64,000 nt of DNA from Asanoa hainanensis (lineage in GTDB: Bacteria > Actinomycetota > Actinomycetes > Mycobacteriales > Micromonosporaceae): NCBI RefSeq assembly GCF_900188485.1, contig NZ_FZPH01000014.1, positions 186,001 to 250,000 of the forward strand, read 5' to 3'. Shown piece by piece: positions 1 to 64,000 of this stretch. Position 1 is the stretch's first letter. Each line of letters opens with the position of its first letter. The notes under the pieces are model-generated. The model ran no database searches. It was not told where the DNA came from and was given only the letters and a program-made list of their open reading frames with translations. The translations under genes were made by a program, and so were the position numbers.

Positions 1-229
1 GCTGCGCCACCCGGGCGTCGTCGCCCGGCAGATCGGGACGGCCGCGCTCTCGCCGGACTGCCAGCGGTGCCGACTCGTACGGGTGTGCGGCGGCGGCCAT
101 TACGCCCATCGCTACCGGCCAGGAGCCGGCTTCCGGAACCCGTCGGTCTACTGCGCCGACCTGATTCGGTTCATCGACCACGTGGGCGCGCGGGTGCGAA
201 AGGACGTCGAGCGGGTGACGCGCGGATGA
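1..229 (+). CDS. fxsB: FxsB-type radical SAM/SPASM maturase, C-terminal fragment
   Basis: This is the last 75 codons of a gene that enters from the left; the reading frame is open from base 2 and stops with TGA at 227-229. The fragment has the cysteine pattern of a SPASM auxiliary iron-sulfur domain: a CxxC pair (DCQRC), then VCGGG and a histidine/arginine run (HYAHRY), then a last Cys in NPSVYC. That combination matches the C-termini of FxsB-family radical SAM peptide maturases, which make cyclophane crosslinks in FxSxx-COOH RiPP precursors. The radical SAM CxxxCxxC core lies outside the window, so catalytic competence cannot be judged. The stop overlaps the next start (ATGA), so the two are translationally coupled. 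Confidence 0.75.
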   Translation, partial: LRHPGVVARQIGTAALSPDCQRCRLVRVCGGGHYAHRYRPGAGFRNPSVYCADLIRFIDHVGARVRKDVERVTRG

Positions 230-1506
230 GAACCCATCGACTGGCCGAAGCGGACCTCGACGCCCTCGCCACCGGGCTGGGCGGCCCCGCCCTCGTCGGC
301 GACCTGCTGCTGGGCCAACGGAGCCGCCGGCTCCTGCTCCTGAAGCTGATCACGGAACGGTCGCCCGGGCTGACCGCCGAGCATCGGCACGCGCTCGCCG
401 TGCTCGGTGAGGCGGACCGGCACGACCCCCGCTCGGTGGCGGCCCTGGTCGACACACCGATGTTCGGGAGCTGGTGCGGCTCGACCCTGGGCCTGATCGC
501 CGGCGGGGCGGAGCCGTGGACGGTCGAGCGGCAGCTTGACCGGATCGTGCCGTACGCCGCGGTGGCGGCCCACCGTGCGGGCATCGCGGCCGAGCTGCTG
601 GGTCGGGTCCATTCCGGCACGGTGCTGTTGCCGACCCTCGGCCTGATGCGGTTGGCGACCGGGCACCAGGCCCAGGTGAAGTTCGTCAGCGGGTCCGACG
701 GCATCTGGGTCGACGGGCGCGAGGCCGCGCTCCACACGCCGGGCTGGCAACCGCTGCGCGTGCTGCGGGCGCCCGGTCCGCCCGCGGTCGCGGTGCCGAT
801 CGACGACCTCGATCCGGGCCGCGACAGCTACCACATCGAGGCCAGCCCGCGGCTCACCAGCCCGACGGTCGCCCGTTGGCAGCAGGCGTTCGCGGCCACC
901 TGGCAACTCGTCGCGCGGCACCTGCCCGAACGGGCGGCGGAGCTGAGTGTCGCGTTGCGGACGGTCGTACCGTTGCGCAAACCCGACCTCCAGGCGGCCC
1001 GCAGCGCGACCGCGCGGGAGGCCGTCGGGGCCGTCGGGTTGGATCTCCCGCTGTCCCACGCCGAGTTCGCGACGACGCTGGTCCACGAGATCCAGCATTC
1101 GAAGCTCACCGCGGTGATGGACATCGAGCCGTTGTGCGCGTACTCCGGTGAGGCGACCTGGTTCGCACCGTGGCGCACCGACCCTCGGCCCCTGGCGGGC
1201 CTGCTGCAGGGCATCTACGCCTTCCTCGGCGTCGCGGACACCTGGCGTGCCCTCTACACCGGTTCGGACGGGTTCCCCGAGGCGCCGAAGCAGTTCGCCC
1301 GGGCGCGGGCAGACGTGACCGCGGCCGTCGAAGGGATCGGCCCGACGGACGAGCTGACACCAGCGGGACGCCGGTTCGTGGCGGGGATGGCGGCCGCCGT
1401 CGACCGGCTGGGCTCGGTCAGCGTGCCCCGGTCACTCGTGGCCGAGGCCGAAACGCGTGTCGCCGCCAAGCGCGTGGCTTGGCGGCGACATCGCGGGCTG
1501 GACTAG
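226..1506 (+). CDS. HEXXH motif-containing putative peptide modification protein
   Basis: A 426-residue protein starting at the ATG that overlaps the FxsB stop; a longer upstream reading (from 67) would lie inside fxsB and is rejected. The zinc-site motif is intact: HEIQH with His287, Glu288 and His291, preceded by a hydrophobic strand. About 30 residues downstream are the tryptophan-rich YSGEATWFAPWR segment and DPRP, as in the HEXXH family associated with radical SAM maturases. Related domains are often fused to FxsB as an extension, sometimes degenerate; here the domain is separate with its motif complete. The likely role is a second modification or hydrolysis step on the FxsA-type precursor (inference). 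The 3' end overlaps the convergent fxsT by 4 bp. Confidence 0.8.
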   Translation: MRTHRLAEADLDALATGLGGPALVGDLLLGQRSRRLLLLKLITERSPGLTAEHRHALAVLGEADRHDPRSVAALVDTPMFGSWCGSTLGLIAGGAEPWTVERQLDRIVPYAAVAAHRAGIAAELLGRVHSGTVLLPTLGLMRLATGHQAQVKFVSGSDGIWVDGREAALHTPGWQPLRVLRAPGPPAVAVPIDDLDPGRDSYHIEASPRLTSPTVARWQQAFAATWQLVARHLPERAAELSVALRTVVPLRKPDLQAARSATAREAVGAVGLDLPLSHAEFATTLVHEIQHSKLTAVMDIEPLCAYSGEATWFAPWRTDPRPLAGLLQGIYAFLGVADTWRALYTGSDGFPEAPKQFARARADVTAAVEGIGPTDELTPAGRRFVAGMAAAVDRLGSVSVPRSLVAEAETRVAAKRVAWRRHRGLD

Positions 1507-4500
1507 ACCGGTGGTGGCTCGATGTCGCAGTTGATGCGGCGGCCGTCCATGGCCAACAGGGTGTCGGGATGGGCCGGGCCGATGTTGGGCATGCGGCGCA
1601 TCTTGTCGATCGTGTCGGCGCGCAGGGTCTCGCCTTCGGCGCGCTCGCCGGTCGCGATCAGGTCGACCGCGTGGTTGACGGCACAGGCCAGCGTGTATGG
1701 GTGGTCCTCACCACGCACCTCGCGGGAGTGCTGCAACGTCCGTGCCGACAGCTCGCAGGCCGCGGCGTTCTCGTTGAGCGCGTCGAGGTCGCTGGCCAGG
1801 TTGGTCGCGCAGCACAGCGTGTAGGGGTGCTTCTCGCCGAGCTGGCGGCTCAGCCCTTCGAAGGCCTCCTCGTTGAGCTTCCGCGCTTCGCGGACGCGGC
1901 CGGCCTGGCGCAGCACGATCGCGTGGTTGGCACAGCACACGTAGTAGAACGGGTGCTCCGGAAGGCGCTCGCGGTAGACCTCGAGCGTCTCCTGGCCGAT
2001 CCGGACCGCCTCGGCCACCTCGGAGTTGTCGCGGAGCGCGTTGAGCAGCGTCTGGTTGACGAGCAACGTCTCCGGGTGGTTGTCACCGAGCCGGTTGCGG
2101 AAGGCCAGCCGCAGCGCCTTCGCGTCCTCGGCGGCCTTGTTGACCTGACCGAGCTTGCGCATGCTCATGACGATCGTGCGGCGGGCGAGCAGCACGAAGA
2201 GGTCGTCGACACCGAGCGCGCGGTCGAGCAACGGTAGCTCTTCGGACTGGCGGCGCAGTGCCTCGTCGAACCGACCGAGCGAGTAGAGGTCGCGAGCCAC
2301 GTTGGACGAGCACACCAGGGCCATCCGGTCCTCGGGACCGAACATCCGGCGCGCGGTCGCGGCGGTCTCCTCGTCGAGGTCGAGCGCCTGGTCGTAGTCA
2401 CCGACCATGCGGAGGTCGACGCCGAGGTTGCTGGCGGACCGCAACGTCGCCCGGTCTTCGGAACCCAGCACGACGAGCTGCGTCTGGTAGTTCTCGTCGT
2501 CCAGGTCGCGGGCCTCGGCGAACCGGCCCAACGCGCGCAGGTCGGCCGCGTAGGTGTTGACCGTGGCCAGCGTGTGCTCGTGGCTGGCCCCGAGCGTGTC
2601 CCGGAACAACGAACGCAGCTCGTGGTTGATGCGCAGGGCCTGCGAGGGGAAACCGAGGGCCCGGATCGCGTTGGCGCCGTGTCGCCGGGCGATCAGCGTG
2701 AAGACGTCTTCCCGGTTGCCGTGGCTCTCCCAGATCTGGACGGCCTGGGTCGCGAGCGCGTTGCTCGACTCGAAGTCACCGATCAGATAGCGGTAACGGA
2801 TCTGGTCGAGCACGACCTGGCGGTGTTCGTCGTCGTCGGACTGGACCACGCCCGAGGCGACGATGTGCGCGGAGAGCTGTGCGTGCTTGCGTCGCTCGTC
2901 CTCGTCGATCAGGTCAGGGTTGCCGGGGTTGGCGTAGGCGAGCATCTCCTGCACCGTCTGGCGGACCTCGTCGCGCAGTTCCTGGGTCATGTCGGCCTGG
3001 ACCATCGTCTGGACGAGCCGGTGGATCTGGAACCGGGTGTTGCGGCTGTCGTAGCGGGCGAGCTCCAGCCGGTTGATGTCGCGCACCGTGCGGACCAGCG
3101 GCGCCTGGTCGCGGAGCACCTGGCCGAGGCTCTTGGAGAACTTGGTGGCCAGTCGCCCCCGGTGGAGCATGTCGAGGGAGATCCATTCCGGGCCGAAGTA
3201 GGACCCGAGCTGCAGCAGCTGTGCGGCGAGCTTGGAGACGCTGCGGAGCTGCTCGAACGCGATGTTCATCGCCGCCGCGGCCTCGCGCGGATATTCGGGG
3301 CGCTGCTCGTCGGGGCGGCGCTCCAGCTCCTCGTTGAACAGCTCGAGGTAAGCCGAAGCCGGCTGGCCGGTCTCCTTGAGCCAGGCGGCGGCCTGCGCCA
3401 GCGAGATGGGCAGGTCCTGCAGGCGCTCGGCGATCTCGTCGGCCTCGGCCTCGCCGGTGCTCGCCCGGGCGCGCAGGAGCGTCACGCTCTCGCTGCGGTC
3501 GAAGCTGCCGACCTCGACGGCCCGGCCCTCGGTCTCCCAGCCACGATCGCGGGTCGTCACGAGCACGTGCCCGTTGCGCGGGTCGGGCAGCAGGTCACGG
3601 ATGGTCGACGGCTCGCCGACGTTGTCGAACACGATCAGCCAATGCGGATAGGGCTTGCGGCCGGCCAGCGTGTCGCGAACACGGCGGATGGTCTCGGACG
3701 TGTCGTTGGTGACCGGGATGTTGAGCTCGTCGGCCAGGTCGACAAGGGAGCGCCGGACCTCGGCCGGGTCTTCCGCCGCCACCCACCACACCAGGTCGTA
3801 GTCTTCCCGGTGCCGGTGGACGTATTCACCCGCCAACTGCGTCTTCCCGACGCCGCCCAAACCGTATAGTGCCCGCGGCAGCAAGATCGCCGTCTGGCTG
3901 CGATTGACGAGCATGTTGCGCAAACTAGCCAGCATATCGTCACGGCCGACGAAATTGGCGTTCTGCGGCGGGATCGACTTCCAACCGATCGGCGTCTTGC
4001 GGCTTCTCGTCGCGGAGGACGTCTGCTGGGATTCGATCACCTTAGCGTCCTCACCTGGGGAATGGCCAGATTCACTACTGTTTTCTACCACAGATGGGTG
4101 AGTCGGCGGGCCGGTGGCTCCAGTGTCGACGGTGGCTGTAGAACTGGATATATCCCCAGGTGGGGAGCCATTTATGAGATCGGTTTCGGCGCTTCCATCT
4201 GTTGCCTGATTGATCTGTTTCTCCAGGCGGAGGGCCTTGTCGCGGTAGGTTCCCCCGATCGACTTCAGCACGTCAATAGTGATCTTGGCGAACGCCAGGC
4301 TGCGCTCGTCGAGTTCGCCGACAGCGCGGTCCATCTCGAGCAGTGCGAGGAAGTCCAGGTCAGCTCCCCAGCGCTGGACGAGATAGCGGGAGACCTCGGT
4401 CAGCACGCCCAGGGCGTCGGCGCGGCCGAGCTTGGCAACCAGTTCTTCGCGTACGCCGGGCAGGAAGTCATAGGTGGTTTCGGGCGGGTCGGCGCCTGAA

Positions 4501-5882
4501 CTTCCGTTCACTATTTCCAGCAGGTTTCCCAGAAAGACTTCCGGCACTGTGCTCGGCGGCGATAACGGCAACTTCGCTTCTTTGATCAGCCGAATTACCG
4601 GGAGCGTAAGGGGCCCCGCGGCGGCCAGTAGTTTCGCCAACTCGTATGCGTCCGGCGATGCCTCGGCGACGAATCGCGCCACGACGTCGGGCGGCGTCTG
4701 CGCCCGGTCGTCCTGCGGGTCGGGGATGCCGCGCATGAGGCCGGTGAACGCCGCCCGGCCCGGCAGCCGTTGGGACCCCTCGCCCGAGACCAACATGGCC
4801 CAACTGGCCAGCCAGCGCTCCGCGAGCTCGATCACCGGGATAACGCTGCCCAGCGCGGCCAACTCGTCCGGCTCGGTCTCGAAGTCGGCGAAGAACAGGT
4901 CGTCGAACTCCACCGACAGGTGCCGGTTGGGTGCGCCGGGTCGATCCCCGCGGAGCGTCACCTCGCGGGTGGACAGTCCCGATCCCTCCCAGCGGCGTTG
5001 CGGCAGCGGCTGGACGACCGCGACGGGCGCGGACCTCGCCCACGCGTCGAGGATGTCTCCCATCCGCCCGTCCCGCCAGCCGGCGCCCAGGCAGTCGGCC
5101 ACGACGACGATCGCCCGGCGGCCGGAGGGGTCGACGATCTCGCGCGGGTCGTGCCACGGCGTGTCGGGGCCACCGGCTCGGACCCGTGGCTGGCTGTCCT
5201 CGCTCGTGCTGTCGACGAACCAGACCCGGACGTCCCGGAACGCGCCCAGGTCGTTCAGGATCGCCACGAGGTCGTGCACGGTCTGGTCCGAGACCACCAT
5301 GGACGGCGCGAGGTCGACGACCACCGCGACGTCGAGCCAGCGCTCGGCGCGGGGCGCGAAGATCGGCACGAGCAGGTCGGTCTGTGCGGCCTGGCGGGCG
5401 GTGGCGTCCGCGTCCAGCGTCCCGACCCCCTTGCCCCGGACCTGCTGTTTGAGCGGTCGCAGGGCGCGCGCCATGCCGAGGCGGGCGAGCGCGGGCGCGG
5501 CGGGCACGCGCAGCGGTACCTGCGACGGTTCCGGCTGGTCCCGCGGCACCTGGATCGCGACCTGCGGCGCGGGCTCGAGCGGAGTGGTCTGGGCCGGAAT
5601 GAAGACCGCCGGCTCGTCGTCGTCCGGCTCCCGCTCGTCGTCGGTCACCGGCTCGACGGGCGGCCCGGCCTCGACGCCGCCGGCGGCCTCGTCGCCGAGC
5701 GACGACGGGTCCGCGGCGTCTGTCGGGCCGCCGTCGTCGTCACCCTGCGGTGCTTCTTCGGCGCGCCGTGGGCGGAGGTGGCCGGCGAACCAGATCAGGT
5801 CCGCGACGCTGTCTGGCGTGGCATCGTGGTCCGCCTGCCGCAGGAGGCCGATCGCGCGGTCGATCAGCTCGTCGCCGCTCAC
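1503..5882 (-). CDS. fxsT: FxsT-like protein: SAV_2336/vWA-like domain, NB-ARC NTPase, TPR repeats
   Basis: A 1459-residue protein with a GTG start whose GTGA overlaps the MoxR stop. Residues 1-50 form a small helical domain. Residues 180-350 look vWA/SAV_2336-like (RWLDVAVVVDLAPSM), where the metal-site motif reads DxAxS rather than DxSxS. Residues 645-930 form an NB-ARC NTPase with Walker A GLGGVGKTQ (674-682) and a DDLP-like DPRNGHVLVTTRDRG segment. From about 1050 to 1440 are many TPR-like repeats with alternating LGRFDEA and LG-x-DHP motifs. The linker (560-640) is Ser/Thr-rich with lower GC. The layout matches the FxSxx-COOH system tetratricopeptide protein family and STAND NTPases, which sense ligands through repeats. 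The function here is inferred. Confidence 0.8.
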   Translation of the reverse strand: MSGDELIDRAIGLLRQADHDATPDSVADLIWFAGHLRPRRAEEAPQGDDDGGPTDAADPSSLGDEAAGGVEAGPPVEPVTDDEREPDDDEPAVFIPAQTTPLEPAPQVAIQVPRDQPEPSQVPLRVPAAPALARLGMARALRPLKQQVRGKGVGTLDADATARQAAQTDLLVPIFAPRAERWLDVAVVVDLAPSMVVSDQTVHDLVAILNDLGAFRDVRVWFVDSTSEDSQPRVRAGGPDTPWHDPREIVDPSGRRAIVVVADCLGAGWRDGRMGDILDAWARSAPVAVVQPLPQRRWEGSGLSTREVTLRGDRPGAPNRHLSVEFDDLFFADFETEPDELAALGSVIPVIELAERWLASWAMLVSGEGSQRLPGRAAFTGLMRGIPDPQDDRAQTPPDVVARFVAEASPDAYELAKLLAAAGPLTLPVIRLIKEAKLPLSPPSTVPEVFLGNLLEIVNGSSGADPPETTYDFLPGVREELVAKLGRADALGVLTEVSRYLVQRWGADLDFLALLEMDRAVGELDERSLAFAKITIDVLKSIGGTYRDKALRLEKQINQATDGSAETDLINGSPPGDISSSTATVDTGATGPPTHPSVVENSSESGHSPGEDAKVIESQQTSSATRSRKTPIGWKSIPPQNANFVGRDDMLASLRNMLVNRSQTAILLPRALYGLGGVGKTQLAGEYVHRHREDYDLVWWVAAEDPAEVRRSLVDLADELNIPVTNDTSETIRRVRDTLAGRKPYPHWLIVFDNVGEPSTIRDLLPDPRNGHVLVTTRDRGWETEGRAVEVGSFDRSESVTLLRARASTGEAEADEIAERLQDLPISLAQAAAWLKETGQPASAYLELFNEELERRPDEQRPEYPREAAAAMNIAFEQLRSVSKLAAQLLQLGSYFGPEWISLDMLHRGRLATKFSKSLGQVLRDQAPLVRTVRDINRLELARYDSRNTRFQIHRLVQTMVQADMTQELRDEVRQTVQEMLAYANPGNPDLIDEDERRKHAQLSAHIVASGVVQSDDDEHRQVVLDQIRYRYLIGDFESSNALATQAVQIWESHGNREDVFTLIARRHGANAIRALGFPSQALRINHELRSLFRDTLGASHEHTLATVNTYAADLRALGRFAEARDLDDENYQTQLVVLGSEDRATLRSASNLGVDLRMVGDYDQALDLDEETAATARRMFGPEDRMALVCSSNVARDLYSLGRFDEALRRQSEELPLLDRALGVDDLFVLLARRTIVMSMRKLGQVNKAAEDAKALRLAFRNRLGDNHPETLLVNQTLLNALRDNSEVAEAVRIGQETLEVYRERLPEHPFYYVCCANHAIVLRQAGRVREARKLNEEAFEGLSRQLGEKHPYTLCCATNLASDLDALNENAAACELSARTLQHSREVRGEDHPYTLACAVNHAVDLIATGERAEGETLRADTIDKMRRMPNIGPAHPDTLLAMDGRRINCDIEPPPV

Positions 5883-6898
5883 GACTGCCCCGATCGCGCC
5901 TCTCGGATGAGGCTGCCGGCCATCATCCGCTTTCCGTCATCGCCGTCGCCGCCGGCGGTGTACAGGTAGGCGGCATTGAGGAGCAGGTCGGTGGGCAGGC
6001 CGCCGGCGGCGTCCCGGGCGGTGGTGAAGTCCACGCAGAGCTGCTCCGTGGCGGCGAGGGTGTCGGCTCCGAGCTGGGTGCGGACGATCTCCTTGAGCTT
6101 CTCCTCGCCCGGGAGCGGAATGGTCACCTCCTGGCAACGACGGAGGAAGGCCCGAGGAAACACCCGCTCGCCGTTGCTGGTGATGATGATGATCGGGAAG
6201 GCCCGGGTCCGCACGTGGCCGCCGCGTACCAGAACCGTGTCGCCGTCCTCGGTCGTCAGGGCGACGGGCTCCGCTCCCTCCTCCCGGACCAGCTCGGGGA
6301 TGGTGAACTGGCCCTCTTCGAGGATGTTGAGCAGGTCGTTCGCGAGATCGATGTCGCCCTTGTCGAACTCGTCGACGAGCAGCACGCGGGGCTTGTCGCG
6401 GGCGACCAGGGCGGTGCCCAGCGGCCCCAGGGTGATGAACGGCCCGGCCGAGGTGGTCGGCGGGCCCGCGTCCGGGGAGAGGCGGCGGAGGTTGGCGTCC
6501 TGCAGGCGGCCCACGGCGTCGTACCGGTAGAGGCTGTCCTGCAGGTTGGACCGGCTCGTGATCGACCAGGAGAGCACCGGACCCAACCCGAGCTCCCAGG
6601 CGATGCTGGAGGCGAGCGTGGACTTGCCGGTGCCGGGCTGGCCGGTGACGAGCAGCGGGCGCCGCAGATAGAGAGCCGCGTTCACCTTCTCGACGACGCT
6701 CCTCTCCGGCCGGTACGTCTCCGCGCGGATCGCGGTGCCGGGCCGCGCGTCGCGGACCGGGTGCCGCGGCTCGTCGCCGGTCGCGATGATCTCGCCGTCG
6801 AACTCCCGCCACGGCGGCGGGGGAGGCAGGCGGTCGAAGTCGGTGTGCTGCTGGCCCTCACCCCGGTAGATGTGCCACGCCGAGCCGTTATCGGTCAT
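5879..6898 (-). CDS. MoxR-like AAA+ ATPase of a VMAP system
   Basis: A 339-residue AAA+ protein. Walker A is GQPGTGKST (86-94) and Walker B is VLLVDEFDKGD (from residue 172); sensor 1 lies in IIITSNGERVFPRAFLRRC, with an arginine-finger candidate there. The proline-rich N-terminal stretch (PPPPPW, 25-30) is typical of MoxR proteins encoded beside vWA and VMAP proteins. It starts with ATG overlapping the VMAP stop, and its stop overlaps the fxsT start, so all three are likely one transcript. In such triads the MoxR ATPase is proposed to couple the protease-like VMAP to the vWA/STAND component (family knowledge). It is distinct from the MoxR at 20373-21524. Confidence 0.88.
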   Translation of the reverse strand: MTDNGSAWHIYRGEGQQHTDFDRLPPPPPWREFDGEIIATGDEPRHPVRDARPGTAIRAETYRPERSVVEKVNAALYLRRPLLVTGQPGTGKSTLASSIAWELGLGPVLSWSITSRSNLQDSLYRYDAVGRLQDANLRRLSPDAGPPTTSAGPFITLGPLGTALVARDKPRVLLVDEFDKGDIDLANDLLNILEEGQFTIPELVREEGAEPVALTTEDGDTVLVRGGHVRTRAFPIIIITSNGERVFPRAFLRRCQEVTIPLPGEEKLKEIVRTQLGADTLAATEQLCVDFTTARDAAGGLPTDLLLNAAYLYTAGGDGDDGKRMMAGSLIREARSGQS

Positions 6899-9327
6899 GA
6901 TCTCCTCCTGGTGGGGGCGTTCAGGTCAGGGCCGCTGGACGGGGTCGGCGTGCGTTCTTCGTCGCAGACCATCAAGGTGAGCTCGGCTGCGAGTGGGTCG
7001 TCGGCCGCGTCGGCGGCCCGCCAGGCAGCCACGACGTCGACGAGCGCGCGCACGGGGCGCTCGGCGAGCGCTTCCTCGAGCCGCGTCCGCATCGTCCCCT
7101 CGAGTTCGGGGTCACGCACCCAGAGCAGATAGGCGATGCCGGCAGACAGCGCGGCCGCGTACGCGTCCGGGGCAGGTTTGTCGGGTTGTCTGGCCGGTGG
7201 CCCACCCATGGCGAGGAGCAGCTTCTCGTCGCCGCGGAGGGTCTCACGGACCATCAGCGGGGTGTCGGTGCTCGCGTGGCCGAGAAAGTGCATCGCGCTC
7301 GGGTCCGGATCGCGTTGCGCCTGCGCGAGCTTCCACTTCTTCCGCCACTGGGACCGGACCTTCGGCTCCCGCATCCGTTCGAGGCTCCGCAGCACCACCG
7401 GGAAACGGCGGCCGATCTGGTCCTCGAGGAAGTTGTCCGTGATCGGCCAGGTGTCGACCGGCTCGGTGACCAACGAGCGGGGCACGGCCACCTCGATCAT
7501 GAAGGTGTCGTCGTAGTCGACGATCTCGAGCGCCCGGTCGATCGTGGCGTCGACCTTCCGGATGAGCTCGTCGAGCGGTTGCGGCTGGTCGCTGGCGACG
7601 AGTTGCCGGCGCGCGGCGCCGCCGCGGTCGAGGACGATGGCGAGCAGGAACTGGCTGCGGTCGATGGAGTCGGGCACGAGCTGCACGCTCATCACCGGCC
7701 GCTCCAGCGGGACCGTCAGCGACGGCACCGACCGCCGCAGCGTCGCCACGTCGACGTAGTGCGCCCCGAGCCGGGCGCTCACCCGGTCGCCCCAGTCGTG
7801 CAGCGCGCTGCGCAGCTCCGGCAGCGACGCCGCGAGATGTTCGGTGAACTGGATGATCCGCGGAAGCTGGTCGGCGCGGCTCGACAGCGACTCGATCCGC
7901 CGGACCAACTGGTCGGCCTGGGTCCGGTCGGCGGTGGCCACCGACTCGAACGGGTCGACGCAGGCCCGCTGTGCGGCGTTGAGCACGTCGTCGGGTGCGG
8001 TGCTCGCCTGGGCGACGAGCTCGTCCCGCTCGCCGTCGGTCAGGATGCGTTCGATGCAGATCTGCTCGACGACGAGCATGAGCTCGCCGAAGCCCGTGCC
8101 CTGCGTGCGATCCGCCGGTGGGATGCCGTCGACGAACAGCCGGAGCGACCCGGCGATCGGCAGGCAGACCTCGATCAGGTTTCTCGCGTCGGCGTAGACG
8201 TCGTTCGACACCGCCAGGGTGACCTCGCGGTGGAGCTTGTCGCGTACCCGCCGGGCAAAGGTCTCGAAGTAGACCCGCCGGGTCGCGAGGTCCAGGAAAT
8301 AACGCATGTGCGCGAGGGCGTCCGTGAGGTTGCGCACCTGGTTGGCCGTCAGCACGTCGGGCGTCTCCGCGGACGGGGTCTCGCGCGGCACGCCGTGGCG
8401 GTCGAGCGCGGTCTCCAGCGCCTCCGCGAGCGCGGTGGGTCCCTCGAAGTACTTGACGAGGTCGGCGAAGCGGCGCAGGTCCTGTCGGGTACGGCAACTG
8501 TCCACGATGTGCGCCAGGGAGTGTGGAGGTGGCCCGATCTCCGCGCGGACGTCGGCCGGCAGGAGCGCGACGATCCGTTCCTGGTGGTGGAGCAGCGCCT
8601 CCGAGCCGTCGAGCTGACCGAGCACGTGGTGTGCGGCGGCGGGGGTGACCAATCCTCCATTGTGGTCGTCCAGCATCCGGGCCAACGGGCTCCAGCGCCC
8701 GGCGACGACCTCCATCGGGATCATGAACGCGGCGACCCGCTCCGACCCGGTCACGCTGCTCACCACGATGCCCACGACGCGGTCGCCGACCAGGACGCCG
8801 CCGCCGCTGAAGCCCCGCTCGATCCGTTCGTTGTGCCTCGCCATCCCGCCGGAGAGCTGCACGAGCTCGTTGGCGGGGCCGACCGTGTCGGCGATCCGGC
8901 CGTCGCTCCACACGCCGTGGTCGACGCCCCGCGGGTGGCCGAAGACCTTGGCGGACCGGCCCTGCTTGTCGCGTCCCTTGCCCAGGGTCGCGGGGGCGAC
9001 GTCGGCGGCCAGCGACGTGGCGAAGCGGAGGACGGCGATGTCTCCCTGGCCGTTGGGGCCGATCGGAACCCAGCCGTCCTGGACGACCTCCGCGACGGTG
9101 TCGGTGGCTGTCGCCGACCGCGGGAAATGGAGGACGAACGGGCCGGTGGGCCGCTTTTTCTGGGTGGACAGCACGTGGGCGCACGTGATCACGTCGCGGT
9201 GGGACACGAGGACGCCGCAGCCGAGAACCTGGCCGTGCTGGTCGGAGATCCGCACCTGCCACGCGCCGGCCGAGGGCTGTGTATCCACGGCAGCGGTCAA
9301 GACTCCCCGCCCGGGTTCCGTTCCCAC
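6895..9327 (-). CDS. Trypsin-like peptidase fused to VMAP (vWA-MoxR-associated protein)
   Basis: Up to 810 residues. Residues 20-230 form a trypsin-fold protease with an apparently complete triad: His51 (TCAHVL), Asp96 (GDIAVLRF) and Ser174 (GFSGGG, in place of the usual GDSGGP). A helical segment (about 235-320) could be an effector-associated adaptor domain. The rest is VMAP middle and C-terminal regions, with the characteristic late elements DDTFMIEVAVPRSL and LLLAMGGPPARQPD. No signal peptide or membrane segment is seen, so it should act in the cytoplasm. The start is uncertain: GTG at 9327 overlaps the upstream gene by 31 bp, while TTG at 9300 gives the 4-bp overlap seen elsewhere in this operon and removes 9 residues. 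Confidence 0.85.
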   Translation of the reverse strand: MGTEPGRGVLTAAVDTQPSAGAWQVRISDQHGQVLGCGVLVSHRDVITCAHVLSTQKKRPTGPFVLHFPRSATATDTVAEVVQDGWVPIGPNGQGDIAVLRFATSLAADVAPATLGKGRDKQGRSAKVFGHPRGVDHGVWSDGRIADTVGPANELVQLSGGMARHNERIERGFSGGGVLVGDRVVGIVVSSVTGSERVAAFMIPMEVVAGRWSPLARMLDDHNGGLVTPAAAHHVLGQLDGSEALLHHQERIVALLPADVRAEIGPPPHSLAHIVDSCRTRQDLRRFADLVKYFEGPTALAEALETALDRHGVPRETPSAETPDVLTANQVRNLTDALAHMRYFLDLATRRVYFETFARRVRDKLHREVTLAVSNDVYADARNLIEVCLPIAGSLRLFVDGIPPADRTQGTGFGELMLVVEQICIERILTDGERDELVAQASTAPDDVLNAAQRACVDPFESVATADRTQADQLVRRIESLSSRADQLPRIIQFTEHLAASLPELRSALHDWGDRVSARLGAHYVDVATLRRSVPSLTVPLERPVMSVQLVPDSIDRSQFLLAIVLDRGGAARRQLVASDQPQPLDELIRKVDATIDRALEIVDYDDTFMIEVAVPRSLVTEPVDTWPITDNFLEDQIGRRFPVVLRSLERMREPKVRSQWRKKWKLAQAQRDPDPSAMHFLGHASTDTPLMVRETLRGDEKLLLAMGGPPARQPDKPAPDAYAAALSAGIAYLLWVRDPELEGTMRTRLEEALAERPVRALVDVVAAWRAADAADDPLAAELTLMVCDEERTPTPSSGPDLNAPTRRRS

Positions 9328-9629
9328 GCGACGGTGACCGTCATGTTGGCCTGGGCGCCGGCCTTCGCGATGACCGCGTTCGCCTCCGCCGTCACGGTGA
9401 CGCCGAACACGATCTCGATCTTCGACGGGGCCGACTCCATCGCGATCATCGTGCGCAACGCGTCGTCGGCGGTGTCGCGGATGTCGTCAAACACCTCGAC
9501 GACGGACGACGCCGCTTTGGCCAAGGCCTCACCCGCACTCGTGCCGACGCGGACGACGCCGTGTTCCTCACCGACGTCGACCCAGATCTGGCCGCCGGAG
9601 GATAGTCGCAAAGGAACAACCTGCCGCAT
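9297..9629 (-). CDS. CU044_2847-type small protein (trypsin-co-occurring domain)
   Basis: A 110-residue protein starting at MRQVVPLRLSSGG; a Shine-Dalgarno-like GAAGGGA lies about 9 bases upstream of this ATG, so a further in-frame start at 9713 is not preferred. The pattern is VPLRL..GGQIWVDVGE, then a helix with VVEVFDDIRDTADDAL, then the strand SKIEIVFGVTVTAEANAVIAK ending in NMTVTVAWER. This is the family that occurs beside trypsin-VMAP proteins across actinobacteria and has been named a trypsin-co-occurring domain. It is the first gene of the four-gene operon and may be a substrate, inhibitor or adaptor of the protease (inference). Its 3' end overlaps the VMAP gene. Confidence 0.8.
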   Translation of the reverse strand: MRQVVPLRLSSGGQIWVDVGEEHGVVRVGTSAGEALAKAASSVVEVFDDIRDTADDALRTMIAMESAPSKIEIVFGVTVTAEANAVIAKAGAQANMTVTVAWERNPGGES

Positions 9630-9696
9630 TGGTGCCCGTCCCTTCGCAAAGGATCGCATCGAGCGGCGCAACGTTGCGTGCCCGGATGGCCACGCG

Positions 9697-9702
9697 ATTA
9701 TA
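9697..9702 (-). promoter_or_regulatory. Candidate -10 element of the VMAP/FxsT operon
   Basis: A perfect TATAAT on the minus strand sits 68 bases before the start of the trypsin-co-occurring gene, within the only clearly AT-richer patch of the 9630-9828 intergenic space. No good -35 hexamer is visible 16-18 bases upstream (the sequence there reads like ACGGAG), so recognition may need an activator or an alternative sigma factor. It is the only plausible promoter seen for the four-gene operon. Confidence 0.4.
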
Positions 9703-9828
9703 TGGCCGTTCATTCACGACTCCGTATCCTCCGACTGGTGGCCGAAGGCGTACGGGCAGTGAATATCCTTTGAGGGCAGGGCTTGTGCGGCAGTCACCAA
9801 TCCGACTCAGCCGCTAAAGAGCAGCCTC

Positions 9829-10608
9829 TTAAAGCTCGTCGATCAGGTCGGCTACCGATTCGATGATGCGGCTCGGGCGGTACGGGTAGCGTTCCGCCTC
9901 TTCGCGGGTGCTGATGCCGGTCAGGACCAGGATCGTCTCCAGGCCGGCTTCCAGTCCACACAGGATGTCGGTGTCCATGCGGTCGCCGATCATGGCTGTG
10001 GTCTCCGAGTGGCCGTTGATCGTGTTCAGGGCCGACCGCATCATCATCGGGTTGGGCTTGCCCACGAAGTACGGCTTCACGTTCGTGGCTTTTTCGATCA
10101 TCGCCGCCACCGAGCCGGCCGCCGGCAGGGCGCCCTCGGTCGACGGGCCCGTCGGGTCCGGGTTGGTGCAGATGAAGCGGGCGCCGTCGTTGATCAGCCG
10201 GACCGCCCTGGTGATGGCCTCGAAGCTGTAGGTGCGGGTCTCGCCCAGGACCACGTAGTCGGGCGCGTAGTCGGACAGGACGTAGCCGACCGCGTGCATC
10301 GCCGTCGTCAGGCCGGCCTCGCCGATCACGTATGCGGAGCCGCCCGGGCGTTGATCGCTCAGGAACTGGGCCGTCGCGAGCGCCGCCGTCCAGATGGACT
10401 CCTCGGGCACGAGCAGGTCCATCCGGGCCAGGCGGGCCTGGAGGTCGCGGGCCGTGTAGATCGAGTTGTTGGTCAGCACCAGGAACGGCTTGCCGCTCGC
10501 GCGCATCCGGCGCACGAACTCGGGCGCGCCCGGGACCGGCTGGCCCTCGTGGATGAGCACGCCGTCCATGTCGGTCAGCCAGCTCTCGATCGGCTTGCGC
10601 TCGGTCAT
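9829..10608 (-). CDS. HAD-IIA family hydrolase (NagD-like phosphatase)
   Basis: A 259-residue HAD phosphatase starting at MTERKPIESW. Motif I is DMDGVL with nucleophile and acid at Asp13 and Asp15, motif II is VLTNNS, and motif IV is GDRMDTDI, with a C2-type cap between, as in NagD and 4-nitrophenylphosphatases. It should hydrolyse small phosphoesters such as nucleotide or sugar phosphates in the cytoplasm; the substrate cannot be read from the sequence. It starts 2 bp after the ferrochelatase stop and is therefore the last gene of the fabG-fabI-hemH transcript. A longer frame extends upstream but lies entirely inside hemH and has no family resemblance. Confidence 0.9.
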   Translation of the reverse strand: MTERKPIESWLTDMDGVLIHEGQPVPGAPEFVRRMRASGKPFLVLTNNSIYTARDLQARLARMDLLVPEESIWTAALATAQFLSDQRPGGSAYVIGEAGLTTAMHAVGYVLSDYAPDYVVLGETRTYSFEAITRAVRLINDGARFICTNPDPTGPSTEGALPAAGSVAAMIEKATNVKPYFVGKPNPMMMRSALNTINGHSETTAMIGDRMDTDILCGLEAGLETILVLTGISTREEAERYPYRPSRIIESVADLIDEL

Positions 10609-10610
10609 GA

Positions 10611-11648
10611 TCACGGTCTCCTGGCTGGTGGCGTGCAGCAGTCGGCTGGGCAGACGTCCCAGGCGGGAAGCGTACCGAGCCGGTCCTGCGGGCCGGTGGC
10701 GGCGATCCGTTCCTGGACCAGCTCGCGGACCATCGTCACGAAGCGGGGGTCGGTGCCAGGGGTCGCGGCGCGTACGTAGTCGAGGTTGCGGTTCTTGGCC
10801 GTCGCCGCGGCCTCGTTGTCGAGGTCCCAGATGACCTCGAGGTGGTCGGAGACGAAGCCGATCGGGCTGACCACGACCCCCGTCACCCCGGTGTCGGCGA
10901 GCGCGGCGAGGTGGTCGTTGACGTCCGGCTCCAGCCACGGCACCTGCGGCGGGCCGGAGCGGCTCTGCCACACCAGGTCCCACGGCAGGTCCGGCGCGGC
11001 GGCGGCGGCCACCAGGGCGGCGGTCTCGCGGAGCTGGGCGACGTAGCGGCCCGGCGGGGCCACCGGCGGCGGGCCGGCGGTGGTCGCCATCGAGGTCGGG
11101 ATCGAGTGCGCCGTGAAGACCAGGCGGGTGGTGGCGCGCTTGGCCGGGTCGAGCGTGCCCAGCGCGGACCGGACCGCGTCGGCGTGCGGCTCGACGAAGC
11201 CCGGGTGGTCGGCGTAGTGCCGCAGCTTCTCGATCACCGGGGCGCCGGTGCCGACAGCCGCCCGGGCCTTCGTCAGGTCCTCGAGATATTGCCGGCACGA
11301 CGAGTAGCCGCCGTACGCGCTGGTCACGAAGGCCAGCGCGTGCGTGATGCCGTCGGCCTTCATCGTGGCGACCGTGTCGGCCAGCATCGGGTCCCAGTTG
11401 CGGTTGCCCCAGTAGACCGGCAGGTCCAGACCGTTGGCCGCGAAGTCAGCGCGGATCGCGGCCAACAGGTCGCGGTTCTGCTGGTTGATCGGCGACACGC
11501 CGCCGAAGTGGTAGTAGTGCTCGGCGACCGCGGCGAGGCGCTCCGGGGGGATGCCCCGTCCCCGGGTGACGTTTTCCAGGAACGGAATGACGTCTTCCGG
11601 GCGTTCCGGGCCGCCGAACGAAACCAGGACCAATGCGTCGTACGGCAT
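10611..11648 (-). CDS. hemH: Ferrochelatase (coproporphyrin III type)
   Basis: A 345-residue ferrochelatase beginning MPYDALVLVSFGGPE. The catalytic histidine is in VFTAHSIP, and the conserved HYYHFGGVSP and acidic IPFLENVTRGRG segments are present. Actinobacterial enzymes insert iron into coproporphyrin III in the coproheme-dependent route (also called CpfC). Several actinobacterial ferrochelatases carry a [2Fe-2S] cluster; the C-terminal CPADCC plus the internal Cys in YSSCRQ could be its ligands. It lies 22 bp downstream of fabI, as hemZ follows inhA in mycobacteria. A start 22 codons earlier overlaps the fabI end and is less likely. Confidence 0.95.
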   Translation of the reverse strand: MPYDALVLVSFGGPERPEDVIPFLENVTRGRGIPPERLAAVAEHYYHFGGVSPINQQNRDLLAAIRADFAANGLDLPVYWGNRNWDPMLADTVATMKADGITHALAFVTSAYGGYSSCRQYLEDLTKARAAVGTGAPVIEKLRHYADHPGFVEPHADAVRSALGTLDPAKRATTRLVFTAHSIPTSMATTAGPPPVAPPGRYVAQLRETAALVAAAAAPDLPWDLVWQSRSGPPQVPWLEPDVNDHLAALADTGVTGVVVSPIGFVSDHLEVIWDLDNEAAATAKNRNLDYVRAATPGTDPRFVTMVRELVQERIAATGPQDRLGTLPAWDVCPADCCTPPARRP

Positions 11649-11670
11649 CAGACGATTGTGCCTTGCCCGG

Positions 11671-12453
11671 TCAGACGGTCGTCGCCTCGGCTCCCAGCGC
11701 GTGATATCCACCATCGACGTGGATGATCTCGCCCGTCGTGGCGGGGAACCAGTCGGAGATCAGCGCCAGGACGGCCTTGGCCGCCGGCTCCTGGTCGCTC
11801 AGGTCCCAGCCGAGCGGTGCCCGGTTGGTCCAGGCGTCCTCGAACTGCTCGAAGCCCGGGATCGACTTGGCCGCCATCGTGCGCAGCGGCCCCGCCGACA
11901 CCAGGTTGCTCCGGATGCCCTGCTTGCCCAGGTGCAACGCCAGGTAGCGGGACGCCGACTCCAGGCCCGCCTTGGCCACGCCCATCCAGTCGTAGACCGG
12001 CCAGGCCTTGGTCGCGTCGAAGGTGAGGCCGACCACCGAGGAACCCCGCTGCATCAACGGCAGGGCGGCCATGGCCAGGGACTTGTAGGAGTAGGTCGAG
12101 ACGTGCAGCGCGGTGGCCACGTCTTCCCAGGTGGTCTCCAGGAAGTTGCCGCCGAGGGCGCTGGCCGGCGCGAAGCCGATCGAGTGGACGAGGCCGTCGA
12201 TGCCGTCCATGTGCTTGCCGACCTTCTCGGCCAGCGTGTCCAGGTGCTCCTGGTTGGTCACGTCGAGCTCGATCACCGGCGCCTCGGCGGGCAGCCGCTT
12301 GGCGATGCGCTCGACCAGGGACATCCGGCCGAAGCCGGTCAGGACCACGGTCGCGCCGTTCTCCTGGGCCAGCTTCGCCACCGAGAAGGCGATCGACTGG
12401 TCGGTGATCACGCCGGTGACGAGGAGGCGCTTGCCCTCCAGCAGTCCTGCCAC
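11671..12453 (-). CDS. fabI: NADH-dependent enoyl-ACP reductase (FabI/InhA)
   Basis: A 260-residue enoyl-acyl-carrier-protein reductase, the last reductive step of fatty-acid elongation. It begins MAGLLEGKRLLVTGVITDQS, the FabI/InhA variant of the Rossmann glycine motif. The catalytic Tyr and Lys are in YDWMGVAKAGLES, which closely resembles the InhA motif. SIGFAPASALGG and GPLRTMAAKSIPGF are further family signatures. Its stop lies 22 bp before hemH and its start 39 bp after fabG, in the mabA-inhA-hemZ order. Length is normal for the family (about 260-270). Confidence 0.96.
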   Translation of the reverse strand: MAGLLEGKRLLVTGVITDQSIAFSVAKLAQENGATVVLTGFGRMSLVERIAKRLPAEAPVIELDVTNQEHLDTLAEKVGKHMDGIDGLVHSIGFAPASALGGNFLETTWEDVATALHVSTYSYKSLAMAALPLMQRGSSVVGLTFDATKAWPVYDWMGVAKAGLESASRYLALHLGKQGIRSNLVSAGPLRTMAAKSIPGFEQFEDAWTNRAPLGWDLSDQEPAAKAVLALISDWFPATTGEIIHVDGGYHALGAEATTV

Positions 12454-12492
12454 GGTGCAGCCTCTCTGTTCTTGTTCGCTCTGGTCGGGTTG

Positions 12493-13245
<753 letters not shown>

Positions 13246-13246
13246 C

Positions 13247-13301
13247 TACCCGGGGGTACGGCTAATTCGCCTCGCCCGGTCCTGATTCTCGTACCTGGGT
13301 A
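13247..13301. promoter_or_regulatory. Two TACC...GGTA palindromes in a divergent promoter region
   Basis: The 165-bp gap between fabG and the histidine kinase contains TACCCGGGGGTA (13247-13258) and TACCTGGGTA (13292-13301), both with TACC/GGTA arms and 45 bp apart centre to centre to within a few bases. A related TACCCCCCGCGTA follows at about 13342. They could be operators for the adjacent response regulator or a fatty-acid regulator. No experimental family consensus was recognised. Confidence 0.3.
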
Positions 13302-13362
13302 TGACATCTCGGATGGCTCTCCAGCGGCACGCGTCCTGTCGTACCCCCCGCGTAGCCTCCGG

Positions 13363-15222
13363 ATGGTGAACGAGAGCGTCTCCCGCGGCAGCCTGGCTGA
13401 CCTGCGCCGGGTGCTGATCGGGAAGGACTTCCCGCCACCGGCCCAGCGCCGGCCGCTGCGGCCCAGGTGGGAGCGCCTATGGCAGCGCTGGCGCTCGTTG
13501 ATGGTGCCGCTGGTGCTGCTCGCGGTGACCGGCCTGGGCGCGGCCGCGGCGCAATATCTCACCGGTGCCCGGCACATCGACAACCAGTTCGCCCTGATGC
13601 TCGCCTACGCGACCACGCTGCCGGTCCTGCTCGCCTACCACCGCCCGCTCTGGGCCTGGCGGCTCTCGTTCGTCATGCTGTTCTTCGGCACGATGAACGC
13701 CCCGGCGTCCGAGGCGTGGCCGTGGAACCCCGTGCAGATCGTCTTCTTCCTGATCGTGCTGCTCTCGCTCGCCCTGCGGGCCGACGCCGGTGTCGTCGCC
13801 TGGGCCGGGCTGCTGACCCTGATCCCGGTCTTTCTCTACGTCAACTCGGCCAACGCCTGGGGCGTCTCCGTTCTGTTCGTGATCGTGCTGATCTTCGGTG
13901 ACCAGATCCGGCGCCAGCGCCAGCGCTCCCGCGCGCTCACCCACCAGCTCGCCGAGCAGGAGGAGCAGTCCGAGCTGGAGAAGGCCCGGCGGGCGGTGCT
14001 CGAGGAGCGCACCCGGATCGCCCGCGAGATGCACGACGTGGTCGCCCACCACATGTCGATGATCGCAGTGCAGGCCGAGACGGCGCCGTTCCGACTACCG
14101 GAGCTCGACGATCCGGTGCGCTTGGAGTTCGCGTCGATCGCGGGCTCGGCCCGGGCGGCGATGGTCGACATGCGCCGGCTGCTGGGGGTGCTGCGCAGCG
14201 AGCAGTCACCGGCCCTGACCGCGCCCCAGCCGGGCCTGGCCGAGATCGCCGACCTGGTCCAGGCGGCCTGCCGGGCGGGAGTGCCGGTCACCCTGCACGG
14301 CGTTATGCCTTCGGGGGTCGACGGGCCCGTCGCGCTGGCTGCCTACCGGATCGTGCAGGAAGCGCTGGCCAACGCGGCCCGCCACGCGGCGGGCGCACCG
14401 GTCCGGGTCGCTGTCACCCACGCCGACGACGCGATCGCGATCCGGGTGGAGAACGACGCCCCGTCTAGCCCAGACGCCGTCGCGGATCCAGCGGCGGCGG
14501 TGGCGGGCCCGGGTTCGGGCTCCGGCGCGGCAGCGGGTTCGGGCGCAGCGCCGGGTCCGGCCATGGCAGCGGGTTCGGGTCTGGGAGTGAGCTCGGGCGT
14601 GGTGGCGGGTTCAAGCCTGGCGGCGGGCTCGGGCGCAGCTGCGGGTTCGAGCCTGGCAGCGGGCTCGGGCCCAGCAGCGGATTCGGGCGCGCCTGCGGGT
14701 TCGGGCCTTGCAGTGGGCTCGGGCCTGGCGGCGGGCTCGGGCGCGCCTGCGGGTTCGGGCGAGGCGGTGGGTTCGGGCGAGGCGGTGGGTTCGGGCGAGG
14801 CGGTGGGTTCGGGCCTGGCTGCGGATTCGGGCGAGGCGGCGGGTTCGGGGCTGGCTGCGGGTTCGGGCCTCGCAGTGGGATCGGGCGCGGCTGCGGATTC
14901 GGGCGAGGCGGTGGGTTCGGGGCTGGCTGCGGGCTCGGGCCCGGCGGCGGGCTTGGGCCCGGCGGCGGATTCGGGCGAGGTGGCGGGTTCGGGCCCCGCG
15001 GCCGAATCGGAATCGGGCTTGGTGGCGGGTTCGGGGGTGGCGGGCGCCGCCGGTGTGCCGGTTCCCGCGGGCGAAGGGCACGGCATCGCCGGCATGCGGG
15101 AGCGGGCGACGCTGCTCGGCGGGACGTTCGAGGCCGGTCCTACGGTGTTCGGTGGGTTCGCGGTCGCGGCGACGTTGCCGACCGCGCTGCGCGGCGGCAC
15201 GCCAGAAGGGCAGGTCGTGTGA
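13363..15222 (+). CDS. NarL-type sensor histidine kinase with a repeat insertion in its ATPase domain
   Basis: A 619-residue membrane histidine kinase; start MVNESVSRG. Hydrophobic segments between about residues 45 and 180 form the sensor region. The dimerisation/phosphoacceptor helix has EMHDVVAHH with His224 as the phosphorylation site, and the ATPase N-box is EALANAARHA with Asn337. After VRVENDAPSS the domain is interrupted by about 180 residues of near-hexameric xAxGSG repeats (381-559). The fold then resumes with GEGHGIAGMRERATLLGG, the G-box and final strand. Such kinases usually have a short variable loop here and total about 400 residues. Its stop overlaps the response regulator start (GTGA), so the pair is co-translated. 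Confidence 0.9.
   Translation: MVNESVSRGSLADLRRVLIGKDFPPPAQRRPLRPRWERLWQRWRSLMVPLVLLAVTGLGAAAAQYLTGARHIDNQFALMLAYATTLPVLLAYHRPLWAWRLSFVMLFFGTMNAPASEAWPWNPVQIVFFLIVLLSLALRADAGVVAWAGLLTLIPVFLYVNSANAWGVSVLFVIVLIFGDQIRRQRQRSRALTHQLAEQEEQSELEKARRAVLEERTRIAREMHDVVAHHMSMIAVQAETAPFRLPELDDPVRLEFASIAGSARAAMVDMRRLLGVLRSEQSPALTAPQPGLAEIADLVQAACRAGVPVTLHGVMPSGVDGPVALAAYRIVQEALANAARHAAGAPVRVAVTHADDAIAIRVENDAPSSPDAVADPAAAVAGPGSGSGAAAGSGAAPGPAMAAGSGLGVSSGVVAGSSLAAGSGAAAGSSLAAGSGPAADSGAPAGSGLAVGSGLAAGSGAPAGSGEAVGSGEAVGSGEAVGSGLAADSGEAAGSGLAAGSGLAVGSGAAADSGEAVGSGLAAGSGPAAGLGPAADSGEVAGSGPAAESESGLVAGSGVAGAAGVPVPAGEGHGIAGMRERATLLGGTFEAGPTVFGGFAVAATLPTALRGGTPEGQVV
14503..15040 (+). repeat. In-frame 18-bp minisatellite coding for Ala/Gly/Ser hexapeptides
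   Basis: About 30 degenerate copies of an 18-bp unit lie inside the histidine kinase gene. Three copies at 14761-14814 are identical (GAGGCGGTGGGTTCGGGC, coding EAVGSG); others vary mostly at the first two or three codons of the unit. Every copy keeps the kinase frame. Because the unit length is a multiple of three and lacks stops, long artificial open frames appear on both strands here. Confidence 0.92.
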
Positions 15223-15884
15223 TCAAGGTGCTCATCGCCGACGACCAGGCGATGGTCCGCGAGGGGTTCGGGGCGCTGCTCGCGGCGCAGGCCGACATGC
15301 TGGTCGTCGGCGCGGCGGCCGACGGGGCGCAGGCGGTCGCGGAGACCCGCCGGCTCGACCCCGACGTGGTGCTGATGGACATCCGCATGCCCGTGCTCGA
15401 CGGCCTCGCCGCCACCCGGCAGCTGCTCGACGGCCGCCCGGTCGGCAGCCCGCCCCGGGTGCTCATGCTGACCACCTTCGACCTCGACGACTACGTCTAC
15501 GAGGCCCTGCGGGCCGGCGCCAGCGGCTTCCTGTTGAAAGACGCCCCCGCCGCCGACCTCGTCAACGCGGTGCGGGTGGTGGCCGGCGGCGAGGCCCTGC
15601 TGGCGCCGTCGGTGACCCGGCGGCTGATCGAGGAGTTCGCCGCCCGCCCCGGGCCGGCCCGGCCGCGACCGACCGCGCTGGCCGCTCTCACCCCGCGGGA
15701 GACCGAGGTGCTGCGGCTGATCGCGCGCGGCCGGTCCAATCAGGAGATAGCCGCGGACCTCGTGGTGGCCGAGCAGACCGTCAAGACACATGTCGGCCGG
15801 ATCCTGGCCAAGCTCGCCCTGCGCGACCGCGCCCAGGCGGTGGTCTTCGCCTACGAGACCGGTCTCGTGGCCGTGGGGGAGTAG
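15219..15884 (+). CDS. NarL/FixJ-family response regulator
   Basis: A 221-residue two-component regulator with a GTG start inside the kinase stop. The receiver domain has the acidic pair in IADDQAMV, phosphoacceptor Asp54 in VLMDIRMP and the late Lys in FLLKDAPA. A LuxR-type HTH follows (LTPRETEVLRLIARGRSNQEIA, then TVKTHVGRILAKL). It should bind DNA as a phosphorylated dimer and act on targets of the upstream kinase. The targets are unknown, but the TACC/GGTA sites upstream of the kinase are candidates for autoregulation (inference). Confidence 0.95.
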   Translation: MIKVLIADDQAMVREGFGALLAAQADMLVVGAAADGAQAVAETRRLDPDVVLMDIRMPVLDGLAATRQLLDGRPVGSPPRVLMLTTFDLDDYVYEALRAGASGFLLKDAPAADLVNAVRVVAGGEALLAPSVTRRLIEEFAARPGPARPRPTALAALTPRETEVLRLIARGRSNQEIAADLVVAEQTVKTHVGRILAKLALRDRAQAVVFAYETGLVAVGE

Positions 15885-15967
15885 CCCCGGTCATCCCCAG
15901 GTAGCACGAGCAAGATCCCGCCCCGGTACGACGATTCGGCACCGTCCACACCGGCATCGTTCGGCGC

Positions 15968-16845
15968 ATGATGCGACGGACACTTCTCCTCGGCGGCGTG
16001 GCCGCGACGCTCGGTGCCGGCCTGCTGGTGCCGACGTCCGCCCCGGCCGTCGCCGCGCCGGCGGCCGGTCCGACGCCCGCGCTGGCGTACCCGGCGGCCG
16101 CGGCCGCGATGCGTGCGGCGGGTGGGGCGTACGCGGGCTGGGCCCGGTCGGGTCGGGATTTCCTCGCGTTCGACCCCCGCGGCGACGGCACCGCGGTCGA
16201 GGTGGTCGGCGACCTGGCCACCGCGGACCGGATCGCGGTCGTGGTGCCGGGCGTCGACACGACGCTGGCGACGTTCACCGACGGCCTCGGCGGGGTCGCC
16301 CGGCGAGCGCCGGCGACCCAGGCCCGCTCGCTGTACGCCGCCGCCTCGCCAGGCGACGGCAACGTCGCGGTGATCGCCTGGCTCGGCTACGACCCGCCGG
16401 AAGGCGTCGGCTTGGAAGCCGCCCGCGAGGTCCGCGCCAAGGCGGGCGCGCGCAACCTGGCGGCGTTCGCGAGTTGGCCGCCCGCCGTCCGTCCGCACGG
16501 ATCACCCTGATCGGCCACAGCTACGGCGCGATCGTCGTCGGCCTGGCCGCGCGCACCGTGCCGCCGCAGGTGACGTCGCTGGTCGCAGTCGGCGCGCCGG
16601 GGATGGGCGCCGACGACGTGGCGGCACTGCACACCCGCGCGGCGGTCTACGCGGCCCTCGCACCCACGGACTGGATCCGCCGGATCCCACAGGTGCGACT
16701 GCTCGGGCTGGGCCTGGGCACCCGCCCGGCGACCCCGTCGTTCGGCGCCACCGCGCTACCCACCACGGGCGTCGAGGGGCACGACTACTACTTCTCCCCG
16801 GGTACGGCCAGCCTGTCCGCCATCGCCGCGGTGGTGACCCGGTGA
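15968..16845 (+). pseudogene. Secreted alpha/beta hydrolase (DUF1023-like), frameshifted
   Basis: Two consecutive reading frames together make one alpha/beta hydrolase. The first (15968 to a TGA at 16508-16510) starts with a signal-peptide-like MMRRTLLLGGVAATLGAGLL and runs through VVVPGVDTTLATFTDGLGG and VAVIAWLGYDPPEGV. Around 16460-16480 homology passes to the frame one base back, which continues with LAARRPSARITLIGHSYGA (Ser nucleophile elbow) to the stop at 16843-16845. A single missing base would explain this. It is either a real loss-of-function mutation or a sequencing error. The stop overlaps the GTG of the acyltransferase gene. Confidence 0.75.
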
Positions 16846-18191
16846 ACACCCGCCGCGACGCCGCCATCGACGCCGTCCGCGCCCTCGCGATCGCCGGCGT
16901 CGTAATCGGTCACTGGCTGGTCACCGCCCTGGTCGTCGGCGACGACGGCGCCCTGCACGTGCACAGCCCACTGGCCGCGCTGCCCGCCGCCCAACCGGTG
17001 AGCTGGCTACTCCAGACGCTGGGCCTGTTCTTCCTGGCAGGCGGCTACGCCGCCGCGGTCTCATCCGCCCGCCGCAGCCGTCAGCCGGCAACCCCGACCA
17101 GCGGGCCGGAGGCGTCGCGGGCTCCGGGCGGCGAACCGCAAGGGGTGCCAAGAGCACCGGCCCGGTCGCGGGCGCTGACCGCGCGCGGGACCGGCACGGG
17201 CGGGCGGCGGAAGCTCCGGGTGCCGCGCCGATTGGTGATCCTCCTGATTCCGGTGGGCTCCCTGCTCGGGCTGCTCGCCCTCGCGCTCACCGCCGGCGCG
17301 CTCGCCGGCGTGCCCGAGGAGACCTTGCGTACCGTCGGCAAGCTCGTCGTCAGTCCATTGTGGTTCCTGTTGCCCTTCCTGGCATTGACGGCCCTCGTCA
17401 CCCCGATCGCCCGCCTGGTTCGCAGGTTCGGCCCGGTGCCGCTCGCCGCCGGGGCCACCGCGGTCGTGCTCGCCGCCGACCTCGGCCACGGCTTCCTGCC
17501 CACCACCCTGATCGCCGCCTGGACCGTCCCGTTCGTGCTCGGCGTCGCGCTCGCCCACGGCCGCCTCGGACAGCGGCGGCGCACCGGCTGGCTGCTCCTC
17601 GTCGGTGGCGCGGCCGCGGTGGTCGCGCTCGTCGGATTCGCCGACTATCCCGCCAGTGCCGTCGGTGTGCCCGGCGAAGGACGCTCCAACCTGGACCCGC
17701 CCTCGCTCGCCGCCATCGCGCTGGCCGTCGCCCAGGCCGGTGCCGTCCTGCTGCTGATGCCATGGCTGCGCCGCCTCGGCGGCCACCGCGCCGTGCGGGC
17801 GCTCAACGGCGCCGCGCTGCCCGTCTACCTCTGGCACCAGGCGACCATGATCTCCGTCACGGTCGCGCTCGCGTGGTTCGTCGGGCGGCGACCGGGGCTG
17901 CTGGCCGAGCCGGACGACTACGGCTGGGCCGCCGCCCGGCTCGCCTGGCTTCCCCTGTTCGCGGCCGCTCTGGTGCTGGTCGTCCGCATCGCCGGGGCCC
18001 GGTCGGCGGCCGGCCAGCCGGCGCGACCAATTCGGACGGTCGGTGGCCAACCTTCCGGCCAATGCCGCGCGGCCGGGAGCCGGGTTATAGAATCACCGTT
18101 GGTTCGTGTGCCCGGCCGACGTCTGGAGGTGATCGCCGTGCGAGACAGCGATCCTCCGAGTCGCAGCCGGGCCGCCGTCCGGTCCCGCTGA
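16842..18191 (+). CDS. Acyltransferase 3 family membrane protein
   Basis: A 449-residue integral membrane protein with a GTG start. The N-terminus RRDAAIDAVRALAIAGVVIGHW is the acyltransferase-3 (OafA-like) first helix with the R-A-L-A...GHW pattern that holds the catalytic His. About ten hydrophobic helices follow, including LGLFFLAGGYAAAV and LPVYLWHQATMISVTVALAWFV. Members acylate extracellular sugars, antibiotics or cell-wall polymers; the substrate is not evident here. A basic, proline-rich loop (about 70-130) separates the early helices, and the last 60 residues are hydrophilic and low-complexity. It overlaps the frameshifted hydrolase by 4 bp and may share its transcript. Confidence 0.85.
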   Translation: MNTRRDAAIDAVRALAIAGVVIGHWLVTALVVGDDGALHVHSPLAALPAAQPVSWLLQTLGLFFLAGGYAAAVSSARRSRQPATPTSGPEASRAPGGEPQGVPRAPARSRALTARGTGTGGRRKLRVPRRLVILLIPVGSLLGLLALALTAGALAGVPEETLRTVGKLVVSPLWFLLPFLALTALVTPIARLVRRFGPVPLAAGATAVVLAADLGHGFLPTTLIAAWTVPFVLGVALAHGRLGQRRRTGWLLLVGGAAAVVALVGFADYPASAVGVPGEGRSNLDPPSLAAIALAVAQAGAVLLLMPWLRRLGGHRAVRALNGAALPVYLWHQATMISVTVALAWFVGRRPGLLAEPDDYGWAAARLAWLPLFAAALVLVVRIAGARSAAGQPARPIRTVGGQPSGQCRAAGSRVIESPLVRVPGRRLEVIAVRDSDPPSRSRAAVRSR

Positions 18192-18352
18192 CTCAGCCGC
18201 GACCGCACGACAGCCAGACCTCCGCCTGCCGGCACCCCGCCGCGCCGCGCCCGCATCCATGCGTGCTCGGCGTACGCGTGACGCCGTCCGGCTGCGACTC
18301 TCCCCCGCCGCGATTCCGCACAAGCCCCGCCAACTCGCATCGGAGAGCCGTG

Positions 18353-18442
18353 ATGAACCGTCGTTACGTGGCCCCGCTGGGCTTCACCCTCGCCGCCCTC
18401 TGGGTGTTCGTGATCGCCATGCTCGTCAACAACACCAACTGA
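18353..18442 (+). CDS. 29-residue single-pass membrane peptide
   Basis: A short gene starting at ATG with GGAGAG 6 bases upstream. The peptide begins MNRRYVAPLGF, continues into one hydrophobic helix (TLAALWVFVIAMLV) and ends NNTN. A positive N-terminus, one transmembrane helix and a short polar tail are typical of bacterial membrane miniproteins. It sits alone between the acyltransferase and the convergent vWA gene, ending 3 bp before the latter. No function is assigned. The good ribosome site and clean hydrophobic core support it; its short length limits certainty. Confidence 0.6.
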   Translation: MNRRYVAPLGFTLAALWVFVIAMLVNNTN

Positions 18443-18445
18443 GAG

Positions 18446-19396
18446 TTAAGGCAACCGCGACGACCAGACGAGGCTCAGGCCCGCCGCGATCAGGCCGAAG
18501 AGCAGCGCGAAACCCGCGTACCAGTGGGTGACCTCGCGTGGCTCCACCCGGTGGCCGATCGAGCTGCCCATGTCCTCGTACACCCGCTTGAGCTCGGCCG
18601 CGCTCGCGGCCTCGTAGAAGAAACCACTCGTCGACTCGGCGAGCTGGGCCAGCGCCAGCCGGTCGACCGGCACCCGCTGGAGCTGGCCGCCGATGTCGAC
18701 CGTGCCGTTGTCGGTGCCGAACGCGATCGTCGACACCGGCACGTTCGCCGCCTGCGCCGCGCTGGCGGCCTCCTCCATCGGCCGGCCCGCCGTGCGGAAG
18801 CCGTCGGAGAGCAGCACGATCCGGGCCGGCGGCAGCTCGTTGGCACCGTCCGCCGGCACCGAGCGGATCGCGTCCAGCGACGTGAAGACCGCTTCACCCG
18901 TCGCGGTCGCCTCGGCCAGCGTCAGCCCGTCGATCGCCGCGCTGACCGCGGAGCGGTCCTTGGTCGGCGGCACCAGCACGTTGGCCGACTTCGCGAACGA
19001 CACCAGACCCAGGTTGTACGTCGGCGGCAGCTCCTGGACGAACTGCTTCGCCGCCACCTGCGCGGCCTCCAGGCGGGTCGGCGCCACGTCGCTGGCCTCC
19101 ATCGACAGCGACACGTCGATGGCCAGCATGATGGTCGCCCGCTCCAGCGGCAGCTCGCGGTCGATCGACGGCCGCGCCATCGCCAGCGCGAGCCCGAGCA
19201 GGCTCAGCAGCAGCGCCGCCGCCGAGACGTGCTTGCGCCAGCCGAGACCGCGCGGCGCCAGCGACTTGAGCAGCTCGACGTTGGTGAACCGGATCGCGTA
19301 GTCGCGCCGGCGCAGCTGACGCCAGACGTAGGCGCCGGCGACCAGGAGCACCGGCACGATGGCCAGCAGCCACCACGGTTGCAGGAAGCGGATCAT
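18446..19396 (-). CDS. vWA-domain membrane protein (BatA-like)
   Basis: A 316-residue protein with two N-terminal membrane segments (WWLLAIVPVLLVAGAYVW and VSAAALLLSLLGLALAMA), a vWA domain and a C-terminal membrane helix (YAGFALLFGLIAAGLSLVW). The MIDAS motif is complete (AIDVSLSM, then later Thr and an Asp in LLSDGF), so it should bind a divalent metal. It is the last gene of a MoxR-DUF58-vWA operon, an arrangement linked to chaperone-like or metal-insertion functions and envelope stress. Its start overlaps the DUF58 stop (ATGA). Confidence 0.93.
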   Translation of the reverse strand: MIRFLQPWWLLAIVPVLLVAGAYVWRQLRRRDYAIRFTNVELLKSLAPRGLGWRKHVSAAALLLSLLGLALAMARPSIDRELPLERATIMLAIDVSLSMEASDVAPTRLEAAQVAAKQFVQELPPTYNLGLVSFAKSANVLVPPTKDRSAVSAAIDGLTLAEATATGEAVFTSLDAIRSVPADGANELPPARIVLLSDGFRTAGRPMEEAASAAQAANVPVSTIAFGTDNGTVDIGGQLQRVPVDRLALAQLAESTSGFFYEAASAAELKRVYEDMGSSIGHRVEPREVTHWYAGFALLFGLIAAGLSLVWSSRLP

Positions 19397-20376
19397 CGTG
19401 TCGTACCCCGGGTGCGTGCGTGTCGCTGTGCGGCGACGAACCTGACGATGTCGAGGAGCCAGTCGGAGTCGGTACGCAGCCGCAGGTGCTGGGCACCCGC
19501 CGCGCGCAGTTCGTAGGCGATGGCGGAGCGTTGGGCCGCGGCACCGGACGCATAACGGGCGCGGAGCTTGGCGTCGCCCGTGTAGACCTCGTGCAGCGCG
19601 CCGGTCTCCGGGTCGGCGATCACCAGCACGCCGACGTCGGGCAGCTCGAGCTCGCGCGGGTCGACCACCTCGATCGCCAGCACGTCGTGCCGCACGGCCA
19701 GCTTGCGCAAGGGCCGGCCCCAGTCGGCCGGCGGCGCCATGAAGTCGGAGATCACCACGGCCAGACCCCGGCGGCGCGGTGGGCGGTTGAGCATGTCGAC
19801 CAGGGCGCCCAGGTCGGTCCGGCCCGGTTTGATGGGTGTACGCGCGATCGCGCGCAGCAGCCCCTGCGCCTCCTTGCGCCCGGGGCGGGCCGGCAGTCGC
19901 GCGGTGTGGCCGCCGCCGGTGCCGACGACCGCGCCGATCCGGTTGCCGGCCCGCACGGTCAGGTGGGTGACCGCCGCCGCGGCCGCCACGACCAGGTCGC
20001 TCTTGAGCATCTGCGCGGTGCCGAACGACAGGCTGGCCGACAGGTCGATGGCCAGCCAGGTCTCCAGCTCGCGGTCGGCCACGGTCTGCCGGGTGTGCGG
20101 CACAGTGGTCCGCGCGGTCACCGGCCAGTCCATCCGGCGCACGTCGTCGCCGGGCCGGTACTCCCGGGACTCGCCCGGCTCCGTGCCCGGACCCGGCAGC
20201 AGGCCGATGTAGTCGCCCTGGAGCAGCCCGTCCAGCTTGCGGGTGATCAGCAACTGGAGCCGGGACAGCACCTGCTCGGCCCGCGCGGTCGCCACGCCGC
20301 CGCCGGTGCCGGCCTGACCGGTGCCGGCGATCCGGGCTTCGCGCCCGGACCCGAGGCGGGGCGGGTCGACGGTCAC
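19393..20376 (-). CDS. DUF58 domain-containing protein
   Basis: A 327-residue protein with a GTG start overlapping the MoxR stop. The DUF58 signature is present: the YIGLLPGPGTEPGESREYRPGDDVRRMDW region, then a vWA-like fold starting LETWLAIDLSASLSFG. No membrane helix is evident, so it is likely cytoplasmic or peripheral. DUF58 proteins are near-constant partners of MoxR ATPases and vWA proteins and are thought to be delivered or remodelled by them. The first 30 residues are Gly/Ala-rich and weakly conserved; an internal start is possible. Confidence 0.93.
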   Translation of the reverse strand: MTVDPPRLGSGREARIAGTGQAGTGGGVATARAEQVLSRLQLLITRKLDGLLQGDYIGLLPGPGTEPGESREYRPGDDVRRMDWPVTARTTVPHTRQTVADRELETWLAIDLSASLSFGTAQMLKSDLVVAAAAAVTHLTVRAGNRIGAVVGTGGGHTARLPARPGRKEAQGLLRAIARTPIKPGRTDLGALVDMLNRPPRRRGLAVVISDFMAPPADWGRPLRKLAVRHDVLAIEVVDPRELELPDVGVLVIADPETGALHEVYTGDAKLRARYASGAAAQRSAIAYELRAAGAQHLRLRTDSDWLLDIVRFVAAQRHARTRGTTR

Positions 20377-21524
20377 GGCAGGCGGCCCGGCCAGGCGCCG
20401 GTGGTCTGCTGCGGCGGTTGCTGCGCCGGGCCAGGGGTCGGAGTGGCCTGCTGCCGCGGCGCGACCGACGGCATCGGCACCGCGGTCATCAGCCGCGCCA
20501 CGATGTGGTCGGCCGGCACGTCGTCGGCCAGCGCGTCGTAGCTGAGCACCAACCGGTGCCGCAGGATGTCCGGCGCGATGTCCTGCACGTCCTGCGGCAG
20601 CACGTAGTCGCGGCCGCGCAGCAGCGCCAGCGCTCGGGAGGCCCGGACGATGCCGAGCGAAGCCCGCGGCGAGGCGCCGTATTGAATCAGCTGCGCCAGG
20701 TCCGGCACCCCGGACTCGGCCGGGTTGCGGGTGGCCAGCACCAGCCGCACCGTGTAGTCGACCAGCGCGTTGTGCACGAACACGCCGTCGGCCTTGGCCT
20801 GCAGCGAGACCAGGTCGGACGGGCTGAACACGACGGCCGGCTCGGGCGGCTTGACGCCCATCCGGTAGACGATCTCGCGTTCCTCGGCGTCGGACGGGTA
20901 GCCGACCAGGATCTTCATCAGGAAGCGGTCGCGCTGCGCCTCGGGCAGCGGGTAGACGCCCTCCTGCTCGATCGGGTTCTGGGTGGCCATCACCAGGAAC
21001 GGGTTGGGCACCCGGTGGGTCTCGCCGCCGATCGACACCTGCTGCTCGGACATCACCTCGAGCAGGGCCGACTGCACCTTGGCCGGCGCCCGGTTGATCT
21101 CGTCGGCCAGCAGGAAGTTGACGAACACCGGCCCGAGCTCCACGTCGAACTTCTCGCTCGACTGGCGGTAGATCCGGGTGCCGACCAGGTCGGCGGGCAC
21201 CAGGTCGGGGGTGAACTGGACCCGGGCGAAGGTGCCGCCGACGACGGTCGCGAGCGTCTCGACGGCAAGGGTCTTCGCGACACCGGGTACGCCTTCGAGC
21301 AGGCAGTGGCCGCGGGCCAGGAGCGCGACGAACATCCGCTCGACCATCCGGTCCTGGCCGACGATCACCCGCTTGACCTCGAAGAGCGCCTTCTCGAGCA
21401 GCGTGGCGTCCTGGGCCGGGGTGGTCGCCGGCGGGTCACCCGGCTGCCCGCCGGTCGGCATGACCGGCCCGGCGCCGTTGGGGGCGTCGGGTTGCGGGGC
21501 GTCGGGTGCGGTCGGCTGGGCCAC
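20373..21524 (-). CDS. MoxR family AAA+ ATPase
   Basis: A 383-residue AAA+ ATPase with GTG start and GGAGGA 6 bases upstream. It has Walker A GVPGVAKT (the usual MoxR GxxGxxKT), Walker B VNFLLADEINRA, sensor motifs in MATQNPIEQEGVYPLPEAQRDRF, and a lid domain with LPQDVQDIAPDILRHRLVLSYDA. The N-terminal 40 and C-terminal 35 residues are Pro/Gln-rich and disordered. It heads the MoxR-DUF58-vWA operon. It differs clearly from the VMAP-associated ATPase at 5879-6898, so the window holds two unrelated MoxR systems. Confidence 0.95.
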   Translation of the reverse strand: MAQPTAPDAPQPDAPNGAGPVMPTGGQPGDPPATTPAQDATLLEKALFEVKRVIVGQDRMVERMFVALLARGHCLLEGVPGVAKTLAVETLATVVGGTFARVQFTPDLVPADLVGTRIYRQSSEKFDVELGPVFVNFLLADEINRAPAKVQSALLEVMSEQQVSIGGETHRVPNPFLVMATQNPIEQEGVYPLPEAQRDRFLMKILVGYPSDAEEREIVYRMGVKPPEPAVVFSPSDLVSLQAKADGVFVHNALVDYTVRLVLATRNPAESGVPDLAQLIQYGASPRASLGIVRASRALALLRGRDYVLPQDVQDIAPDILRHRLVLSYDALADDVPADHIVARLMTAVPMPSVAPRQQATPTPGPAQQPPQQTTGAWPGRLP

Positions 21525-21696
21525 GGGTCCTCCACAGTCGCGTCTCGTGTCGGCGGCGCTCGGTCACATCATGAGGTGCGAACCTGGGAGCGCGGTACAA
21601 GCCTTCCATGCCGACCGGCGCGGCGTGCGCGCAGAACCGGATTCGGCTCACGGCGACGTCCCGGGATACACGGGTAGACAAAGAGGGGAACGTCAC

Positions 21697-21774
21697 GTGT
21701 ACGATTCCTCCACGCCGGGCGACTTCCCCCGTGGTCGCCCGGCCCTAACTCTCTTCGCGCCAGCCGTAGACTGA
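21697..21774 (+). CDS. Possible 25-residue leader peptide
   Basis: A short frame beginning GTG TAC GAT TCC with GAGGGG 8 bases upstream and stopping 5 bp before the next gene's GTG. The peptide would read MYDSSTPGDFPRGRPALTLFAPAVD. It could be a real small gene, or merely part of the leader of the downstream gene. The evidence is only the ribosome-site spacing and position. Confidence 0.25.
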   Translation: MYDSSTPGDFPRGRPALTLFAPAVD

Positions 21775-21779
21775 GTCCG

Positions 21780-21977
21780 GTGGACGCCGAGATCGAGCCT
21801 GTTTGCTCCGCCAAAGGCTGCCGGCGTGAGGCGCTTTACGAGGTCCGCTGGAACAACCCGAAGATCCATCCGCCCGAGCGGCGCAAGGTCTGGCTCGCCT
21901 GCGAGGAGCACCGCGAGAGCCTGGCCGATTTTCTCGACCGTCGCGGCTTCCTCCGTGAGGTGGCGCCCTTCCGGTGA
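21780..21977 (+). CDS. Small cysteine-containing protein, putative metal-binding
   Basis: A 65-residue protein with GTG start. It has CSAKGCRREA (CxxxxC) early and WLACEEHRESLADFLDRRGF late, a C..C...C..H arrangement compatible with a small zinc site. Lengths and motifs like this are widespread in actinobacteria and usually precede PH-domain membrane proteins, as here (18 bp to the next gene). No membrane segment or signal peptide is seen. Function is unknown. Confidence 0.7.
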   Translation: MDAEIEPVCSAKGCRREALYEVRWNNPKIHPPERRKVWLACEEHRESLADFLDRRGFLREVAPFR

Positions 21978-21995
21978 TCCCCTACCCTCATAGGG

Positions 21996-22508
21996 GTGGA
22001 TATCGCCGCTGCCGGGCCGACCAGCCCCCTGGAGCCCTGGCCCGACACCGTCGACTGGCAGCCGGTCTCGCGTGACCTGATCTGGGTCGAGCTGATCCGG
22101 TGGGGCGCGATGGCGGCCATGCTGCTGGTGCCGCTCGGCATCCTCTGGGGCATCTTCGGCCTCTGGCCGCTCGGGCTGGCCTTCGGCGCCGTCCTGGTGC
22201 TGATGCTGTGGCGGTTCTGGTCGATCTTCAGAGCGGTGCGCGCCTGGGGGTACGCCGAGCGCGACCACGACCTGCTGGTGCGCCACGGGCTGGTGGTCCG
22301 GCGGTTGTCGATCGTGCCGTACGCGCGGATGCAGTTCGTCGACGTCAGCGCCGGCCCGCTGGAGCGCGTCTTCGACCTGGCCACCGTGCAGCTGCACACC
22401 GCCGCCGCGGCGAGCGACGCCCGGGTGCCGGGCCTGCGCCCCGCCGAGGCGTCCCGGCTGCGTGACCGGCTGACCGCGCTCGGCGAAGACCGGGCCGAAG
22501 GGCTGTAG
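21996..22508 (+). CDS. PH domain-containing membrane protein
   Basis: A 170-residue protein starting with GTG. Two membrane helices (MAAMLLVPLGILWGIFGLWPLGLAFGAVLVLML, about 35-70) precede a bacterial PH-like (bPH_2) domain with the signature RHGLVVRRLSIVPYARMQFVDVSAGPLERVFDLATVQLHTA. The start is 18 bp after the small protein and the stop 4 bp before the next PH protein, so the three form an operon. Paired small and large PH-domain proteins of this kind (YdbS/YdbT type) act at the membrane and have been linked to antimicrobial tolerance in other bacteria; the role here is inferred. Confidence 0.88.
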   Translation: MDIAAAGPTSPLEPWPDTVDWQPVSRDLIWVELIRWGAMAAMLLVPLGILWGIFGLWPLGLAFGAVLVLMLWRFWSIFRAVRAWGYAERDHDLLVRHGLVVRRLSIVPYARMQFVDVSAGPLERVFDLATVQLHTAAAASDARVPGLRPAEASRLRDRLTALGEDRAEGL

Positions 22509-22512
22509 GGCG

Positions 22513-23898
22513 GTGGTCATCGACGAACCGCGGCGCCGGCTCCACCCCCTGAGCCCGTTGCTGCGCAGCGCCAAGGCGCTCGTGGTGATCGTCGTGGCAC
22601 TGTCCTGGCAGACGCTGGGCCAGGTCGGCATCGGCTGGTTCGCCCTGATGGTGCTGGTGCTGCTCGTCGGCGCGATCATCATGTCGGTGGTGAGCTGGTA
22701 CAACACCGGCTACCACGTGGTCGGCCACGAGCTTCGGGTCTATGAGGGCCTGCTGTGGCGGCGCACCCGGGCGATCCCGCTGGAGCGGCTCCAGTCCGTC
22801 GAGGTGGTCCGGCCGCTGTTGGCCCAGCTCACCGGGCTCGCCGAGCTTCGGCTCGAGGTGGTCGGCGGCGGGAAGACCGAGGCGCCGCTGGCCTACCTGT
22901 CTTTGGCGGACGCGGCGGCCCTGCGGGACCGGCTGTTGGCGATCGCGGGGCGGCCGGTGGCGCCGGCCGACGGTGCGACCGAGGTCGCCGGTGTGGCGCC
23001 GGTGCGCGTACCCGGTGATGGTCCGTTGCTCCTCGCCGTGCAGAACCGGGACCTGGTGATCAGCCAGCTCCTCACCCCGCAGGCCCTGTCGTTGCCAATC
23101 GGTGTGGCGTTCGTCGTGCTGCAGTTCGGGTTCGACCCGTCCTGGTCGTTCATCGGCGTGGCGAGCACGCTGACCGCGATCGCCGGTGTGCTGCTGCAGC
23201 CGGTCCGGCGGATCCTGAGCGACTGGAACTTCCGGCTGTCGCGCGACGACACGGCCCTGCGGCTGCGGTTCGGGCTGGTCGAGACCCGTTCGCAGACCGT
23301 GCCGGTCGACCGGGTGCAGGGGGTGACCGCGACCTGGCCGCTGCTCTGGCGCTCCCAGGGCTGGCTGCGGCTGACCCTCGACGTCGCCGGCGTGGCCGGC
23401 CAGGACAACGGCAACGGCAACGAGACAGACCGATTGCTTCCGGTGGGTACGGCCGACGTGGCCGAGCGGGTGGCCGCGTCGGTGCTGCCCGGCGTGGTGC
23501 TCGGCGCGCTGACGTTCCAGCCGCCACCGGAACGGACGCGCTGGTTCCACCCGCTGGCCCGGCCCAAGCTCGGCGTGGCGCTGACGGACAAGATCGTCGC
23601 GACGCGGGAGGGGCTGCTGACCCGGACTGTGATGATGGTCCCGTTTGCCCGGATCCAGAGCGTCCGGGTGGTCCAGGGCCCGCTGCAACGCCTGCTCGGT
23701 GTCGCCACCGTCTACGCGGACACGGCGCGGGGGCGCTCGGCGGCGCTGCGCGACCGGGACCTGGCCGAGGCCTGGTGGCTGGCCGCCGAGCTCGCCGAGC
23801 GCGGGCGGGTGGCCCGGTTGGCGGCTCCGGACCGCGGCCCGGTGGTGGTTCCGGCACCGGCGCTGGACCCGGGGACCGCCCCGCTGCCCAGCACATGA
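22513..23898 (+). CDS. Multi-copy PH domain membrane protein (YdbT-like)
   Basis: A 461-residue membrane protein with three bPH_2 units. Unit 1 follows a helix pair (about 22-60) and has RTRAIPLERLQSVEVVRPLLAQLTGLAELRLEV. Unit 2 has ETRSQTVPVDRVQGVTATWPLLWRSQGWLRLTLDVAG, and unit 3 has LTRTVMMVPFARIQSVRVVQGPLQRLLGVATVYADTARG. Further hydrophobic segments lie near 190-235. The repeated 'PLxRLQSV...LxxLxGxAxLxLxxA' pattern is the family hallmark. It pairs with the upstream single-PH protein. Its C-terminus is a short disordered Pro/Ala tail. Confidence 0.9.
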   Translation: MVIDEPRRRLHPLSPLLRSAKALVVIVVALSWQTLGQVGIGWFALMVLVLLVGAIIMSVVSWYNTGYHVVGHELRVYEGLLWRRTRAIPLERLQSVEVVRPLLAQLTGLAELRLEVVGGGKTEAPLAYLSLADAAALRDRLLAIAGRPVAPADGATEVAGVAPVRVPGDGPLLLAVQNRDLVISQLLTPQALSLPIGVAFVVLQFGFDPSWSFIGVASTLTAIAGVLLQPVRRILSDWNFRLSRDDTALRLRFGLVETRSQTVPVDRVQGVTATWPLLWRSQGWLRLTLDVAGVAGQDNGNGNETDRLLPVGTADVAERVAASVLPGVVLGALTFQPPPERTRWFHPLARPKLGVALTDKIVATREGLLTRTVMMVPFARIQSVRVVQGPLQRLLGVATVYADTARGRSAALRDRDLAEAWWLAAELAERGRVARLAAPDRGPVVVPAPALDPGTAPLPST

Positions 23899-23973
23899 GC
23901 AGCCCATCCATGGTTATCCACAGGTTGGCGGGGCTCGTAGCCTGAGCGTTGCGGAGCGCCTACTCTGTGGGTC

Positions 23974-24393
23974 ATGGAGCAGCAAACGGAAGCGCCCTTC
24001 GCGCCGGGCTTGAGCGCGCGGGTGGAGCTGACCGTCACCGACTCCGACACCGCGCAGGCGCTCGGCTCCGGCGACGTGCCGGTGCTCGCGACGCCGCGGG
24101 TGCTCGCGTTGGTCGAGGCCGCGACCGTCGCCGCGACGGCGACCCGCATGCCGACCGGCATGACCACGGTGGGCACGCGGGTCGAGCTCGACCACCGACT
24201 ACCGACAGCGATCGGCCGCACGGTGTTCGCGGTGGCGCAACTGGCCAAAGTCGACGGTCGCAAGCTCCTCTTCGAGGTCACCGTCACCGACGGCCCGGGC
24301 CGCGAGGGCACGGCGATCGTCGCCGAGGGCCGGGTCGAGCGGATCTTCCTCGACCGGAGCCGGTTCGTCGAGCGGGCCGTCGACGGCTCATGA
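23974..24393 (+). CDS. Hot-dog thioesterase (FlK-like)
   Basis: A 139-residue single hot-dog fold protein. LATPRVLALVEAAT, MTTVGTRVELDH and AQLAKVDGRKLLFEVTVTD match the FlK/fluoroacetyl-CoA thioesterase group, where a Thr, a Glu (in LVEAAT) and a His (in ELDH) form the catalytic set. It probably hydrolyses a small acyl-CoA; fluoroacetyl-CoA specificity is not implied. The stop overlaps the start of the metallo-hydrolase (ATGA), suggesting a joint step. The ATG at 23974 follows a 75-bp gap and is the only good start. Confidence 0.82.
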   Translation: MEQQTEAPFAPGLSARVELTVTDSDTAQALGSGDVPVLATPRVLALVEAATVAATATRMPTGMTTVGTRVELDHRLPTAIGRTVFAVAQLAKVDGRKLLFEVTVTDGPGREGTAIVAEGRVERIFLDRSRFVERAVDGS

Positions 24394-25277
24394 GCTCGTC
24401 CACACCGGCGTTCGTCGAGATCGCCGACCGGGTCTTCGTGCTGCGCTACCCGGTGTTCGACGTCAACGTGACGCTGGTGGTCGGTGACGAGGCCGCCGTG
24501 CTGGTCGACACGCTGTCGACGGGCGCGCAGGCCGCCGAGCTGCTGGCCGCGGCGCGGCGGGTGACGCGCGCGCCGTGGGCCATCGTCAACACGCACCACC
24601 ACTTCGACCACGCGTTCGGCAACGCGACGTTGGCCCGGCAGGAGCCGGCGGGCGACTCGTTCCCGACCTTCGGCGACCCCGGCGCCGACGCGGCCGCGCA
24701 CACCCGGATCTGGGCGCACGAGGAGACCGCGCGCTTGCTCGGCCACGAGGAGACGGCCCGCCGCACCGCCTGGGAAGCCGTCCGCGCGGGTTCCCATCCG
24801 GAGCTGGCCGACGAGGTGGCCCGCGTGGCCGTGCTGCCGCCCAACGAGATCGTCCTGACCGAGGCCGCGCTCGACCTGGGTGGGCGCGTCGTCGTGCTGT
24901 CCCACTTCGGTCGCGGGCACACGGCCGGCGACCTGGTCGCGCACGTCCCCGACGCCGACGTCGTGATCGCCGGTGACCTGGTCGAGGAGAGCGGGCCACC
25001 CGATTTCGGCGACGCGTACCCGCTGGAATGGCCCGGCACGGTCGCGGCGCTGCTGCGGCTCACCACGCCGGAGACGGTGGTGGTGCCGGGGCACGGCGCA
25101 CCGGTCGGCCAGGGCTTCGTCACGGGCCAGCACGAGGAGCTCACGGAACTCGAGTGGTTGATCCGCAACGGTCACGCCGAGCGGGCCCGGGTCGACGACC
25201 TGGCCCGCCGCGCCCCGTTCGGCGCGGCGGCCCACGTGGCTGTCAAGCGCGCCTACACGCTGCTCGACGGGGAGTGA
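24390..25277 (+). CDS. Metallo-beta-lactamase fold hydrolase
   Basis: A 295-residue metallo-hydrolase starting in the overlap with the thioesterase. It has HHHFDH (HxHxDH) in NTHHHFDHAFGN, a later His in GRGHTAGD, an Asp in VIAGDLVEE, and a final His in VVPGHGAP, a full two-metal set as in glyoxalase II-like enzymes. No signal peptide is seen, so it is cytoplasmic. The coupled thioesterase suggests action on a thioester or an acyl-derived product. The substrate is not known. Confidence 0.9.
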   Translation: MSSSTPAFVEIADRVFVLRYPVFDVNVTLVVGDEAAVLVDTLSTGAQAAELLAAARRVTRAPWAIVNTHHHFDHAFGNATLARQEPAGDSFPTFGDPGADAAAHTRIWAHEETARLLGHEETARRTAWEAVRAGSHPELADEVARVAVLPPNEIVLTEAALDLGGRVVVLSHFGRGHTAGDLVAHVPDADVVIAGDLVEESGPPDFGDAYPLEWPGTVAALLRLTTPETVVVPGHGAPVGQGFVTGQHEELTELEWLIRNGHAERARVDDLARRAPFGAAAHVAVKRAYTLLDGE

Positions 25278-25305
25278 AGGGGAGCGCCCCGGCGCCCCCC
25301 TTCAC
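25274..25305. terminator. Bidirectional hairpin terminator
   Basis: A 15-bp inverted repeat with one mismatch around a 2-nt loop: GTGAAGGGGAGCGCC against GGCGCCCCCCTTCAC. It overlaps the stop region of the metallo-hydrolase and sits 5 bp beyond the end of the convergent LPMO gene. It lacks a T-tract, as is usual in high-GC actinobacteria. Confidence 0.75.
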
Positions 25306-25310
25306 GCACG

Positions 25311-26411
25311 TCACGAACCGACGCAGGTGACCGCCGGCAGCGTGTTGGTGCCGCTGTGCGTGCCGAGGAACCCGAACGTCGTCCGGCCGTTCGGCGCGAC
25401 CGAGCCGTTCCAGCTCGCGTTGCGTACGGTCACGTTCGTCCCCGAGACCGTCGACGTGCCGTTCCAGACCTGCGCGAGCGTCTGCCCGGACGGCCAGGCC
25501 CACGAGGCGGTCCAGCCGCCGTACGTCCGCGTGCTGTGGTTCATGATCTCGACCTCGGCCTGGAAGCCGCCGTTCCACGAACCGATGATCTTGTAGACCG
25601 CCATGCAGTCGCCGCTCGGTGCGGGCGTGGTCGGCCCAGCGGTCGGGGTCGGCGTGGGGCCCGTTGTCGGCGTGGGGCCGCCCGGGTCGGTCGGGTTCTC
25701 GCTGCCCGGGCCGACGCCGGTGACCTGCCCGTTGCCGCCGTCGAAGGTGACGTCCGAGCAGCCGAAGAAGTTCTCGTTGCTGTCGGAGCGCACCCAGCGC
25801 GAGTAGATCAGGTGCCGCCCGCTCTTGTTGGACGGCAGGTTGCCGCTGAAGTAGTAGTGCCCCTCGTTGGTGCCCGGTCCACCGTTCTGCGGCGGGTTGG
25901 TCACCGTGAGGAACGGCGTCGACTCCAGGTCGTTCCAGGCCAGCGCCCGGGTCGGGCTCCAGCTGTCCTTGGTCACGTAGAAGTAGAACGTGCCCGGGTG
26001 GTGTGCCCAGTTGCTGTACTTGAAGTCGAACCGCGCGCCGGCCGTCAGGTGGGTCAACGGCCAGTCGTTGCGGGCCTGGTTGTACGCGGCGAAGGTGGCG
26101 TTGCCGCCGCTGCACAGCTGACCGTCGGCGATGAGGCCGACCGTCCGGCCGGCGGCGTCCGAGCGCAGCACGCTGAACCAGTTGTAGAGCGGGTTCGTCC
26201 CGCCCTGCTGGACGGCCGCGGTGCAGGCCGGGTTGTGCGGCTGGATGTCGCCCTGCTGCGACAGGCCGTCCTTCCAGCACAGGAACGTGCGGCTGCCCGG
26301 TGACATCGGCGTGCCGTGTCCCTGGGCGGGCAGCTGGCTGACCACCGACACGAGGCCGGCGGCGAGCATGGCGGCGGCACCGAACACCGCGGCCCTGCGG
26401 ATGAGTCTCAC
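25311..26411 (-). CDS. Secreted AA10 lytic polysaccharide monooxygenase with CBM2
   Basis: A 366-residue secreted enzyme; GTG start with GAGGAG 7 bases upstream. The signal peptide (1-31) ends ...PAQG so that His32 becomes the mature N-terminus, one arm of the copper histidine brace. The second brace His is His138 in YSNWAHHPG. The pattern SPGSRTFLCW, NPLYNWFSVL, WNDLE..., VRSDSNENFFGCSDVTFDGGNGQVTG matches the cellulose-active C1-oxidising group. A Thr/Pro linker (about 245-275) leads to a C-terminal CBM2 with conserved Trp residues. It oxidatively cleaves cellulose outside the cell. It is convergent with the metallo-hydrolase and divergent from the sugar kinase. Confidence 0.95.
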   Translation of the reverse strand: MRLIRRAAVFGAAAMLAAGLVSVVSQLPAQGHGTPMSPGSRTFLCWKDGLSQQGDIQPHNPACTAAVQQGGTNPLYNWFSVLRSDAAGRTVGLIADGQLCSGGNATFAAYNQARNDWPLTHLTAGARFDFKYSNWAHHPGTFYFYVTKDSWSPTRALAWNDLESTPFLTVTNPPQNGGPGTNEGHYYFSGNLPSNKSGRHLIYSRWVRSDSNENFFGCSDVTFDGGNGQVTGVGPGSENPTDPGGPTPTTGPTPTPTAGPTTPAPSGDCMAVYKIIGSWNGGFQAEVEIMNHSTRTYGGWTASWAWPSGQTLAQVWNGTSTVSGTNVTVRNASWNGSVAPNGRTTFGFLGTHSGTNTLPAVTCVGS

Positions 26412-26613
26412 GGGATTGCTCCTCGGGGAGTCGGCGCGTCTGGCGCGCCGGAGTCGACTCGGGGAGCGCGGGCTCGCGAGCATGCCGCGGCGCGCGCTGA
26501 CCCACCTGTGCACCCGTGTGGTGGGCGGCGCCATCCGCGTGTATTGCCCGGCGTGAATATCGGACCACGACGGGGGGTACGCCGGCAAGGGCGGGCTTGC
26601 GAAGATGCACCCC

Positions 26614-27540
26614 ATGGCATACGCGGTGGTGCTCGGTGAGGCGTTGATCGACCTGCTCGACGGCGAGGTGGCCGGCGAGCGGGTGTTCCGGCAGGCGATC
26701 GGCGGCGCGCCGTTCAACGTCTCGGTCGGGGTGGCCCGCCTGGGCGGCGAGGTGTCGTTCGCGGGCTCGCTGGGCGACGACGCCCTGGGTACGCGGATCC
26801 TCGACTTCCTCACCCGCGCCGGGGTCGGCGACCGCGCGGTGGTGCGGGTGCCGGTGCCGACCACGCTGGCCGTGGTCACCTTCAACGGCGCCGACCCCGA
26901 GTTCCGCTTCTACGGCTCGCCGCCCTCGTACTCGCTGCTGACCGAGGTGCCGCCGGACCTGCTGGCCGGCTCGGGCGTCGTCTACTGCGGCTCCATCGTG
27001 CTGCTGCACCCCGAGTTCCTCCGCGCCGCCCGGTCGGCCTGGTCGGCCGCCGGCGGCCTGCGCGTCTTCGATCCCAACGTGCGGCCGACCCTGCTGCCGA
27101 CGCCGGCCGACGTCGACGACTTCCGGTCGGTGGTGGACGAGTTCTGCGGGACCGCCGACCTGGTCAAGCTGAGCCACGCCGACGCCGCGGTGCTCTATCC
27201 CGGGTTGTCGCTGTCGTCGGTGGCCGGCGACCTGCTCTCCCTCGGTGCGGGCGCGGTCGTGATCACCCGCGGTGCGGCGGGCGCGCTGGTCGCGTTCGGC
27301 GACGAGCGGGTCGAGCTGCCGGCCCCGGTGGTCGAGGCGGTCGACGCGACCGGCGCCGGCGACTCGGTGATGGCGGCGCTGATCGCCGGGCTGCTGGCCG
27401 ACGGTTCGCCGAGCACTGTGGACGGCTGGACCCGGCTGGTCTCCTACGCGCTCCAGGTGGCCGGGCTGGTCTGCGAGCGGCCGGGTGGCGCGGTGGCCAT
27501 GCCGACCCGCGCGGAGGTGGCCGAGCGCTTCGGCGCATGA
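26614..27540 (+). CDS. PfkB-family carbohydrate kinase (fructokinase-like)
   Basis: A kinase of 308 residues from the ATG at 26614 (an in-frame ATG at 26605 adds three residues; neither has a strong ribosome site). It has the N-terminal GGAPFNVSVGVARLGG motif, the middle FDPNVRP and the C-terminal DATGAGDS anion-hole/catalytic Asp motif, then GGAVAMPT. Substrate could be fructose or a related ketose; the family is too broad for a firm call. It stops 7 bp before the next gene and is probably cotranscribed with it. Confidence 0.9.
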   Translation: MAYAVVLGEALIDLLDGEVAGERVFRQAIGGAPFNVSVGVARLGGEVSFAGSLGDDALGTRILDFLTRAGVGDRAVVRVPVPTTLAVVTFNGADPEFRFYGSPPSYSLLTEVPPDLLAGSGVVYCGSIVLLHPEFLRAARSAWSAAGGLRVFDPNVRPTLLPTPADVDDFRSVVDEFCGTADLVKLSHADAAVLYPGLSLSSVAGDLLSLGAGAVVITRGAAGALVAFGDERVELPAPVVEAVDATGAGDSVMAALIAGLLADGSPSTVDGWTRLVSYALQVAGLVCERPGGAVAMPTRAEVAERFGA

Positions 27541-27547
27541 TCGACGG

Positions 27548-28255
27548 GTGACGCAGACCTACGCGACCGACCCCGGGCGCCACGCGGCGCTGTTGGACCA
27601 CCTGCCCGCCGACGTGGAGGCGCTCGGGATAGTGGTGCGCAACGTCGTCGGCGGCGCCGGCACGCCCGGTGCCGACCACGCCCGGCTCGTCGACCTGCTC
27701 GACGCCGACCAGGCGCGGTATCCGGGGCAGGGGCTCCGGGTCCCGCGGGGCCGTCCGGTCGGCGGCACCTGCCGGTCGGCGGCTCTGCTGATGGTCGCGG
27801 CGCTGCGCCACCGCAGCCTGCCGGCCCGATCCCGCGTCGGGTTCGCGCCCTACCTCGGCGACGCCGCGCACGTCGTGGTGTCCTATCACGACGGTCGGCG
27901 CTGGCTGACGACCGACCCACGCGTGCCGGGCGCCACCGGTTTCGTGTTCCCCGGCGACGCCTGGCTCGCCTACCGGGCCGGAACGCTCGACGCGGCCCGC
28001 TTCGGCGGCGGGGCGGCCCTGCGGGACGCGGTGCTGCGCGACCTCGCCCACGTCAACGGCACCGAGGTGCGGCTCACCGACGAGTGGGGTCCGATGGGTC
28101 CCGACCTGGTCGACGGTCTCGACGTGATCGACGACCTGGCGGCCCTGCTGGTCTCGGTTTCGCGGGGCGACGCGGTGGCAGCGCGGGAGCTGGTCGAGCG
28201 TTACGCCAGCGACCACCGGATCCGCGCACCGCGGCTGGTGCTGGCGACGACCTGA
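27548..28255 (+). CDS. Transglutaminase-like domain protein
   Basis: A 235-residue protein with GTG start 7 bp after the sugar kinase. A papain-like triad is recognisable: Cys in GGTCRSAALLMVAALR, His in DAAHVVVSYHDGRRW and Asp in LTTDPR. Transglutaminase-like proteins are cysteine proteases, amidases or pseudoenzymes. No signal peptide or membrane segment is visible. Substrate unknown. Confidence 0.72.
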   Translation: MTQTYATDPGRHAALLDHLPADVEALGIVVRNVVGGAGTPGADHARLVDLLDADQARYPGQGLRVPRGRPVGGTCRSAALLMVAALRHRSLPARSRVGFAPYLGDAAHVVVSYHDGRRWLTTDPRVPGATGFVFPGDAWLAYRAGTLDAARFGGGAALRDAVLRDLAHVNGTEVRLTDEWGPMGPDLVDGLDVIDDLAALLVSVSRGDAVAARELVERYASDHRIRAPRLVLATT

Positions 28256-28299
28256 TCGGTGGACGCGCCCCGCGGGCCGGTTGGCGACAATCTGCGGTC

Positions 28300-28941
28300 A
28301 TGGCACTCTTCTGTCGGCTGGGCTGGCACCGTTGGACCGACTCCGGCGGCCGCGTCCTGTGCCCCCGCTGCCGCAGCGTGGCGGTCGCGCCCCGGCCCCG
28401 GCTGGTCCGGATCGCGTCCTGGACGCTCGTCGCCATCGCGCTCGTCTCGGTGGTCCGGGCCCTGGTCGCGGTGATCGTCACGCCGCACGTGGACGAGGCC
28501 GAGCAGCAGTTCGGCGCGCTCGTCGGCGAGGTGCAGACCGCCGTGTACGAGACGCGGGACGTGCTGGGTTACAGCATCGTCGCCGGCGTTCTCCTCGCCG
28601 CCCTGCTCGTGCCGGTGCTGCTGGCGCTACGGGGTCCGCTCAGCGGGGCCCGGTGGGCGACGGTGGGTCTGTTGTCGGCGTCGCTGATGGGCCAGATCCT
28701 GTTCGTCGCCAGCGACCTGTCCGGCGGCCCGCTGCGGTGGCGCATCGTGCCGCGCTGGTACCCGCTGACCCAGCAGCTGATCGAGCTCGTACTGATGCTG
28801 GCCTCGGCCGCCGTCATCGTCCTGTTGCTGCACGGGACGTCGCGCGAGTACTTCGAGGAGGGCATCGCCGACGCCGACGCGGACGACGACATGGAGCGGG
28901 CGCTGGCGGCGGCCCGCGCCCGCCGGGCGGCGGAACAATGA
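28300..28941 (+). CDS. Membrane protein with zinc-ribbon-like N-terminus
   Basis: A 213-residue protein. The N-terminus MALFCRLGWHRW ... VLCPRCRSV has Cys and His spaced like a short zinc ribbon. Four hydrophobic helices follow (about 38-62, 88-110, 120-142 and 160-180), with the second region TRDVLGYSIVAGVLLAALLVP. The C-terminus is acidic (DADADDDMERALAAA). No known family was recognised. It lies 44 bp after the transglutaminase-like gene and may share its transcript. Confidence 0.75.
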   Translation: MALFCRLGWHRWTDSGGRVLCPRCRSVAVAPRPRLVRIASWTLVAIALVSVVRALVAVIVTPHVDEAEQQFGALVGEVQTAVYETRDVLGYSIVAGVLLAALLVPVLLALRGPLSGARWATVGLLSASLMGQILFVASDLSGGPLRWRIVPRWYPLTQQLIELVLMLASAAVIVLLLHGTSREYFEEGIADADADDDMERALAAARARRAAEQ

Positions 28942-29004
28942 ACTGACCCGCCACCTCCGCCCGCCGTCGATGGTCTGACTAGATGACGACGACGGTGAAT
29001 CGAG

Positions 29005-29508
29005 GTGACCGTGGACGGGGAGACGGATCTCCGCGCGATCTACGCGGCCTCGGCGGGTCGCCTCGTGGCCGTGCTCTACGGGCTCACGGGTGACTTCGCC
29101 GAGGCGGAGGACGTGGTGCACGAGGCGTTCGCCCGGGCACTGAGCCGGCCGGCCCGGCTCCGCGAGGTGGCCAGCCCGGAGGCGTGGCTGCGGACGGTCG
29201 CGATGAACATCGCCCGCACCCGGTTCCGGCGCCGGCTGCTGCTCGACCGCATCGTCCACTCCGGACGCTTGCGCCGGCCGGAGAGCACGCCGCCGATCTC
29301 GCCGGACCGGGTCGCCCTGGCGGCCGCGCTGCAGGAGCTGCCCCGGCCCGTACGCGAGTGCCTGGTCCTGCACTACATCGCCGACCTGGCGATCGCCGAG
29401 GTGGCGCTGGCGCAGGGGTGCAGCGTCGACGCGGTCAAGTCCCGCCTGATGCGCGGCCGCCGGGCGCTGGCCGCCCGGCTCGGTGACAAGGAGGAGAGCC
29501 GTGCCTGA
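29005..29508 (+). CDS. ECF RNA polymerase sigma factor
   Basis: A 167-residue sigma-70 family protein with GTG start. Region 2 is GRLVAVLYGLTGDFAEAEDVVHEAFARAL, and region 4 is AALQELPRPVRECLVLHYIADLAIAEVALAQGCSVDAVKSRLMRGRRAL. Sigma 3 is absent, which fits ECF (group IV) factors; the short length resembles the SigE-like actinobacterial group. It overlaps the next gene by 8 bp (GTGCCTGA), so the membrane-anchored propeller protein is its direct partner and may control it. No classical anti-sigma (zinc-containing) domain is present in the neighbour. Confidence 0.93.
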   Translation: MTVDGETDLRAIYAASAGRLVAVLYGLTGDFAEAEDVVHEAFARALSRPARLREVASPEAWLRTVAMNIARTRFRRRLLLDRIVHSGRLRRPESTPPISPDRVALAAALQELPRPVRECLVLHYIADLAIAEVALAQGCSVDAVKSRLMRGRRALAARLGDKEESRA

Positions 29509-30586
29509 CCTCGACCTCGTGGGTCTCGGCGAGGAGACCCGGCAGGTGTTCAAGCCCCGCTTCGAGGAGGTGCTCCGGCGGGCCCGGCGGCGGCGCCGGT
29601 GGCTGGGCGCGCTGACCGCGACGGTGGTGGCGCTCGCGGGTGGAGGCGTGGCGGTCGGCCTGGCCGGCGGCACCGCGAGCCCGCCGCCCGACCGGGCGTC
29701 CTACCGGGGCACTGCCACGACGCTGGTCGTCGCGGGGGACATCTGGCACCTCTACCAGCTCACGGAGACCTGCGACACCGGAGGGTGCCGCGCGCACTTC
29801 GCTGTCTCCGCCGACCGCGGCGCGAGCTGGTCGCTGGTGCCTCCGCCCGGGCCGGACGGCGCGGACCGCCAGGTCGTCTCGGCGGCCAACACGACCGTCG
29901 TCGTCGCGACCGCTACCAACCGGTGGATGACTGTCGACGCGGGACGGACGTGGTTCGAGGCCACCTTCGAGAGCCGTGCGACGACCCAGACGGACCAGTT
30001 GGCGTACGTCGACGGCTCCCAGGTCCTGGTCGTCCGGCCGGGAAGGGGAGTGCTCGCGCCCGTCGCGGCGGCGCAACCGTTGAAGGAGGCGCGGTCGTTC
30101 GACGGGGGCGGGGCCATGTGGATGGTGGGTTTCGAGGAGGACGGCGGCCGCGGCCTGTCGACCGCGGTGAGTGGTGACTTCGGCCGCTCGTGGCAGGTCC
30201 AGCGTCTGCCGCGCGACGACGGGTTCCTCGACGTCACGAGCGCCAACGGCGTCGACCTGTACGCCCTCTACGGCGGCGACGACGCGTTCGAGGTGTTCTC
30301 GAGCCGCGACGGGGGCGCGACCTGGACCAGGACGGCGACGGTCCGGCGCGGGCCGGGCGACGGGCGGCTGCTCGCCACGCGCTCCGGCATCCTGTGGCTG
30401 TCGACGCCGGGCGGCGTGTTCCTCAGCACGGACGCCGGCCGGACCTTCTCCGTACCCGGCTTCACCGACCTCGGCGGGGTCGCCTTCGACACGTCGATCG
30501 ACGGTGCGTACGTCGCGTCGACGGTCGGCGCCGACCCCCGGACGTGGGTCTCGGAGGACGGCTACGAGTTCGAGGAGGTGCCCTAG
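29501..30586 (+). CDS. Membrane-anchored Asp-box beta-propeller protein
   Basis: A 361-residue protein with a GTG start inside the sigma gene. A cytosolic head of about 35 residues ends in a basic run (RRARRRRRW), followed by one membrane helix (LGALTATVVALAGGGVAVGLAGG). The outside part carries repeated Asp boxes (SxDxGxTW): SADRGASW, TVDAGRTW, SGDFGRSW, SRDGGATW and STDAGRTF, the mark of sialidase/BNR-like propellers. An extracellular sensor propeller with a cytosolic head suits a role in controlling the adjacent sigma factor. The stop overlaps the convergent aldo/keto reductase stop. Confidence 0.8.
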   Translation: MPDLDLVGLGEETRQVFKPRFEEVLRRARRRRRWLGALTATVVALAGGGVAVGLAGGTASPPPDRASYRGTATTLVVAGDIWHLYQLTETCDTGGCRAHFAVSADRGASWSLVPPPGPDGADRQVVSAANTTVVVATATNRWMTVDAGRTWFEATFESRATTQTDQLAYVDGSQVLVVRPGRGVLAPVAAAQPLKEARSFDGGGAMWMVGFEEDGGRGLSTAVSGDFGRSWQVQRLPRDDGFLDVTSANGVDLYALYGGDDAFEVFSSRDGGATWTRTATVRRGPGDGRLLATRSGILWLSTPGGVFLSTDAGRTFSVPGFTDLGGVAFDTSIDGAYVASTVGADPRTWVSEDGYEFEEVP

Positions 30587-31557
30587 CGCGGCCCCTCGGG
30601 GGTGTTGCCCAGCGCGGGCGTCGCCCCCTGGGTGATCTTGTCGATCTCGGCCAGGTCGTCCTCGGTCAGGGTGAGGTCGGCCGCTTCGGCGGCCGCCTCG
30701 ATGTTGCGGGCGTGCCGGGCACCGACGATCGCCACGTGTACGCCCTCCTGGGCGAGCACCCACGCGACGGCGAGCTGGGCGACGGTCATCGACCGGCGGG
30801 CCGCGAACATGGCCAGGTGGTCGACGATCTCCAGGTTCTTGATGAACGTGTTGCCGGAGAACGCGCTCGACTTGGCCCGCCAGTCGTCCTCGTCGAACCG
30901 GGTCGACGCGTTCAGCGCGCCGGTGAGCAGGCCGCTGCCGAGCGGGCTGTAGGCGAGGATCCCGATGTCGAGGCGCCGGGCGTACGGCAGGATCTCGTCC
31001 TGGATCTCCCGCTGGAACAGGTGCAGCGGCGACTGCAGCGTCTCCACGGGCCGCACCGCCTCGAACGCGCTCAGCTCCGCGACGTCGTAGTTGGACACCC
31101 CGACATGCCGGATCTTGCCCTCGTCGACCAGCTCCTGCAGCGCGGTCGCGGTCTGCTCGGCCGGCGTCGCCGGGTCCGGCCAGTGCACCTGGTACAGGTC
31201 GATGTAGTCGACGCCGAGCGCCCGCAGGCTGGACTCGACGCCGGAGCGCAGGTGGGCGGGGCGTGCGTCGCGGGTCCGTTTGCCGGCCGGGTCGATGCCG
31301 CCCTTGGTGGCCAGCACGATCGACTCCCGGTCGGCCCGGAGCTCCGACCGCAGCGCGCGGCCGAGCACCTGTTCGGCGGTGCCGTACCCGTACCCCTGTG
31401 CGCTGTCGAACAGGTTGATGCCCAGCTCGTACGCCCGTCGGATGGTCGCGATCACCCCCGACTCGTCGAAGCTGCCCCAGTCGCCGCCGAGCTGCCAGGT
31501 GCCGAACGCGATGCGCGAGACCGCCAGCCCGGACCGGCCAAGTGTCGTGGTCCGCAT
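30583..31557 (-). CDS. Aldo/keto reductase
   Basis: A 324-residue reductase starting MRTTTLGRSGLAVSRIAFGTW. The catalytic tetrad is Asp in NLFDSAQGYG, Tyr in the same motif, Lys in IVLATKGG and His in YQVHWPDP. LGILAYSPLGSGLLTG and VAIVGARHARNIEAA are late family motifs, including the NADPH-binding end. It most resembles the YghZ/general-stress AKR group. It is convergent with the propeller gene and divergent from the SDR; a perfect CACCCGCGGGGTG palindrome (31570-31582) lies between those two. Confidence 0.92.
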   Translation of the reverse strand: MRTTTLGRSGLAVSRIAFGTWQLGGDWGSFDESGVIATIRRAYELGINLFDSAQGYGYGTAEQVLGRALRSELRADRESIVLATKGGIDPAGKRTRDARPAHLRSGVESSLRALGVDYIDLYQVHWPDPATPAEQTATALQELVDEGKIRHVGVSNYDVAELSAFEAVRPVETLQSPLHLFQREIQDEILPYARRLDIGILAYSPLGSGLLTGALNASTRFDEDDWRAKSSAFSGNTFIKNLEIVDHLAMFAARRSMTVAQLAVAWVLAQEGVHVAIVGARHARNIEAAAEAADLTLTEDDLAEIDKITQGATPALGNTPEGPR

Positions 31558-31684
31558 CTTCAAAGCCCACACCCGCGGGGTGGCGCGTACGACCGATTTG
31601 GCCTGATTGAGAAGCAGATCACCCTGGAACGCGGCGTCCGATCGGCGCCAGACTGGTGCGTCGTTCTCGATCAAGCTCTTCCCC

Positions 31685-32428
31685 ATGGACAACACACTTG
31701 ACGGCAAGGTCGCCCTGGTCACCGGCGGCGGACGGGGTATCGGCGCGGCGGTGGCGCTGCGGCTGGCGGGGGAGGGCGCGGCGGTGGCGCTGACGTTCCA
31801 GCAGGACCAGCGGCGGGCGGACGAGATAGTCGAGCGGATCGTGGCGGCGGGCGGGCGAGCGGTCGCCGTCCAGGTCGACAGTGCCGACGCGACCGCGTTG
31901 GTAGCCGCCGTGGACCGGGTCGCCTTGTTGCTGGGCCGGCTGGACATCCTGGTCAACAACGCCGGTGCGTTCCTGCTCGGCCCGTTCGGGGAGCTCGGGA
32001 TGGCCGAGTTCGAGCGGACCGTCGCGGTCAACGTCCGGGCGCCGTTCCTGGCGACGCAGGCCGCCGTTCGGCACATGGCGGCCGGCGGGCGGATCATCAA
32101 CATCGGCAGCAACGTGGCGGAGCGGGCGGTGTTCCCGGGGTTCGCCCTCTACGCGATGAGCAAGACCGCCCTGATCGGATTGACCAAGGCGCTCGGGCGT
32201 GAGCTGGGGCCGCGGGCGATCACCGTGAACCTGGTCAACCCGGGGCCGACTGACACCGAGCTCAACCCGGCTGACGGGCCGAACGCTTCGGCGGTCAACG
32301 GGCTGACCGCGTTGGGGCACTATGCCGAGCCGGCCGACATCGCGGCGGCGGTGGCGTTCCTGGCTGGTGCTGGCGGCCGCTACATCACGGGCGCGACGGT
32401 CAACGTCGACGGTGGGTTCACTATCTGA
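31685..32428 (+). CDS. Short-chain dehydrogenase/reductase
   Basis: A 247-residue SDR starting MDNTLDGKVALVTGG. Cofactor motif TGGGRGIG and NNAG, catalytic Ser in IINIGSN, and Tyr/Lys in YAMSK are all present. The motif spacing fits the classical subfamily. The ending ITGATVNVDGGF is FabG-like. It is divergent from the aldo/keto reductase, and both could serve carbonyl detoxification (inference). Confidence 0.93.
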   Translation: MDNTLDGKVALVTGGGRGIGAAVALRLAGEGAAVALTFQQDQRRADEIVERIVAAGGRAVAVQVDSADATALVAAVDRVALLLGRLDILVNNAGAFLLGPFGELGMAEFERTVAVNVRAPFLATQAAVRHMAAGGRIINIGSNVAERAVFPGFALYAMSKTALIGLTKALGRELGPRAITVNLVNPGPTDTELNPADGPNASAVNGLTALGHYAEPADIAAAVAFLAGAGGRYITGATVNVDGGFTI

Positions 32429-32433
32429 GCTGG

Positions 32434-32497
32434 TGTAAAACTTTGTAGACATGAGGTAAAAGATTCGCTACCTTCGTGGTGTCAAAGATTTTGTACA
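32434..32497. promoter_or_regulatory. Nested inverted repeats, candidate operator of the XRE operon
   Basis: This AT-rich patch before the membrane protein has outer arms TGTAAAACTTTG (32434-32445) and CAAAGATTTTGTACA (32483-32497), which are inverted repeats of each other with one extra base. Inside them are AGGTA (32454-32458) and TACCT (32469-32473). The gene start follows 24 bases later with AAGGAG. A promoter overlapped by a repressor site is the natural reading, most likely for the XRE regulator encoded two genes downstream. Confidence 0.5.
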
Positions 32498-32521
32498 CCC
32501 CCGCCGCGAAGGAGTGGGTCG

Positions 32522-32950
32522 ATGACCCTCGAAGAGAGACGGGCCTGGATCGGACTCGTCGTGGCCGTCGTCGGCTACGGCGTCTACCTGGTCGTGGTGC
32601 TCGGCCGCGCCGACGGTCTGCCGCTGGCGGAGGTGGACTATGCCGCCCCGCTGCTGTGGACCGTCGGCGCCGGCATCGCCGCCGCGATCGTCGCGGAGAT
32701 CCTGTTCGCGATCGCCAACCCGCGTGCGTCGCAGGTCAAGGACGACCGCGACCGCGAGATCAGCCGCCTCGGCGATCACATCGCCCAGCCGTTCATGGTG
32801 ATCGGCGCGGTCGCCGCGATGCTGATGGCGATGGCCGAGTGGGCGCCGTTCTGGATCGCCAACGTGATCTACCTGGGCTTCGTGCTCTCCGCCGTGGTCG
32901 GCGGCATCGCCAAGGTGATCGTCTACCGGGCCGGCGTGCCCGAGTGGTGA
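32522..32950 (+). CDS. Small four-helix membrane protein
   Basis: A 142-residue protein with AAGGAG 8 bases before the ATG. Four hydrophobic helices are evident: WIGLVVAVVGYGVYLVVVL, LLWTVGAGIAAAIVAEILFAIA, PFMVIGAVAAMLMAMA and WIANVIYLGFVLSAVVGGIAKVIVY. The middle loop holds a charged KDDRDREISRLGD. It resembles the small membrane proteins that are encoded directly before XRE regulators in many actinobacteria. Its GTGA overlap with the regulator implies a sensor-regulator unit. Confidence 0.8.
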   Translation: MTLEERRAWIGLVVAVVGYGVYLVVVLGRADGLPLAEVDYAAPLLWTVGAGIAAAIVAEILFAIANPRASQVKDDRDREISRLGDHIAQPFMVIGAVAAMLMAMAEWAPFWIANVIYLGFVLSAVVGGIAKVIVYRAGVPEW

Positions 32951-33168
32951 AGCCGACCCGCGTGACCAACCGCATTCGCGCCCTGCGGTTCGAGCACGAC
33001 GAGATGACCCAGGCCGACCTCGCCGACCGGATCGGCGTGACCCGCCAGACCCTCATCGCCATCGAGCAGGGCCGTTACTCGCCCTCCCTGGAGATGGCGT
33101 TCCGCATCGCCCGCGTGTTCAAGGTGCCACTCGACGACGTCTTCCAATACCCCGAGGAGCCTTCATGA
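32947..33168 (+). CDS. XRE-family HTH regulator, Cro/CI-like, short
   Basis: A 73-residue regulator that is almost only the helix-turn-helix: MTQADLADRIGVTRQTLIAIEQGRYSPS followed by IARVFKVPLDDVFQYPEE. This is the single-domain type paired with membrane proteins. GTG start in the stop of the membrane gene; its stop overlaps the start of the reductase gene (ATGA), so three genes form one unit. It probably represses its own operon through the upstream palindromes. Confidence 0.9.
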   Translation: MKPTRVTNRIRALRFEHDEMTQADLADRIGVTRQTLIAIEQGRYSPSLEMAFRIARVFKVPLDDVFQYPEEPS

Positions 33169-34139
33169 AAGCGATCGCGCAATCCGTGTACGGCCCGGCC
33201 GACGTCCTGTCCCTCCGCTCGGTGGCCTCCCCGGAGGCCGGCCCAGGCTCCGTCGTGGTCTCGGTGCGCGCGGCCGGGGTCGATCCGGGAGTGTGGATCA
33301 ACATGACCGGGCAGCCGTACGCGGCTCGGGCCGCTTTCGGTCTCAGGCGGCCGAAGGTGGCGGTCCGCGGTCGGGCCCTGGCGGGCGTGGTCTCGGCGGT
33401 CGGCCCCGGGGTGACCTCGTTTGCCCCAGGCGACGAGGTGTACGGGACGACCGGGTCCGGCAGCTACGCGGAGTTCGCGGCCGTGCCGGTCAAGCTGCTG
33501 GCCCGCAAGCCCGCCAGCCTTTCTTTCGCCCAGGCCGCCGCCGTGCCGATCTCGGCCGTCACCGCGCTGGCGGGCGTCCGCGACGTGGCCGCGGTGAAGC
33601 CCGGCCAGCGGGTGATGGTGATCGGGGCGGCGGGCGGCATCGGCGCGTACGCGGTCCAGATCGCCGTCGCTCTCGGTGCCGTGGTGACCGGGGTATGTGG
33701 TCGCGGCAAGGCCGACCTGGTCCGTTCGTTGGGCGCGGTCGACGTCATCGACTACACGTCGGCCGAGGTGGACCGCGACGGCGCGGTGTACGACGCCGTC
33801 ATCGACACCGCGGGCTGCCGCCCGCTGTCCCTGCTGCGCCGAGCGGTCGTGCCGGCCGGGATCGTGGTGCTGGCCGGCGGCGGTCATGACGCGGGCGGCT
33901 TGCTCGGCGGCTACACGCGACAGCTGCGGGCGCCGTTCGTGTCGATGTCGACGGGGCCGCGGGTGCGGGGAGTGGTCGGCCGGGAACGTTCGGAGTCGCT
34001 CGACGAGGTGACGACTCTGATCGAGGCGGGCAAGGTCAAGCCGGTCATCGACCGGGTATACCCGCTGGCCGAGGCACCCGACGCGATCCGCTACCTGGCC
34101 CAGGGCCACCCCGCGGGCAAGGTAGTCGTAACGATCTAG
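33165..34139 (+). CDS. Zinc-independent medium-chain reductase (quinone oxidoreductase-like)
   Basis: A 324-residue MDR protein. It has VVSVRAAGVDPGVWINMTG, GRALAGVVSAVG (N-terminal GroES-like fold) and a Rossmann motif VIGAAGGIGAYAVQIA with the NADPH-preferring pattern. Zinc ligands are absent, as in quinone oxidoreductases. The VWIN segment replaces the more common DWK/R pair. It is the third gene of the operon with the XRE regulator, whose natural role may be to control it. Confidence 0.92.
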   Translation: MKAIAQSVYGPADVLSLRSVASPEAGPGSVVVSVRAAGVDPGVWINMTGQPYAARAAFGLRRPKVAVRGRALAGVVSAVGPGVTSFAPGDEVYGTTGSGSYAEFAAVPVKLLARKPASLSFAQAAAVPISAVTALAGVRDVAAVKPGQRVMVIGAAGGIGAYAVQIAVALGAVVTGVCGRGKADLVRSLGAVDVIDYTSAEVDRDGAVYDAVIDTAGCRPLSLLRRAVVPAGIVVLAGGGHDAGGLLGGYTRQLRAPFVSMSTGPRVRGVVGRERSESLDEVTTLIEAGKVKPVIDRVYPLAEAPDAIRYLAQGHPAGKVVVTI

Positions 34140-34152
34140 CCCGCGGGCGAAG

Positions 34153-34202
34153 CAAGGGTCCCTTGTTAACGCTTTTCGCAGCGGAAAGGACCCTTGTCAA
34201 CG
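34153..34202. terminator. Compound palindrome with direct repeats; terminator or dispersed element
   Basis: CAAGGGTCC (34153-34161) pairs with GGACCCTTG (34188-34196). Inside, CTTTTCGC and GCGGAAAG form a weaker inner arm. CCCTTGTTAACG and CCCTTGTCAACG are near-identical 12-mers 31 bp apart. It follows the reductase gene and precedes the MDMPI gene. It works as a strong hairpin, but its nested structure also looks like a small repeated intergenic element. Confidence 0.5.
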
Positions 34203-34256
34203 TCGCGGCCGCGACGGCGGCGGTTGATGTCGTACCCCTGTGATGGACTGCCGGGC

Positions 34257-35009
34257 ATGGAGAACTCCCGCTACCTCGAATGCCTGGCCGCCGATTTCGG
34301 CCGGCTGCGCACGGTCGCTCAGCTCGACCCGGCCGGAGCGGTGCCGACCTGTCCTGGGTGGACGGTCGCCGACCTGACCCGGCACGTCGGCGAGGTCTAT
34401 CTCCACAAGACCCTCGCCATCCGCGACGGTGCCGAGCCGGCGCAGTGGCCACCGGCCGAGCTAGCCGCCGAAGAGCCGCTATCGCTGCTCGACCGCGGTT
34501 ATGCCGAGCTACGCCACGAGCTCGAGTCGCACGCGCCGACGGACCGGGCCGGCTCCTGGTACGCGCCGGACCAGACCGTCGGCTTCTGGATCCGCCGGAT
34601 GGCGCAGGAGACGGTCGTCCACCGCATCGACGCCGAGCTGGGCGCGGGGCAACCGGTCGCACCGATCCCCGACGACCTGGCCGTCGACGGAGTCGACGAG
34701 TTGCTCAAGGTCTTCGTCGCCTATTCCGTCGGGGAGTGGAGCGAGGCCTTCAAGACGACCCTCGATCCGTCACCGGGGCGGCTCTTCGCCGTCCACACCG
34801 ACGGGGCGGCCTGGCGCGTCCGCACAGGCCCGGCCACGTTCGCCGTCGAAGACGGTGATGCCCCCGACGCCGAGGTCACGATCAGCGGCCCACCGGCGGA
34901 GCTGTTGCGCTGGGTGTGGCACCGCCAGGTCGGCGCCGAGGTGACGGTCGCGGGGGCGCCGGAGGCGCTGGCAGAGCTACACAGCTGCATCACCATCGCC
35001 ACCCAGTAG
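34257..35009 (+). CDS. Maleylpyruvate isomerase N-terminal (MDMPI) family protein
   Basis: A 250-residue DinB/MDMPI-like protein starting MENSRYLECL. The N-terminal helical bundle has TCPGWTVADLTRHVGEVYLHK (metal-binding His) and RRMAQETVVHRIDAELG (second His pair), and the C-terminal half is the MDMPI-C/SCP2-like domain ending in a TISGPPAELLRWVW element. Mycothiol-dependent members work as isomerases or transferases, so mycothiol use is likely but not shown. Alternative starts at 34194 or earlier add poorly conserved sequence. Confidence 0.87.
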   Translation: MENSRYLECLAADFGRLRTVAQLDPAGAVPTCPGWTVADLTRHVGEVYLHKTLAIRDGAEPAQWPPAELAAEEPLSLLDRGYAELRHELESHAPTDRAGSWYAPDQTVGFWIRRMAQETVVHRIDAELGAGQPVAPIPDDLAVDGVDELLKVFVAYSVGEWSEAFKTTLDPSPGRLFAVHTDGAAWRVRTGPATFAVEDGDAPDAEVTISGPPAELLRWVWHRQVGAEVTVAGAPEALAELHSCITIATQ

Positions 35010-35052
35010 GGAGTTGGCGGAACCCCATCCTCGTCAGCCGGGTCCAACCGTG

Positions 35053-35778
35053 ATGGGGATGGTGCTGACGGACTTCGGCCGGATCGCCGCGGGAGGCATA
35101 TGTGGGCTGCTGTTGACAGGCTTCGCCGCCGGCTGCGGTGCGGGTTCGGGTGATGCGACAGTGCCGTTTGAGGCATCGGCGCAGTCCGGCTCTGCGGGCT
35201 CGCCCCCGCCAAGTGGGTCCGCCGGGCCGGGAGCAGGCGAGCTCGACCTGCGGCGATCTGGTGACCTGGCGTTCTATCAAACGTTCGATGTGGATGCGGG
35301 TGCGTCGGCGCGGCACTACCGCGACCTCGACGAGGGGGCGCGGGCGTCGACCGCGGTGGTGGTGGCGCGGGTGGTCGACGTGGTGATTACCCGGACGTTC
35401 GAGGGGGAGGTCGCTGACGACAGATTTCCGATGATCGGCGTGGTGCTCCGGCCGACCGACGTCGTCACGGGGTCATTACCACCACGGGCCGTCGACCGGC
35501 TGACGGTCGAGTTCATCGGCACCGGATACGACGAGGAGGAGGTCGCGAAGCTGAAGAGGCGCCTGCCGGCACAACCGGGTCTGTGGTTCCTGCGGTTCGA
35601 CGATGAGCGGCCACGCGACGGGTTCTTCCACGTGGTCTCGCCGCAAGGCCTGTTCGTGCAGGGCACCACGGGAGTCGAGACCCCACTCACCAACGAGGGC
35701 GACGGCGACCTGGGAGCAGAAGGCCGCACCTACCGCCGACTCAGCGCACTCGTCCAACGAGTCCGCGGGGTCCGCTAG
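35053..35778 (+). CDS. Putative lipoprotein, function unknown
   Basis: A 241-residue protein. The start MGMVLTDFG is chosen because it precedes a short signal-like segment (IAAGGICGLLLTGFAAGC), whose AAGC is a weak lipobox. A Ser/Pro/Gly linker follows, then a compact domain with ASTAVVVARVVDVVITRTFEGE and LPAQPGLWFLRFDDER. No family was recognised. The ribosome site is poor. It is followed by the repeat-rich stretch at 35779-35990. Confidence 0.65.
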   Translation: MGMVLTDFGRIAAGGICGLLLTGFAAGCGAGSGDATVPFEASAQSGSAGSPPPSGSAGPGAGELDLRRSGDLAFYQTFDVDAGASARHYRDLDEGARASTAVVVARVVDVVITRTFEGEVADDRFPMIGVVLRPTDVVTGSLPPRAVDRLTVEFIGTGYDEEEVAKLKRRLPAQPGLWFLRFDDERPRDGFFHVVSPQGLFVQGTTGVETPLTNEGDGDLGAEGRTYRRLSALVQRVRGVR

Positions 35779-35990
35779 CTAGATGAGCGGGCGCTCGCAC
35801 GCGGCTACGCGCACGCGTGCGGGATGGGCGGGGCATCGCGGGCCTCTGGCGGCTGCGTGGCGCGCCCGCCGCACGGGCGGGGCGTGATAGGCGGCTACGC
35901 GCACGCCTGCGGGACGGGCGGGGCGTTGCGGGCGGCTGTCTGCGTTCCTGCTAGATCAGCGGGGCGTTGCAGGCGGCTACGAGGGCGCCG
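35779..35990. repeat. Degenerate tandem copies of a gene 3' end
   Basis: A CTAGAT(G/C)AGCGGG...GCGGCTACG unit occurs at 35779 and 35951, and a partial relative starts near 35888. The middle copies share GCGGCTACGCGCACGC(G/C)TGCGGGA(T/C)GGGCGGGGC, about 91 bp apart. The last copy is the true 3' end of the convergent-oriented gene (35951-36733), so the region looks like repeated duplication of that gene end. It is non-coding otherwise. Confidence 0.6.
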
Positions 35991-36733
35991 CGGCAGGCGG
36001 CGGCCAGGGGGCGTAGGGCCGCGTCGCGGGCCTGGACCTCGAAGCCGTTGACCGCGCCGCCCGGGGCTACCTCGTCGGCCAGGGCCAGCACCCGGTCGAG
36101 CACGCTGGCGCGGGCGAACAGCCGGCGCGAGCGGGGGTCGAAGCCCGGCGGCAGCTCGTTGGCGCTGTCCGGCTTGCGGATCGCGGCCAGGGCACCGGCC
36201 AGTTCCGGGCGCCACTGTGCGATGTCGAGCCGGGCGAGGGTGTTGGTGGCCTCGGCCAGCAGCAGGTTGAGCTCGCTCTCCGCCTCGGCGACCGAGACGG
36301 GCGCGGGTGGCGGGGCGCCGGCGGGCAGCGCGAAGCAGCGCCACAGCACCGTCTCGAAGGTCACGCCGGAGCCGGAGGTGTGCGTGCGTACCTCGGGGAT
36401 CAGCCCCAGGTCGCCCGCGATCACGGCTTCGCCCGCGACCAGTGCGGCGCCGGTGAACTCGCCGGGGCCGGGCAGGCCGCGCGGGTCGCCGGGCACCGGC
36501 AGCACGAGGCGGATCTGGTCGGGGGTCAGTTTGGAGAACGCCGTCAGGCCCTCGCGCAGGGAGACATCGGTCCAGGCGCCGGGTGCGTCGGCGACGAGGT
36601 GCTCCTCGTCGCGGGCGACCTCTTCGGCTACCTCGTCGTAGGGCACCAGGCCGGCGCGCCACGACCGCACCCAGGTGACGAGCCGGCTAGACCGGCGCGT
36701 CGCGAGGGTGGTGGCACCCGCTGCGGTGGACAT
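35951..36733 (-). CDS. Conserved actinobacterial protein of unknown function
   Basis: A 260-residue soluble protein starting MSTAAGATTL; a start 24 codons earlier (36805) is less likely. Recognisable parts are DAPGAWTDVSLREGLTAF, LVLPVPGDPRGLPGPGEFT and VTFETVLWRCFALPAGAPPPAPVSVAEAESEL. A helical C-terminus (VLDRVLALADEV) ends AACNAPLI. I do not recognise a characterised family, although the Pro-Gly-rich 'PGDPRGLPGPGEF' is frequent among actinobacterial hypothetical proteins. It is divergent from DUF3097. Confidence 0.8.
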   Translation of the reverse strand: MSTAAGATTLATRRSSRLVTWVRSWRAGLVPYDEVAEEVARDEEHLVADAPGAWTDVSLREGLTAFSKLTPDQIRLVLPVPGDPRGLPGPGEFTGAALVAGEAVIAGDLGLIPEVRTHTSGSGVTFETVLWRCFALPAGAPPPAPVSVAEAESELNLLLAEATNTLARLDIAQWRPELAGALAAIRKPDSANELPPGFDPRSRRLFARASVLDRVLALADEVAPGGAVNGFEVQARDAALRPLAAACRGALVAACNAPLI

Positions 36734-36895
36734 GCAGGAAAGGGTACGTGCTGACCGCCCCGCTGTCTCGATCGCGCGACCTCCAGCACCCGCGAGGAAC
36801 ACCACACCCGCCCGAGCTGGACAGTCCGGCGGGAACCGGTCGAGACGGCGCGTCGGGCGGGAGCGGCGACACCCGGGCGGCTAACGTCCGGATTC

Positions 36896-37702
36896 ATGTA
36901 TGGGGAGGACGTGCTCGCGGGCAACTGGCGCCGCCGCAAGGTGACGCCCGAGGTCGACGCCGAACCGGACCTGGTCGTCGAGGACGCCGACTCCGGCTTC
37001 TGCGGCGCCGTGGTCGGGTTCGAGATGGGCGCGGTCGTGCTGGAGGACCGGTTCGGCAAGCGCCGCAACTTCCCGCTGCTGCCTGCCGCCTTCCTGCTCG
37101 ACGGGCAGCCGGTGACCCTCCGAAAGCCAGCCGCCGCAACGCCGCGACAGCAGACCCGAACCCGGACCGCCAGCGGCTCGACAGCGGTGCAAGGCGTCAC
37201 CGCCCGCGTCGCCCGAGCCAGCCGCATCTGGGTCGAGGGCATCCACGACGCCGCCCTGGTCGAGCGCATCTGGGGCGACGACCTCCGCATCGAGGGCGTG
37301 GTCGTCGAACCTCTGGACGGCATCGACGAGCTGGAGCACGAGGTCGCCGCGTTCGGCCCCGGCCCGGGTAGCCGGCTCGGCGTGCTGGTCGACCACCTGG
37401 TGCCCGGCTCGAAGGAGAGCCGCATCGTCGCCAAGGTGACCTCGCCGCACGTGCTGGTCACGGGCCACCCGTACGTCGACATCTGGCAGGCCGTGAAACC
37501 CGCCGCGATCGGCATCCGGGCCTGGCCGGTGGTGCCACCGGGACGCCCGTGGAAAGAGGGCATCTGCGCGGCCCTAGGCGTGGCCGAACCGGCCGACATG
37601 TGGCGTCGCATCCTCAGCACGGTCCGGTCCTACAAGGACGTCGAGACCCCGCTCGTCAACTCGATGGAGCGCCTGATCGACTTCGTGACCACGGAAAACT
37701 AG
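36896..37702 (+). CDS. DUF3097 family protein
   Basis: A 268-residue protein with MYGEDVLAGNWRRRK, LVVEDADSGFCGAVVGFE and later VEGIHDAALVERIWGDDLRIEGVVVEPLDGIDEL, GHPYVDIWQAVKP and MWRRILSTVRSYKDVETPLV, all DUF3097 hallmarks. The VEGIHDA...EPLDG arrangement resembles a Toprim-like acidic site. It is common in actinobacteria and has no established function. The stop overlaps the convergent serine hydrolase. Confidence 0.9.
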   Translation: MYGEDVLAGNWRRRKVTPEVDAEPDLVVEDADSGFCGAVVGFEMGAVVLEDRFGKRRNFPLLPAAFLLDGQPVTLRKPAAATPRQQTRTRTASGSTAVQGVTARVARASRIWVEGIHDAALVERIWGDDLRIEGVVVEPLDGIDELEHEVAAFGPGPGSRLGVLVDHLVPGSKESRIVAKVTSPHVLVTGHPYVDIWQAVKPAAIGIRAWPVVPPGRPWKEGICAALGVAEPADMWRRILSTVRSYKDVETPLVNSMERLIDFVTTEN

Positions 37703-39042
37703 GGCCCCAGCCGATCCGGGTGTCGCGTGTAGATGAACGTCGCGATCTCCAGCGCCACCGGAACCCCGTGCTCGTCCCGCCGCACCGTCAGCACCTCGCC
37801 GTCGTTGGGCCCGCCCCGCCCGCGCCACCGATCCGTGCCCTCGGAAGCGAACCGGGTCGCCTTCGGCGCGCCGACCCGCAGCTGCGACAGCACCAGCTCA
37901 CCGGCCGCGTCGTCCCACGCCAGGTCGTACTCGATGCCCATCCACCACCAACGGCCCGTCAGCGGGGCCAGCGGCGGCGGAGGCGCGCCGGCCGGGCGCC
38001 ACGGCGCCGGCAGTTCCGGCTCGCGGTCGAGCACGTCGGTCAGCACCTCCCGACCCAACGCACCGATCGAGCCCTGCCGGAAGCTGTACGCGTTGGCGAA
38101 GCCGACCACACCGGTGCGCGACCGGCGGTGCACCGCGAGACAGGCGACGTAGCCGGGCATCGAGCCGCCGTGGCCCACGTACACCCGCTCCCCGACGCGG
38201 TAGAGCTCCAGACCAAGGCCGTGCCCGGCGGTCCACGCCTCCAGGTCGCTGATGATGACGGGCGCGCACATCTCGGCCAGCGTGTCGGCGGCGAGCACCT
38301 CGGGGCGGGGCGCCGCGAGGAACGCCGCCCAGTGGGCCAGGTCGGCCACGGTGGACCAGAGCTGACCGGCGGGCGCCATCGCGCCGGTGTCGGTCCGCGG
38401 TTCCTCGCGCAGGGTCGACGACCACGGGTGTACGACGTAGCCGCGCGCGAACGGCTCGACCGGGTCGTACGTCGTGGCGCGCATCCCCAGCGGGTCGAAC
38501 AGCCGCTTGGTGAGCAGCGTCGTCCAGTCCTCACCGGTCACCCGGCGCAGCACGGCGCCGAGCAGCCCGTACGCCAGGTTGGAGTAGTGATAGGTCCGAT
38601 GCGGCGGGAACGCCACCTTGTCGGGGGTGAGGCCGGCCAGCAGCGCGTCGATGTCGTCGCCCTCGTGCCGCTCCCACCACTTGCCCTCGGGCTCGCGCTG
38701 CAGGCCCGCCGCGTGCCCGAGCAACTGGCGAAGCGTGACCATGCCGACCGGCGTGCCCGGCAGGTGCCGGTAGAGCAGGTCGTCCAGCGCCAGCCGGCCC
38801 TCGTCGCGGAGCTGGAGCACCAGCGTCGCGGTCATCGTCTTCGAGATCGAGCCGATCCGGTAGCGCGTGTCCGGACCCGGTCTGGCGTCCTGCGGCGAGG
38901 CGGCACCGCCGGCGGTCGCGACGTGCACGAGCTCGCCGTCGCGGACCACTCCGAGCGAGATCGACGGGACCTGGCCGGTCGCCTGGGCGCGGGCGACCGC
39001 GGCATCGACGGAGCGGGCGGTCTCCGGAAGCAACGACGTCAT
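37699..39042 (-). CDS. Serine hydrolase (class C beta-lactamase/DD-peptidase family)
   Basis: A 447-residue penicillin-binding-protein-like hydrolase. Ser65-x-x-Lys68 (GSISK) is the acyl-enzyme motif, YSN in YHYSNLAYG is the second, and GHGGSMPG supplies the HxG third. A C-terminal lipocalin-like beta domain (about 330-447) follows, as in many of these proteins. No signal peptide is visible, so it may be an esterase or cytosolic peptidase rather than a beta-lactamase. ATG start with GGAG-rich upstream sequence. Confidence 0.9.
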   Translation of the reverse strand: MTSLLPETARSVDAAVARAQATGQVPSISLGVVRDGELVHVATAGGAASPQDARPGPDTRYRIGSISKTMTATLVLQLRDEGRLALDDLLYRHLPGTPVGMVTLRQLLGHAAGLQREPEGKWWERHEGDDIDALLAGLTPDKVAFPPHRTYHYSNLAYGLLGAVLRRVTGEDWTTLLTKRLFDPLGMRATTYDPVEPFARGYVVHPWSSTLREEPRTDTGAMAPAGQLWSTVADLAHWAAFLAAPRPEVLAADTLAEMCAPVIISDLEAWTAGHGLGLELYRVGERVYVGHGGSMPGYVACLAVHRRSRTGVVGFANAYSFRQGSIGALGREVLTDVLDREPELPAPWRPAGAPPPPLAPLTGRWWWMGIEYDLAWDDAAGELVLSQLRVGAPKATRFASEGTDRWRGRGGPNDGEVLTVRRDEHGVPVALEIATFIYTRHPDRLGP

Positions 39043-39171
39043 CTCGAGTGGGCTCCTCGGGCTGGGGCGCGGGGCGGTTCCGGAGGGTCAACTGCTTCTC
39101 CAGACCCGACGTTACCGTCGTGCGACCGTTGCGCAGTCGCAATGGGTGCGCCGCCGTGACACGATCGATGT

Positions 39172-39645
39172 GTGGATGTCGTTCTCTGGGTCGTTCTCGG
39201 AGTGGTACTCGCGGTGGCGGAGATGTTCACCGCGACCCTGTTCCTGTTGATGATCTCGGTGGGTGCGCTCGCGGCGGGAGCCGCTGCCGCACTGGGAGCA
39301 CCCGCGATCGTGCAGGCGATTGTCTTCGCCGCTGTCTCGGGCCTGACCGTGTTCGCGGTCCGCCCGATCATCCAACGGCACCGGCTCTCCGCGCTCGAGA
39401 CGAACTCCGAGCCGATCGGGCTGGAGGCCATCGAGGGTTCGAGCGCCCTGGTGCTCGAGCAGGTCGACGCCGACCAGGGCGTCGTCAAGATCGACGGAGA
39501 GACCTGGCGGGCCCGGGCGTACGACGCCCACCAGGTGTTCGCCCCTGGCGAACGCGTACGCGTGATCGAGGTCAAGGGCGCGACCGCCATGGTCTGGCGG
39601 GATGACGTAGCAGATACGGACAAACCCGGGGAAAAGGTGGATTAG
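39172..39645 (+). CDS. NfeD-like membrane protein
   Basis: A 157-residue protein with GTG start. Helices VVLWVVLGVVLAVAEMFTATLFLLMISVGALAAGAAAALG and IVQAIVFAAVSGLTVFAV precede a C-terminal OB-fold (LVLEQVDADQGVVKIDGETWRARA, VRVIEVKGATAMV). NfeD proteins are encoded beside SPFH proteins, as here 2 bp upstream, and help organise membrane microdomains with them. Confidence 0.93.
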   Translation: MDVVLWVVLGVVLAVAEMFTATLFLLMISVGALAAGAAAALGAPAIVQAIVFAAVSGLTVFAVRPIIQRHRLSALETNSEPIGLEAIEGSSALVLEQVDADQGVVKIDGETWRARAYDAHQVFAPGERVRVIEVKGATAMVWRDDVADTDKPGEKVD

Positions 39646-39647
39646 GG

Positions 39648-40760
39648 ATGGAAATTGCCATTGCGGTCGTGGTAGCGGCGATCGTGCTCGTCGCGATCAT
39701 CACGATCGTGCGCTCGGTGCGGATCGTTCCGCAGCAGCGGATGGACGTCATGGAGCGGCTCGGCAAATACAAGCGGACCCTGTCGCCGGGCCTCAACCTC
39801 CTGGTGCCCTTCATCGACGCGGTACGCACCAAGGTCGACATGCGGGAGCAGGTCGTCAGCTTCCCGCCCCAGCCGGTGATCACGTCCGACAACCTGGTCG
39901 TCTCGATCGACACGGTGCTCTACTTCCGGGTCGTCGACCCGGTCCGGGCGACCTACGAGATCGCCAACTTCCTGCAGGCGATCGAGCAGCTCACGGTGAC
40001 CACGCTCCGCAACGTCATCGGCTCGCTCGACCTGGAGAAGGCGCTGACCAGCCGCGAGGAGATCAACCGCCACCTGTCCGGTGTGCTCGACGAGACCACC
40101 GGGCGCTGGGGCATCAAGGTCACCCGGGTGGAGATCAAGGCCATCGAGCCGCCGCCGAGCATCCGCGACTCCATGGAGAAGCAGATGCGCGCCGAGCGTG
40201 ATCGCCGGGCCGCGATCCTCAACGCCGAGGGCCACAAGCAGGCGCAGATCCTCACGGCCGAGGGTGAGAAGCAGGCCGCGGTGCTCCGTGCCGACGGTGA
40301 CCGGCAGTCCCGGATCCTCCAGGCGGAGGGCCAGGCCAAGGCGATCCGCACGGTGTTCGACGCGATCCACACGGCCAACCCGAGCCAGAAGGTGCTGGCC
40401 TACCAATACCTCCAGGCGCTGCCGCAGATCGCCAACGGCACCGCCAACAAGGTCTGGATCGTGCCGACCGAGCTGACCAAGGCCCTCGAGGGCATGGGCG
40501 GCGCGCTGGGCGGGCTGGCCAACATGGTCGGTGACCAGCCGACGCAGGGTGTCGACTCCAGCGCGGTCGAGCGCGAGGCCAACGAGGCCGCCCGGGCCGC
40601 GGCGGAGGCGGCGGCCGAGGTCAACCACGAGGTGCGCCAGGCGGAGGAGCAGGTGTCGAGCTCGCCCGGTCTCCCGCCGCAGACGCCGGGGATCACGGCC
40701 GGCGACCCCGTGCCACCGTCCACGGTGCTCGGCGAGGAACGCGACCGCGAACGCGGTTAG
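39648..40760 (+). CDS. SPFH/band 7 (stomatin-like) membrane protein
   Basis: A 370-residue protein. One N-terminal membrane helix (IAIAVVVAAIVLVAIITIV) leads to the SPFH domain starting VRIVPQQRMDVMERLGKYKRTLSPGLN, with RVVDPVRATYEIANF and ELTVTTLRNVIGSLDLEKAL, then a coiled-coil with AAILNAEGHKQAQILTAEGEKQA. The end is disordered. Members form oligomeric membrane scaffolds. It is translated together with NfeD and followed by a clear terminator. Confidence 0.95.
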   Translation: MEIAIAVVVAAIVLVAIITIVRSVRIVPQQRMDVMERLGKYKRTLSPGLNLLVPFIDAVRTKVDMREQVVSFPPQPVITSDNLVVSIDTVLYFRVVDPVRATYEIANFLQAIEQLTVTTLRNVIGSLDLEKALTSREEINRHLSGVLDETTGRWGIKVTRVEIKAIEPPPSIRDSMEKQMRAERDRRAAILNAEGHKQAQILTAEGEKQAAVLRADGDRQSRILQAEGQAKAIRTVFDAIHTANPSQKVLAYQYLQALPQIANGTANKVWIVPTELTKALEGMGGALGGLANMVGDQPTQGVDSSAVEREANEAARAAAEAAAEVNHEVRQAEEQVSSSPGLPPQTPGITAGDPVPPSTVLGEERDRERG

Positions 40761-40768
40761 AACCACAA

Positions 40769-40806
40769 GAAAGGGCCTCTTCTGGTACGCCCGAAGGGGC
40801 CCTTTC
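40769..40806 (+). terminator. Hairpin terminator after the SPFH gene
   Basis: GAAAGGGCC (40769-40777) pairs with GGCCCTTTC (40798-40806), with additional partial pairing in between, 9 bp after the stop codon. The T content is low, as expected in this GC-rich genome. Confidence 0.7.
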
Positions 40807-40975
40807 GCGTGTCTACTGAAAGTTCCTCACGGTTTCGCCGATCCAACGCGAGGTGGTCTCGGAAGCTGTCAAGATTCGCGTAGGTAACGCACGGTCACCC
40901 TAGGGTCACGGGCGCCATGCGCGTTCCGTCGCCGGAGGACCGTGGTCCGTTCCGCCGAGAATCGAGGTGACGGCG

Positions 40976-43252
40976 ATGGGTCACGTGGCGAAGCACTCCG
41001 CCGGCGCGGGGTCCGACCGGGACCGTTCCGCGCCGCCGAGCAAGCCGGGCGAGCCCGCGGAGACACCGGCGGAGCCGGTCGCGGTCAAGCCAGGCGAGCC
41101 CGGCGACCGGCCGGACGACCCGGCCGGCTCGGTCGTCGCCCGGCCGATGGACGCGCGCACCCGTTCCGACGCCGACCGGACCGTGGTCCGACCCACGATG
41201 CCCGCCCGCGGTGGGCGCCGCTGGTGGCAGTTCGGCCGGGCTGCCGACGAGCCGCGCCCCGTCTCCCACGCGGCCGGCGCCAAGGCCCAAGCTGACGAAC
41301 ACCGGCGGGACCGCGACCCGGCGAAGAGCGTGGCGACCGGGCGTTCCCGCGTGGAGCCCACCGCGGACCGCCCCGCGGCCAACGGCGGGCCTTCCACCCC
41401 GGCGGACCGCGCCGAGCAGGCACAGTCCCGCCGGGAACCGGCCGGCTCGTACGGCGCTCGGCGGGCAAGCGCCGACGCTCCGAGCGTCGGCAGCGCGCCC
41501 GACGTCGCTGACCGCTGGCGGGACCGGTCCGGCTCGCTGGAGTCCGTGAGCGGGTTGTCCGCCTGGGGCGCGCTCGGGTCGAAGGAGAGCCCGGACGACC
41601 GTTCCCCGATCACCGGCCTCGCGCCCTGGCTGGGGTCGGACAGCTCGGACGATCGACACGACGACGGCGACGGCCTACGGGTGAAGTTGCGCGACGGCGA
41701 GCGGTCCGCGTTGCGGCCGACCGCGCCGACCGGCACCCCGACGTACGAAGGCGACGGGATGGGCGTCGAGGACACCGCCGTGCTGCCCAAGCTCGGCAGC
41801 CCGATCCAGACGCAGCGCATCTGGACCACCCGCCCGGACCCGGCCGACGCGGACACCGAGGCCAAGGACGACAAGGGAAAGAAGAAGAAGCAAAAGAAGA
41901 TCGACGTGACCAGCCTGCTGGACGTCGGCATCAAGCTGCTGCCGGAGCTCGAGCCGGCCGCTCCGGACGGACCCATCACCAACGCCCGCTGGGCCGCCCT
42001 GGTCCGGGCGGCCGCGCGGCGGATGATCTGGAGCCTGCCGGTCGCCGGCGTGGTGGCGGGCGCCGCGTCGATCGGCGCCATGGTCCGCGGCGGACCGGCG
42101 CACTACCTGAGCGGTGCCGAGCCCTTCCGGCTGATCGCCTGGGTGACCAGCGTGTGGCTCGGCATGCTCGCGATGATCTGCCTGGTCGGGATCCTGGCGG
42201 CGGTACGCGTCCGCGGCACCGCGCTGCTCGGCCTCATGCTCGGCCTGCTCGGCGGCGTCTCGATGCTGATGTTCGCCGCGGTGCCGCCGGCCACTCCGAT
42301 CTGGGGCCTGAGCGCGAAGACGCTGACGCTGTCCTGCGGCGCTCTCTACAGCGCCGGCTGGATGGCGATGGGCTGGGCGGTGTTCCGGTCCCGCATGTTC
42401 ACCCGGGGCGACGGCCTGATGCTCGTCCTCTGTGGTCCGATGGTCGGCATCGCGGGCCTGTGGATGTCGCCGTTCCACACGGCCGGCGCGCTGCTGATGA
42501 TCGCCGCCGGCCTGGGCATCGCCTGGAAGTCCGGCAGCACCCTGCGCGCCGTCCGCGCCGGCCGTGAGGCCGACCTGGCGGAACGGGCCGGCCCGCCCCT
42601 GGAGCTCGCGGAGATCCGGCCGCGCCGGGCCCGCAAGGAGCAGAAGCCGCCCAGCAAGCGCCGCGCCCGCGCCGCCAAGCGGGCGGAAGCCAAGAGGCAG
42701 GCGGCCGACGCCAAGCAGGCAGCGGCGAACAAGGCGGCGGAGGCCAAGCAGGCGGAGAAGGACCGGAAGGCGACGGAGGCCAAGCAGGCGGCCGAGGCCA
42801 AGCAGGCGGCGAAGGACAAGCGCTCGCGCCGTGGCAAGCAGCCCGACCCGGCGAGCACGCAGTCGGGCCAGGCCGGCCTCGCGGACCGGGCCGACGCGGC
42901 GAGCAGGCAGTCGGGCGACGCCGGCCGCAGTCAGACCGACGGGGTGAACCGCCACACGTCCGACTCGTCCAGGCCCTCGGAGTGGTCCCGGCAGGGCAGC
43001 CAGCACGCGGCCCACGGGGACCGGCGACCGGACGGGCGCGAGCCGGCCGACCCGGCCAAGGATTCGGCCCGGCCCGATGCCGGCCGGCCGCAGGGGACGG
43101 CCACGCCGGCCAAGGACGAGAAGGCACCGCGCGGCCCGGGCAAGCGCCGCCTGCGGGTGGGCGCCACCACCGCGGACGCCCCGGCGCCGCCGCCCGAACC
43201 GGAAGGCGACCGCCGCCGGCGCTGGGGCTTCAAGCGCGACGGCAAGGACTGA
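40976..43252 (+). CDS. Large membrane protein with disordered N-tail and Lys/Ala-rich coiled C-tail
   Basis: A 758-residue protein; ATG at 40976 is preferred because GAGGTG lies 6 bases before it (a GTG at 40967 is the alternative). Residues 1-300 are disordered, rich in Arg/Asp/Pro/Ser. About 345-520 contains six membrane helices (from MIWSLPVAGVVAGAASIGAM to AGALLMIAAGLGIAW). The C-tail has repeated AAxAKQAA-like coiled heptads (about 570-630), then another disordered basic tail. Its hydrophobic core resembles actinobacterial permease-like proteins of unknown role. A polyKQ segment KKKKQKK precedes the first helix. Confidence 0.75.
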   Translation: MGHVAKHSAGAGSDRDRSAPPSKPGEPAETPAEPVAVKPGEPGDRPDDPAGSVVARPMDARTRSDADRTVVRPTMPARGGRRWWQFGRAADEPRPVSHAAGAKAQADEHRRDRDPAKSVATGRSRVEPTADRPAANGGPSTPADRAEQAQSRREPAGSYGARRASADAPSVGSAPDVADRWRDRSGSLESVSGLSAWGALGSKESPDDRSPITGLAPWLGSDSSDDRHDDGDGLRVKLRDGERSALRPTAPTGTPTYEGDGMGVEDTAVLPKLGSPIQTQRIWTTRPDPADADTEAKDDKGKKKKQKKIDVTSLLDVGIKLLPELEPAAPDGPITNARWAALVRAAARRMIWSLPVAGVVAGAASIGAMVRGGPAHYLSGAEPFRLIAWVTSVWLGMLAMICLVGILAAVRVRGTALLGLMLGLLGGVSMLMFAAVPPATPIWGLSAKTLTLSCGALYSAGWMAMGWAVFRSRMFTRGDGLMLVLCGPMVGIAGLWMSPFHTAGALLMIAAGLGIAWKSGSTLRAVRAGREADLAERAGPPLELAEIRPRRARKEQKPPSKRRARAAKRAEAKRQAADAKQAAANKAAEAKQAEKDRKATEAKQAAEAKQAAKDKRSRRGKQPDPASTQSGQAGLADRADAASRQSGDAGRSQTDGVNRHTSDSSRPSEWSRQGSQHAAHGDRRPDGREPADPAKDSARPDAGRPQGTATPAKDEKAPRGPGKRRLRVGATTADAPAPPPEPEGDRRRRWGFKRDGKD

Positions 43253-43265
43253 CCGACGAGGACCC

Positions 43266-43306
43266 GGGCACAGCCGCCCGCCGCCCACCCGGCGCCGGCT
43301 GTGCCC
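43266..43306. terminator. Bidirectional hairpin terminator
   Basis: GGGCACAGCCG (43266-43276) and CGGCTGTGCCC (43296-43306) form an 11-bp perfect stem with a 19-nt GC-rich loop, between convergent genes (13 bp after the first stop and 9 bp before the second). Confidence 0.8.
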
Positions 43307-43315
43307 GCCTTCGTG

Positions 43316-43999
43316 TCAGCTGAGGCGCTTCGCCCGCAGAATCGCGCCGGTCAGCGGATGCTCGCCACCTTCGCCGCCGATGTGGATGTCCCAGTAGTGC
43401 GGCGCGACCCGGTCCGGATCGACCTCGTCGGCCTCGAACGAGAGCGGCACGTGCGCCGCGTAGACCCCCTTGCCGGCCAGTGCGTCGTGCAGGTTGAGCA
43501 CCCAGTTGCGCAGGGCGGCGCAGGCAAGGGCGACGTTGCCCATCGAGGGCGTCGGCCGGACCGAGCCGGGCCCGGTTGTGTACAGCAGCGTGCCGCTGCC
43601 GCGTTCGAGCATGTCGGGCAGCACCTGGCCGGTCGCGGTGATCGCGCCGTGCACGTAGAAGTCGAGGTGGGGCTGCACGTTGGCCACGCTGACGTCGAGC
43701 GGCCCGGCCAGCACCAGCCCCTTCTCTGGTCCGCGCGGCGCGGGCGAGAACTCCAGCACCTCGACCGGCTCGTGGTTGGCGGCGATGTCGCGGAACGCCC
43801 GCACCAGGCTCGGCCGGTCCATGATGTCGGCCGGATAGCCCGCCGCCGCGATCCCGGCGTCCGCGAGCTGCTCCACCAGATCGTCCAACGTGGCCGCCCG
43901 GCGGGCGATCAGGGCGATCTCGAACCCCTGCTCGCCGAAGACCTTGGCGACGGACAGCCCCAACCCGGGACCGGCCCCGACGATGACGACCGTTCCCAC
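43316..43999 (-). CDS. SDR-fold protein lacking the usual catalytic Tyr-Lys
   Basis: A 227-residue protein with GTG start. The Rossmann motif is GTVVIVGAGPGLGLSVAKVF. Where a classical SDR has YxxxK it reads GNVALACAALRN, so neither Tyr nor Lys is visible. The substrate-binding half and C-terminus (YWDIHIGGEGGEHPLTGAILRA) are unlike FabG. Such variants often act as redox sensors or weak reductases. It starts 1 bp inside the stop of the adjacent MDR gene and so shares its transcript. Confidence 0.78.
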   Translation of the reverse strand: MGTVVIVGAGPGLGLSVAKVFGEQGFEIALIARRAATLDDLVEQLADAGIAAAGYPADIMDRPSLVRAFRDIAANHEPVEVLEFSPAPRGPEKGLVLAGPLDVSVANVQPHLDFYVHGAITATGQVLPDMLERGSGTLLYTTGPGSVRPTPSMGNVALACAALRNWVLNLHDALAGKGVYAAHVPLSFEADEVDPDRVAPHYWDIHIGGEGGEHPLTGAILRAKRLS

Positions 44000-44916
44000 T
44001 AGCGCCGCGTGTCCACCACGAGCTTGCCCAGCTTGTGGCTGCCGAAGTCGGCGAGCGCCTGGGCCGCTTCGGACATCGGGTACGTGTGGGTGATCGGCAC
44101 CCGCAGGGTTCCGGCGGCGATCGAGTCCAGGATGGTGCCCACGGTCTCCGGCGTCGCGGTCGGCACCACCGGCGTCACGGTGATGTCCTTCCGCCCGACC
44201 GAGCCCGCGTCGGCGCCGAGGGCCGACGACATCCGGCCGCCCGCCGGCAGCAGCGCGGCCAGCATGGTCGCGTCACCCGCGGCGTGCACGACCGCCGTCA
44301 ACCCGGGCGGTGCCGCGAAGCCGTCGGTGTAGTCGACGGTCTCGTTGGCCCCGAGGCCGCGGACGAACTCGGTCGGCTCGCCGGGGCGGGCCGTGGCGTA
44401 CACGGTGGCACCGACAGCGCGGGCCAGTTGCACGGCGAACGCGCCGACGCCGCCGGTCGCGCCGGTGACGAGCACGGTGTCGTCCTCGGTCAGCTTGAGC
44501 GTGTCCACGAGGGCCTTGGCGGTGACGGCGGCCAGCCCGGCGGCGGCCGCCTGCTCCTCGCTGATGCCCGGCGGCAGCGTGGTCACGCGGCGGGCGTCGA
44601 AGACGATGGTGTCGGCCAGCGCGCCGCGGGCCATCGAGGTACCCGTGATCACCCCGGCCACCCGGTCGCGCGGGCGGATGGTGGCCACGCCGGGGCCGAC
44701 CCGCTCGACGGTGCCGGCGAAGTCGCGGCCCAGGACGACGGGGAACCGGTGCGGCTCGGACTCCCAGAAGGCGCCGGCGCCGGCGGCCACGTCGATGCCG
44801 TTGACCGAGGCCGCCTCCACCGCCACCCTGATCTGTCCGGGGCCGGGGTTGGGCACCGTCACCTCGACAACCGCGGGGGACCGGTCGCGGCCGGCGACCG
44901 CCAGTGCTCGTGCCAT
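43999..44916 (-). CDS. Medium-chain reductase (zinc-free, quinone oxidoreductase-like)
   Basis: A 305-residue MDR beginning MARALAVAGRDRSPAVVE. It has VEAASVNGIDVAAGAGA, GRDFAGTVERVGPGV and a Rossmann region VLVTGATGGVGAFAVQLARA. The zinc ligands are absent. It lies next to an SDR variant, with a divergent TetR regulator 105 bp away, the standard arrangement for an inducible reductase pair. Likely NADPH-dependent; substrate unknown. Confidence 0.9.
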   Translation of the reverse strand: MARALAVAGRDRSPAVVEVTVPNPGPGQIRVAVEAASVNGIDVAAGAGAFWESEPHRFPVVLGRDFAGTVERVGPGVATIRPRDRVAGVITGTSMARGALADTIVFDARRVTTLPPGISEEQAAAAGLAAVTAKALVDTLKLTEDDTVLVTGATGGVGAFAVQLARAVGATVYATARPGEPTEFVRGLGANETVDYTDGFAAPPGLTAVVHAAGDATMLAALLPAGGRMSSALGADAGSVGRKDITVTPVVPTATPETVGTILDSIAAGTLRVPITHTYPMSEAAQALADFGSHKLGKLVVDTRR

Positions 44917-44934
44917 CGCGAGACCACCTCACCT

Positions 44935-45001
44935 AACTGGGGGATTGTCCCTGCTTAGCTCCTTCTGCGACGCTAGCACGACCAGAGATCAACCCCCGGT
45001 T
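44935..45001. promoter_or_regulatory. Candidate TetR operator in the divergent MDR/TetR promoter
   Basis: AACTGGGGGATT (44935-44946) and CAACCCCCGGTT (44990-45001) are imperfect inverted repeats (9 of 12 matches) flanking the start sites of the divergent reductase and TetR genes. The TetR gene starts 20 bp to the right. A TetR dimer covering both promoters would fit, but no binding consensus is known. Confidence 0.35.
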
Positions 45002-45021
45002 ACCGTCGTAAGGTATCGACC

Positions 45022-45633
45022 ATGTCTCCCGGGAGCCTGCGGGCCGACGCCGAGCGCAATCGCCGCCAACTCCTCGACGCCGCCCGCGCGGTCTTCGCCG
45101 CGCGCGGTCTCGATGCGCCGCTGGACGACATCGCGCGGCGCGCGCGGGTCGGCAACGCCACCCTCTACCGGCGTTTCCCGCGCCGCCGCGACCTGGTCGG
45201 CGCGGTCTTCGTCGAGCCGCTGCGCGAGGTCGTCGCCACGGCCCGCGCCGCCCTCGCCGACCCCGATCCGTGGCTCGCGTTCGCGGGTCACCTGCGGTAC
45301 CTGTGCGAGCTGCAGGCCCGCGACCGGGCGCTCGCCGAGCTGCTGACCGCGCGGATGTCCGAAGTGGACGAGCTGGACGACCTGCGGGACGTCGCGTTCG
45401 ACTGCCTGACCGCGCTGATCGACCGCGCGCGCCAGGCCGGCGTGATCCGCGCCGAGGTCGACCACGCCGACGTGGTGCTGATCCTGATGGCCAACGCGGG
45501 CCTGGTCGAGCGGACGGCGGCCAGCGCGCCGGACGCCTGGGGCCGGCACCTGGGCTACGTCCTCGACGGCCTCCGCCCGCCGAAAACACCGGCGCCGCCG
45601 CGCCAGCTCGCCGACCGCCTGACAGGGGGCTGA
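45022..45633 (+). CDS. TetR/AcrR-family transcriptional regulator
   Basis: A 203-residue regulator. N-terminal HTH: RNRRQLLDAARAVFAARGLDAPLDDIARRARVGNATLYRRFPRRRDLV, the TetR signature. The C-terminal ligand-binding domain is helical and unlike any specific family. It is divergent from the MDR-SDR pair, which it likely represses until a ligand arrives. It ends 14 bp before the methyltransferase gene. Confidence 0.94.
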   Translation: MSPGSLRADAERNRRQLLDAARAVFAARGLDAPLDDIARRARVGNATLYRRFPRRRDLVGAVFVEPLREVVATARAALADPDPWLAFAGHLRYLCELQARDRALAELLTARMSEVDELDDLRDVAFDCLTALIDRARQAGVIRAEVDHADVVLILMANAGLVERTAASAPDAWGRHLGYVLDGLRPPKTPAPPRQLADRLTGG

Positions 45634-45647
45634 CCGGGCCGGGGAGA

Positions 45648-46463
45648 ATGGCCGGCGTGCCGGTCACCGTGATCACCGAACCTGGCGACGAGCGGCTCGC
45701 CGACTACCGCGCGCTGACCGACGTCGAGCTGCGTACCCGCTGGGAGCCCCCGCACGGCCTGTTCATCGCCGAGGGCGAGCTCGTGCTGCGGCGCGCGTTA
45801 CGCGCCGGCTACCGCCCGCGGAGCTACCTCGTCGACGAGAAGCGGGTCGACCAGCTCGGCGACCTGATCGACACCGCACCCGTGTACGCGGCCGGCCAGG
45901 CCGTGCTCGAACAGGCGACCGGCTTCCACGTGCACCGGGGCGTGTTGGCCAGCTTCCACCGCCGCCCGCTGCCCGACCTGGGCACGATCCTGGCCGGCGC
46001 GCGAAGGCTGGCCGTGCTGGAGGACGTCAACAACCACACCAACGTCGGTGCCATCTTCCGCGGCGCGGCGGCCCTCGGCATCGACGCCGTGCTGCTCTCG
46101 CCCACCTGCGCCGACCCGCTCTACCGGCGCAGCGTCCGGGTCAGCATGGGCGAGGTCTTCGCGGTCCCGTACGCCACCCTCACCCCGTGGCCACGCGGCC
46201 TCGAAAAAGTCCAGGACGCCGGCTTCACCGTGATCGCGATGACCCCGGGCGCCGACGCCGTCCCACTGCAGCGGCTCACCCCCGAGCAGCGGGGCAAGGC
46301 CGCCCTGATGCTCGGCGCCGAGGGTCCGGGCATCACCCCGGCCGCGATCCGGGCCAGCGATGTGCGGGTCGCGATCCCGATGCGCCGTGGAGTGGACTCG
46401 TTGAACGTCGCCGCCGCTGCCGCGGTGGCCTTCTGGGAACTCGGCCGCGACGACGTACCGTAG
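45648..46463 (+). CDS. SpoU/TrmH-family RNA 2'-O-methyltransferase
   Basis: A 271-residue protein starting MAGVPVTVITEPGDERLADY. The three SPOUT motifs are visible: LEDVNNHTNVGAIFR (with the catalytic Arg/Asn), ALMLGAEGPGI and VAIPMRRGVDSLNVAAAAAVAFWE. The fold forms a trefoil knot that binds S-adenosylmethionine. It methylates rRNA or tRNA ribose; the substrate is not certain. The N-terminal 100 residues include a substrate-binding domain. Confidence 0.94.
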   Translation: MAGVPVTVITEPGDERLADYRALTDVELRTRWEPPHGLFIAEGELVLRRALRAGYRPRSYLVDEKRVDQLGDLIDTAPVYAAGQAVLEQATGFHVHRGVLASFHRRPLPDLGTILAGARRLAVLEDVNNHTNVGAIFRGAAALGIDAVLLSPTCADPLYRRSVRVSMGEVFAVPYATLTPWPRGLEKVQDAGFTVIAMTPGADAVPLQRLTPEQRGKAALMLGAEGPGITPAAIRASDVRVAIPMRRGVDSLNVAAAAAVAFWELGRDDVP

Positions 46464-46491
46464 CTGCTTGCATGACCATGCGCCCTGGTGA

Positions 46492-47955
<1,464 letters not shown>

Positions 47956-47962
47956 GCGAGGG

Positions 47963-49303
47963 CTAGGGGAGCAGCTTCGCGTACGTCTCCGGCACGAAGT
48001 GCGGGCCGCCCGGCGTGAAGACCTCGGTGTCGGACGCCGCCGACCAGGCCTCGGACGGCACGGCCGCGACCAGGGCGGTCACCACCGGCGACCCGGACCA
48101 CGCCGGCTGGCGGGACAGCAGGCCGAGGGCGACCAGCGACTCCTCGACCTCGCCGACGCACTCGAACGGCTTGTGCCCGTCGATGCCGAGGATCTCCAGG
48201 TAGCCGGGGATCTGCGCGGGGTCGGCGAACAGGTCCAGGCCGAAGATGTTGGCCAGCCGCTCGGGCGACATGAACGGGGCCATGGCCAGGAAGACGAACC
48301 GGCACTTCGGGCAGTGCCCGCACCAGCGGGCGGTCGCGTCGCGCAGCTTGAACGCCTGGTTGCAGCTCGTCACCACGTCGTCGTAGCCGGTGAAGCCCGC
48401 GAACAGCTTGGCGATGTGCAGCTCGGAGAGCGTCCGCAGCAGCGAGAAGTACGGGTCGACCAGCCCGGCGTGCGCGGCCAGCGCGGCCCGCAGCAGGCCC
48501 TCGGCCTCGACGCCCTTCGACCACTGGTGGTTGACCTCGTGACCGTTCCAGATCAGGTTGGGGTCGGAAGCCGAGCGCTCGTTGGACATCACCACCGGCC
48601 CGAGCCCGTGCAGCACGGCCGTGGCGACGGCGATCAGCGAGTTGATCGCGGTGACCGGGATGTGCCCGTTGAGCGCACCGGACGCGTTGAGCTCCAGCAG
48701 CCGCGGGTCGAGCTTGCGCCGGGCGGCCAGCGCCGGCACGCCCGAGGCCGCGTTGACCGCCTCGATGATCCGGTTGGGGTTGACGGAGAACGGCACCGGG
48801 TCGAACCCGCCGGCCCGCAGCGTCTCCAGGCTGACGATCGAGTCCTTGCCGCCGCCGACCGCCGACAGCGGCCGTCCCTCGGTCAGCTCCGGCGCCGCCG
48901 GCAGCGGCGCCGCCACGCCCGCCGACTCCGGCACCAGCGACAGCACGTGCGGCAGGTCGTTGCGGTACGCGTACTCCGCGAGCCCCTTGGTGTAGAGCGC
49001 GGTCACGTATTCGACCACCGCGTCGGACACCGGCGCGGGCAGCTCGATCCGCGGGGGAGCGGCCGCCTTGTAGTAGCTGACCCCGGCGACCAGGTGCAGC
49101 AGCGAGAGCACCCGCCGGACGGCGGCGAGCCGCGCCTCGGACGGGGGCGAGGACGGCACCGGAAGGGTGACGGTCTCGGTGAACGACAGCGCTCCGGCCG
49201 GCCCGTCGAGCTCGTAGGAGAGGGTCGCGACACCGGTGTCGGGGTCGAACGACGCGGACGGGAAGCGGAACACCGCCATCTGGCCGAGCTGGTCGTTGAG
49301 CAC
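47963..49303 (-). CDS. murL: MurL: UDP-MurNAc-L-alanyl-L-glutamate epimerase
   Basis: About 446 residues from a GTG at 49303; the ATG at 49279 gives 438 and may be the real start, since the recognisable fold begins MAVFRFPSASFDPDTG. Signature parts are LSAVGGGKDSIVSLETLR (ATP-pyrophosphatase-like GGGKDS), NHQWSKGVEAEGLLRAAL and GHCPKCRFVFLAMAPFMS. Together with MurD2 it makes D-Glu in UDP-MurNAc-tripeptide synthesis: MurD2 adds L-Glu and MurL epimerises it. It is divergent from murD2 across 58 bp. Confidence 0.9.
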   Translation of the reverse strand: MLNDQLGQMAVFRFPSASFDPDTGVATLSYELDGPAGALSFTETVTLPVPSSPPSEARLAAVRRVLSLLHLVAGVSYYKAAAPPRIELPAPVSDAVVEYVTALYTKGLAEYAYRNDLPHVLSLVPESAGVAAPLPAAPELTEGRPLSAVGGGKDSIVSLETLRAGGFDPVPFSVNPNRIIEAVNAASGVPALAARRKLDPRLLELNASGALNGHIPVTAINSLIAVATAVLHGLGPVVMSNERSASDPNLIWNGHEVNHQWSKGVEAEGLLRAALAAHAGLVDPYFSLLRTLSELHIAKLFAGFTGYDDVVTSCNQAFKLRDATARWCGHCPKCRFVFLAMAPFMSPERLANIFGLDLFADPAQIPGYLEILGIDGHKPFECVGEVEESLVALGLLSRQPAWSGSPVVTALVAAVPSEAWSAASDTEVFTPGGPHFVPETYAKLLP

Positions 49304-49361
49304 ACGCCATACTAGTTCGGCGCCCGCTACCGGGCCCTTCGACACCACGAGGAGCACTCTG

Positions 49362-50699
49362 ATGAGGCTGGCCGACCTCCGGGGACGCCGGGTCGCCGTG
49401 TGGGGCACCGGGCGCGAGGGCCGGGCCGCCGTCGTCGCGGTCGCCGCACACCACCCGGCCGACCTGGTCGCCGTGGACGACAGCGGCAACTTCCTCAGTC
49501 TGCCCTGGGAGGGCGAGCTGGCCGCCGCGGCGCCGCTCACCGACCGTTACGAGGCGCTCGCGGAGGCCGACGTCGTGGTCCGGTCGCCGGGCATCCCGCA
49601 GACGCATCCGTGGATGGTCAAGCTGCGCGAAGCCGGCGTAACGGTCACGCAGGGCACCGCGCTGTGGCTGGCCGACCACGCCGACCGCACCGTCGGAGTC
49701 ACCGGCAGCAAGGGCAAGAGCACGACGTCGAGCCTGGTCAGCCACCTGCTGGCGGCGCTCGGTCGGCCCAACCTCTATGGCGGCAACATCGGCGTGCCGG
49801 TGCTCGACCTGCCCGGTGACGCCGACCAGTACGTGCTGGAGCTGTCCAGCTACCAGTGCAGCGACCTGACGGTCTCGCCCGCGGTCACCGCGGTCACCGC
49901 GCTGTTCCCCGAGCACCTCGACGCGCACGGCGGCGAGGAGGAGTACTACCGGGACAAGCTCAACCTCGTCGCCCACGGACCGAAAGCGATCATTTACAAC
50001 GCGGCCGACCCGCGCCTCGCGCCAAGGGTGCGGGACCTGCCCGGTGCGATCCCGGCCAACGACCCCGCTGGCTTCCACATCGATGGCGACCACGTAAAAG
50101 CGCCCGACGGCACCACGCTGTTCGAGCGGTCGGCGCTCAACCTGCCCGGCCGCCACAACGCGGGCAACCTCTGCGTCGCGCTGGCCGTGCTGACCGCCCT
50201 CGGCATCGACTGCGTCGCGCGGGCCGACGACCTGCGCGCGGCCGCCGCGAGCTTCCAGCCGTTGCCGCACCGGTTGACCGAGATCAGCGATCCCTCCGGC
50301 ATCACCTTCGTCGACGACACCCTCGCGACGAGCCCCCATGCGACCACACACGCCATCGACGCGTACGTCGGCAAGCCGTTGACCTTGATCGTCGGCGGCA
50401 ACGACCGCGGCGTGGACTACACCGTGCTGCGCGACCACCTCGAGGCCCTCGGCGCGATCACCGTGCTGGCCGTCCCCGACAGCGGCCCGCGCATCGTCGA
50501 CGCCCTCAAGGGCCTCGAGCACGTGCACGCCGAGGTGGTCGACGACCTGGTGGCCGCGGTCCACCGCGCCCGCGAGCTGACCGCGCCCGGCGGCGTCGTG
50601 CTGATGTCACCGGGAGCGCCCAGCTACGGCCGGTTCCGCAACTACGAGCACCGCAGCGAGGTGTACGCCGAGGCGATCAGGGATTCCGCGCCGGCGTAG
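49362..50699 (+). CDS. murD2: MurD2: UDP-MurNAc-L-alanine-L-glutamate ligase
   Basis: A 445-residue Mur ligase starting MRLADLRGRRVAVWGTGREG. Its ATP motif is GVTGSKGKSTTSSLVSHL; ELSSYQCSDLTVSP, EHLDAHGGEEEYYRDK and LPGRHNAGNLCVAL are the conserved Mur-ligase elements (carbamylated-Lys region and ribose/base binding). MurD2 proteins use L-Glu instead of D-Glu and always come with an epimerase such as MurL. The divergent murL supports that assignment over a plain MurD. ATG with GAGGAG 8 bases upstream. Confidence 0.9.
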   Translation: MRLADLRGRRVAVWGTGREGRAAVVAVAAHHPADLVAVDDSGNFLSLPWEGELAAAAPLTDRYEALAEADVVVRSPGIPQTHPWMVKLREAGVTVTQGTALWLADHADRTVGVTGSKGKSTTSSLVSHLLAALGRPNLYGGNIGVPVLDLPGDADQYVLELSSYQCSDLTVSPAVTAVTALFPEHLDAHGGEEEYYRDKLNLVAHGPKAIIYNAADPRLAPRVRDLPGAIPANDPAGFHIDGDHVKAPDGTTLFERSALNLPGRHNAGNLCVALAVLTALGIDCVARADDLRAAAASFQPLPHRLTEISDPSGITFVDDTLATSPHATTHAIDAYVGKPLTLIVGGNDRGVDYTVLRDHLEALGAITVLAVPDSGPRIVDALKGLEHVHAEVVDDLVAAVHRARELTAPGGVVLMSPGAPSYGRFRNYEHRSEVYAEAIRDSAPA

Positions 50700-50737
50700 A
50701 AAGCCCACCAGGGTCCCAGGTGTGCTAGACCGTGAGG

Positions 50738-52036
50738 ATGACGAGCACCGACGACCTGCTGGCGCGGCACAAGGCCGTGCTGCCGAGCTGGATGCCGCTC
50801 TACTACGCCGAGCCGCTGGAGATCGTCTCCGGCTCGGGGCGGCATGTGACCTGCTCCGACGGCCGCACCTACCTCGACTTCTTCGGCGGCGTGCTGACCA
50901 CGATGGTCGGCTACGACATCCCGGAGATCACCGAGGCCGTGGAACGCCAGCTCCGCACCGGGGTGGCGCACACCTCGACGCTCTACCTGATCCGCGCGCA
51001 GGTCGAGCTGGCCGAGAAGATCGCCCGCCTGTCCGGCATTCCGGACGCCCGGGTGTTCTTCACGAACTCGGGCACCGAGGCCAACGAGGCGGCCCTGCTG
51101 ATGGCCACCAACCATCGGCGGTCCAACCAGATCCTGGCGGTGCGTAACAGCTACCACGGCCGGTCGTACGCGGCCATGGGCATCACCGGCCACCGCGGCT
51201 GGTCGTCGAGCTCGCTCAACCCGCTCCAGGTGAGCTGGCTGCACTCCGGTGACCGGCTGCGCGGCCTGCTGTCCCGGCTGGGCAGCGAGGAGCAGGTCGA
51301 CGCCGCCGTCGACGACCTGCGTGAGGTGCTCGCGACCCAGACCGCGGGCGACGTGGCCGCGCTGATCGCCGAGCCGGTCCAGGGCGTGGGTGGTTTCGTC
51401 GCCGGCCCCGACGGGCTGTTCGGCGCGCTGAAGAAGGTGCTGGACGAGACGGGCATCCTGCTCATCTCCGACGAGGTGCAGACCGGCTGGGGGCGCACGG
51501 GCGAGCATTTCTGGGGCTACCAGGCCCACGGTGTCGTGCCCGACCTGCTCACCTTCGCCAAGGGCGTCGGCAACGGTTTCGCGCTGGCCGGCGTGGTCGG
51601 CCGGGCCGACGTGGTCAACAACGTGCCGGCGATCTCGTTCTCCACGTTCGGCGGCAACCCGATCTCGACCGCGGCCGGCAACGCCGTCGTCGACTACGTG
51701 CTCGACCACGACCTCCAGGGCAACGCGGCCCGGGTCGGCGCGATCCTCCGGGACGGCCTGACGGAACAGGTCGGTGACAACCCGATCGTCGGCGAGATCC
51801 GCGGCCGGGGCCTGATGTTGGCCATCGAGTTCGTCCAGCCGGGCACGACCGTGCCCGACGTGCCGGCGACGGTACGGGTCTTCGAGGCCTGCCGCGCCGG
51901 CGGTCTGCTGGTCGGCAAGGGCGGTCTCTACAACAACGTGCTCCGCATGGGCCCGGCGTTGACGCTGACCGAGGAGGAGGCCCGCGAGGCCCTGAACATC
52001 CTGGTCAACGCCATTCGGGAGACATCCGCCGCCTGA
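50738..52036 (+). CDS. Class III PLP-dependent aminotransferase
   Basis: A 432-residue aminotransferase from the ATG at 50738; a GTG at 50732 adds two residues. The PLP-binding lysine is in LTFAKGVGNG, the Asp in LISDEVQTGWGRTG, and FFTNSGTEANEAALLMA holds the phosphate-binding site. The sequence fits 4-aminobutyrate, acetylornithine or alanine-glyoxylate-type enzymes; substrate cannot be resolved. It is 38 bp downstream of murD2 and ends at a strong terminator. Confidence 0.92.
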   Translation: MTSTDDLLARHKAVLPSWMPLYYAEPLEIVSGSGRHVTCSDGRTYLDFFGGVLTTMVGYDIPEITEAVERQLRTGVAHTSTLYLIRAQVELAEKIARLSGIPDARVFFTNSGTEANEAALLMATNHRRSNQILAVRNSYHGRSYAAMGITGHRGWSSSSLNPLQVSWLHSGDRLRGLLSRLGSEEQVDAAVDDLREVLATQTAGDVAALIAEPVQGVGGFVAGPDGLFGALKKVLDETGILLISDEVQTGWGRTGEHFWGYQAHGVVPDLLTFAKGVGNGFALAGVVGRADVVNNVPAISFSTFGGNPISTAAGNAVVDYVLDHDLQGNAARVGAILRDGLTEQVGDNPIVGEIRGRGLMLAIEFVQPGTTVPDVPATVRVFEACRAGGLLVGKGGLYNNVLRMGPALTLTEEEAREALNILVNAIRETSAA

Positions 52037-52052
52037 TCGTTACCGCTTCGAG

Positions 52053-52083
52053 AACCCCGCCGGTGCAGGCTGCCGGCGGGGTT
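52053..52083 (+). terminator. Rho-independent-like terminator
   Basis: AACCCCGCCGG (52053-52063) pairs with CCGGCGGGGTT (52073-52083), 11 bp with a 9-nt loop, followed by TTTCGCG. It ends the aminotransferase transcript. Confidence 0.85.
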
Positions 52084-52130
52084 TCGCGTGCGTATCGCCG
52101 CGTAACAGTTTGAAAACTTCACCCAAAGTC

Positions 52131-52175
52131 TTGACACAGAGGGGCCTTCAGTAAGAACTTTTACCACTAACAGTT
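52131..52175 (+). promoter_or_regulatory. Promoter and candidate operator of the RpiR-SIS-Ngc operon
   Basis: A TTGACA box (52131-52136) lies in an AT-rich stretch before the RpiR gene; the best -10 is not clear (AGAACT at 17 bp, TAAGAA at 15 bp). GTAAGAACTTTTAC (52151-52164) is a 14-bp palindrome matching 10 of 14 bases. TAACAGTT occurs at 52103-52110 and again at 52168-52175. This overlaps the promoter and is a likely RpiR binding region. GAAAGG stands 8 bases before the gene start. Confidence 0.5.
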
Positions 52176-52202
52176 AACACTCTTTTTTGAAAGGCGGGCC
52201 CC

Positions 52203-53129
52203 ATGATCGAGCGCGAGGCCGACTCGACCGCGACCGCGGTCGTCGATGCCTCGCCCGCCGACGGGGTCCTGCTCCGGGTGCGTGCGGGACTTCCCGAGTT
52301 CACCGGTGCGCTGCAGCGGGTGGCCGAGCAGGTGCTCGCCGACCCGGCCGCCGCCGCCCGGGCGACGATCGTCGAGCTGGCCGAGCGCAGTGGCACCTCG
52401 CCCGCGACGATCACCCGGTTCTGCCGGGCGCTCGGCTTCGACGGCTACGCCGACCTCCGGCTGGGCATCGCCGCCGAGACCGGCCGGGCCCGCTCGGCCG
52501 GCTGGACGTTCGACATCGGGCGGGAGATCCAGCCGACCGACCCGCTCGACCGGGTGCTCGGCCAGATCATGGCCGCCGACACCCGGGCCATGCACGACAC
52601 CGCCGCGCTGCTCGACCTGGCCGAGGTCGAGCGGGCCGCCGACGCGATCGCCGCCGCCACCCGCGTCGACATCTTCGGCGCCAGCGGCAGCGCGCTGGTC
52701 GGCGAGGAGATGCAGTTCAGCCTCCACCGCATCGGCGTCGCCGCCTGGGCCTGGACCGACGTGCACAACGGACTGGCCAGCGCCGCACTGCTGCGCCCCG
52801 GCGACGTGGCCCTCGGCGTCAGCCACAGCGGCGCCACCCGCGAGACCATCGAGATGCTGGCCGAGGCGGGCAGCCGGGGCGCGACCACGATCGCGCTGAC
52901 CAGCTTCCCGCGGTCGCCGCTCGCGGAGCTCGCCGACATCGTGCTGCTGACCGCCGCGCAGGCGACCACGTTCCGGCCCGACGCGCTCTCCGCGCGGCAC
53001 CCCCAGCTGGTCGTGCTCGACCTGCTCTACATCGCGGTCGCGCAGCGCACGCACGACCGGGCGCACGCGTCGTTCCAGCGCACCGCGCAGGCGGTCGACG
53101 GACACAAGACGGCCAAGGGGGCGGCATGA
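52203..53129 (+). CDS. MurR/RpiR-family regulator (HTH + SIS domains)
   Basis: A 308-residue regulator. The RpiR HTH_6 domain is TIVELAERSGTSPATITRFCRALGFDGYADLRLGIA, and the SIS sugar-phosphate-binding domain follows (RVDIFGASGSALVGEEMQFSLHRIG, ALGVSHSGATRETIEMLAEA). Such regulators sense amino-sugar phosphates. It is followed by an SIS-domain protein (ATGA overlap) and an NgcEFG importer and probably controls them, along with itself through the upstream palindrome. Confidence 0.93.
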   Translation: MIEREADSTATAVVDASPADGVLLRVRAGLPEFTGALQRVAEQVLADPAAAARATIVELAERSGTSPATITRFCRALGFDGYADLRLGIAAETGRARSAGWTFDIGREIQPTDPLDRVLGQIMAADTRAMHDTAALLDLAEVERAADAIAAATRVDIFGASGSALVGEEMQFSLHRIGVAAWAWTDVHNGLASAALLRPGDVALGVSHSGATRETIEMLAEAGSRGATTIALTSFPRSPLAELADIVLLTAAQATTFRPDALSARHPQLVVLDLLYIAVAQRTHDRAHASFQRTAQAVDGHKTAKGAA

Positions 53130-53893
53130 CACCGGCCATCGCGGGGGTCTCCGCCCGGGGCTACGCCGACGCCGTACGCCCACTGCTCGACGGTCTGCTC
53201 GACGCCCAGACCGACGACCTGGCCCGCGCCGCGGACCTGATCGCCGACAGCCTGCGCGACGGGGGAGTGCTCCAGGCGTTCGGTGCCGGCCACTCCGCCG
53301 CGTTCGCCGCCGACCTGGTCGGCCGGGCCGGCGGTCTGGTGCCGACCAACCGGCTCGACATCCACGACCTGGTGCTGCACGGCGACGCCCACCGTGACGT
53401 GCTCGGCGACCCCAAGCTCGAGCGTGACCCCGGCATCGCGCACCAGATCTACGAGCTGGCCCGGCCGCAGCCACAGGACGTGTTCGTGGTGGCCTCGCAG
53501 TCCGGGATCAACGGTTCGGTCGTCGAACTGGCCTCGCTCGTGAAAGAACGCGGCCACCAGCTGATCGCGGTCACCTCGGTGGCGCACACAACCCGGGTGG
53601 CACCGCGCCACCCGTCGGGTCGGCGGTTGTCCGACCTCGCTGACGTCGTGCTGGACAACGGCGCGCCGTACGGCGACGCACTGCTGCCGACGCACGACGG
53701 CGGCACGGTCTGTGCGGTCTCGTCCGTCACCGCCGCGCTGTTGGCGCAGCTGTTGACGGCCGAGGTCGTGCGACGGTTCCACCAACTCGGAGAGGTTCCC
53801 CCTATCTACCTCTCCGCCAACGTCCCCGGTGGGGACGCGCACAACCACGCCCTCGAATCGCGGTATGCCGGGCGTCTCCGGCGTACCGCATGA
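53126..53893 (+). CDS. SIS domain protein (sugar isomerase/etherase-like)
   Basis: A 255-residue protein. The SIS fold is seen as VLQAFGAGHSAAFAADLVGRAGG and FVVASQSGINGSVVELASLVKERGHQLIAVTS, with late HDGGTVCAVSSVTAALLAQLLTAEVV. It lacks an obvious glutamine amidotransferase domain. Position between RpiR and an NgcE binding protein suggests processing of GlcNAc- or MurNAc-derived phosphates. Substrate unknown. Confidence 0.85.
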   Translation: MTPAIAGVSARGYADAVRPLLDGLLDAQTDDLARAADLIADSLRDGGVLQAFGAGHSAAFAADLVGRAGGLVPTNRLDIHDLVLHGDAHRDVLGDPKLERDPGIAHQIYELARPQPQDVFVVASQSGINGSVVELASLVKERGHQLIAVTSVAHTTRVAPRHPSGRRLSDLADVVLDNGAPYGDALLPTHDGGTVCAVSSVTAALLAQLLTAEVVRRFHQLGEVPPIYLSANVPGGDAHNHALESRYAGRLRRTA

Positions 53894-53921
53894 CCCCGAT
53901 CGATTGAATCGAGGAGACAAG

Positions 53922-55349
53922 ATGTCGCAACTCCCCGACAGCACGTCGGACCTCAGTCGCCGCTCGCTGCTGCGCGGTACGGCGGCCGCCGGTCTGCTCG
54001 CCACCCCTGCCGTCGGCCTGCTCTCCGCATGCGCCGGCAGTTCCACGGGGGATGACAAGGCCGACACCGGGGCCAAGACCGACGACAACCCGTTGGGTGT
54101 CGCCGACTCCGGCAAGGTCGACGTCGTCGTCTTCAACGGCGGCCTCGGCGACGCGTACGCGAAGTTCGACGTGACCGTGTTCAACAAGAAGCACGCCGGC
54201 GTCACCGTCAACCTGAGCTCGACGCAGAAGATCAAGACCGAGCAGCAGCCGAAGTTCAGCACCACGCCCGCCGACCTGATCAACAACGCCGGCGCCGACA
54301 TCATGGCGCTCGACACGCTGGTCAACGAGGGCGCGCTGACCGAGCTCACGCCGCTGCTGGACGCGCCGAGCTGGGACGACCCGAACACGAAGGTGCGCGA
54401 CACGCTGCTGCCGGGCACCGTCAACGACGGCACGTTCGACGGCAAGGTGTTCGTGCTCAACTACGCGTACACCGTCTTCGGCATGTGGTACAACCAGGCG
54501 CTGTTCGACAAGAACAGCTGGACCGTCCCGACGACCTTCGACGAGTTCTTCACGCTCGCGCCGAAGATCAAGGCGGCCGGCACCGCGCCGTTCGCGTTCG
54601 CGGGCAAGTACCCGTACTACATGCGCTGGGCCATCATGAGCTGGATCTGGCAGTCCGGTGGCAAGTCCGCGGTCGTCGACATCGACAACCTCAAGCCCGG
54701 CTGCTGGAAGACCCCCGAGGTCATGGCCGCGCTCGAGGCGACCGAGAAGCTGGTCAAGGACGGTTACACCCTGCCCGGCAGCGCGACGCTCAGCCACACC
54801 GAGTCGCAGCAGGCGTTCCTCGACGGCAAGGCCGCTCTACTGCCGTGTGGCACCTGGCTGGAGAACGAGATGCGCCAGACGATCCCGGCGGGCTTCCAGA
54901 TGAAGCTCGCCAACTTCTGGGGCGTCAGCGCGAACGACAAGGCCAAGGGTGCGGTCTTCGCCGGCTCCGGCGAGAACTGGATCGTCCCGAAGAAGGCGGC
55001 CAACGCGGCGGCTGGCATGGAGTTCCTCCGGGCCATGTTCTCCGTCGAGGGCGCCGGCAAGTTCGCCGAGCTGACGAGCTCGCTCTCCTCGCGGATCGGC
55101 TCGGGCGACAAGGTCACCAACTCGACCGCGCTGGTGTCGGCCGGCGAGGTCATGAAGAAGGCCTCGGGCGACCTGGTCTCCTTCAAGCACCCCGACTGGT
55201 ACGCCGACGTCGACAAGGCCGAGCAGAACGCGATCGGTGAGCTGATGGCCGGCCGCATGACCGCCGCCAAGTTCGCCGATACGCTCCAGGCGGCCACGGA
55301 CAAGGTGGCCGGCGACAGCTCCATCAAGAAGTTCACCCGCGACGCCTAG
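53922..55349 (+). CDS. ngcE: NgcE-like ABC transporter substrate-binding lipoprotein
   Basis: A 475-residue sugar-binding lipoprotein. The signal segment SRRSLLRGTAAAGLLAT with Arg13-Arg14 and a lipobox LLSAC (Cys37) suggests Tat export and lipidation. The mature part fits group 1 solute-binding proteins, with WGVSANDKAKGAVFAGSGENWIVPKKAANA. The twin-arginine lipoprotein form, length and the two permeases after it match the GlcNAc/chitobiose-binding NgcE. No ATPase gene is adjacent, as in NgcEFG systems that use a shared MsiK-like ATPase. Confidence 0.85.
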   Translation: MSQLPDSTSDLSRRSLLRGTAAAGLLATPAVGLLSACAGSSTGDDKADTGAKTDDNPLGVADSGKVDVVVFNGGLGDAYAKFDVTVFNKKHAGVTVNLSSTQKIKTEQQPKFSTTPADLINNAGADIMALDTLVNEGALTELTPLLDAPSWDDPNTKVRDTLLPGTVNDGTFDGKVFVLNYAYTVFGMWYNQALFDKNSWTVPTTFDEFFTLAPKIKAAGTAPFAFAGKYPYYMRWAIMSWIWQSGGKSAVVDIDNLKPGCWKTPEVMAALEATEKLVKDGYTLPGSATLSHTESQQAFLDGKAALLPCGTWLENEMRQTIPAGFQMKLANFWGVSANDKAKGAVFAGSGENWIVPKKAANAAAGMEFLRAMFSVEGAGKFAELTSSLSSRIGSGDKVTNSTALVSAGEVMKKASGDLVSFKHPDWYADVDKAEQNAIGELMAGRMTAAKFADTLQAATDKVAGDSSIKKFTRDA

Positions 55350-55363
55350 AACGGATAGTCGAG

Positions 55364-56305
55364 ATGCGGCACGGTAAAGCCCGCTTCGTCACGAGCTTTC
55401 TGTTCCTGCCGGTGCTTCTGTACGTGTTCTACGTGCTGTGGCCCTACGCGCAGGACATCGGATACTCGCTGACGAACTGGGGCGGCTACTCCGACACACA
55501 GGAGTTCGTCGGGCTGGACAACTACGTCCGGCTCGTCAAGGACGAGCTGATCCGGAAAGCCTTCTGGCACAGCGTTTTCTTCCTGGTCACCGTGCCGGTC
55601 TTCACGATCGCGCTGGCCCTGCTCTTCGCGTTCCTGCTCAATGTGGGCGGCCGCGGGAGCAGGGCCGGGGTCCGCGGCGTCTGGGGCTCCCACGTCTACA
55701 AGGTCGTCTTCTTCTTCCCGCAGGTGCTCTCGCTGGTGCTGGTCGCCATCATGTGGCAGGCCATCTACCGCGGCGACGAGCAGGGCCTGCTCAACGGGTT
55801 GCTGATGAAGATCGGCCTGGTCGACCCCGAGAAGCCCCTGCAGTTCGTCGCCGACCCCTCGCCGTTCCTCGGCGTACCCACCGTGCTCTGGTGGTTGTTG
55901 TTGATCGCGGTCTGGGGTGGCACCGGTTTCTACATGGTGCTGTTCTCCGCCGCCATGCAGTCCATCCCGAAGGACATCTTCGAGGCCGCGACGCTCGACG
56001 GGGCCACCCGGGTCAAGACGTTCTTCCGGATCACCCTGCCGCTGCTGCGTGACTCGGTCTCGGTGGCCTGGGTCTATCTGGGCTTCATCGCGCTCGACAT
56101 GTACGCCCTGGTCTACGTCATGACGCCGAGCCAGGGCGGGCCCGACCACGCGAGCGAGGTGTTCGCGTCGGTCATCAACTTCACGGCCTTCAACAAGGGC
56201 CAGTTCGGATACGCCTGCGCGATCGCGGTCGCCCTCGGCATCTTCACCCTCCTGCTTGCCGCCGTGCAGCTTCGGGTCACCCGCCGCGAGCGGATCGAGT
56301 ACTAG
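55364..56305 (+). CDS. ngcF: NgcF-like ABC transporter permease
   Basis: A 313-residue permease with six membrane helices. The MalF-type EAA loop is EAATLDGATRVKTFFRITLPLLRD, which contacts the ATPase. The first helix is FVTSFLFLPVLLYVFYVLW. It follows the binding-protein gene by 14 bp and precedes the second permease by 9 bp. It imports GlcNAc or chitobiose with NgcE and NgcG (inference). Confidence 0.9.
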   Translation: MRHGKARFVTSFLFLPVLLYVFYVLWPYAQDIGYSLTNWGGYSDTQEFVGLDNYVRLVKDELIRKAFWHSVFFLVTVPVFTIALALLFAFLLNVGGRGSRAGVRGVWGSHVYKVVFFFPQVLSLVLVAIMWQAIYRGDEQGLLNGLLMKIGLVDPEKPLQFVADPSPFLGVPTVLWWLLLIAVWGGTGFYMVLFSAAMQSIPKDIFEAATLDGATRVKTFFRITLPLLRDSVSVAWVYLGFIALDMYALVYVMTPSQGGPDHASEVFASVINFTAFNKGQFGYACAIAVALGIFTLLLAAVQLRVTRRERIEY

Positions 56306-56314
56306 GAGTCCGGC

Positions 56315-57268
56315 ATGAGCACGACTACTACACCTCCGTCGACCGGAACGGTCGGGGTGCAGCCGGCGCCGTCGGGTCGCGGTCGGTCCGGGAAACAGGG
56401 TTCGTCGGTCGGCGACGTCGCGGTCAGCGGCTTCTCCCACCTGTTCCTGCTCGTGTGGGGCGCCATGGTGGTGCTGCCGCTGTTGTGGGTCGTCATGTCG
56501 TCGTTCAAGACCGACGCGGAGATCATCAAGAACCCGCTGTCGATGATCCCGGACGGCCTGCACTGGGACAACTTCTCCCGGGCCTGGAGCAACGGCCATT
56601 TCACCGACGTCTTCCTCGACACGGTCATCATCGTGGGCGGCGGCGTCTTCTTCACGATGCTGCTGGGCTCGATGGCCGCGTACGTGCTGGCCCGCTACGA
56701 GTTTCCCGGCAACCGGATCATCTACTACCTGTTCCTGGCCGGCCTGACGCTGCCCGTCTACATGGCCGCTGTGCCCCTCTACAAGGGCATCGACAACATG
56801 GGCCGGATCGTGCCGTTCCTCGGGCACAACCAGTACGTGATGCTGATCCTGGTCTACGTCGCCTGGTCGCTGTCGTTCACCGTCTTCTTCATGCACTCGT
56901 TCTTCCGCACGCTGCCCTCGACGGTCGCGGAGGCGGGCCTGGTCGACGGCTGCTCGCACTCGACGCTGTTCTTCCGCGTGATGCTGCCGATGGCCAAGCC
57001 GGGCCTCATCAGCATCGGCATCTTCAACGTCATCGGGCAGTGGAACCAGTGGTACCTGCCCGTCCTGCTGATGCAGCCCCAGAGCGGCGAGGACAAGAAG
57101 GCACCGATCGCGCAGGCGCTCATCGACCTGTCGGTGAACCAGGGCTACCGCTCCGACTGGTCGGGCATGTTCGCCGGCCTGACGATGGCGATGCTCCCGG
57201 TGCTCGCGGTCTACATCATCTTCCAGCGCCAGGTCCAGGCCGGCCTGACGGGCAGCATCACGAAGTAG
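56315..57268 (+). CDS. ngcG: NgcG-like ABC transporter permease
   Basis: A 317-residue MalG-type permease. A disordered Pro/Ser N-tail (1-35) precedes six helices. Its EAA motif is EAGLVDGCSHSTLFFRVMLPMAKPG. GGAG lies 8 bases upstream of the ATG. Together with NgcF it would form the heterodimeric channel. The C-terminal part has VQAGLTGSITK, usual for MalG-like ends. Confidence 0.92.
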   Translation: MSTTTTPPSTGTVGVQPAPSGRGRSGKQGSSVGDVAVSGFSHLFLLVWGAMVVLPLLWVVMSSFKTDAEIIKNPLSMIPDGLHWDNFSRAWSNGHFTDVFLDTVIIVGGGVFFTMLLGSMAAYVLARYEFPGNRIIYYLFLAGLTLPVYMAAVPLYKGIDNMGRIVPFLGHNQYVMLILVYVAWSLSFTVFFMHSFFRTLPSTVAEAGLVDGCSHSTLFFRVMLPMAKPGLISIGIFNVIGQWNQWYLPVLLMQPQSGEDKKAPIAQALIDLSVNQGYRSDWSGMFAGLTMAMLPVLAVYIIFQRQVQAGLTGSITK

Positions 57269-57297
57269 TTGTCGTACCCCTGGGGTTAGATGACCTC

Positions 57298-58962
57298 GTG
57301 CTGGTCGCGGCGGTTCCGGGGGAGGGCGGGTCGGGTCGGCTCCTGCCGCTCGACGACGGGGGTCGCCCAACCGGTCCTGCCGTGACCGCGCCGTCGCTGG
57401 CCTCGGCGGTGGCGTCCTGGGAGTCGTCGGCCCGACCGCGCTGGGTCTGGCCCTCGACTCTCGCGGTCTATCCGGGTCTGCTCGCCGCCGGGGTGCGGGT
57501 CTCGCGCTGCCACGACATCGAGCTGACCGAGGCGCTGCTGCTGGGCTCGGCCGGCTCGTGGGGCGCGCCGCGTTCGGTCGGCGCCGCGCTGGCGCGGCTG
57601 CGTGGCACGCCGGTGCCGCCCGACCCGTTGCCGGTCGCGGCCGCGCCACCAGGTGCCGGCCAGGGCGAGCTGTTCGCGGCGCCGGTGGCCGGTTCTCCGG
57701 TCTCTCTCGACGACCTCGTCACCGTGTACGCGGACCAACGGGCCCGAATGGCGGCTGTGCCGTCGCCGCCCGGGCGGTTCCGCCTGCTGGTCGCGGCGGA
57801 GTCGGCGGGTGCCCTGGTCGCGGCTGAGATGGGCATCGCCGGGTTGCCATGGCGGGCCGACGTGCACGACGCGTTGCTGCGCGAGCTGCTCGGGGCACCG
57901 TCGGCGGTCGGTGGGCCGCCCGCGCGGCTGGTCGCCCTGACCGCCGAGATCGCGTCGGCGTTCGGTGTGCGCTCGTTCCACCCGGAGTCGCCAGGCGAGC
58001 TGCTCAAGGCGTTCCACCGGGCCGGGGTCGACATCCCCAACACCCGGTCGTGGACCCTGCAACGGGTGGACCACCCGGCCGTCCGCCCGGTCCTGGCCTA
58101 CAAGGAGCTGTTCCGCATCTGGACGGCCCACGGCTGGGCGTGGCGCGACGCCTGGGTCCACGAGGGCCGCTTCCGCGCCGAATACGTGCCGGGCGGGGTG
58201 GTCTCCGGCCGCTGGGCGAGCCGGGGCGGGGGAGCGCTGCAGATCCCGAAGGTGGTCCGGCGCGCGGTGATCGCCGACCCGGGCTGGCGCCTGGTGGTCG
58301 CGGATGCGGCCCAGCTCGAGCCGCGTGTGCTGGCGGCGGTCTCGGGCGACGCCCGCCTGGCCGCCGCGGGCCGGGCCGGTGACCTCTATGCGGCGCTGGC
58401 CAACGACGCCTTCGACGGCGACCGGGCCAAGGCCAAGGTGGCCATGCTGGGCGCCATGTACGGCCAGACCGGCGGCGCGGCCATCCCGGCCTTGGCGGCG
58501 CTCCGCACCCACTACCCGACGGCGTTCGACTACGTCGAGAGCGCGGCCCGCACGGGCGAGGGCGGCGGCCTGGTGCGGTCGTGGCTGGGCCGCACGTGCC
58601 CGCCGTCGTCGGTCTCGGTCTCGCTGGCGGAGTCGGGCTACACGGCGGGCGACACCCCCGACGCGGGCCGCTCCCGCGCGCGGGGCCGCTTCACCCGCAA
58701 CTTCGTCATCCAGGCCACGGCGGCCGAGTGGGCGCTGGCCCTGCTGGCGACGCTCCGCACGGCGCTGGCCGGCACACCGGCGGAGCTGGTCCTCTTCCAA
58801 CACGACGAGGTCCTGGTCCACTGCCCGGCCGACCAGGCGGAGTCAGTGGTCGAGGCGGTGCGCGCGGCCGGCGCCCGAGCCACGGCGACCCTGTTCGGCG
58901 AGACGGAGGTCCGTTTTCCCATGGAAGCGGTAGCGGTCGAGTGCTACGCGGAGGCCAAATGA
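57298..58962 (+). CDS. Stand-alone family A DNA polymerase (exonuclease-like + polymerase)
   Basis: A 554-residue protein from a GTG, lacking the 5' nuclease domain of PolI. The N-terminal 250 residues keep a remnant of a 3'-5' exonuclease fold (LLVAAESAGALVAAEMG in place of the usual DxE). The polymerase motifs are present but modified: A VVADAAQLEPRVLAA (for DYSQIELR), B AKVAMLGAMYGQTGG and C FQHDEVLVHCP. This is a known actinobacterial type of bifunctional exonuclease/polymerase. It starts 29 bp after the transporter, possibly with its own promoter. Confidence 0.9.
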   Translation: MLVAAVPGEGGSGRLLPLDDGGRPTGPAVTAPSLASAVASWESSARPRWVWPSTLAVYPGLLAAGVRVSRCHDIELTEALLLGSAGSWGAPRSVGAALARLRGTPVPPDPLPVAAAPPGAGQGELFAAPVAGSPVSLDDLVTVYADQRARMAAVPSPPGRFRLLVAAESAGALVAAEMGIAGLPWRADVHDALLRELLGAPSAVGGPPARLVALTAEIASAFGVRSFHPESPGELLKAFHRAGVDIPNTRSWTLQRVDHPAVRPVLAYKELFRIWTAHGWAWRDAWVHEGRFRAEYVPGGVVSGRWASRGGGALQIPKVVRRAVIADPGWRLVVADAAQLEPRVLAAVSGDARLAAAGRAGDLYAALANDAFDGDRAKAKVAMLGAMYGQTGGAAIPALAALRTHYPTAFDYVESAARTGEGGGLVRSWLGRTCPPSSVSVSLAESGYTAGDTPDAGRSRARGRFTRNFVIQATAAEWALALLATLRTALAGTPAELVLFQHDEVLVHCPADQAESVVEAVRAAGARATATLFGETEVRFPMEAVAVECYAEAK

Positions 58963-58975
58963 CAGCAGCCCTACG

Positions 58976-59668
58976 TCAGTCCCATTCGGCCAGGACGAGC
59001 CGCAGGGCGCCCGCCGCGTCGGTCTCGTCGTGTACCCGGCCGTCCCGGGTACCGACCACGTAGCGCCCGGCGTCCGCGCCCGGCGCCACCACCGGATGGT
59101 CCCGGGTGAACGGCCACTGGCTCGTCGTGCTGAAGGACAGGTTCCAGTGGCTGGTGTACGGGTACAGCGCGCGCAGCCGCGGCTCGTGGAACGCCAGCGC
59201 GACGAAGCCTCCCAGCCGCGTAGCCACCTGGTCCGCGCAGTGGTTCTCGTGGAGCCACAGCCAGCGTGCGGCGCGGCGGTCGCCACGCTCCCGCGCTTCG
59301 GCGAGCGCCACCGAGCCCAGCCAGGGCCAGGCCGCCGCGACCTGGCCGGGTCGTTCGCCGGACACCCATTGCCGAGCCGCGCCGGCCGTGGTCGTGAGGT
59401 CCGGGGCGAATCCCTGCAGCGCGGTCGGCTGACCCGCCCGCAGCGCGAGATAGAACTGCCGGCGTCGCGGGCTCAGCAACAGGTCCGCCCGCCGGTCACC
59501 CCGCTCGACAGTCGCGCTGCGCGGGTTGTCCACGATCCGCGGCCGCACCCACGACGGTGTGCGCAGGCGATCGAGCTCGGCCTGCCACGCCTGACTCAGC
59601 CCGCCGGCCGCCACGACGTCCGGATACCAGTGGGCAGCTTCAGCCCACGCACCAGCCACCTCACCCAT
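58976..59668 (-). CDS. Uncharacterised protein resembling DUF6193
   Basis: A 230-residue protein starting MGEVAGAWAEAAHW. It has WLWLHENHCADQVATRLGGF, LRALYPYTSHWNLSFSTTSQWPF and VVGTRDGRVHDETDAAGALRLV, which resemble the DUF6193 group by the 'PFTSH...LSFS' pattern. That match is from memory and moderate. No signal peptide or membrane helix. It is convergent with the polymerase gene (13 bp). Confidence 0.65.
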   Translation of the reverse strand: MGEVAGAWAEAAHWYPDVVAAGGLSQAWQAELDRLRTPSWVRPRIVDNPRSATVERGDRRADLLLSPRRRQFYLALRAGQPTALQGFAPDLTTTAGAARQWVSGERPGQVAAAWPWLGSVALAEARERGDRRAARWLWLHENHCADQVATRLGGFVALAFHEPRLRALYPYTSHWNLSFSTTSQWPFTRDHPVVAPGADAGRYVVGTRDGRVHDETDAAGALRLVLAEWD

Positions 59669-59851
59669 CACTCCATGATGCCCACCACCTGCTTGGCTCC
59701 TCCAGCTCGACCGTCTTGAGGTGTCTACGGGCCGTTCCGCCGGCCAGCGGTGGCGGGGTGCGGTCGGATAGGCGACTGGTGGGGTGCGTGTGACGCGTGT
59801 GCATGGTGAGACTGCAAGGCGTATCGATTCGGTCGCCGTGCGGAGGCTGGC

Positions 59852-60454
59852 GTGGGACGGATCGCGGGGATTGTGGTTGCTGCCGGTGGCGGTCGGCGCA
59901 TCGGAGGCCCGGAGGCGTTGCTCAGGCAGGGTGATGCGCTCCTGGTCGACTCGGTGTGTGAGCTCGCCGCCGAGGTCGGCTGTGCGCCGTTGGTCGTGGT
60001 GCTGGGCGCCGCGGCCAACCAGGTGCGCACCGCGGCCCGGCTCACCGGTGCCACCGTCGTGGTCGACAAGGCGTGGGGGACCGGGCTCGGGTCCAGTCTC
60101 CGCAAGGGGCTCGAAGCACTGAAGGACGACGAGGCCGACGCCGCGCTCGTGCTCACGGTCGACATGCCGGGGGTGACCGTCGAGGCTGCCCGGCGCGTCG
60201 CCCTGCTGCCGCACCCGGGTGCGTTGGTCTGCGCCACCTACGACGGGCTGCGCAGCTATCCGATGCTGCTCGGGCGCCGGCACTGGGCCGGCGTGGCCAC
60301 GCTGGCCAAATCCGACGTCGGGGCCCGTCCATATCTCCTGGCCCACAAGGACGAGATCGTCGACATCGCCTGTGACGCGGTCGCCGACGGCAACCACCTC
60401 GACAACCCCGACGCGCTCACCCTCTACGGGCTCGACCGGGCCAAGAACGACTGA
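59852..60454 (+). CDS. MobA/MocA-like nucleotidyltransferase with altered motif
   Basis: A 200-residue NTP-transferase of the molybdopterin cytidylyltransferase group, GTG start. The nucleotide motif reads VVAAGGGRRIGGPEALL, where family members usually have Lys at the position of Glu (RMGxPKxLL). The other parts, VLVLTVDMPGVT and SYPMLLGRRHW, are kept. The Lys-to-Glu change suggests altered or lost activity, or another substrate. No molybdenum-cofactor gene is nearby in the window. Confidence 0.8.
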   Translation: MGRIAGIVVAAGGGRRIGGPEALLRQGDALLVDSVCELAAEVGCAPLVVVLGAAANQVRTAARLTGATVVVDKAWGTGLGSSLRKGLEALKDDEADAALVLTVDMPGVTVEAARRVALLPHPGALVCATYDGLRSYPMLLGRRHWAGVATLAKSDVGARPYLLAHKDEIVDIACDAVADGNHLDNPDALTLYGLDRAKND

Positions 60455-60494
60455 ACCGTGCATCCAACCGCCCCACCCGGGGTAGGGAGGAGGC

Positions 60495-60713
60495 ATGGGT
60501 GAACCCGAAGAACGAGACGAAGAGCCCAACGAGCCGAACGAGTTCGGTTTCGCCGGCGCCGCGACCGGGCCCGAGCCCAACCTCTCCGAGGACGACGTCT
60601 CGGAGGGCGAGGAGATCGCGGTCCCGGCGGGCGACATCACCGGCGCCATCGTCAGCGCCATCGAAGGCGACCACGGCTCGGACAGCGACGAGGACGAGCA
60701 GAGCAAGAACTAG
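60495..60713 (+). CDS. Small acidic protein, unknown function
   Basis: A 72-residue protein with GGGAGGAGG before the ATG. It is highly acidic (runs of Glu/Asp at both ends), with a short hydrophobic centre EEIAVPAGDITGAIVSAIEG. No cysteines, signal or domain. It may be a disordered regulator or a partner protein. The stop overlaps the convergent metallo-hydrolase stop by 4 bp. Confidence 0.65.
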   Translation: MGEPEERDEEPNEPNEFGFAGAATGPEPNLSEDDVSEGEEIAVPAGDITGAIVSAIEGDHGSDSDEDEQSKN

Positions 60714-61693
60714 AGCTCGAACCGCGTGCCGACGGTGTTCGGCCTGGTCGCGGACGGCATCGCCGCCGCCAGGGCCTGCTGCGCGGTCCACGACGTGCAG
60801 TGCGACGGCACCAGCAGCCCGGGCGACAGGTCGGCCAGGGCGGCCACCGTCTCGGCGACCACCGGGCCCGCGCGGAGGTGGAAGCCGCCCAGCACCGCGT
60901 AGACCTGGTCGACGCCCGTCAGCCGGCGCGCGTACCGGACGATGTTGACCACCCCGGCGTGCCCGCAGCCGGTCAGGATGACCAGGCCCTTTCCCGCGAC
61001 GTGCAGCACGAGCGCCTGGTCGTCGTGGATCAGCGGGTCCGGCTGCCACGCGCCCGACACGTACGCCTCGTGGTTGGGCAGGCCCTGCTCGAACGGCACG
61101 GTCCGGTCGACCTCACCGGTGACCAGCAACATCCCGTCCAACAGGTACGACGGCTGCCGGCCCTCGATGATCGAAAAGCCCACTCCCTCGATCGCCGAGC
61201 GGGACGGCACAGGCAGCTCGAACGCGCGGTCGGGCCCGGACACGAGCCGCCGCTGCCGCCAGAAGTCGGGGTGCAGGTAGACGGGCATGTTCGACGTGCC
61301 GAGCCGGCGCACCAGGCCGTCGAGCCCCATCACGTGGTCGAAGTGCCCGTGGCTGAACACGATCGCCTCGAACGAGTCGGGCCGAAGCTGGAGACGGTCG
61401 AGGTTGCCGATCAGGCCGTCCGGGGTGACGCCGGCGTCGAACAGGATCCGCCGCACGCCCCCGGCGACCCGGAGCTCCACGAGCGCCGAGAAGCCGTGCT
61501 CGGCGCGCAGGCCGTCGCCCGTCTGCCCGCTGACCGAGATCGAGTCGGGCACCGGCGCCGCGCGGCCACCGGTGCCGATCGCGCCCCACCGCTTGATCGG
61601 GCCCTCGTCGGGTAGGAGCACGTCGGTGTAGTTGTCGATCAACGTCGTGACGTGCACGCCGTCGACCGGACGCAACGCGACGGAAGCCTCCAT
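60710..61693 (-). CDS. Metallo-beta-lactamase fold hydrolase (COG1237-like)
   Basis: A 327-residue metal-dependent hydrolase. Motif FSHGHFDHVMGL holds HxHxDH, and TGCGHAGVVNIVRYA supplies the next His; the end VPSHCTSW is a late His motif. The N-terminal DGVHVTTLIDNYTD and GLRAEHGFSALVELRVAG match COG1237. Members act on pterin-like or other cyclic substrates; the substrate here is unknown. No signal peptide. Confidence 0.88.
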   Translation of the reverse strand: MEASVALRPVDGVHVTTLIDNYTDVLLPDEGPIKRWGAIGTGGRAAPVPDSISVSGQTGDGLRAEHGFSALVELRVAGGVRRILFDAGVTPDGLIGNLDRLQLRPDSFEAIVFSHGHFDHVMGLDGLVRRLGTSNMPVYLHPDFWRQRRLVSGPDRAFELPVPSRSAIEGVGFSIIEGRQPSYLLDGMLLVTGEVDRTVPFEQGLPNHEAYVSGAWQPDPLIHDDQALVLHVAGKGLVILTGCGHAGVVNIVRYARRLTGVDQVYAVLGGFHLRAGPVVAETVAALADLSPGLLVPSHCTSWTAQQALAAAMPSATRPNTVGTRFEL

Positions 61694-61709
61694 CTCCTCA
61701 TAATGCCCG

Positions 61710-64000
61710 TTACGGCCGTCGCACGGTCAGGATCAGGTCAGCTACCAGCGCCGTCCAGCCGGTCTGGTGCCAGGCGCCGAGGCCGGCCCCGTTGTCGCCG
61801 TGGAAGTACTCCGGGAACGAGATCAGGTCCCGCCAGTCGGGGTGAGTCTGGAACAGCTCGCACGCGCCGTAGATCGCCCGTCGCCCGTTGCGGTCCCGGG
61901 TGAACAGGCCGATCACCCTCCGCGACAGGTCGTCGGCGATCTCGTGCAGCGGCAGCTTCGACCCGGACCCGGTGGGGTACTCGACCAGCAGATCGGAGCC
62001 GAAGAAGGACCCGAACTCGCGCAGCGCCCCGATCAGCAGGAAGTTCGTCGGCAGCCAGATCGGGCCGCGCCAGTTGGAGTTGCCGCCGAACAGCCCGCTG
62101 GTCGACTCGGCGGGCTCGTAGCCGACCGTGAACTCCTGCCCGCCCAGCGAGACCGTGAACGGCTTGTCCAGGTGCTGCCGGGATAACGTGCGCAGGCCGT
62201 ACGGCGACAGGAACTCGGACTCGTCGAACATCCGGGCCAGCATCCGCACGAGCTGGTCCGGCGCGACCATCGCCAGCAGCCGCTGCTGCCGGCCGTCACC
62301 GGACCGGCGGCGGGTGCCGACGACCAGGCCGTACTCCGGCCGGTTGTGCAGGAACCAGCGCAGCCGCAGGGTGAGCTCGGGCAGCCGGTTGATCATCATG
62401 GCCGACATCGACGCGGTCGCCGCCAGCGGCAGCAGCCCGACCACCGAGCGCACCTTCAGCGGCACCCGGGAGCCGTCCGGCAGCCGGAGCACGTCGTAGA
62501 AGAACGCGTCGTCGGGATCCCACAGCCCCTGCTCGTACGCCGCCGATGCGATGTAGGCGAAGTGCTCGAAGAACTTCGTGGCGATGTCCTCGTACGCCGG
62601 CTCCTTCACCGCCAGCGTCAGCGCCATGTCGAGCAGGTTCAGCGCGTACATGGCCATCCAGCCGGTGCCGTCGGACTGCTCGAGCACGCCGGCGACCGGC
62701 AGCGCGGCCGAGCGGTCGAACGGGCCGACGTTATCTAGCCCGAGAAAGCCGCCCTCGAACACGTTGTTGCCGGTGACGTCCTTGCGGTTGACCCACCAGG
62801 TGAAGTTGAGCAGCAGCTTGTGCATCGCCCGCGCGAGGAAGTCGACGTCGCGCCCGCCGTCGATCTCGAACACCCGGAGCGCGGCCCAGGCGTGCACCGG
62901 CGGGTTCACGTCGCCGAACGCCCACTCGTACGCGGGGATCTGGCCGTTGGGGTGCATGTACCACTCGCGGAGCAGCAGGAGCAGCTGCTGCTTGGCGAAC
63001 GCGGGGTCGACGCGGGCCAGGGTGACGCAGTGGAACGCGAGGTCCCAGGCCGCGAACCACGGGTACTCCCACGGGTCCGGCATGGAGATGACGTCGAAGT
63101 TGGTCATGTGGCGCCACGCGCTGTTGCGCCCGTGCCGGCGCCCGGTCGGCGGTGCCGGCGACCCGGGGTCGCCGTCGAGCCACTGCCGCACGTCGAAGTG
63201 GTAGAACTGCTTGCCCCACAGCAGACCGGCGATCGCGGCCCGCAGCACGGCCCCCTCGTCAGCGGAGGCACCGGCAGGGGTCAGCGCGGCGTAGAACTCG
63301 TCGGCCTCGGCCCGCCGCGCGGCGAACACCGCGTCGTGGTCGGCGCCGAGGTCCAATGAGGGCGCGGCGGCCGGAGCGCCGGGCACCGCGGTCGAGCTCA
63401 GCCGCAGCTTGATCGTGGCCGACGAGCGCGCCGGCACGTCGAGCACGTAGTGCAGCGAGCCCTTCGTGCCCGTCCCCGCCGGGTTGACCGTCGCCGCGCC
63501 CTGGGTCACGTGGTCGTTGATGCCGTCCTTCGGGTACGCGGTGCCGCCGGCCAGACCCCAGAGCCGCTGCGCGTTGGACTCGTTGTCGCACAGCAGCGGC
63601 TCGGGCTCCCCGTCGCCTTCGAGCACGAGCTCGCCCATGACCCAGTGCTTGCCCACCAGACGGTTGGTGCCGTCGGCGGCCAGCACCGGCACGTCCGAAC
63701 GACCGGGCAGCCCCCACGACCACGTGTTCCGGAACCACAGCGTGGGCAGCACGTGCAGCGTCGCCGCCTCGGGACCCCGGTTGGCCACGGTCACGCGCAC
63801 GCACATGTCGGTCGGGGAGGCCTTGGCGTACTCGACCGTCACCGCCCAGAACCGGTCGTCGGCGAACACCCCGGTGTCCACCAACTCGTATTCAGGCTCG
63901 TCGCGGCGCCGCAACGCGTTGACCGCGACCAGCCGGTCATAGGGAAACGCCGCCTGTGGGTAGTGGTAGCGCCAGCGCAGGAGCGAATGGGTGGGAGTCG
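61710..64000 (-). CDS. GH63-like (MGH1-type) glucosidase, 5' end beyond the window
   Basis: At least 762 codons; the frame stays open to the right edge, so the N-terminus is missing (an apparent start at 63914 is internal). The first visible residues read [27 protein letters not shown], a typical stretch inside the family. The catalytic barrel includes [47 protein letters not shown] and [16 protein letters not shown]; the (alpha/alpha)6 fold cleaves alpha-glucosides or mannosylglycerate-like substrates. Intracellular by lack of a signal in the visible part. Starts 16 bp from the metallo-hydrolase gene. Confidence 0.88.

Follow-up and report, generated by a model that had tools for sequence, protein, structure and literature searches.

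An FxSxx peptide cassette convergent with a VMAP operon encoding a vWA-NB-ARC-TPR fusion in Asanoa hainanensis

We found that a three-gene FxSxx peptide cassette (fxsA, fxsB and a HExxH gene) faces a VMAP operon at the start of a 64,000-nucleotide stretch of the genome of the soil bacterium Asanoa hainanensis (the window), and that the last gene of this operon joins vWA, NB-ARC and TPR parts in one chain. FxsB together with a vWA-AP-ATPase-TPR fusion occurs here and at seven other Micromonosporaceae loci; the eight loci are exceptions to the rule in the main text of Kaur et al. (2020; PMC7159879), according to which the AP-ATPase of FxSxx types, with its TIR, stays a separate gene. The supplementary data of that paper may contain an FxSxx case with the fusion. 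Analysis of related loci suggests that the more constant partner of the receptor is the HExxH enzyme, not the cyclophane synthase. Our data show directly which genes are present, that their motifs are intact, that they co-occur and that modules were exchanged in evolution, and peptide-to-STAND signalling would fit the co-occurrence. Our preferred reading, which we hold tentatively and with slightly less than even confidence, is that a VMAP-ternary conflict system is coupled to an FxSxx RiPP cassette, and that an NLR-like receptor senses the modified peptide and signals from its vWA part through MoxR to the VMAP protease.

Gene content of the cassette and the operon

Profile matches and open reading frame positions confirmed the genes named in an earlier note on this DNA (Table 1), together with the 4-bp convergence of a peptide pair and a four-gene operon that it had described: the stop codons of the HExxH gene and the fusion gene overlap at 1503-1506. 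The operon is transcribed in the order Trypco1, trypsin-VMAP, MoxR and vWA-NB-ARC-TPR fusion. Within its own genome, the locus contains the one FxsB over the cut-off (two further matches were weak and fell below it), the single HExxH gene and the single VMAP-C. No peptide genes were recognised in the surroundings of an FxsT paralogue of the same genome (L159, at G000:C6).

Table 1. Features of the peptide cassette and the operon; plain positions are those of the window, whose base 1 is L006:10001.
Feature	Position	Strand	Length	Profile match
FxsA, FxSxx precursor	L006:8860-9057 (~0.9-1.1 kb upstream of base 1)	+	65 aa	TIGR04268 29.8 bits
FxsB radical SAM/SPASM cyclophane maturase, C-terminal end	1-229	+		TIGR04269 453 bits, cut-off 370
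aKG-HExxH-type peptide beta-hydroxylase family protein	226-1506	+	426 aa	TIGR04267 152 bits, cut-off 40
vWA (SAV_2336 N-terminal family) + NB-ARC STAND NTPase + TPRs (FxsT)	1503-5882	-	1459 aa	NF041121, NF040586
MoxR-like AAA+ ATPase	5879-6898	-	339 aa	PF07728 37 bits
VMAP: trypsin-like peptidase + VMAP-M0 + VMAP-C	6895-9327	-	810 aa	PF20028, PF13365, PF19916
Trypco1, trypsin-co-occurring protein	9297-9713	-	138 aa	PF19493 75 bits, NF041216 53 bits

A precursor is present upstream of base 1, where the earlier note had proposed to look for one, with a TIGR04268 score over the cut-off of 28 that was obtained on the longer frame L006:8809-9057. It does not strictly have the expected FxSxx ending, because GE follows FQSAL in the C-terminal end VFAAFQSALGE. 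The fxsA stop is overlapped by the ATG of fxsB, which as a whole spans L006:9054-10229 (391 aa). Comparison of fxsA with Asanoa iriomotensis gave a dN/dS of 0.23 over 63 codons, with VFAAFQS identical, and fxsA looks like a real gene. By sequence match, the nearest solved chain to FxsB is the rSAM domain of ChlB (9gm3, E 6e-78), and solved relatives of the HExxH protein are 22nu (E 1e-32) and ChlH (8s5f, E 5e-7); the portion of the ChlB/ChlH source available to us mentions no STAND or VMAP partner. The HExxH protein is a predicted peptide beta-hydroxylase on the basis of its family score and its intact motif, HEIQH. According to the accessible part of their description (PMC12636437), PosC and PflC, enzymes of the HEXXH family, hydroxylate and remove a C-terminal ARMD tail; that tail starts with Ala, as does the ALGE that follows FQS here, which is an analogy only.

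Contrary to the earlier note, the first three operon products do not form the VMAP triad: the first is the accessory protein Trypco1 (for which the gene caller favoured a shorter start at 9611), and the vWA member sits in the fourth gene. The fourth product is FxsT-like, as the earlier note had it (residues 637-1459, NF040586, 901 bits), but it also carries that triad member at its front (residues 24-506, NF041121, 388 bits, cut-off 200). We assigned the front as the vWA component of a VMAP-ternary system by this score and by strand-end aspartates, one found by motif search (VVVDLAPS) and a second read by eye (VVVADCLG). The fusion contains the Pfam domains NB-ARC, DUF7779 and TPR_12 and the Walker A sequence GLGGVGKT, and a Pfam scan found no TIR in it. 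VMAP, the start codon of which is uncertain (the gene caller favoured an in-frame start at 9255), matched PF20028 with 111 bits (cut-off 27), PF13365 with 52 bits and PF19916 with 31 bits, and residues of a trypsin triad could be made out on inspection of its protein sequence (CAHV, GDIAVL and GFSGG). The N-terminal MoxR motifs WHIYRG and PPWREF match WxhapG and PsWRxa, which are given for the MoxR of VMAP systems (PMC7159879), and the gene order VMAP, MoxR, vWA is that of VMAP-ternary systems. A PADLOC scan returned only weak cross-matches, to pVip for FxsB, to IetA and others for MoxR and to RT-Protease, Avs1b and LmuA for the trypsin part, so we did not assign the locus to any PADLOC defence system.

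Comparison with described VMAP systems

According to Kaur et al. (2020; PMC7159879), ~20% of actinobacterial VMAP-ternary systems have beside them a peptide module of FxSxx precursor, rSAM-SPASM enzyme and zincin-like protein, which is coupled to a TPR-bearing AP-ATPase, and the peptide is proposed to be a toxin or signal; we take their zincin-like 'metallopeptidase' to be the HExxH protein. The combined circuit, which the earlier note regarded as new, had therefore been described. Their FxSxx type shares with our locus an FxSxx precursor, an rSAM-SPASM enzyme, a HExxH/zincin protein, VMAP, MoxR, vWA and an AP-ATPase with TPRs, in actinobacteria. An example of this type, L139 from Streptomyces sp. 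ISL-12, also has Trypco1 and trypsin, but its TIR-NB-ARC-TPR protein is encoded by a separate, co-directional gene, whereas here NB-ARC-TPR is fused behind vWA, convergent and without a detected TIR. That subtype is defined by a vWA without AP-ATPase and a separate TIR-AP-ATPase, unlike the 1459-aa protein found here. Their RxD type resembles our locus in combining VMAP and a vWA-AP-ATPase-TPR fusion with a neighbouring HExxH gene: 21 of 22 RxD-type stretches are fused and 20 have HExxH on the opposite strand. These 22 stretches, however, have no FxsB, and 12 of 22 precursor candidates end in RxD; the subtype is defined by an RxD/acidic tail and no rSAM, whereas we found an FQSALGE tail and FxsB.

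In all eight fused FxsB loci, the FxsB CxxxCxxC, the HExxH motif and the MoxR motifs searched are kept. The STAND Walker A pattern is present in seven of them, our patterns finding no match in the L080 fused protein, nor a Walker B match in L155-L157. Because our own trypsin profile is insensitive and missed the L139 trypsin that Pfam detects, Pfam was also run on the class B VMAP proteins. Three of the eight fused loci (L155-L157) have an EAD2-VMAP-M0-VMAP-C protein beside MoxR with no trypsin by Pfam, and in L080 the trypsin is on a separate EAD2-bearing protein, which makes the protease a variable component of the fused loci. We also considered that trypsin-VMAP might remove the leader after an Arg that would leave 12 FxsA residues. 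This cannot be general, as the three fused loci mentioned have no trypsin in VMAP, L080 has no Arg at that place and L153 and L154 have Arg-Pro there. L156 and L157 have FADG/FAQG where FxS is expected.

Linkage of peptide enzymes, receptors and VMAP

The earlier note had predicted that the peptide half and the VMAP half co-occur in relatives, and they do: in 8 of the 33 family genomes with both FxsB and VMAP-C, the two lie on opposite strands at a distance of 2.3-7.2 kb, against ~0.15-0.2 expected. The two halves might share no circuit and owe their adjacency only to the clustering of conflict genes in islands, and FxsB and VMAP-C are indeed not neighbours in the remaining 25 of these genomes. 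We consider this highly improbable, as the same convergent arrangement recurs in 7 of the 8 linked genomes and HExxH is accompanied by NB-ARC-TPR far beyond the control. Specifically, an NB-ARC-TPR gene lies ≤8 kb from 50 of 59 HExxH matches (all HExxH in 61 family genomes) and in 0 of 20 arbitrary 20-kb windows, which were taken from 10 genomes and two of which held an isolated STAND or MoxR match. No receptor was found near the other 9 HExxH matches, a count that includes L247 and L249, neither of which our own profile detected, and L234, whose contig is 3.4 kb long.

The receptor gene accompanies 27 of the 32 HExxH matches with FxsB in the stretch and 23 of the 27 without it; VMAP is near 14 of the 59. 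Across 86 FxsB loci, NB-ARC-TPR lies ≤7 kb away in 66/66 with HExxH ≤3 kb versus 6/20 without (Fisher 8.5e-12), and 11 independent pairs gave 8 in the same direction, 0 opposite and 3 without difference (p 0.0078). L185 and L187 keep an FxSxx-like precursor and HExxH with no local FxsB; their systems may thus do without the cyclophane or obtain it in trans. Precursor candidates, found by our own patterns, are present in 12/13 loci of class A, 8/8 of B, 24/73 of C (some evidently false, for example, L110 and L122) and 19/22 of D. These classes are defined by profiles iterated from the window's own proteins, and their frequencies are valid for near relatives only, as the named loci comprise the best 80 of 202 relatives, some of them shortened by contig ends.

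The linkage is compatible with receptor and ligand and with effector and regulator alike, and cannot tell these apart. Kaur et al. read nearly the same gene set differently, with VMAP as the sensor, MoxR-vWA as a threshold switch, AP-ATPase-TPR as the effector and the FxSxx peptide as a toxin or amplifying signal (PMC7159879). In its favour, the cassette forms a unit of its own that converges on the VMAP operon, and its peptide could thus be an independently controlled output. We nevertheless regard this reading as rather unlikely, because 36 of the 50 linked loci have the HExxH/NB-ARC-TPR pair but no VMAP in the stretch that was fetched, and a VMAP sensor is hence not the constant partner of the peptide. 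The available part of PMC10907252 relays the order of Kaur et al., in which VMAP senses and vWA-linked domains are effectors, but argues that vWA-fused ligand-binding proteins are the sensors.

Module exchange and a proposed signalling path

In NLR-like proteins, TIR serves as an output module. Among the 50 HExxH-linked receptors, vWA is fused ahead of NB-ARC in 13; 35 of the other 37 were long enough to scan, and their fronts matched MinD/ParA-like (19), TIR (13), VMAP-M0 (8) and EAD2 (6) families, counts that overlap because one receptor can match several. As TIR alternates with it at the same front position, vWA occupies an output position. The vWA parts of the eight fused FxsB loci and L187 behave as one lineage (support 92, not starred), and grouping their STAND parts was better than the free tree (p-AU 0.859), whereas one clade was rejected for their partner enzymes (FxsB p-AU 0.0005; HExxH p-AU 0.0003). 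The receptors are thus one lineage and the FxsB and HExxH enzymes are not, which indicates that modules were exchanged. Some trees were quick ones made without bootstrap, with class C sub-sampled (18 rows for STAND, 28 for HExxH). L151 and L152 duplicate L071 and L080 and were left out. An old fusion with later losses is possible, the trees being unrooted. That the FxsB-linked fusion is an RxD-type fusion plus FxsB is disfavoured, as a joint STAND clade of the two was rejected (p-AU 5e-5).

In the preferred reading, FxsB would convert the FQS motif of FxsA into a three-residue cyclophane and the HExxH enzyme would hydroxylate or trim FxsA, as expected from their families. The modified peptide would be sensed by the NB-ARC-TPR part, presumably by TPR binding. 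Because the front output module is vWA in this lineage, the state of the receptor would be routed through MoxR to VMAP, where the trypsin domain may fire together with Trypco1. The accessible part of PMC10907252 proposes the same signalling direction for other VMAP systems. We counted against this path the opposite order of Kaur et al., the missing Walker A/B matches, L185/L187, FADG/FAQG, the trypsin-less VMAPs and the nine receptor-less HExxH matches, as well as having found no published experiment that shows an FxSxx peptide bound to a TPR protein.

The same linkage data would also fit a guard, in which a constantly made modified peptide would hold NB-ARC-TPR off. The receptor and the VMAP protease would be set free when the modification is lost, through iron, 2-oxoglutarate or SAM starvation or when the maturases are attacked. 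The core sequences of the precursors differ between locus classes, a pattern that matched pairs of core and receptor would be expected to show. We find such a guard improbable: some VMAP operons have no peptide cassette, and of 40 fetched VMAP stretches that lack FxsB, 18 also lack HExxH by our own profile (the 40 cover 42 of the 52 VMAP-C matches not beside FxsB).

Returning to a sensed peptide, a broader and less probable proposal is that a family of NLR-like NB-ARC-TPR receptors in actinobacteria has HExxH-modified RiPPs as its self-made ligands. The constant core would be peptide, HExxH enzyme and receptor, the cyclophane synthase and the VMAP triad would be optional, and receptors and cassettes would be swapped; here vWA would have replaced the TIR/ParA/EAD front, plugging the receptor into the MoxR-VMAP protease.

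Both VMAP systems and FxSxx peptides occur widely in filamentous bacteria; in the literature that we consulted, we found a demonstrated trigger for neither. The eight loci depart from the published rule on the parts that accompany FxSxx-type, FxsB-made peptides and place vWA, NB-ARC and TPR in one chain beside a compact three-gene peptide cassette. They offer a small, rebuildable system for a direct test of the switching of a STAND receptor by a RiPP.

Organization of the locus

The peptide-modification genes converge on the VMAP operon by 4 bp, as an earlier note had described: the stop of the HExxH gene (aKG-HExxH hydroxylase family) overlaps that of the vWA-NB-ARC-TPR fusion gene, and the two units face each other. 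The FxSxx precursor (FxsA) that the note proposed to look for upstream of base 1 is present, with ATGA overlaps at both plus-strand junctions, precursor/FxsB (the radical SAM maturase) and FxsB/HExxH. In the minus-strand operon, the VMAP/MoxR and MoxR/fusion junctions also overlap by 4 bp. Comparison of the window with Asanoa iriomotensis revealed apparent purifying selection on all seven genes (dN/dS 0.18-0.36; FxsA 0.23; VMAP highest, 0.36). The genome has one copy each of FxsB (over the cut-off), HExxH and VMAP-C, and all three are found here. Beyond the operon, window 9829-13197 encodes a HAD-IIA hydrolase and then, by eye, ferrochelatase-like and fatty-acid-reductase-like genes of ordinary appearance. 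A stand-alone FxsT paralogue on another contig (L159:7952-10399, G000:C6; 816 bits to NF040586) sits among genes that look housekeeping-like by eye, and no peptide cassette was recognised around it.

Genes of the peptide cassette and the facing operon (window, G000:C29:186001-250000; L006 is the same locus with 10 kb upstream)
Feature	Coordinates	Strand	Remarks
FxSxx precursor (FxsA)	L006:8860-9057	+	65 aa, ending VFAAFQSALGE; start is the ATG aligning with A. iriomotensis
FxsB	L006:9054-10229	+	
HExxH protein	window 226-1506	+	
vWA-NB-ARC-TPR fusion	window 1503-5882	-	1459 aa
MoxR	window 5879-6898	-	
Trypsin-VMAP	window 6895-9327	-	
Trypco1	window 9297-9713	-	

Linkage of FxsB to VMAP and departure from the published rule

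Among 150 family genomes, FxsB was present in 82 and VMAP-C gave 61 matches in 41; 33 genomes, counted from the tables, have both. In eight of these 33, FxsB and VMAP-C sit on opposite strands at a distance of 2.3-7.2 kb. Given 91 within-genome FxsB/VMAP-C pairs and ~8.5 Mb per genome, chance would yield 0.15 pairs at distances up to 7.2 kb and 0.21 at up to 10 kb. Both halves do co-occur in relatives, so the absence of co-occurrence that the note named as refuting was not observed. All eight linked loci (class B: L006, L153-L157, L151/L071 and L152/L080) carry the vWA-NB-ARC-TPR fusion, and seven are convergent, with L080/L152 arranged back to back.

The combined circuit is not new, because Kaur et al. 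(2020; PMC7159879) report, in the passages available, peptide-processing systems tied to ~20% of actinobacterial VMAP-ternary systems. Their peptide module, as these passages describe it, has FxSxx, RxD or acidic precursors and a zincin-like protein, is always accompanied by a TPR-bearing AP-ATPase, and includes a radical SAM-SPASM enzyme only when the precursors are FxSxx; stand-alone systems with MinD/ParA-like domains are already included. The same text gives FxSxx systems a vWA protein with TPRs only and a TIR-AP-ATPase as a separate gene, and assigns the AP-ATPase-vWA fusion to RxD or acidic peptides. In contrast, class B, including this locus, combines FxsB with the fusion. No experimental test of an FxSxx/VMAP locus was found in the literature searched, partly by passages.

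Across 86 FxsB loci, a set that includes the best 80 of 202 relatives, vWA was unfused in 13 (class A), fused in 8 (class B, own locus included) and not found in the available flank of the other 65. The class A locus L139 (Streptomyces sp. ISL-12) has, by Pfam, a separate TIR_2-NB-ARC-TPR protein and a trypsin-VMAP; its vWA protein had no Pfam match. HExxH was found in 22 of 40 examined VMAP stretches that are not beside FxsB (class D, the RxD form), of which 21 are fused, 20 have HExxH on the opposite strand and 12 have precursor candidates ending in RxD. Two Streptomycetaceae loci (L137:12.8k and L138:12.8k) carry a separate FxsB and a second gene in which FxsB and HExxH are fused.

Within class B, VMAP carries trypsin in our locus and L071, and trypsin plus EAD2 in L153 and L154. 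Proteolysis is not a constant output, because in L155, L156 and L157 the VMAP beside MoxR has EAD2 and lacks trypsin. In L080 (6903-8465 and 8462-9388), an EAD2-VMAP adjoins a separate trypsin-EAD2 protein; here EAD2 pairing in trans seems to substitute for the trypsin-VMAP fusion.

History of the vWA-NB-ARC-TPR fusion and of the peptide precursors

L187 is a locus with the fusion and HExxH. Its vWA domain grouped with those of class B (support 92 in a quick tree; not starred), and forcing the STAND domains of these same loci into one group gave a better fit than the free tree (p-AU 0.859). Class B as one group was rejected for FxsB (p-AU 0.0005) and HExxH (p-AU 0.0003), as was class B plus L187 for HExxH (p-AU 6e-5). 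The vWA group of class B without L187 was rejected (p-AU 0.0035) because L187 sits inside it. These results point to a single fused receptor lineage that has been paired with differing peptide cassettes. A STAND clade of classes B and D was rejected (p-AU 5e-5), so the class B fusion does not appear to be an RxD fusion that gained FxsB; the trees being unrooted, an old fusion with losses may be an alternative.

Six class B precursor cores read AGFQSAI (two), AGWQSHLP, SAFGSFAE and AAFQS plus a tail (the two Asanoa loci). The other two, AGFADGIS (L156:5314-5481) and AGFAQGLN (L157:5726-5893), have no FxS. Both candidates adjoin FxsB; the L157 candidate matched no NCBIfam family at E 0.01. The leader pattern L-x-[DN]-[LVI] occurs in candidates of all four classes, which is only partly an observation as the search pattern required it. 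FxSxx-like precursors also lie beside HExxH and the fusion at L185:7916-9455 (VAGFNSSI, 43.6 bits) and L187:9373-10780 (AAAFTNSP, 19.0 bits against a cut-off of 28). No FxsB was found in the 16-kb stretches of these two loci. Since their genomes have FxsB at other places and further HExxH, maturation in trans, or loss, may account for this.

The HExxH enzyme and the probable NB-ARC-TPR receptor

The coupling of peptide modules to TPR-bearing AP-ATPases is known from Kaur et al. (PMC7159879, available passages); the counts and controls are ours. A census of 61 family genomes took in all HExxH matches at E 1e-10 (n = 59), with stretches of up to 20 kb scanned. An NB-ARC-TPR gene lay within 8 kb in 50 and was not found near nine, while FxsB shared the stretch in 32 and VMAP-C in 14. 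None of 20 windows placed arbitrarily in 10 of these genomes contained an NB-ARC-TPR gene. Among the 86 FxsB loci (including the best 80 of 202 relatives), NB-ARC-TPR lay within 7 kb in 66 of 66 that have HExxH versus 6 of 20 that lack it (Fisher p 8.5e-12); 11 phylogenetically independent pairs drawn from these loci gave eight differences in the same direction, none opposite and three ties (p 0.0078).

The front of the receptor changes. vWA is fused before NB-ARC in 13 of the 50 HExxH-linked receptors, and the N-terminal parts of 35 others (two were too short) included 19 MinD/ParA-like, 13 TIR, 8 VMAP-M0 and 6 EAD2 domains. What stays constant is therefore NB-ARC-TPR together with the HExxH enzyme and its peptide.

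Two NB-ARC-TPR genes flank several Micromonosporaceae cassettes (L087, L088, L094, L098 and other class C loci), the upstream one co-directional and the downstream one convergent, in largely separate clades, as after an old duplication. At L087:12459-15680, an NB-ARC-TPR protein with an EAD2 and VMAP-M0 front converges on an FxsB-HExxH cassette without VMAP.

Such a layout, one fixed NB-ARC-TPR portion behind interchangeable front modules, is that of NLR-like receptors, in which TIR is an output. By analogy, vWA probably occupies the output position and hands the signal to MoxR and VMAP. The available part of PMC10907252 proposes this direction, with vWA-fused ligand-binding proteins as sensors and the N-terminal domain of VMAP as effector; the direction of Kaur et al., as relayed there, is the opposite. 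The modified peptide would be the ligand of the receptor. The trypsin-free VMAPs of L155-L157, the L185 and L187 loci and the nine HExxH matches near which no receptor was found weigh against this reading. The peptide could instead be a toxin or amplifier, and the available text of Kaur et al. proposes a toxin or a signal (PMC7159879); in a guard role, it would keep the receptor off.
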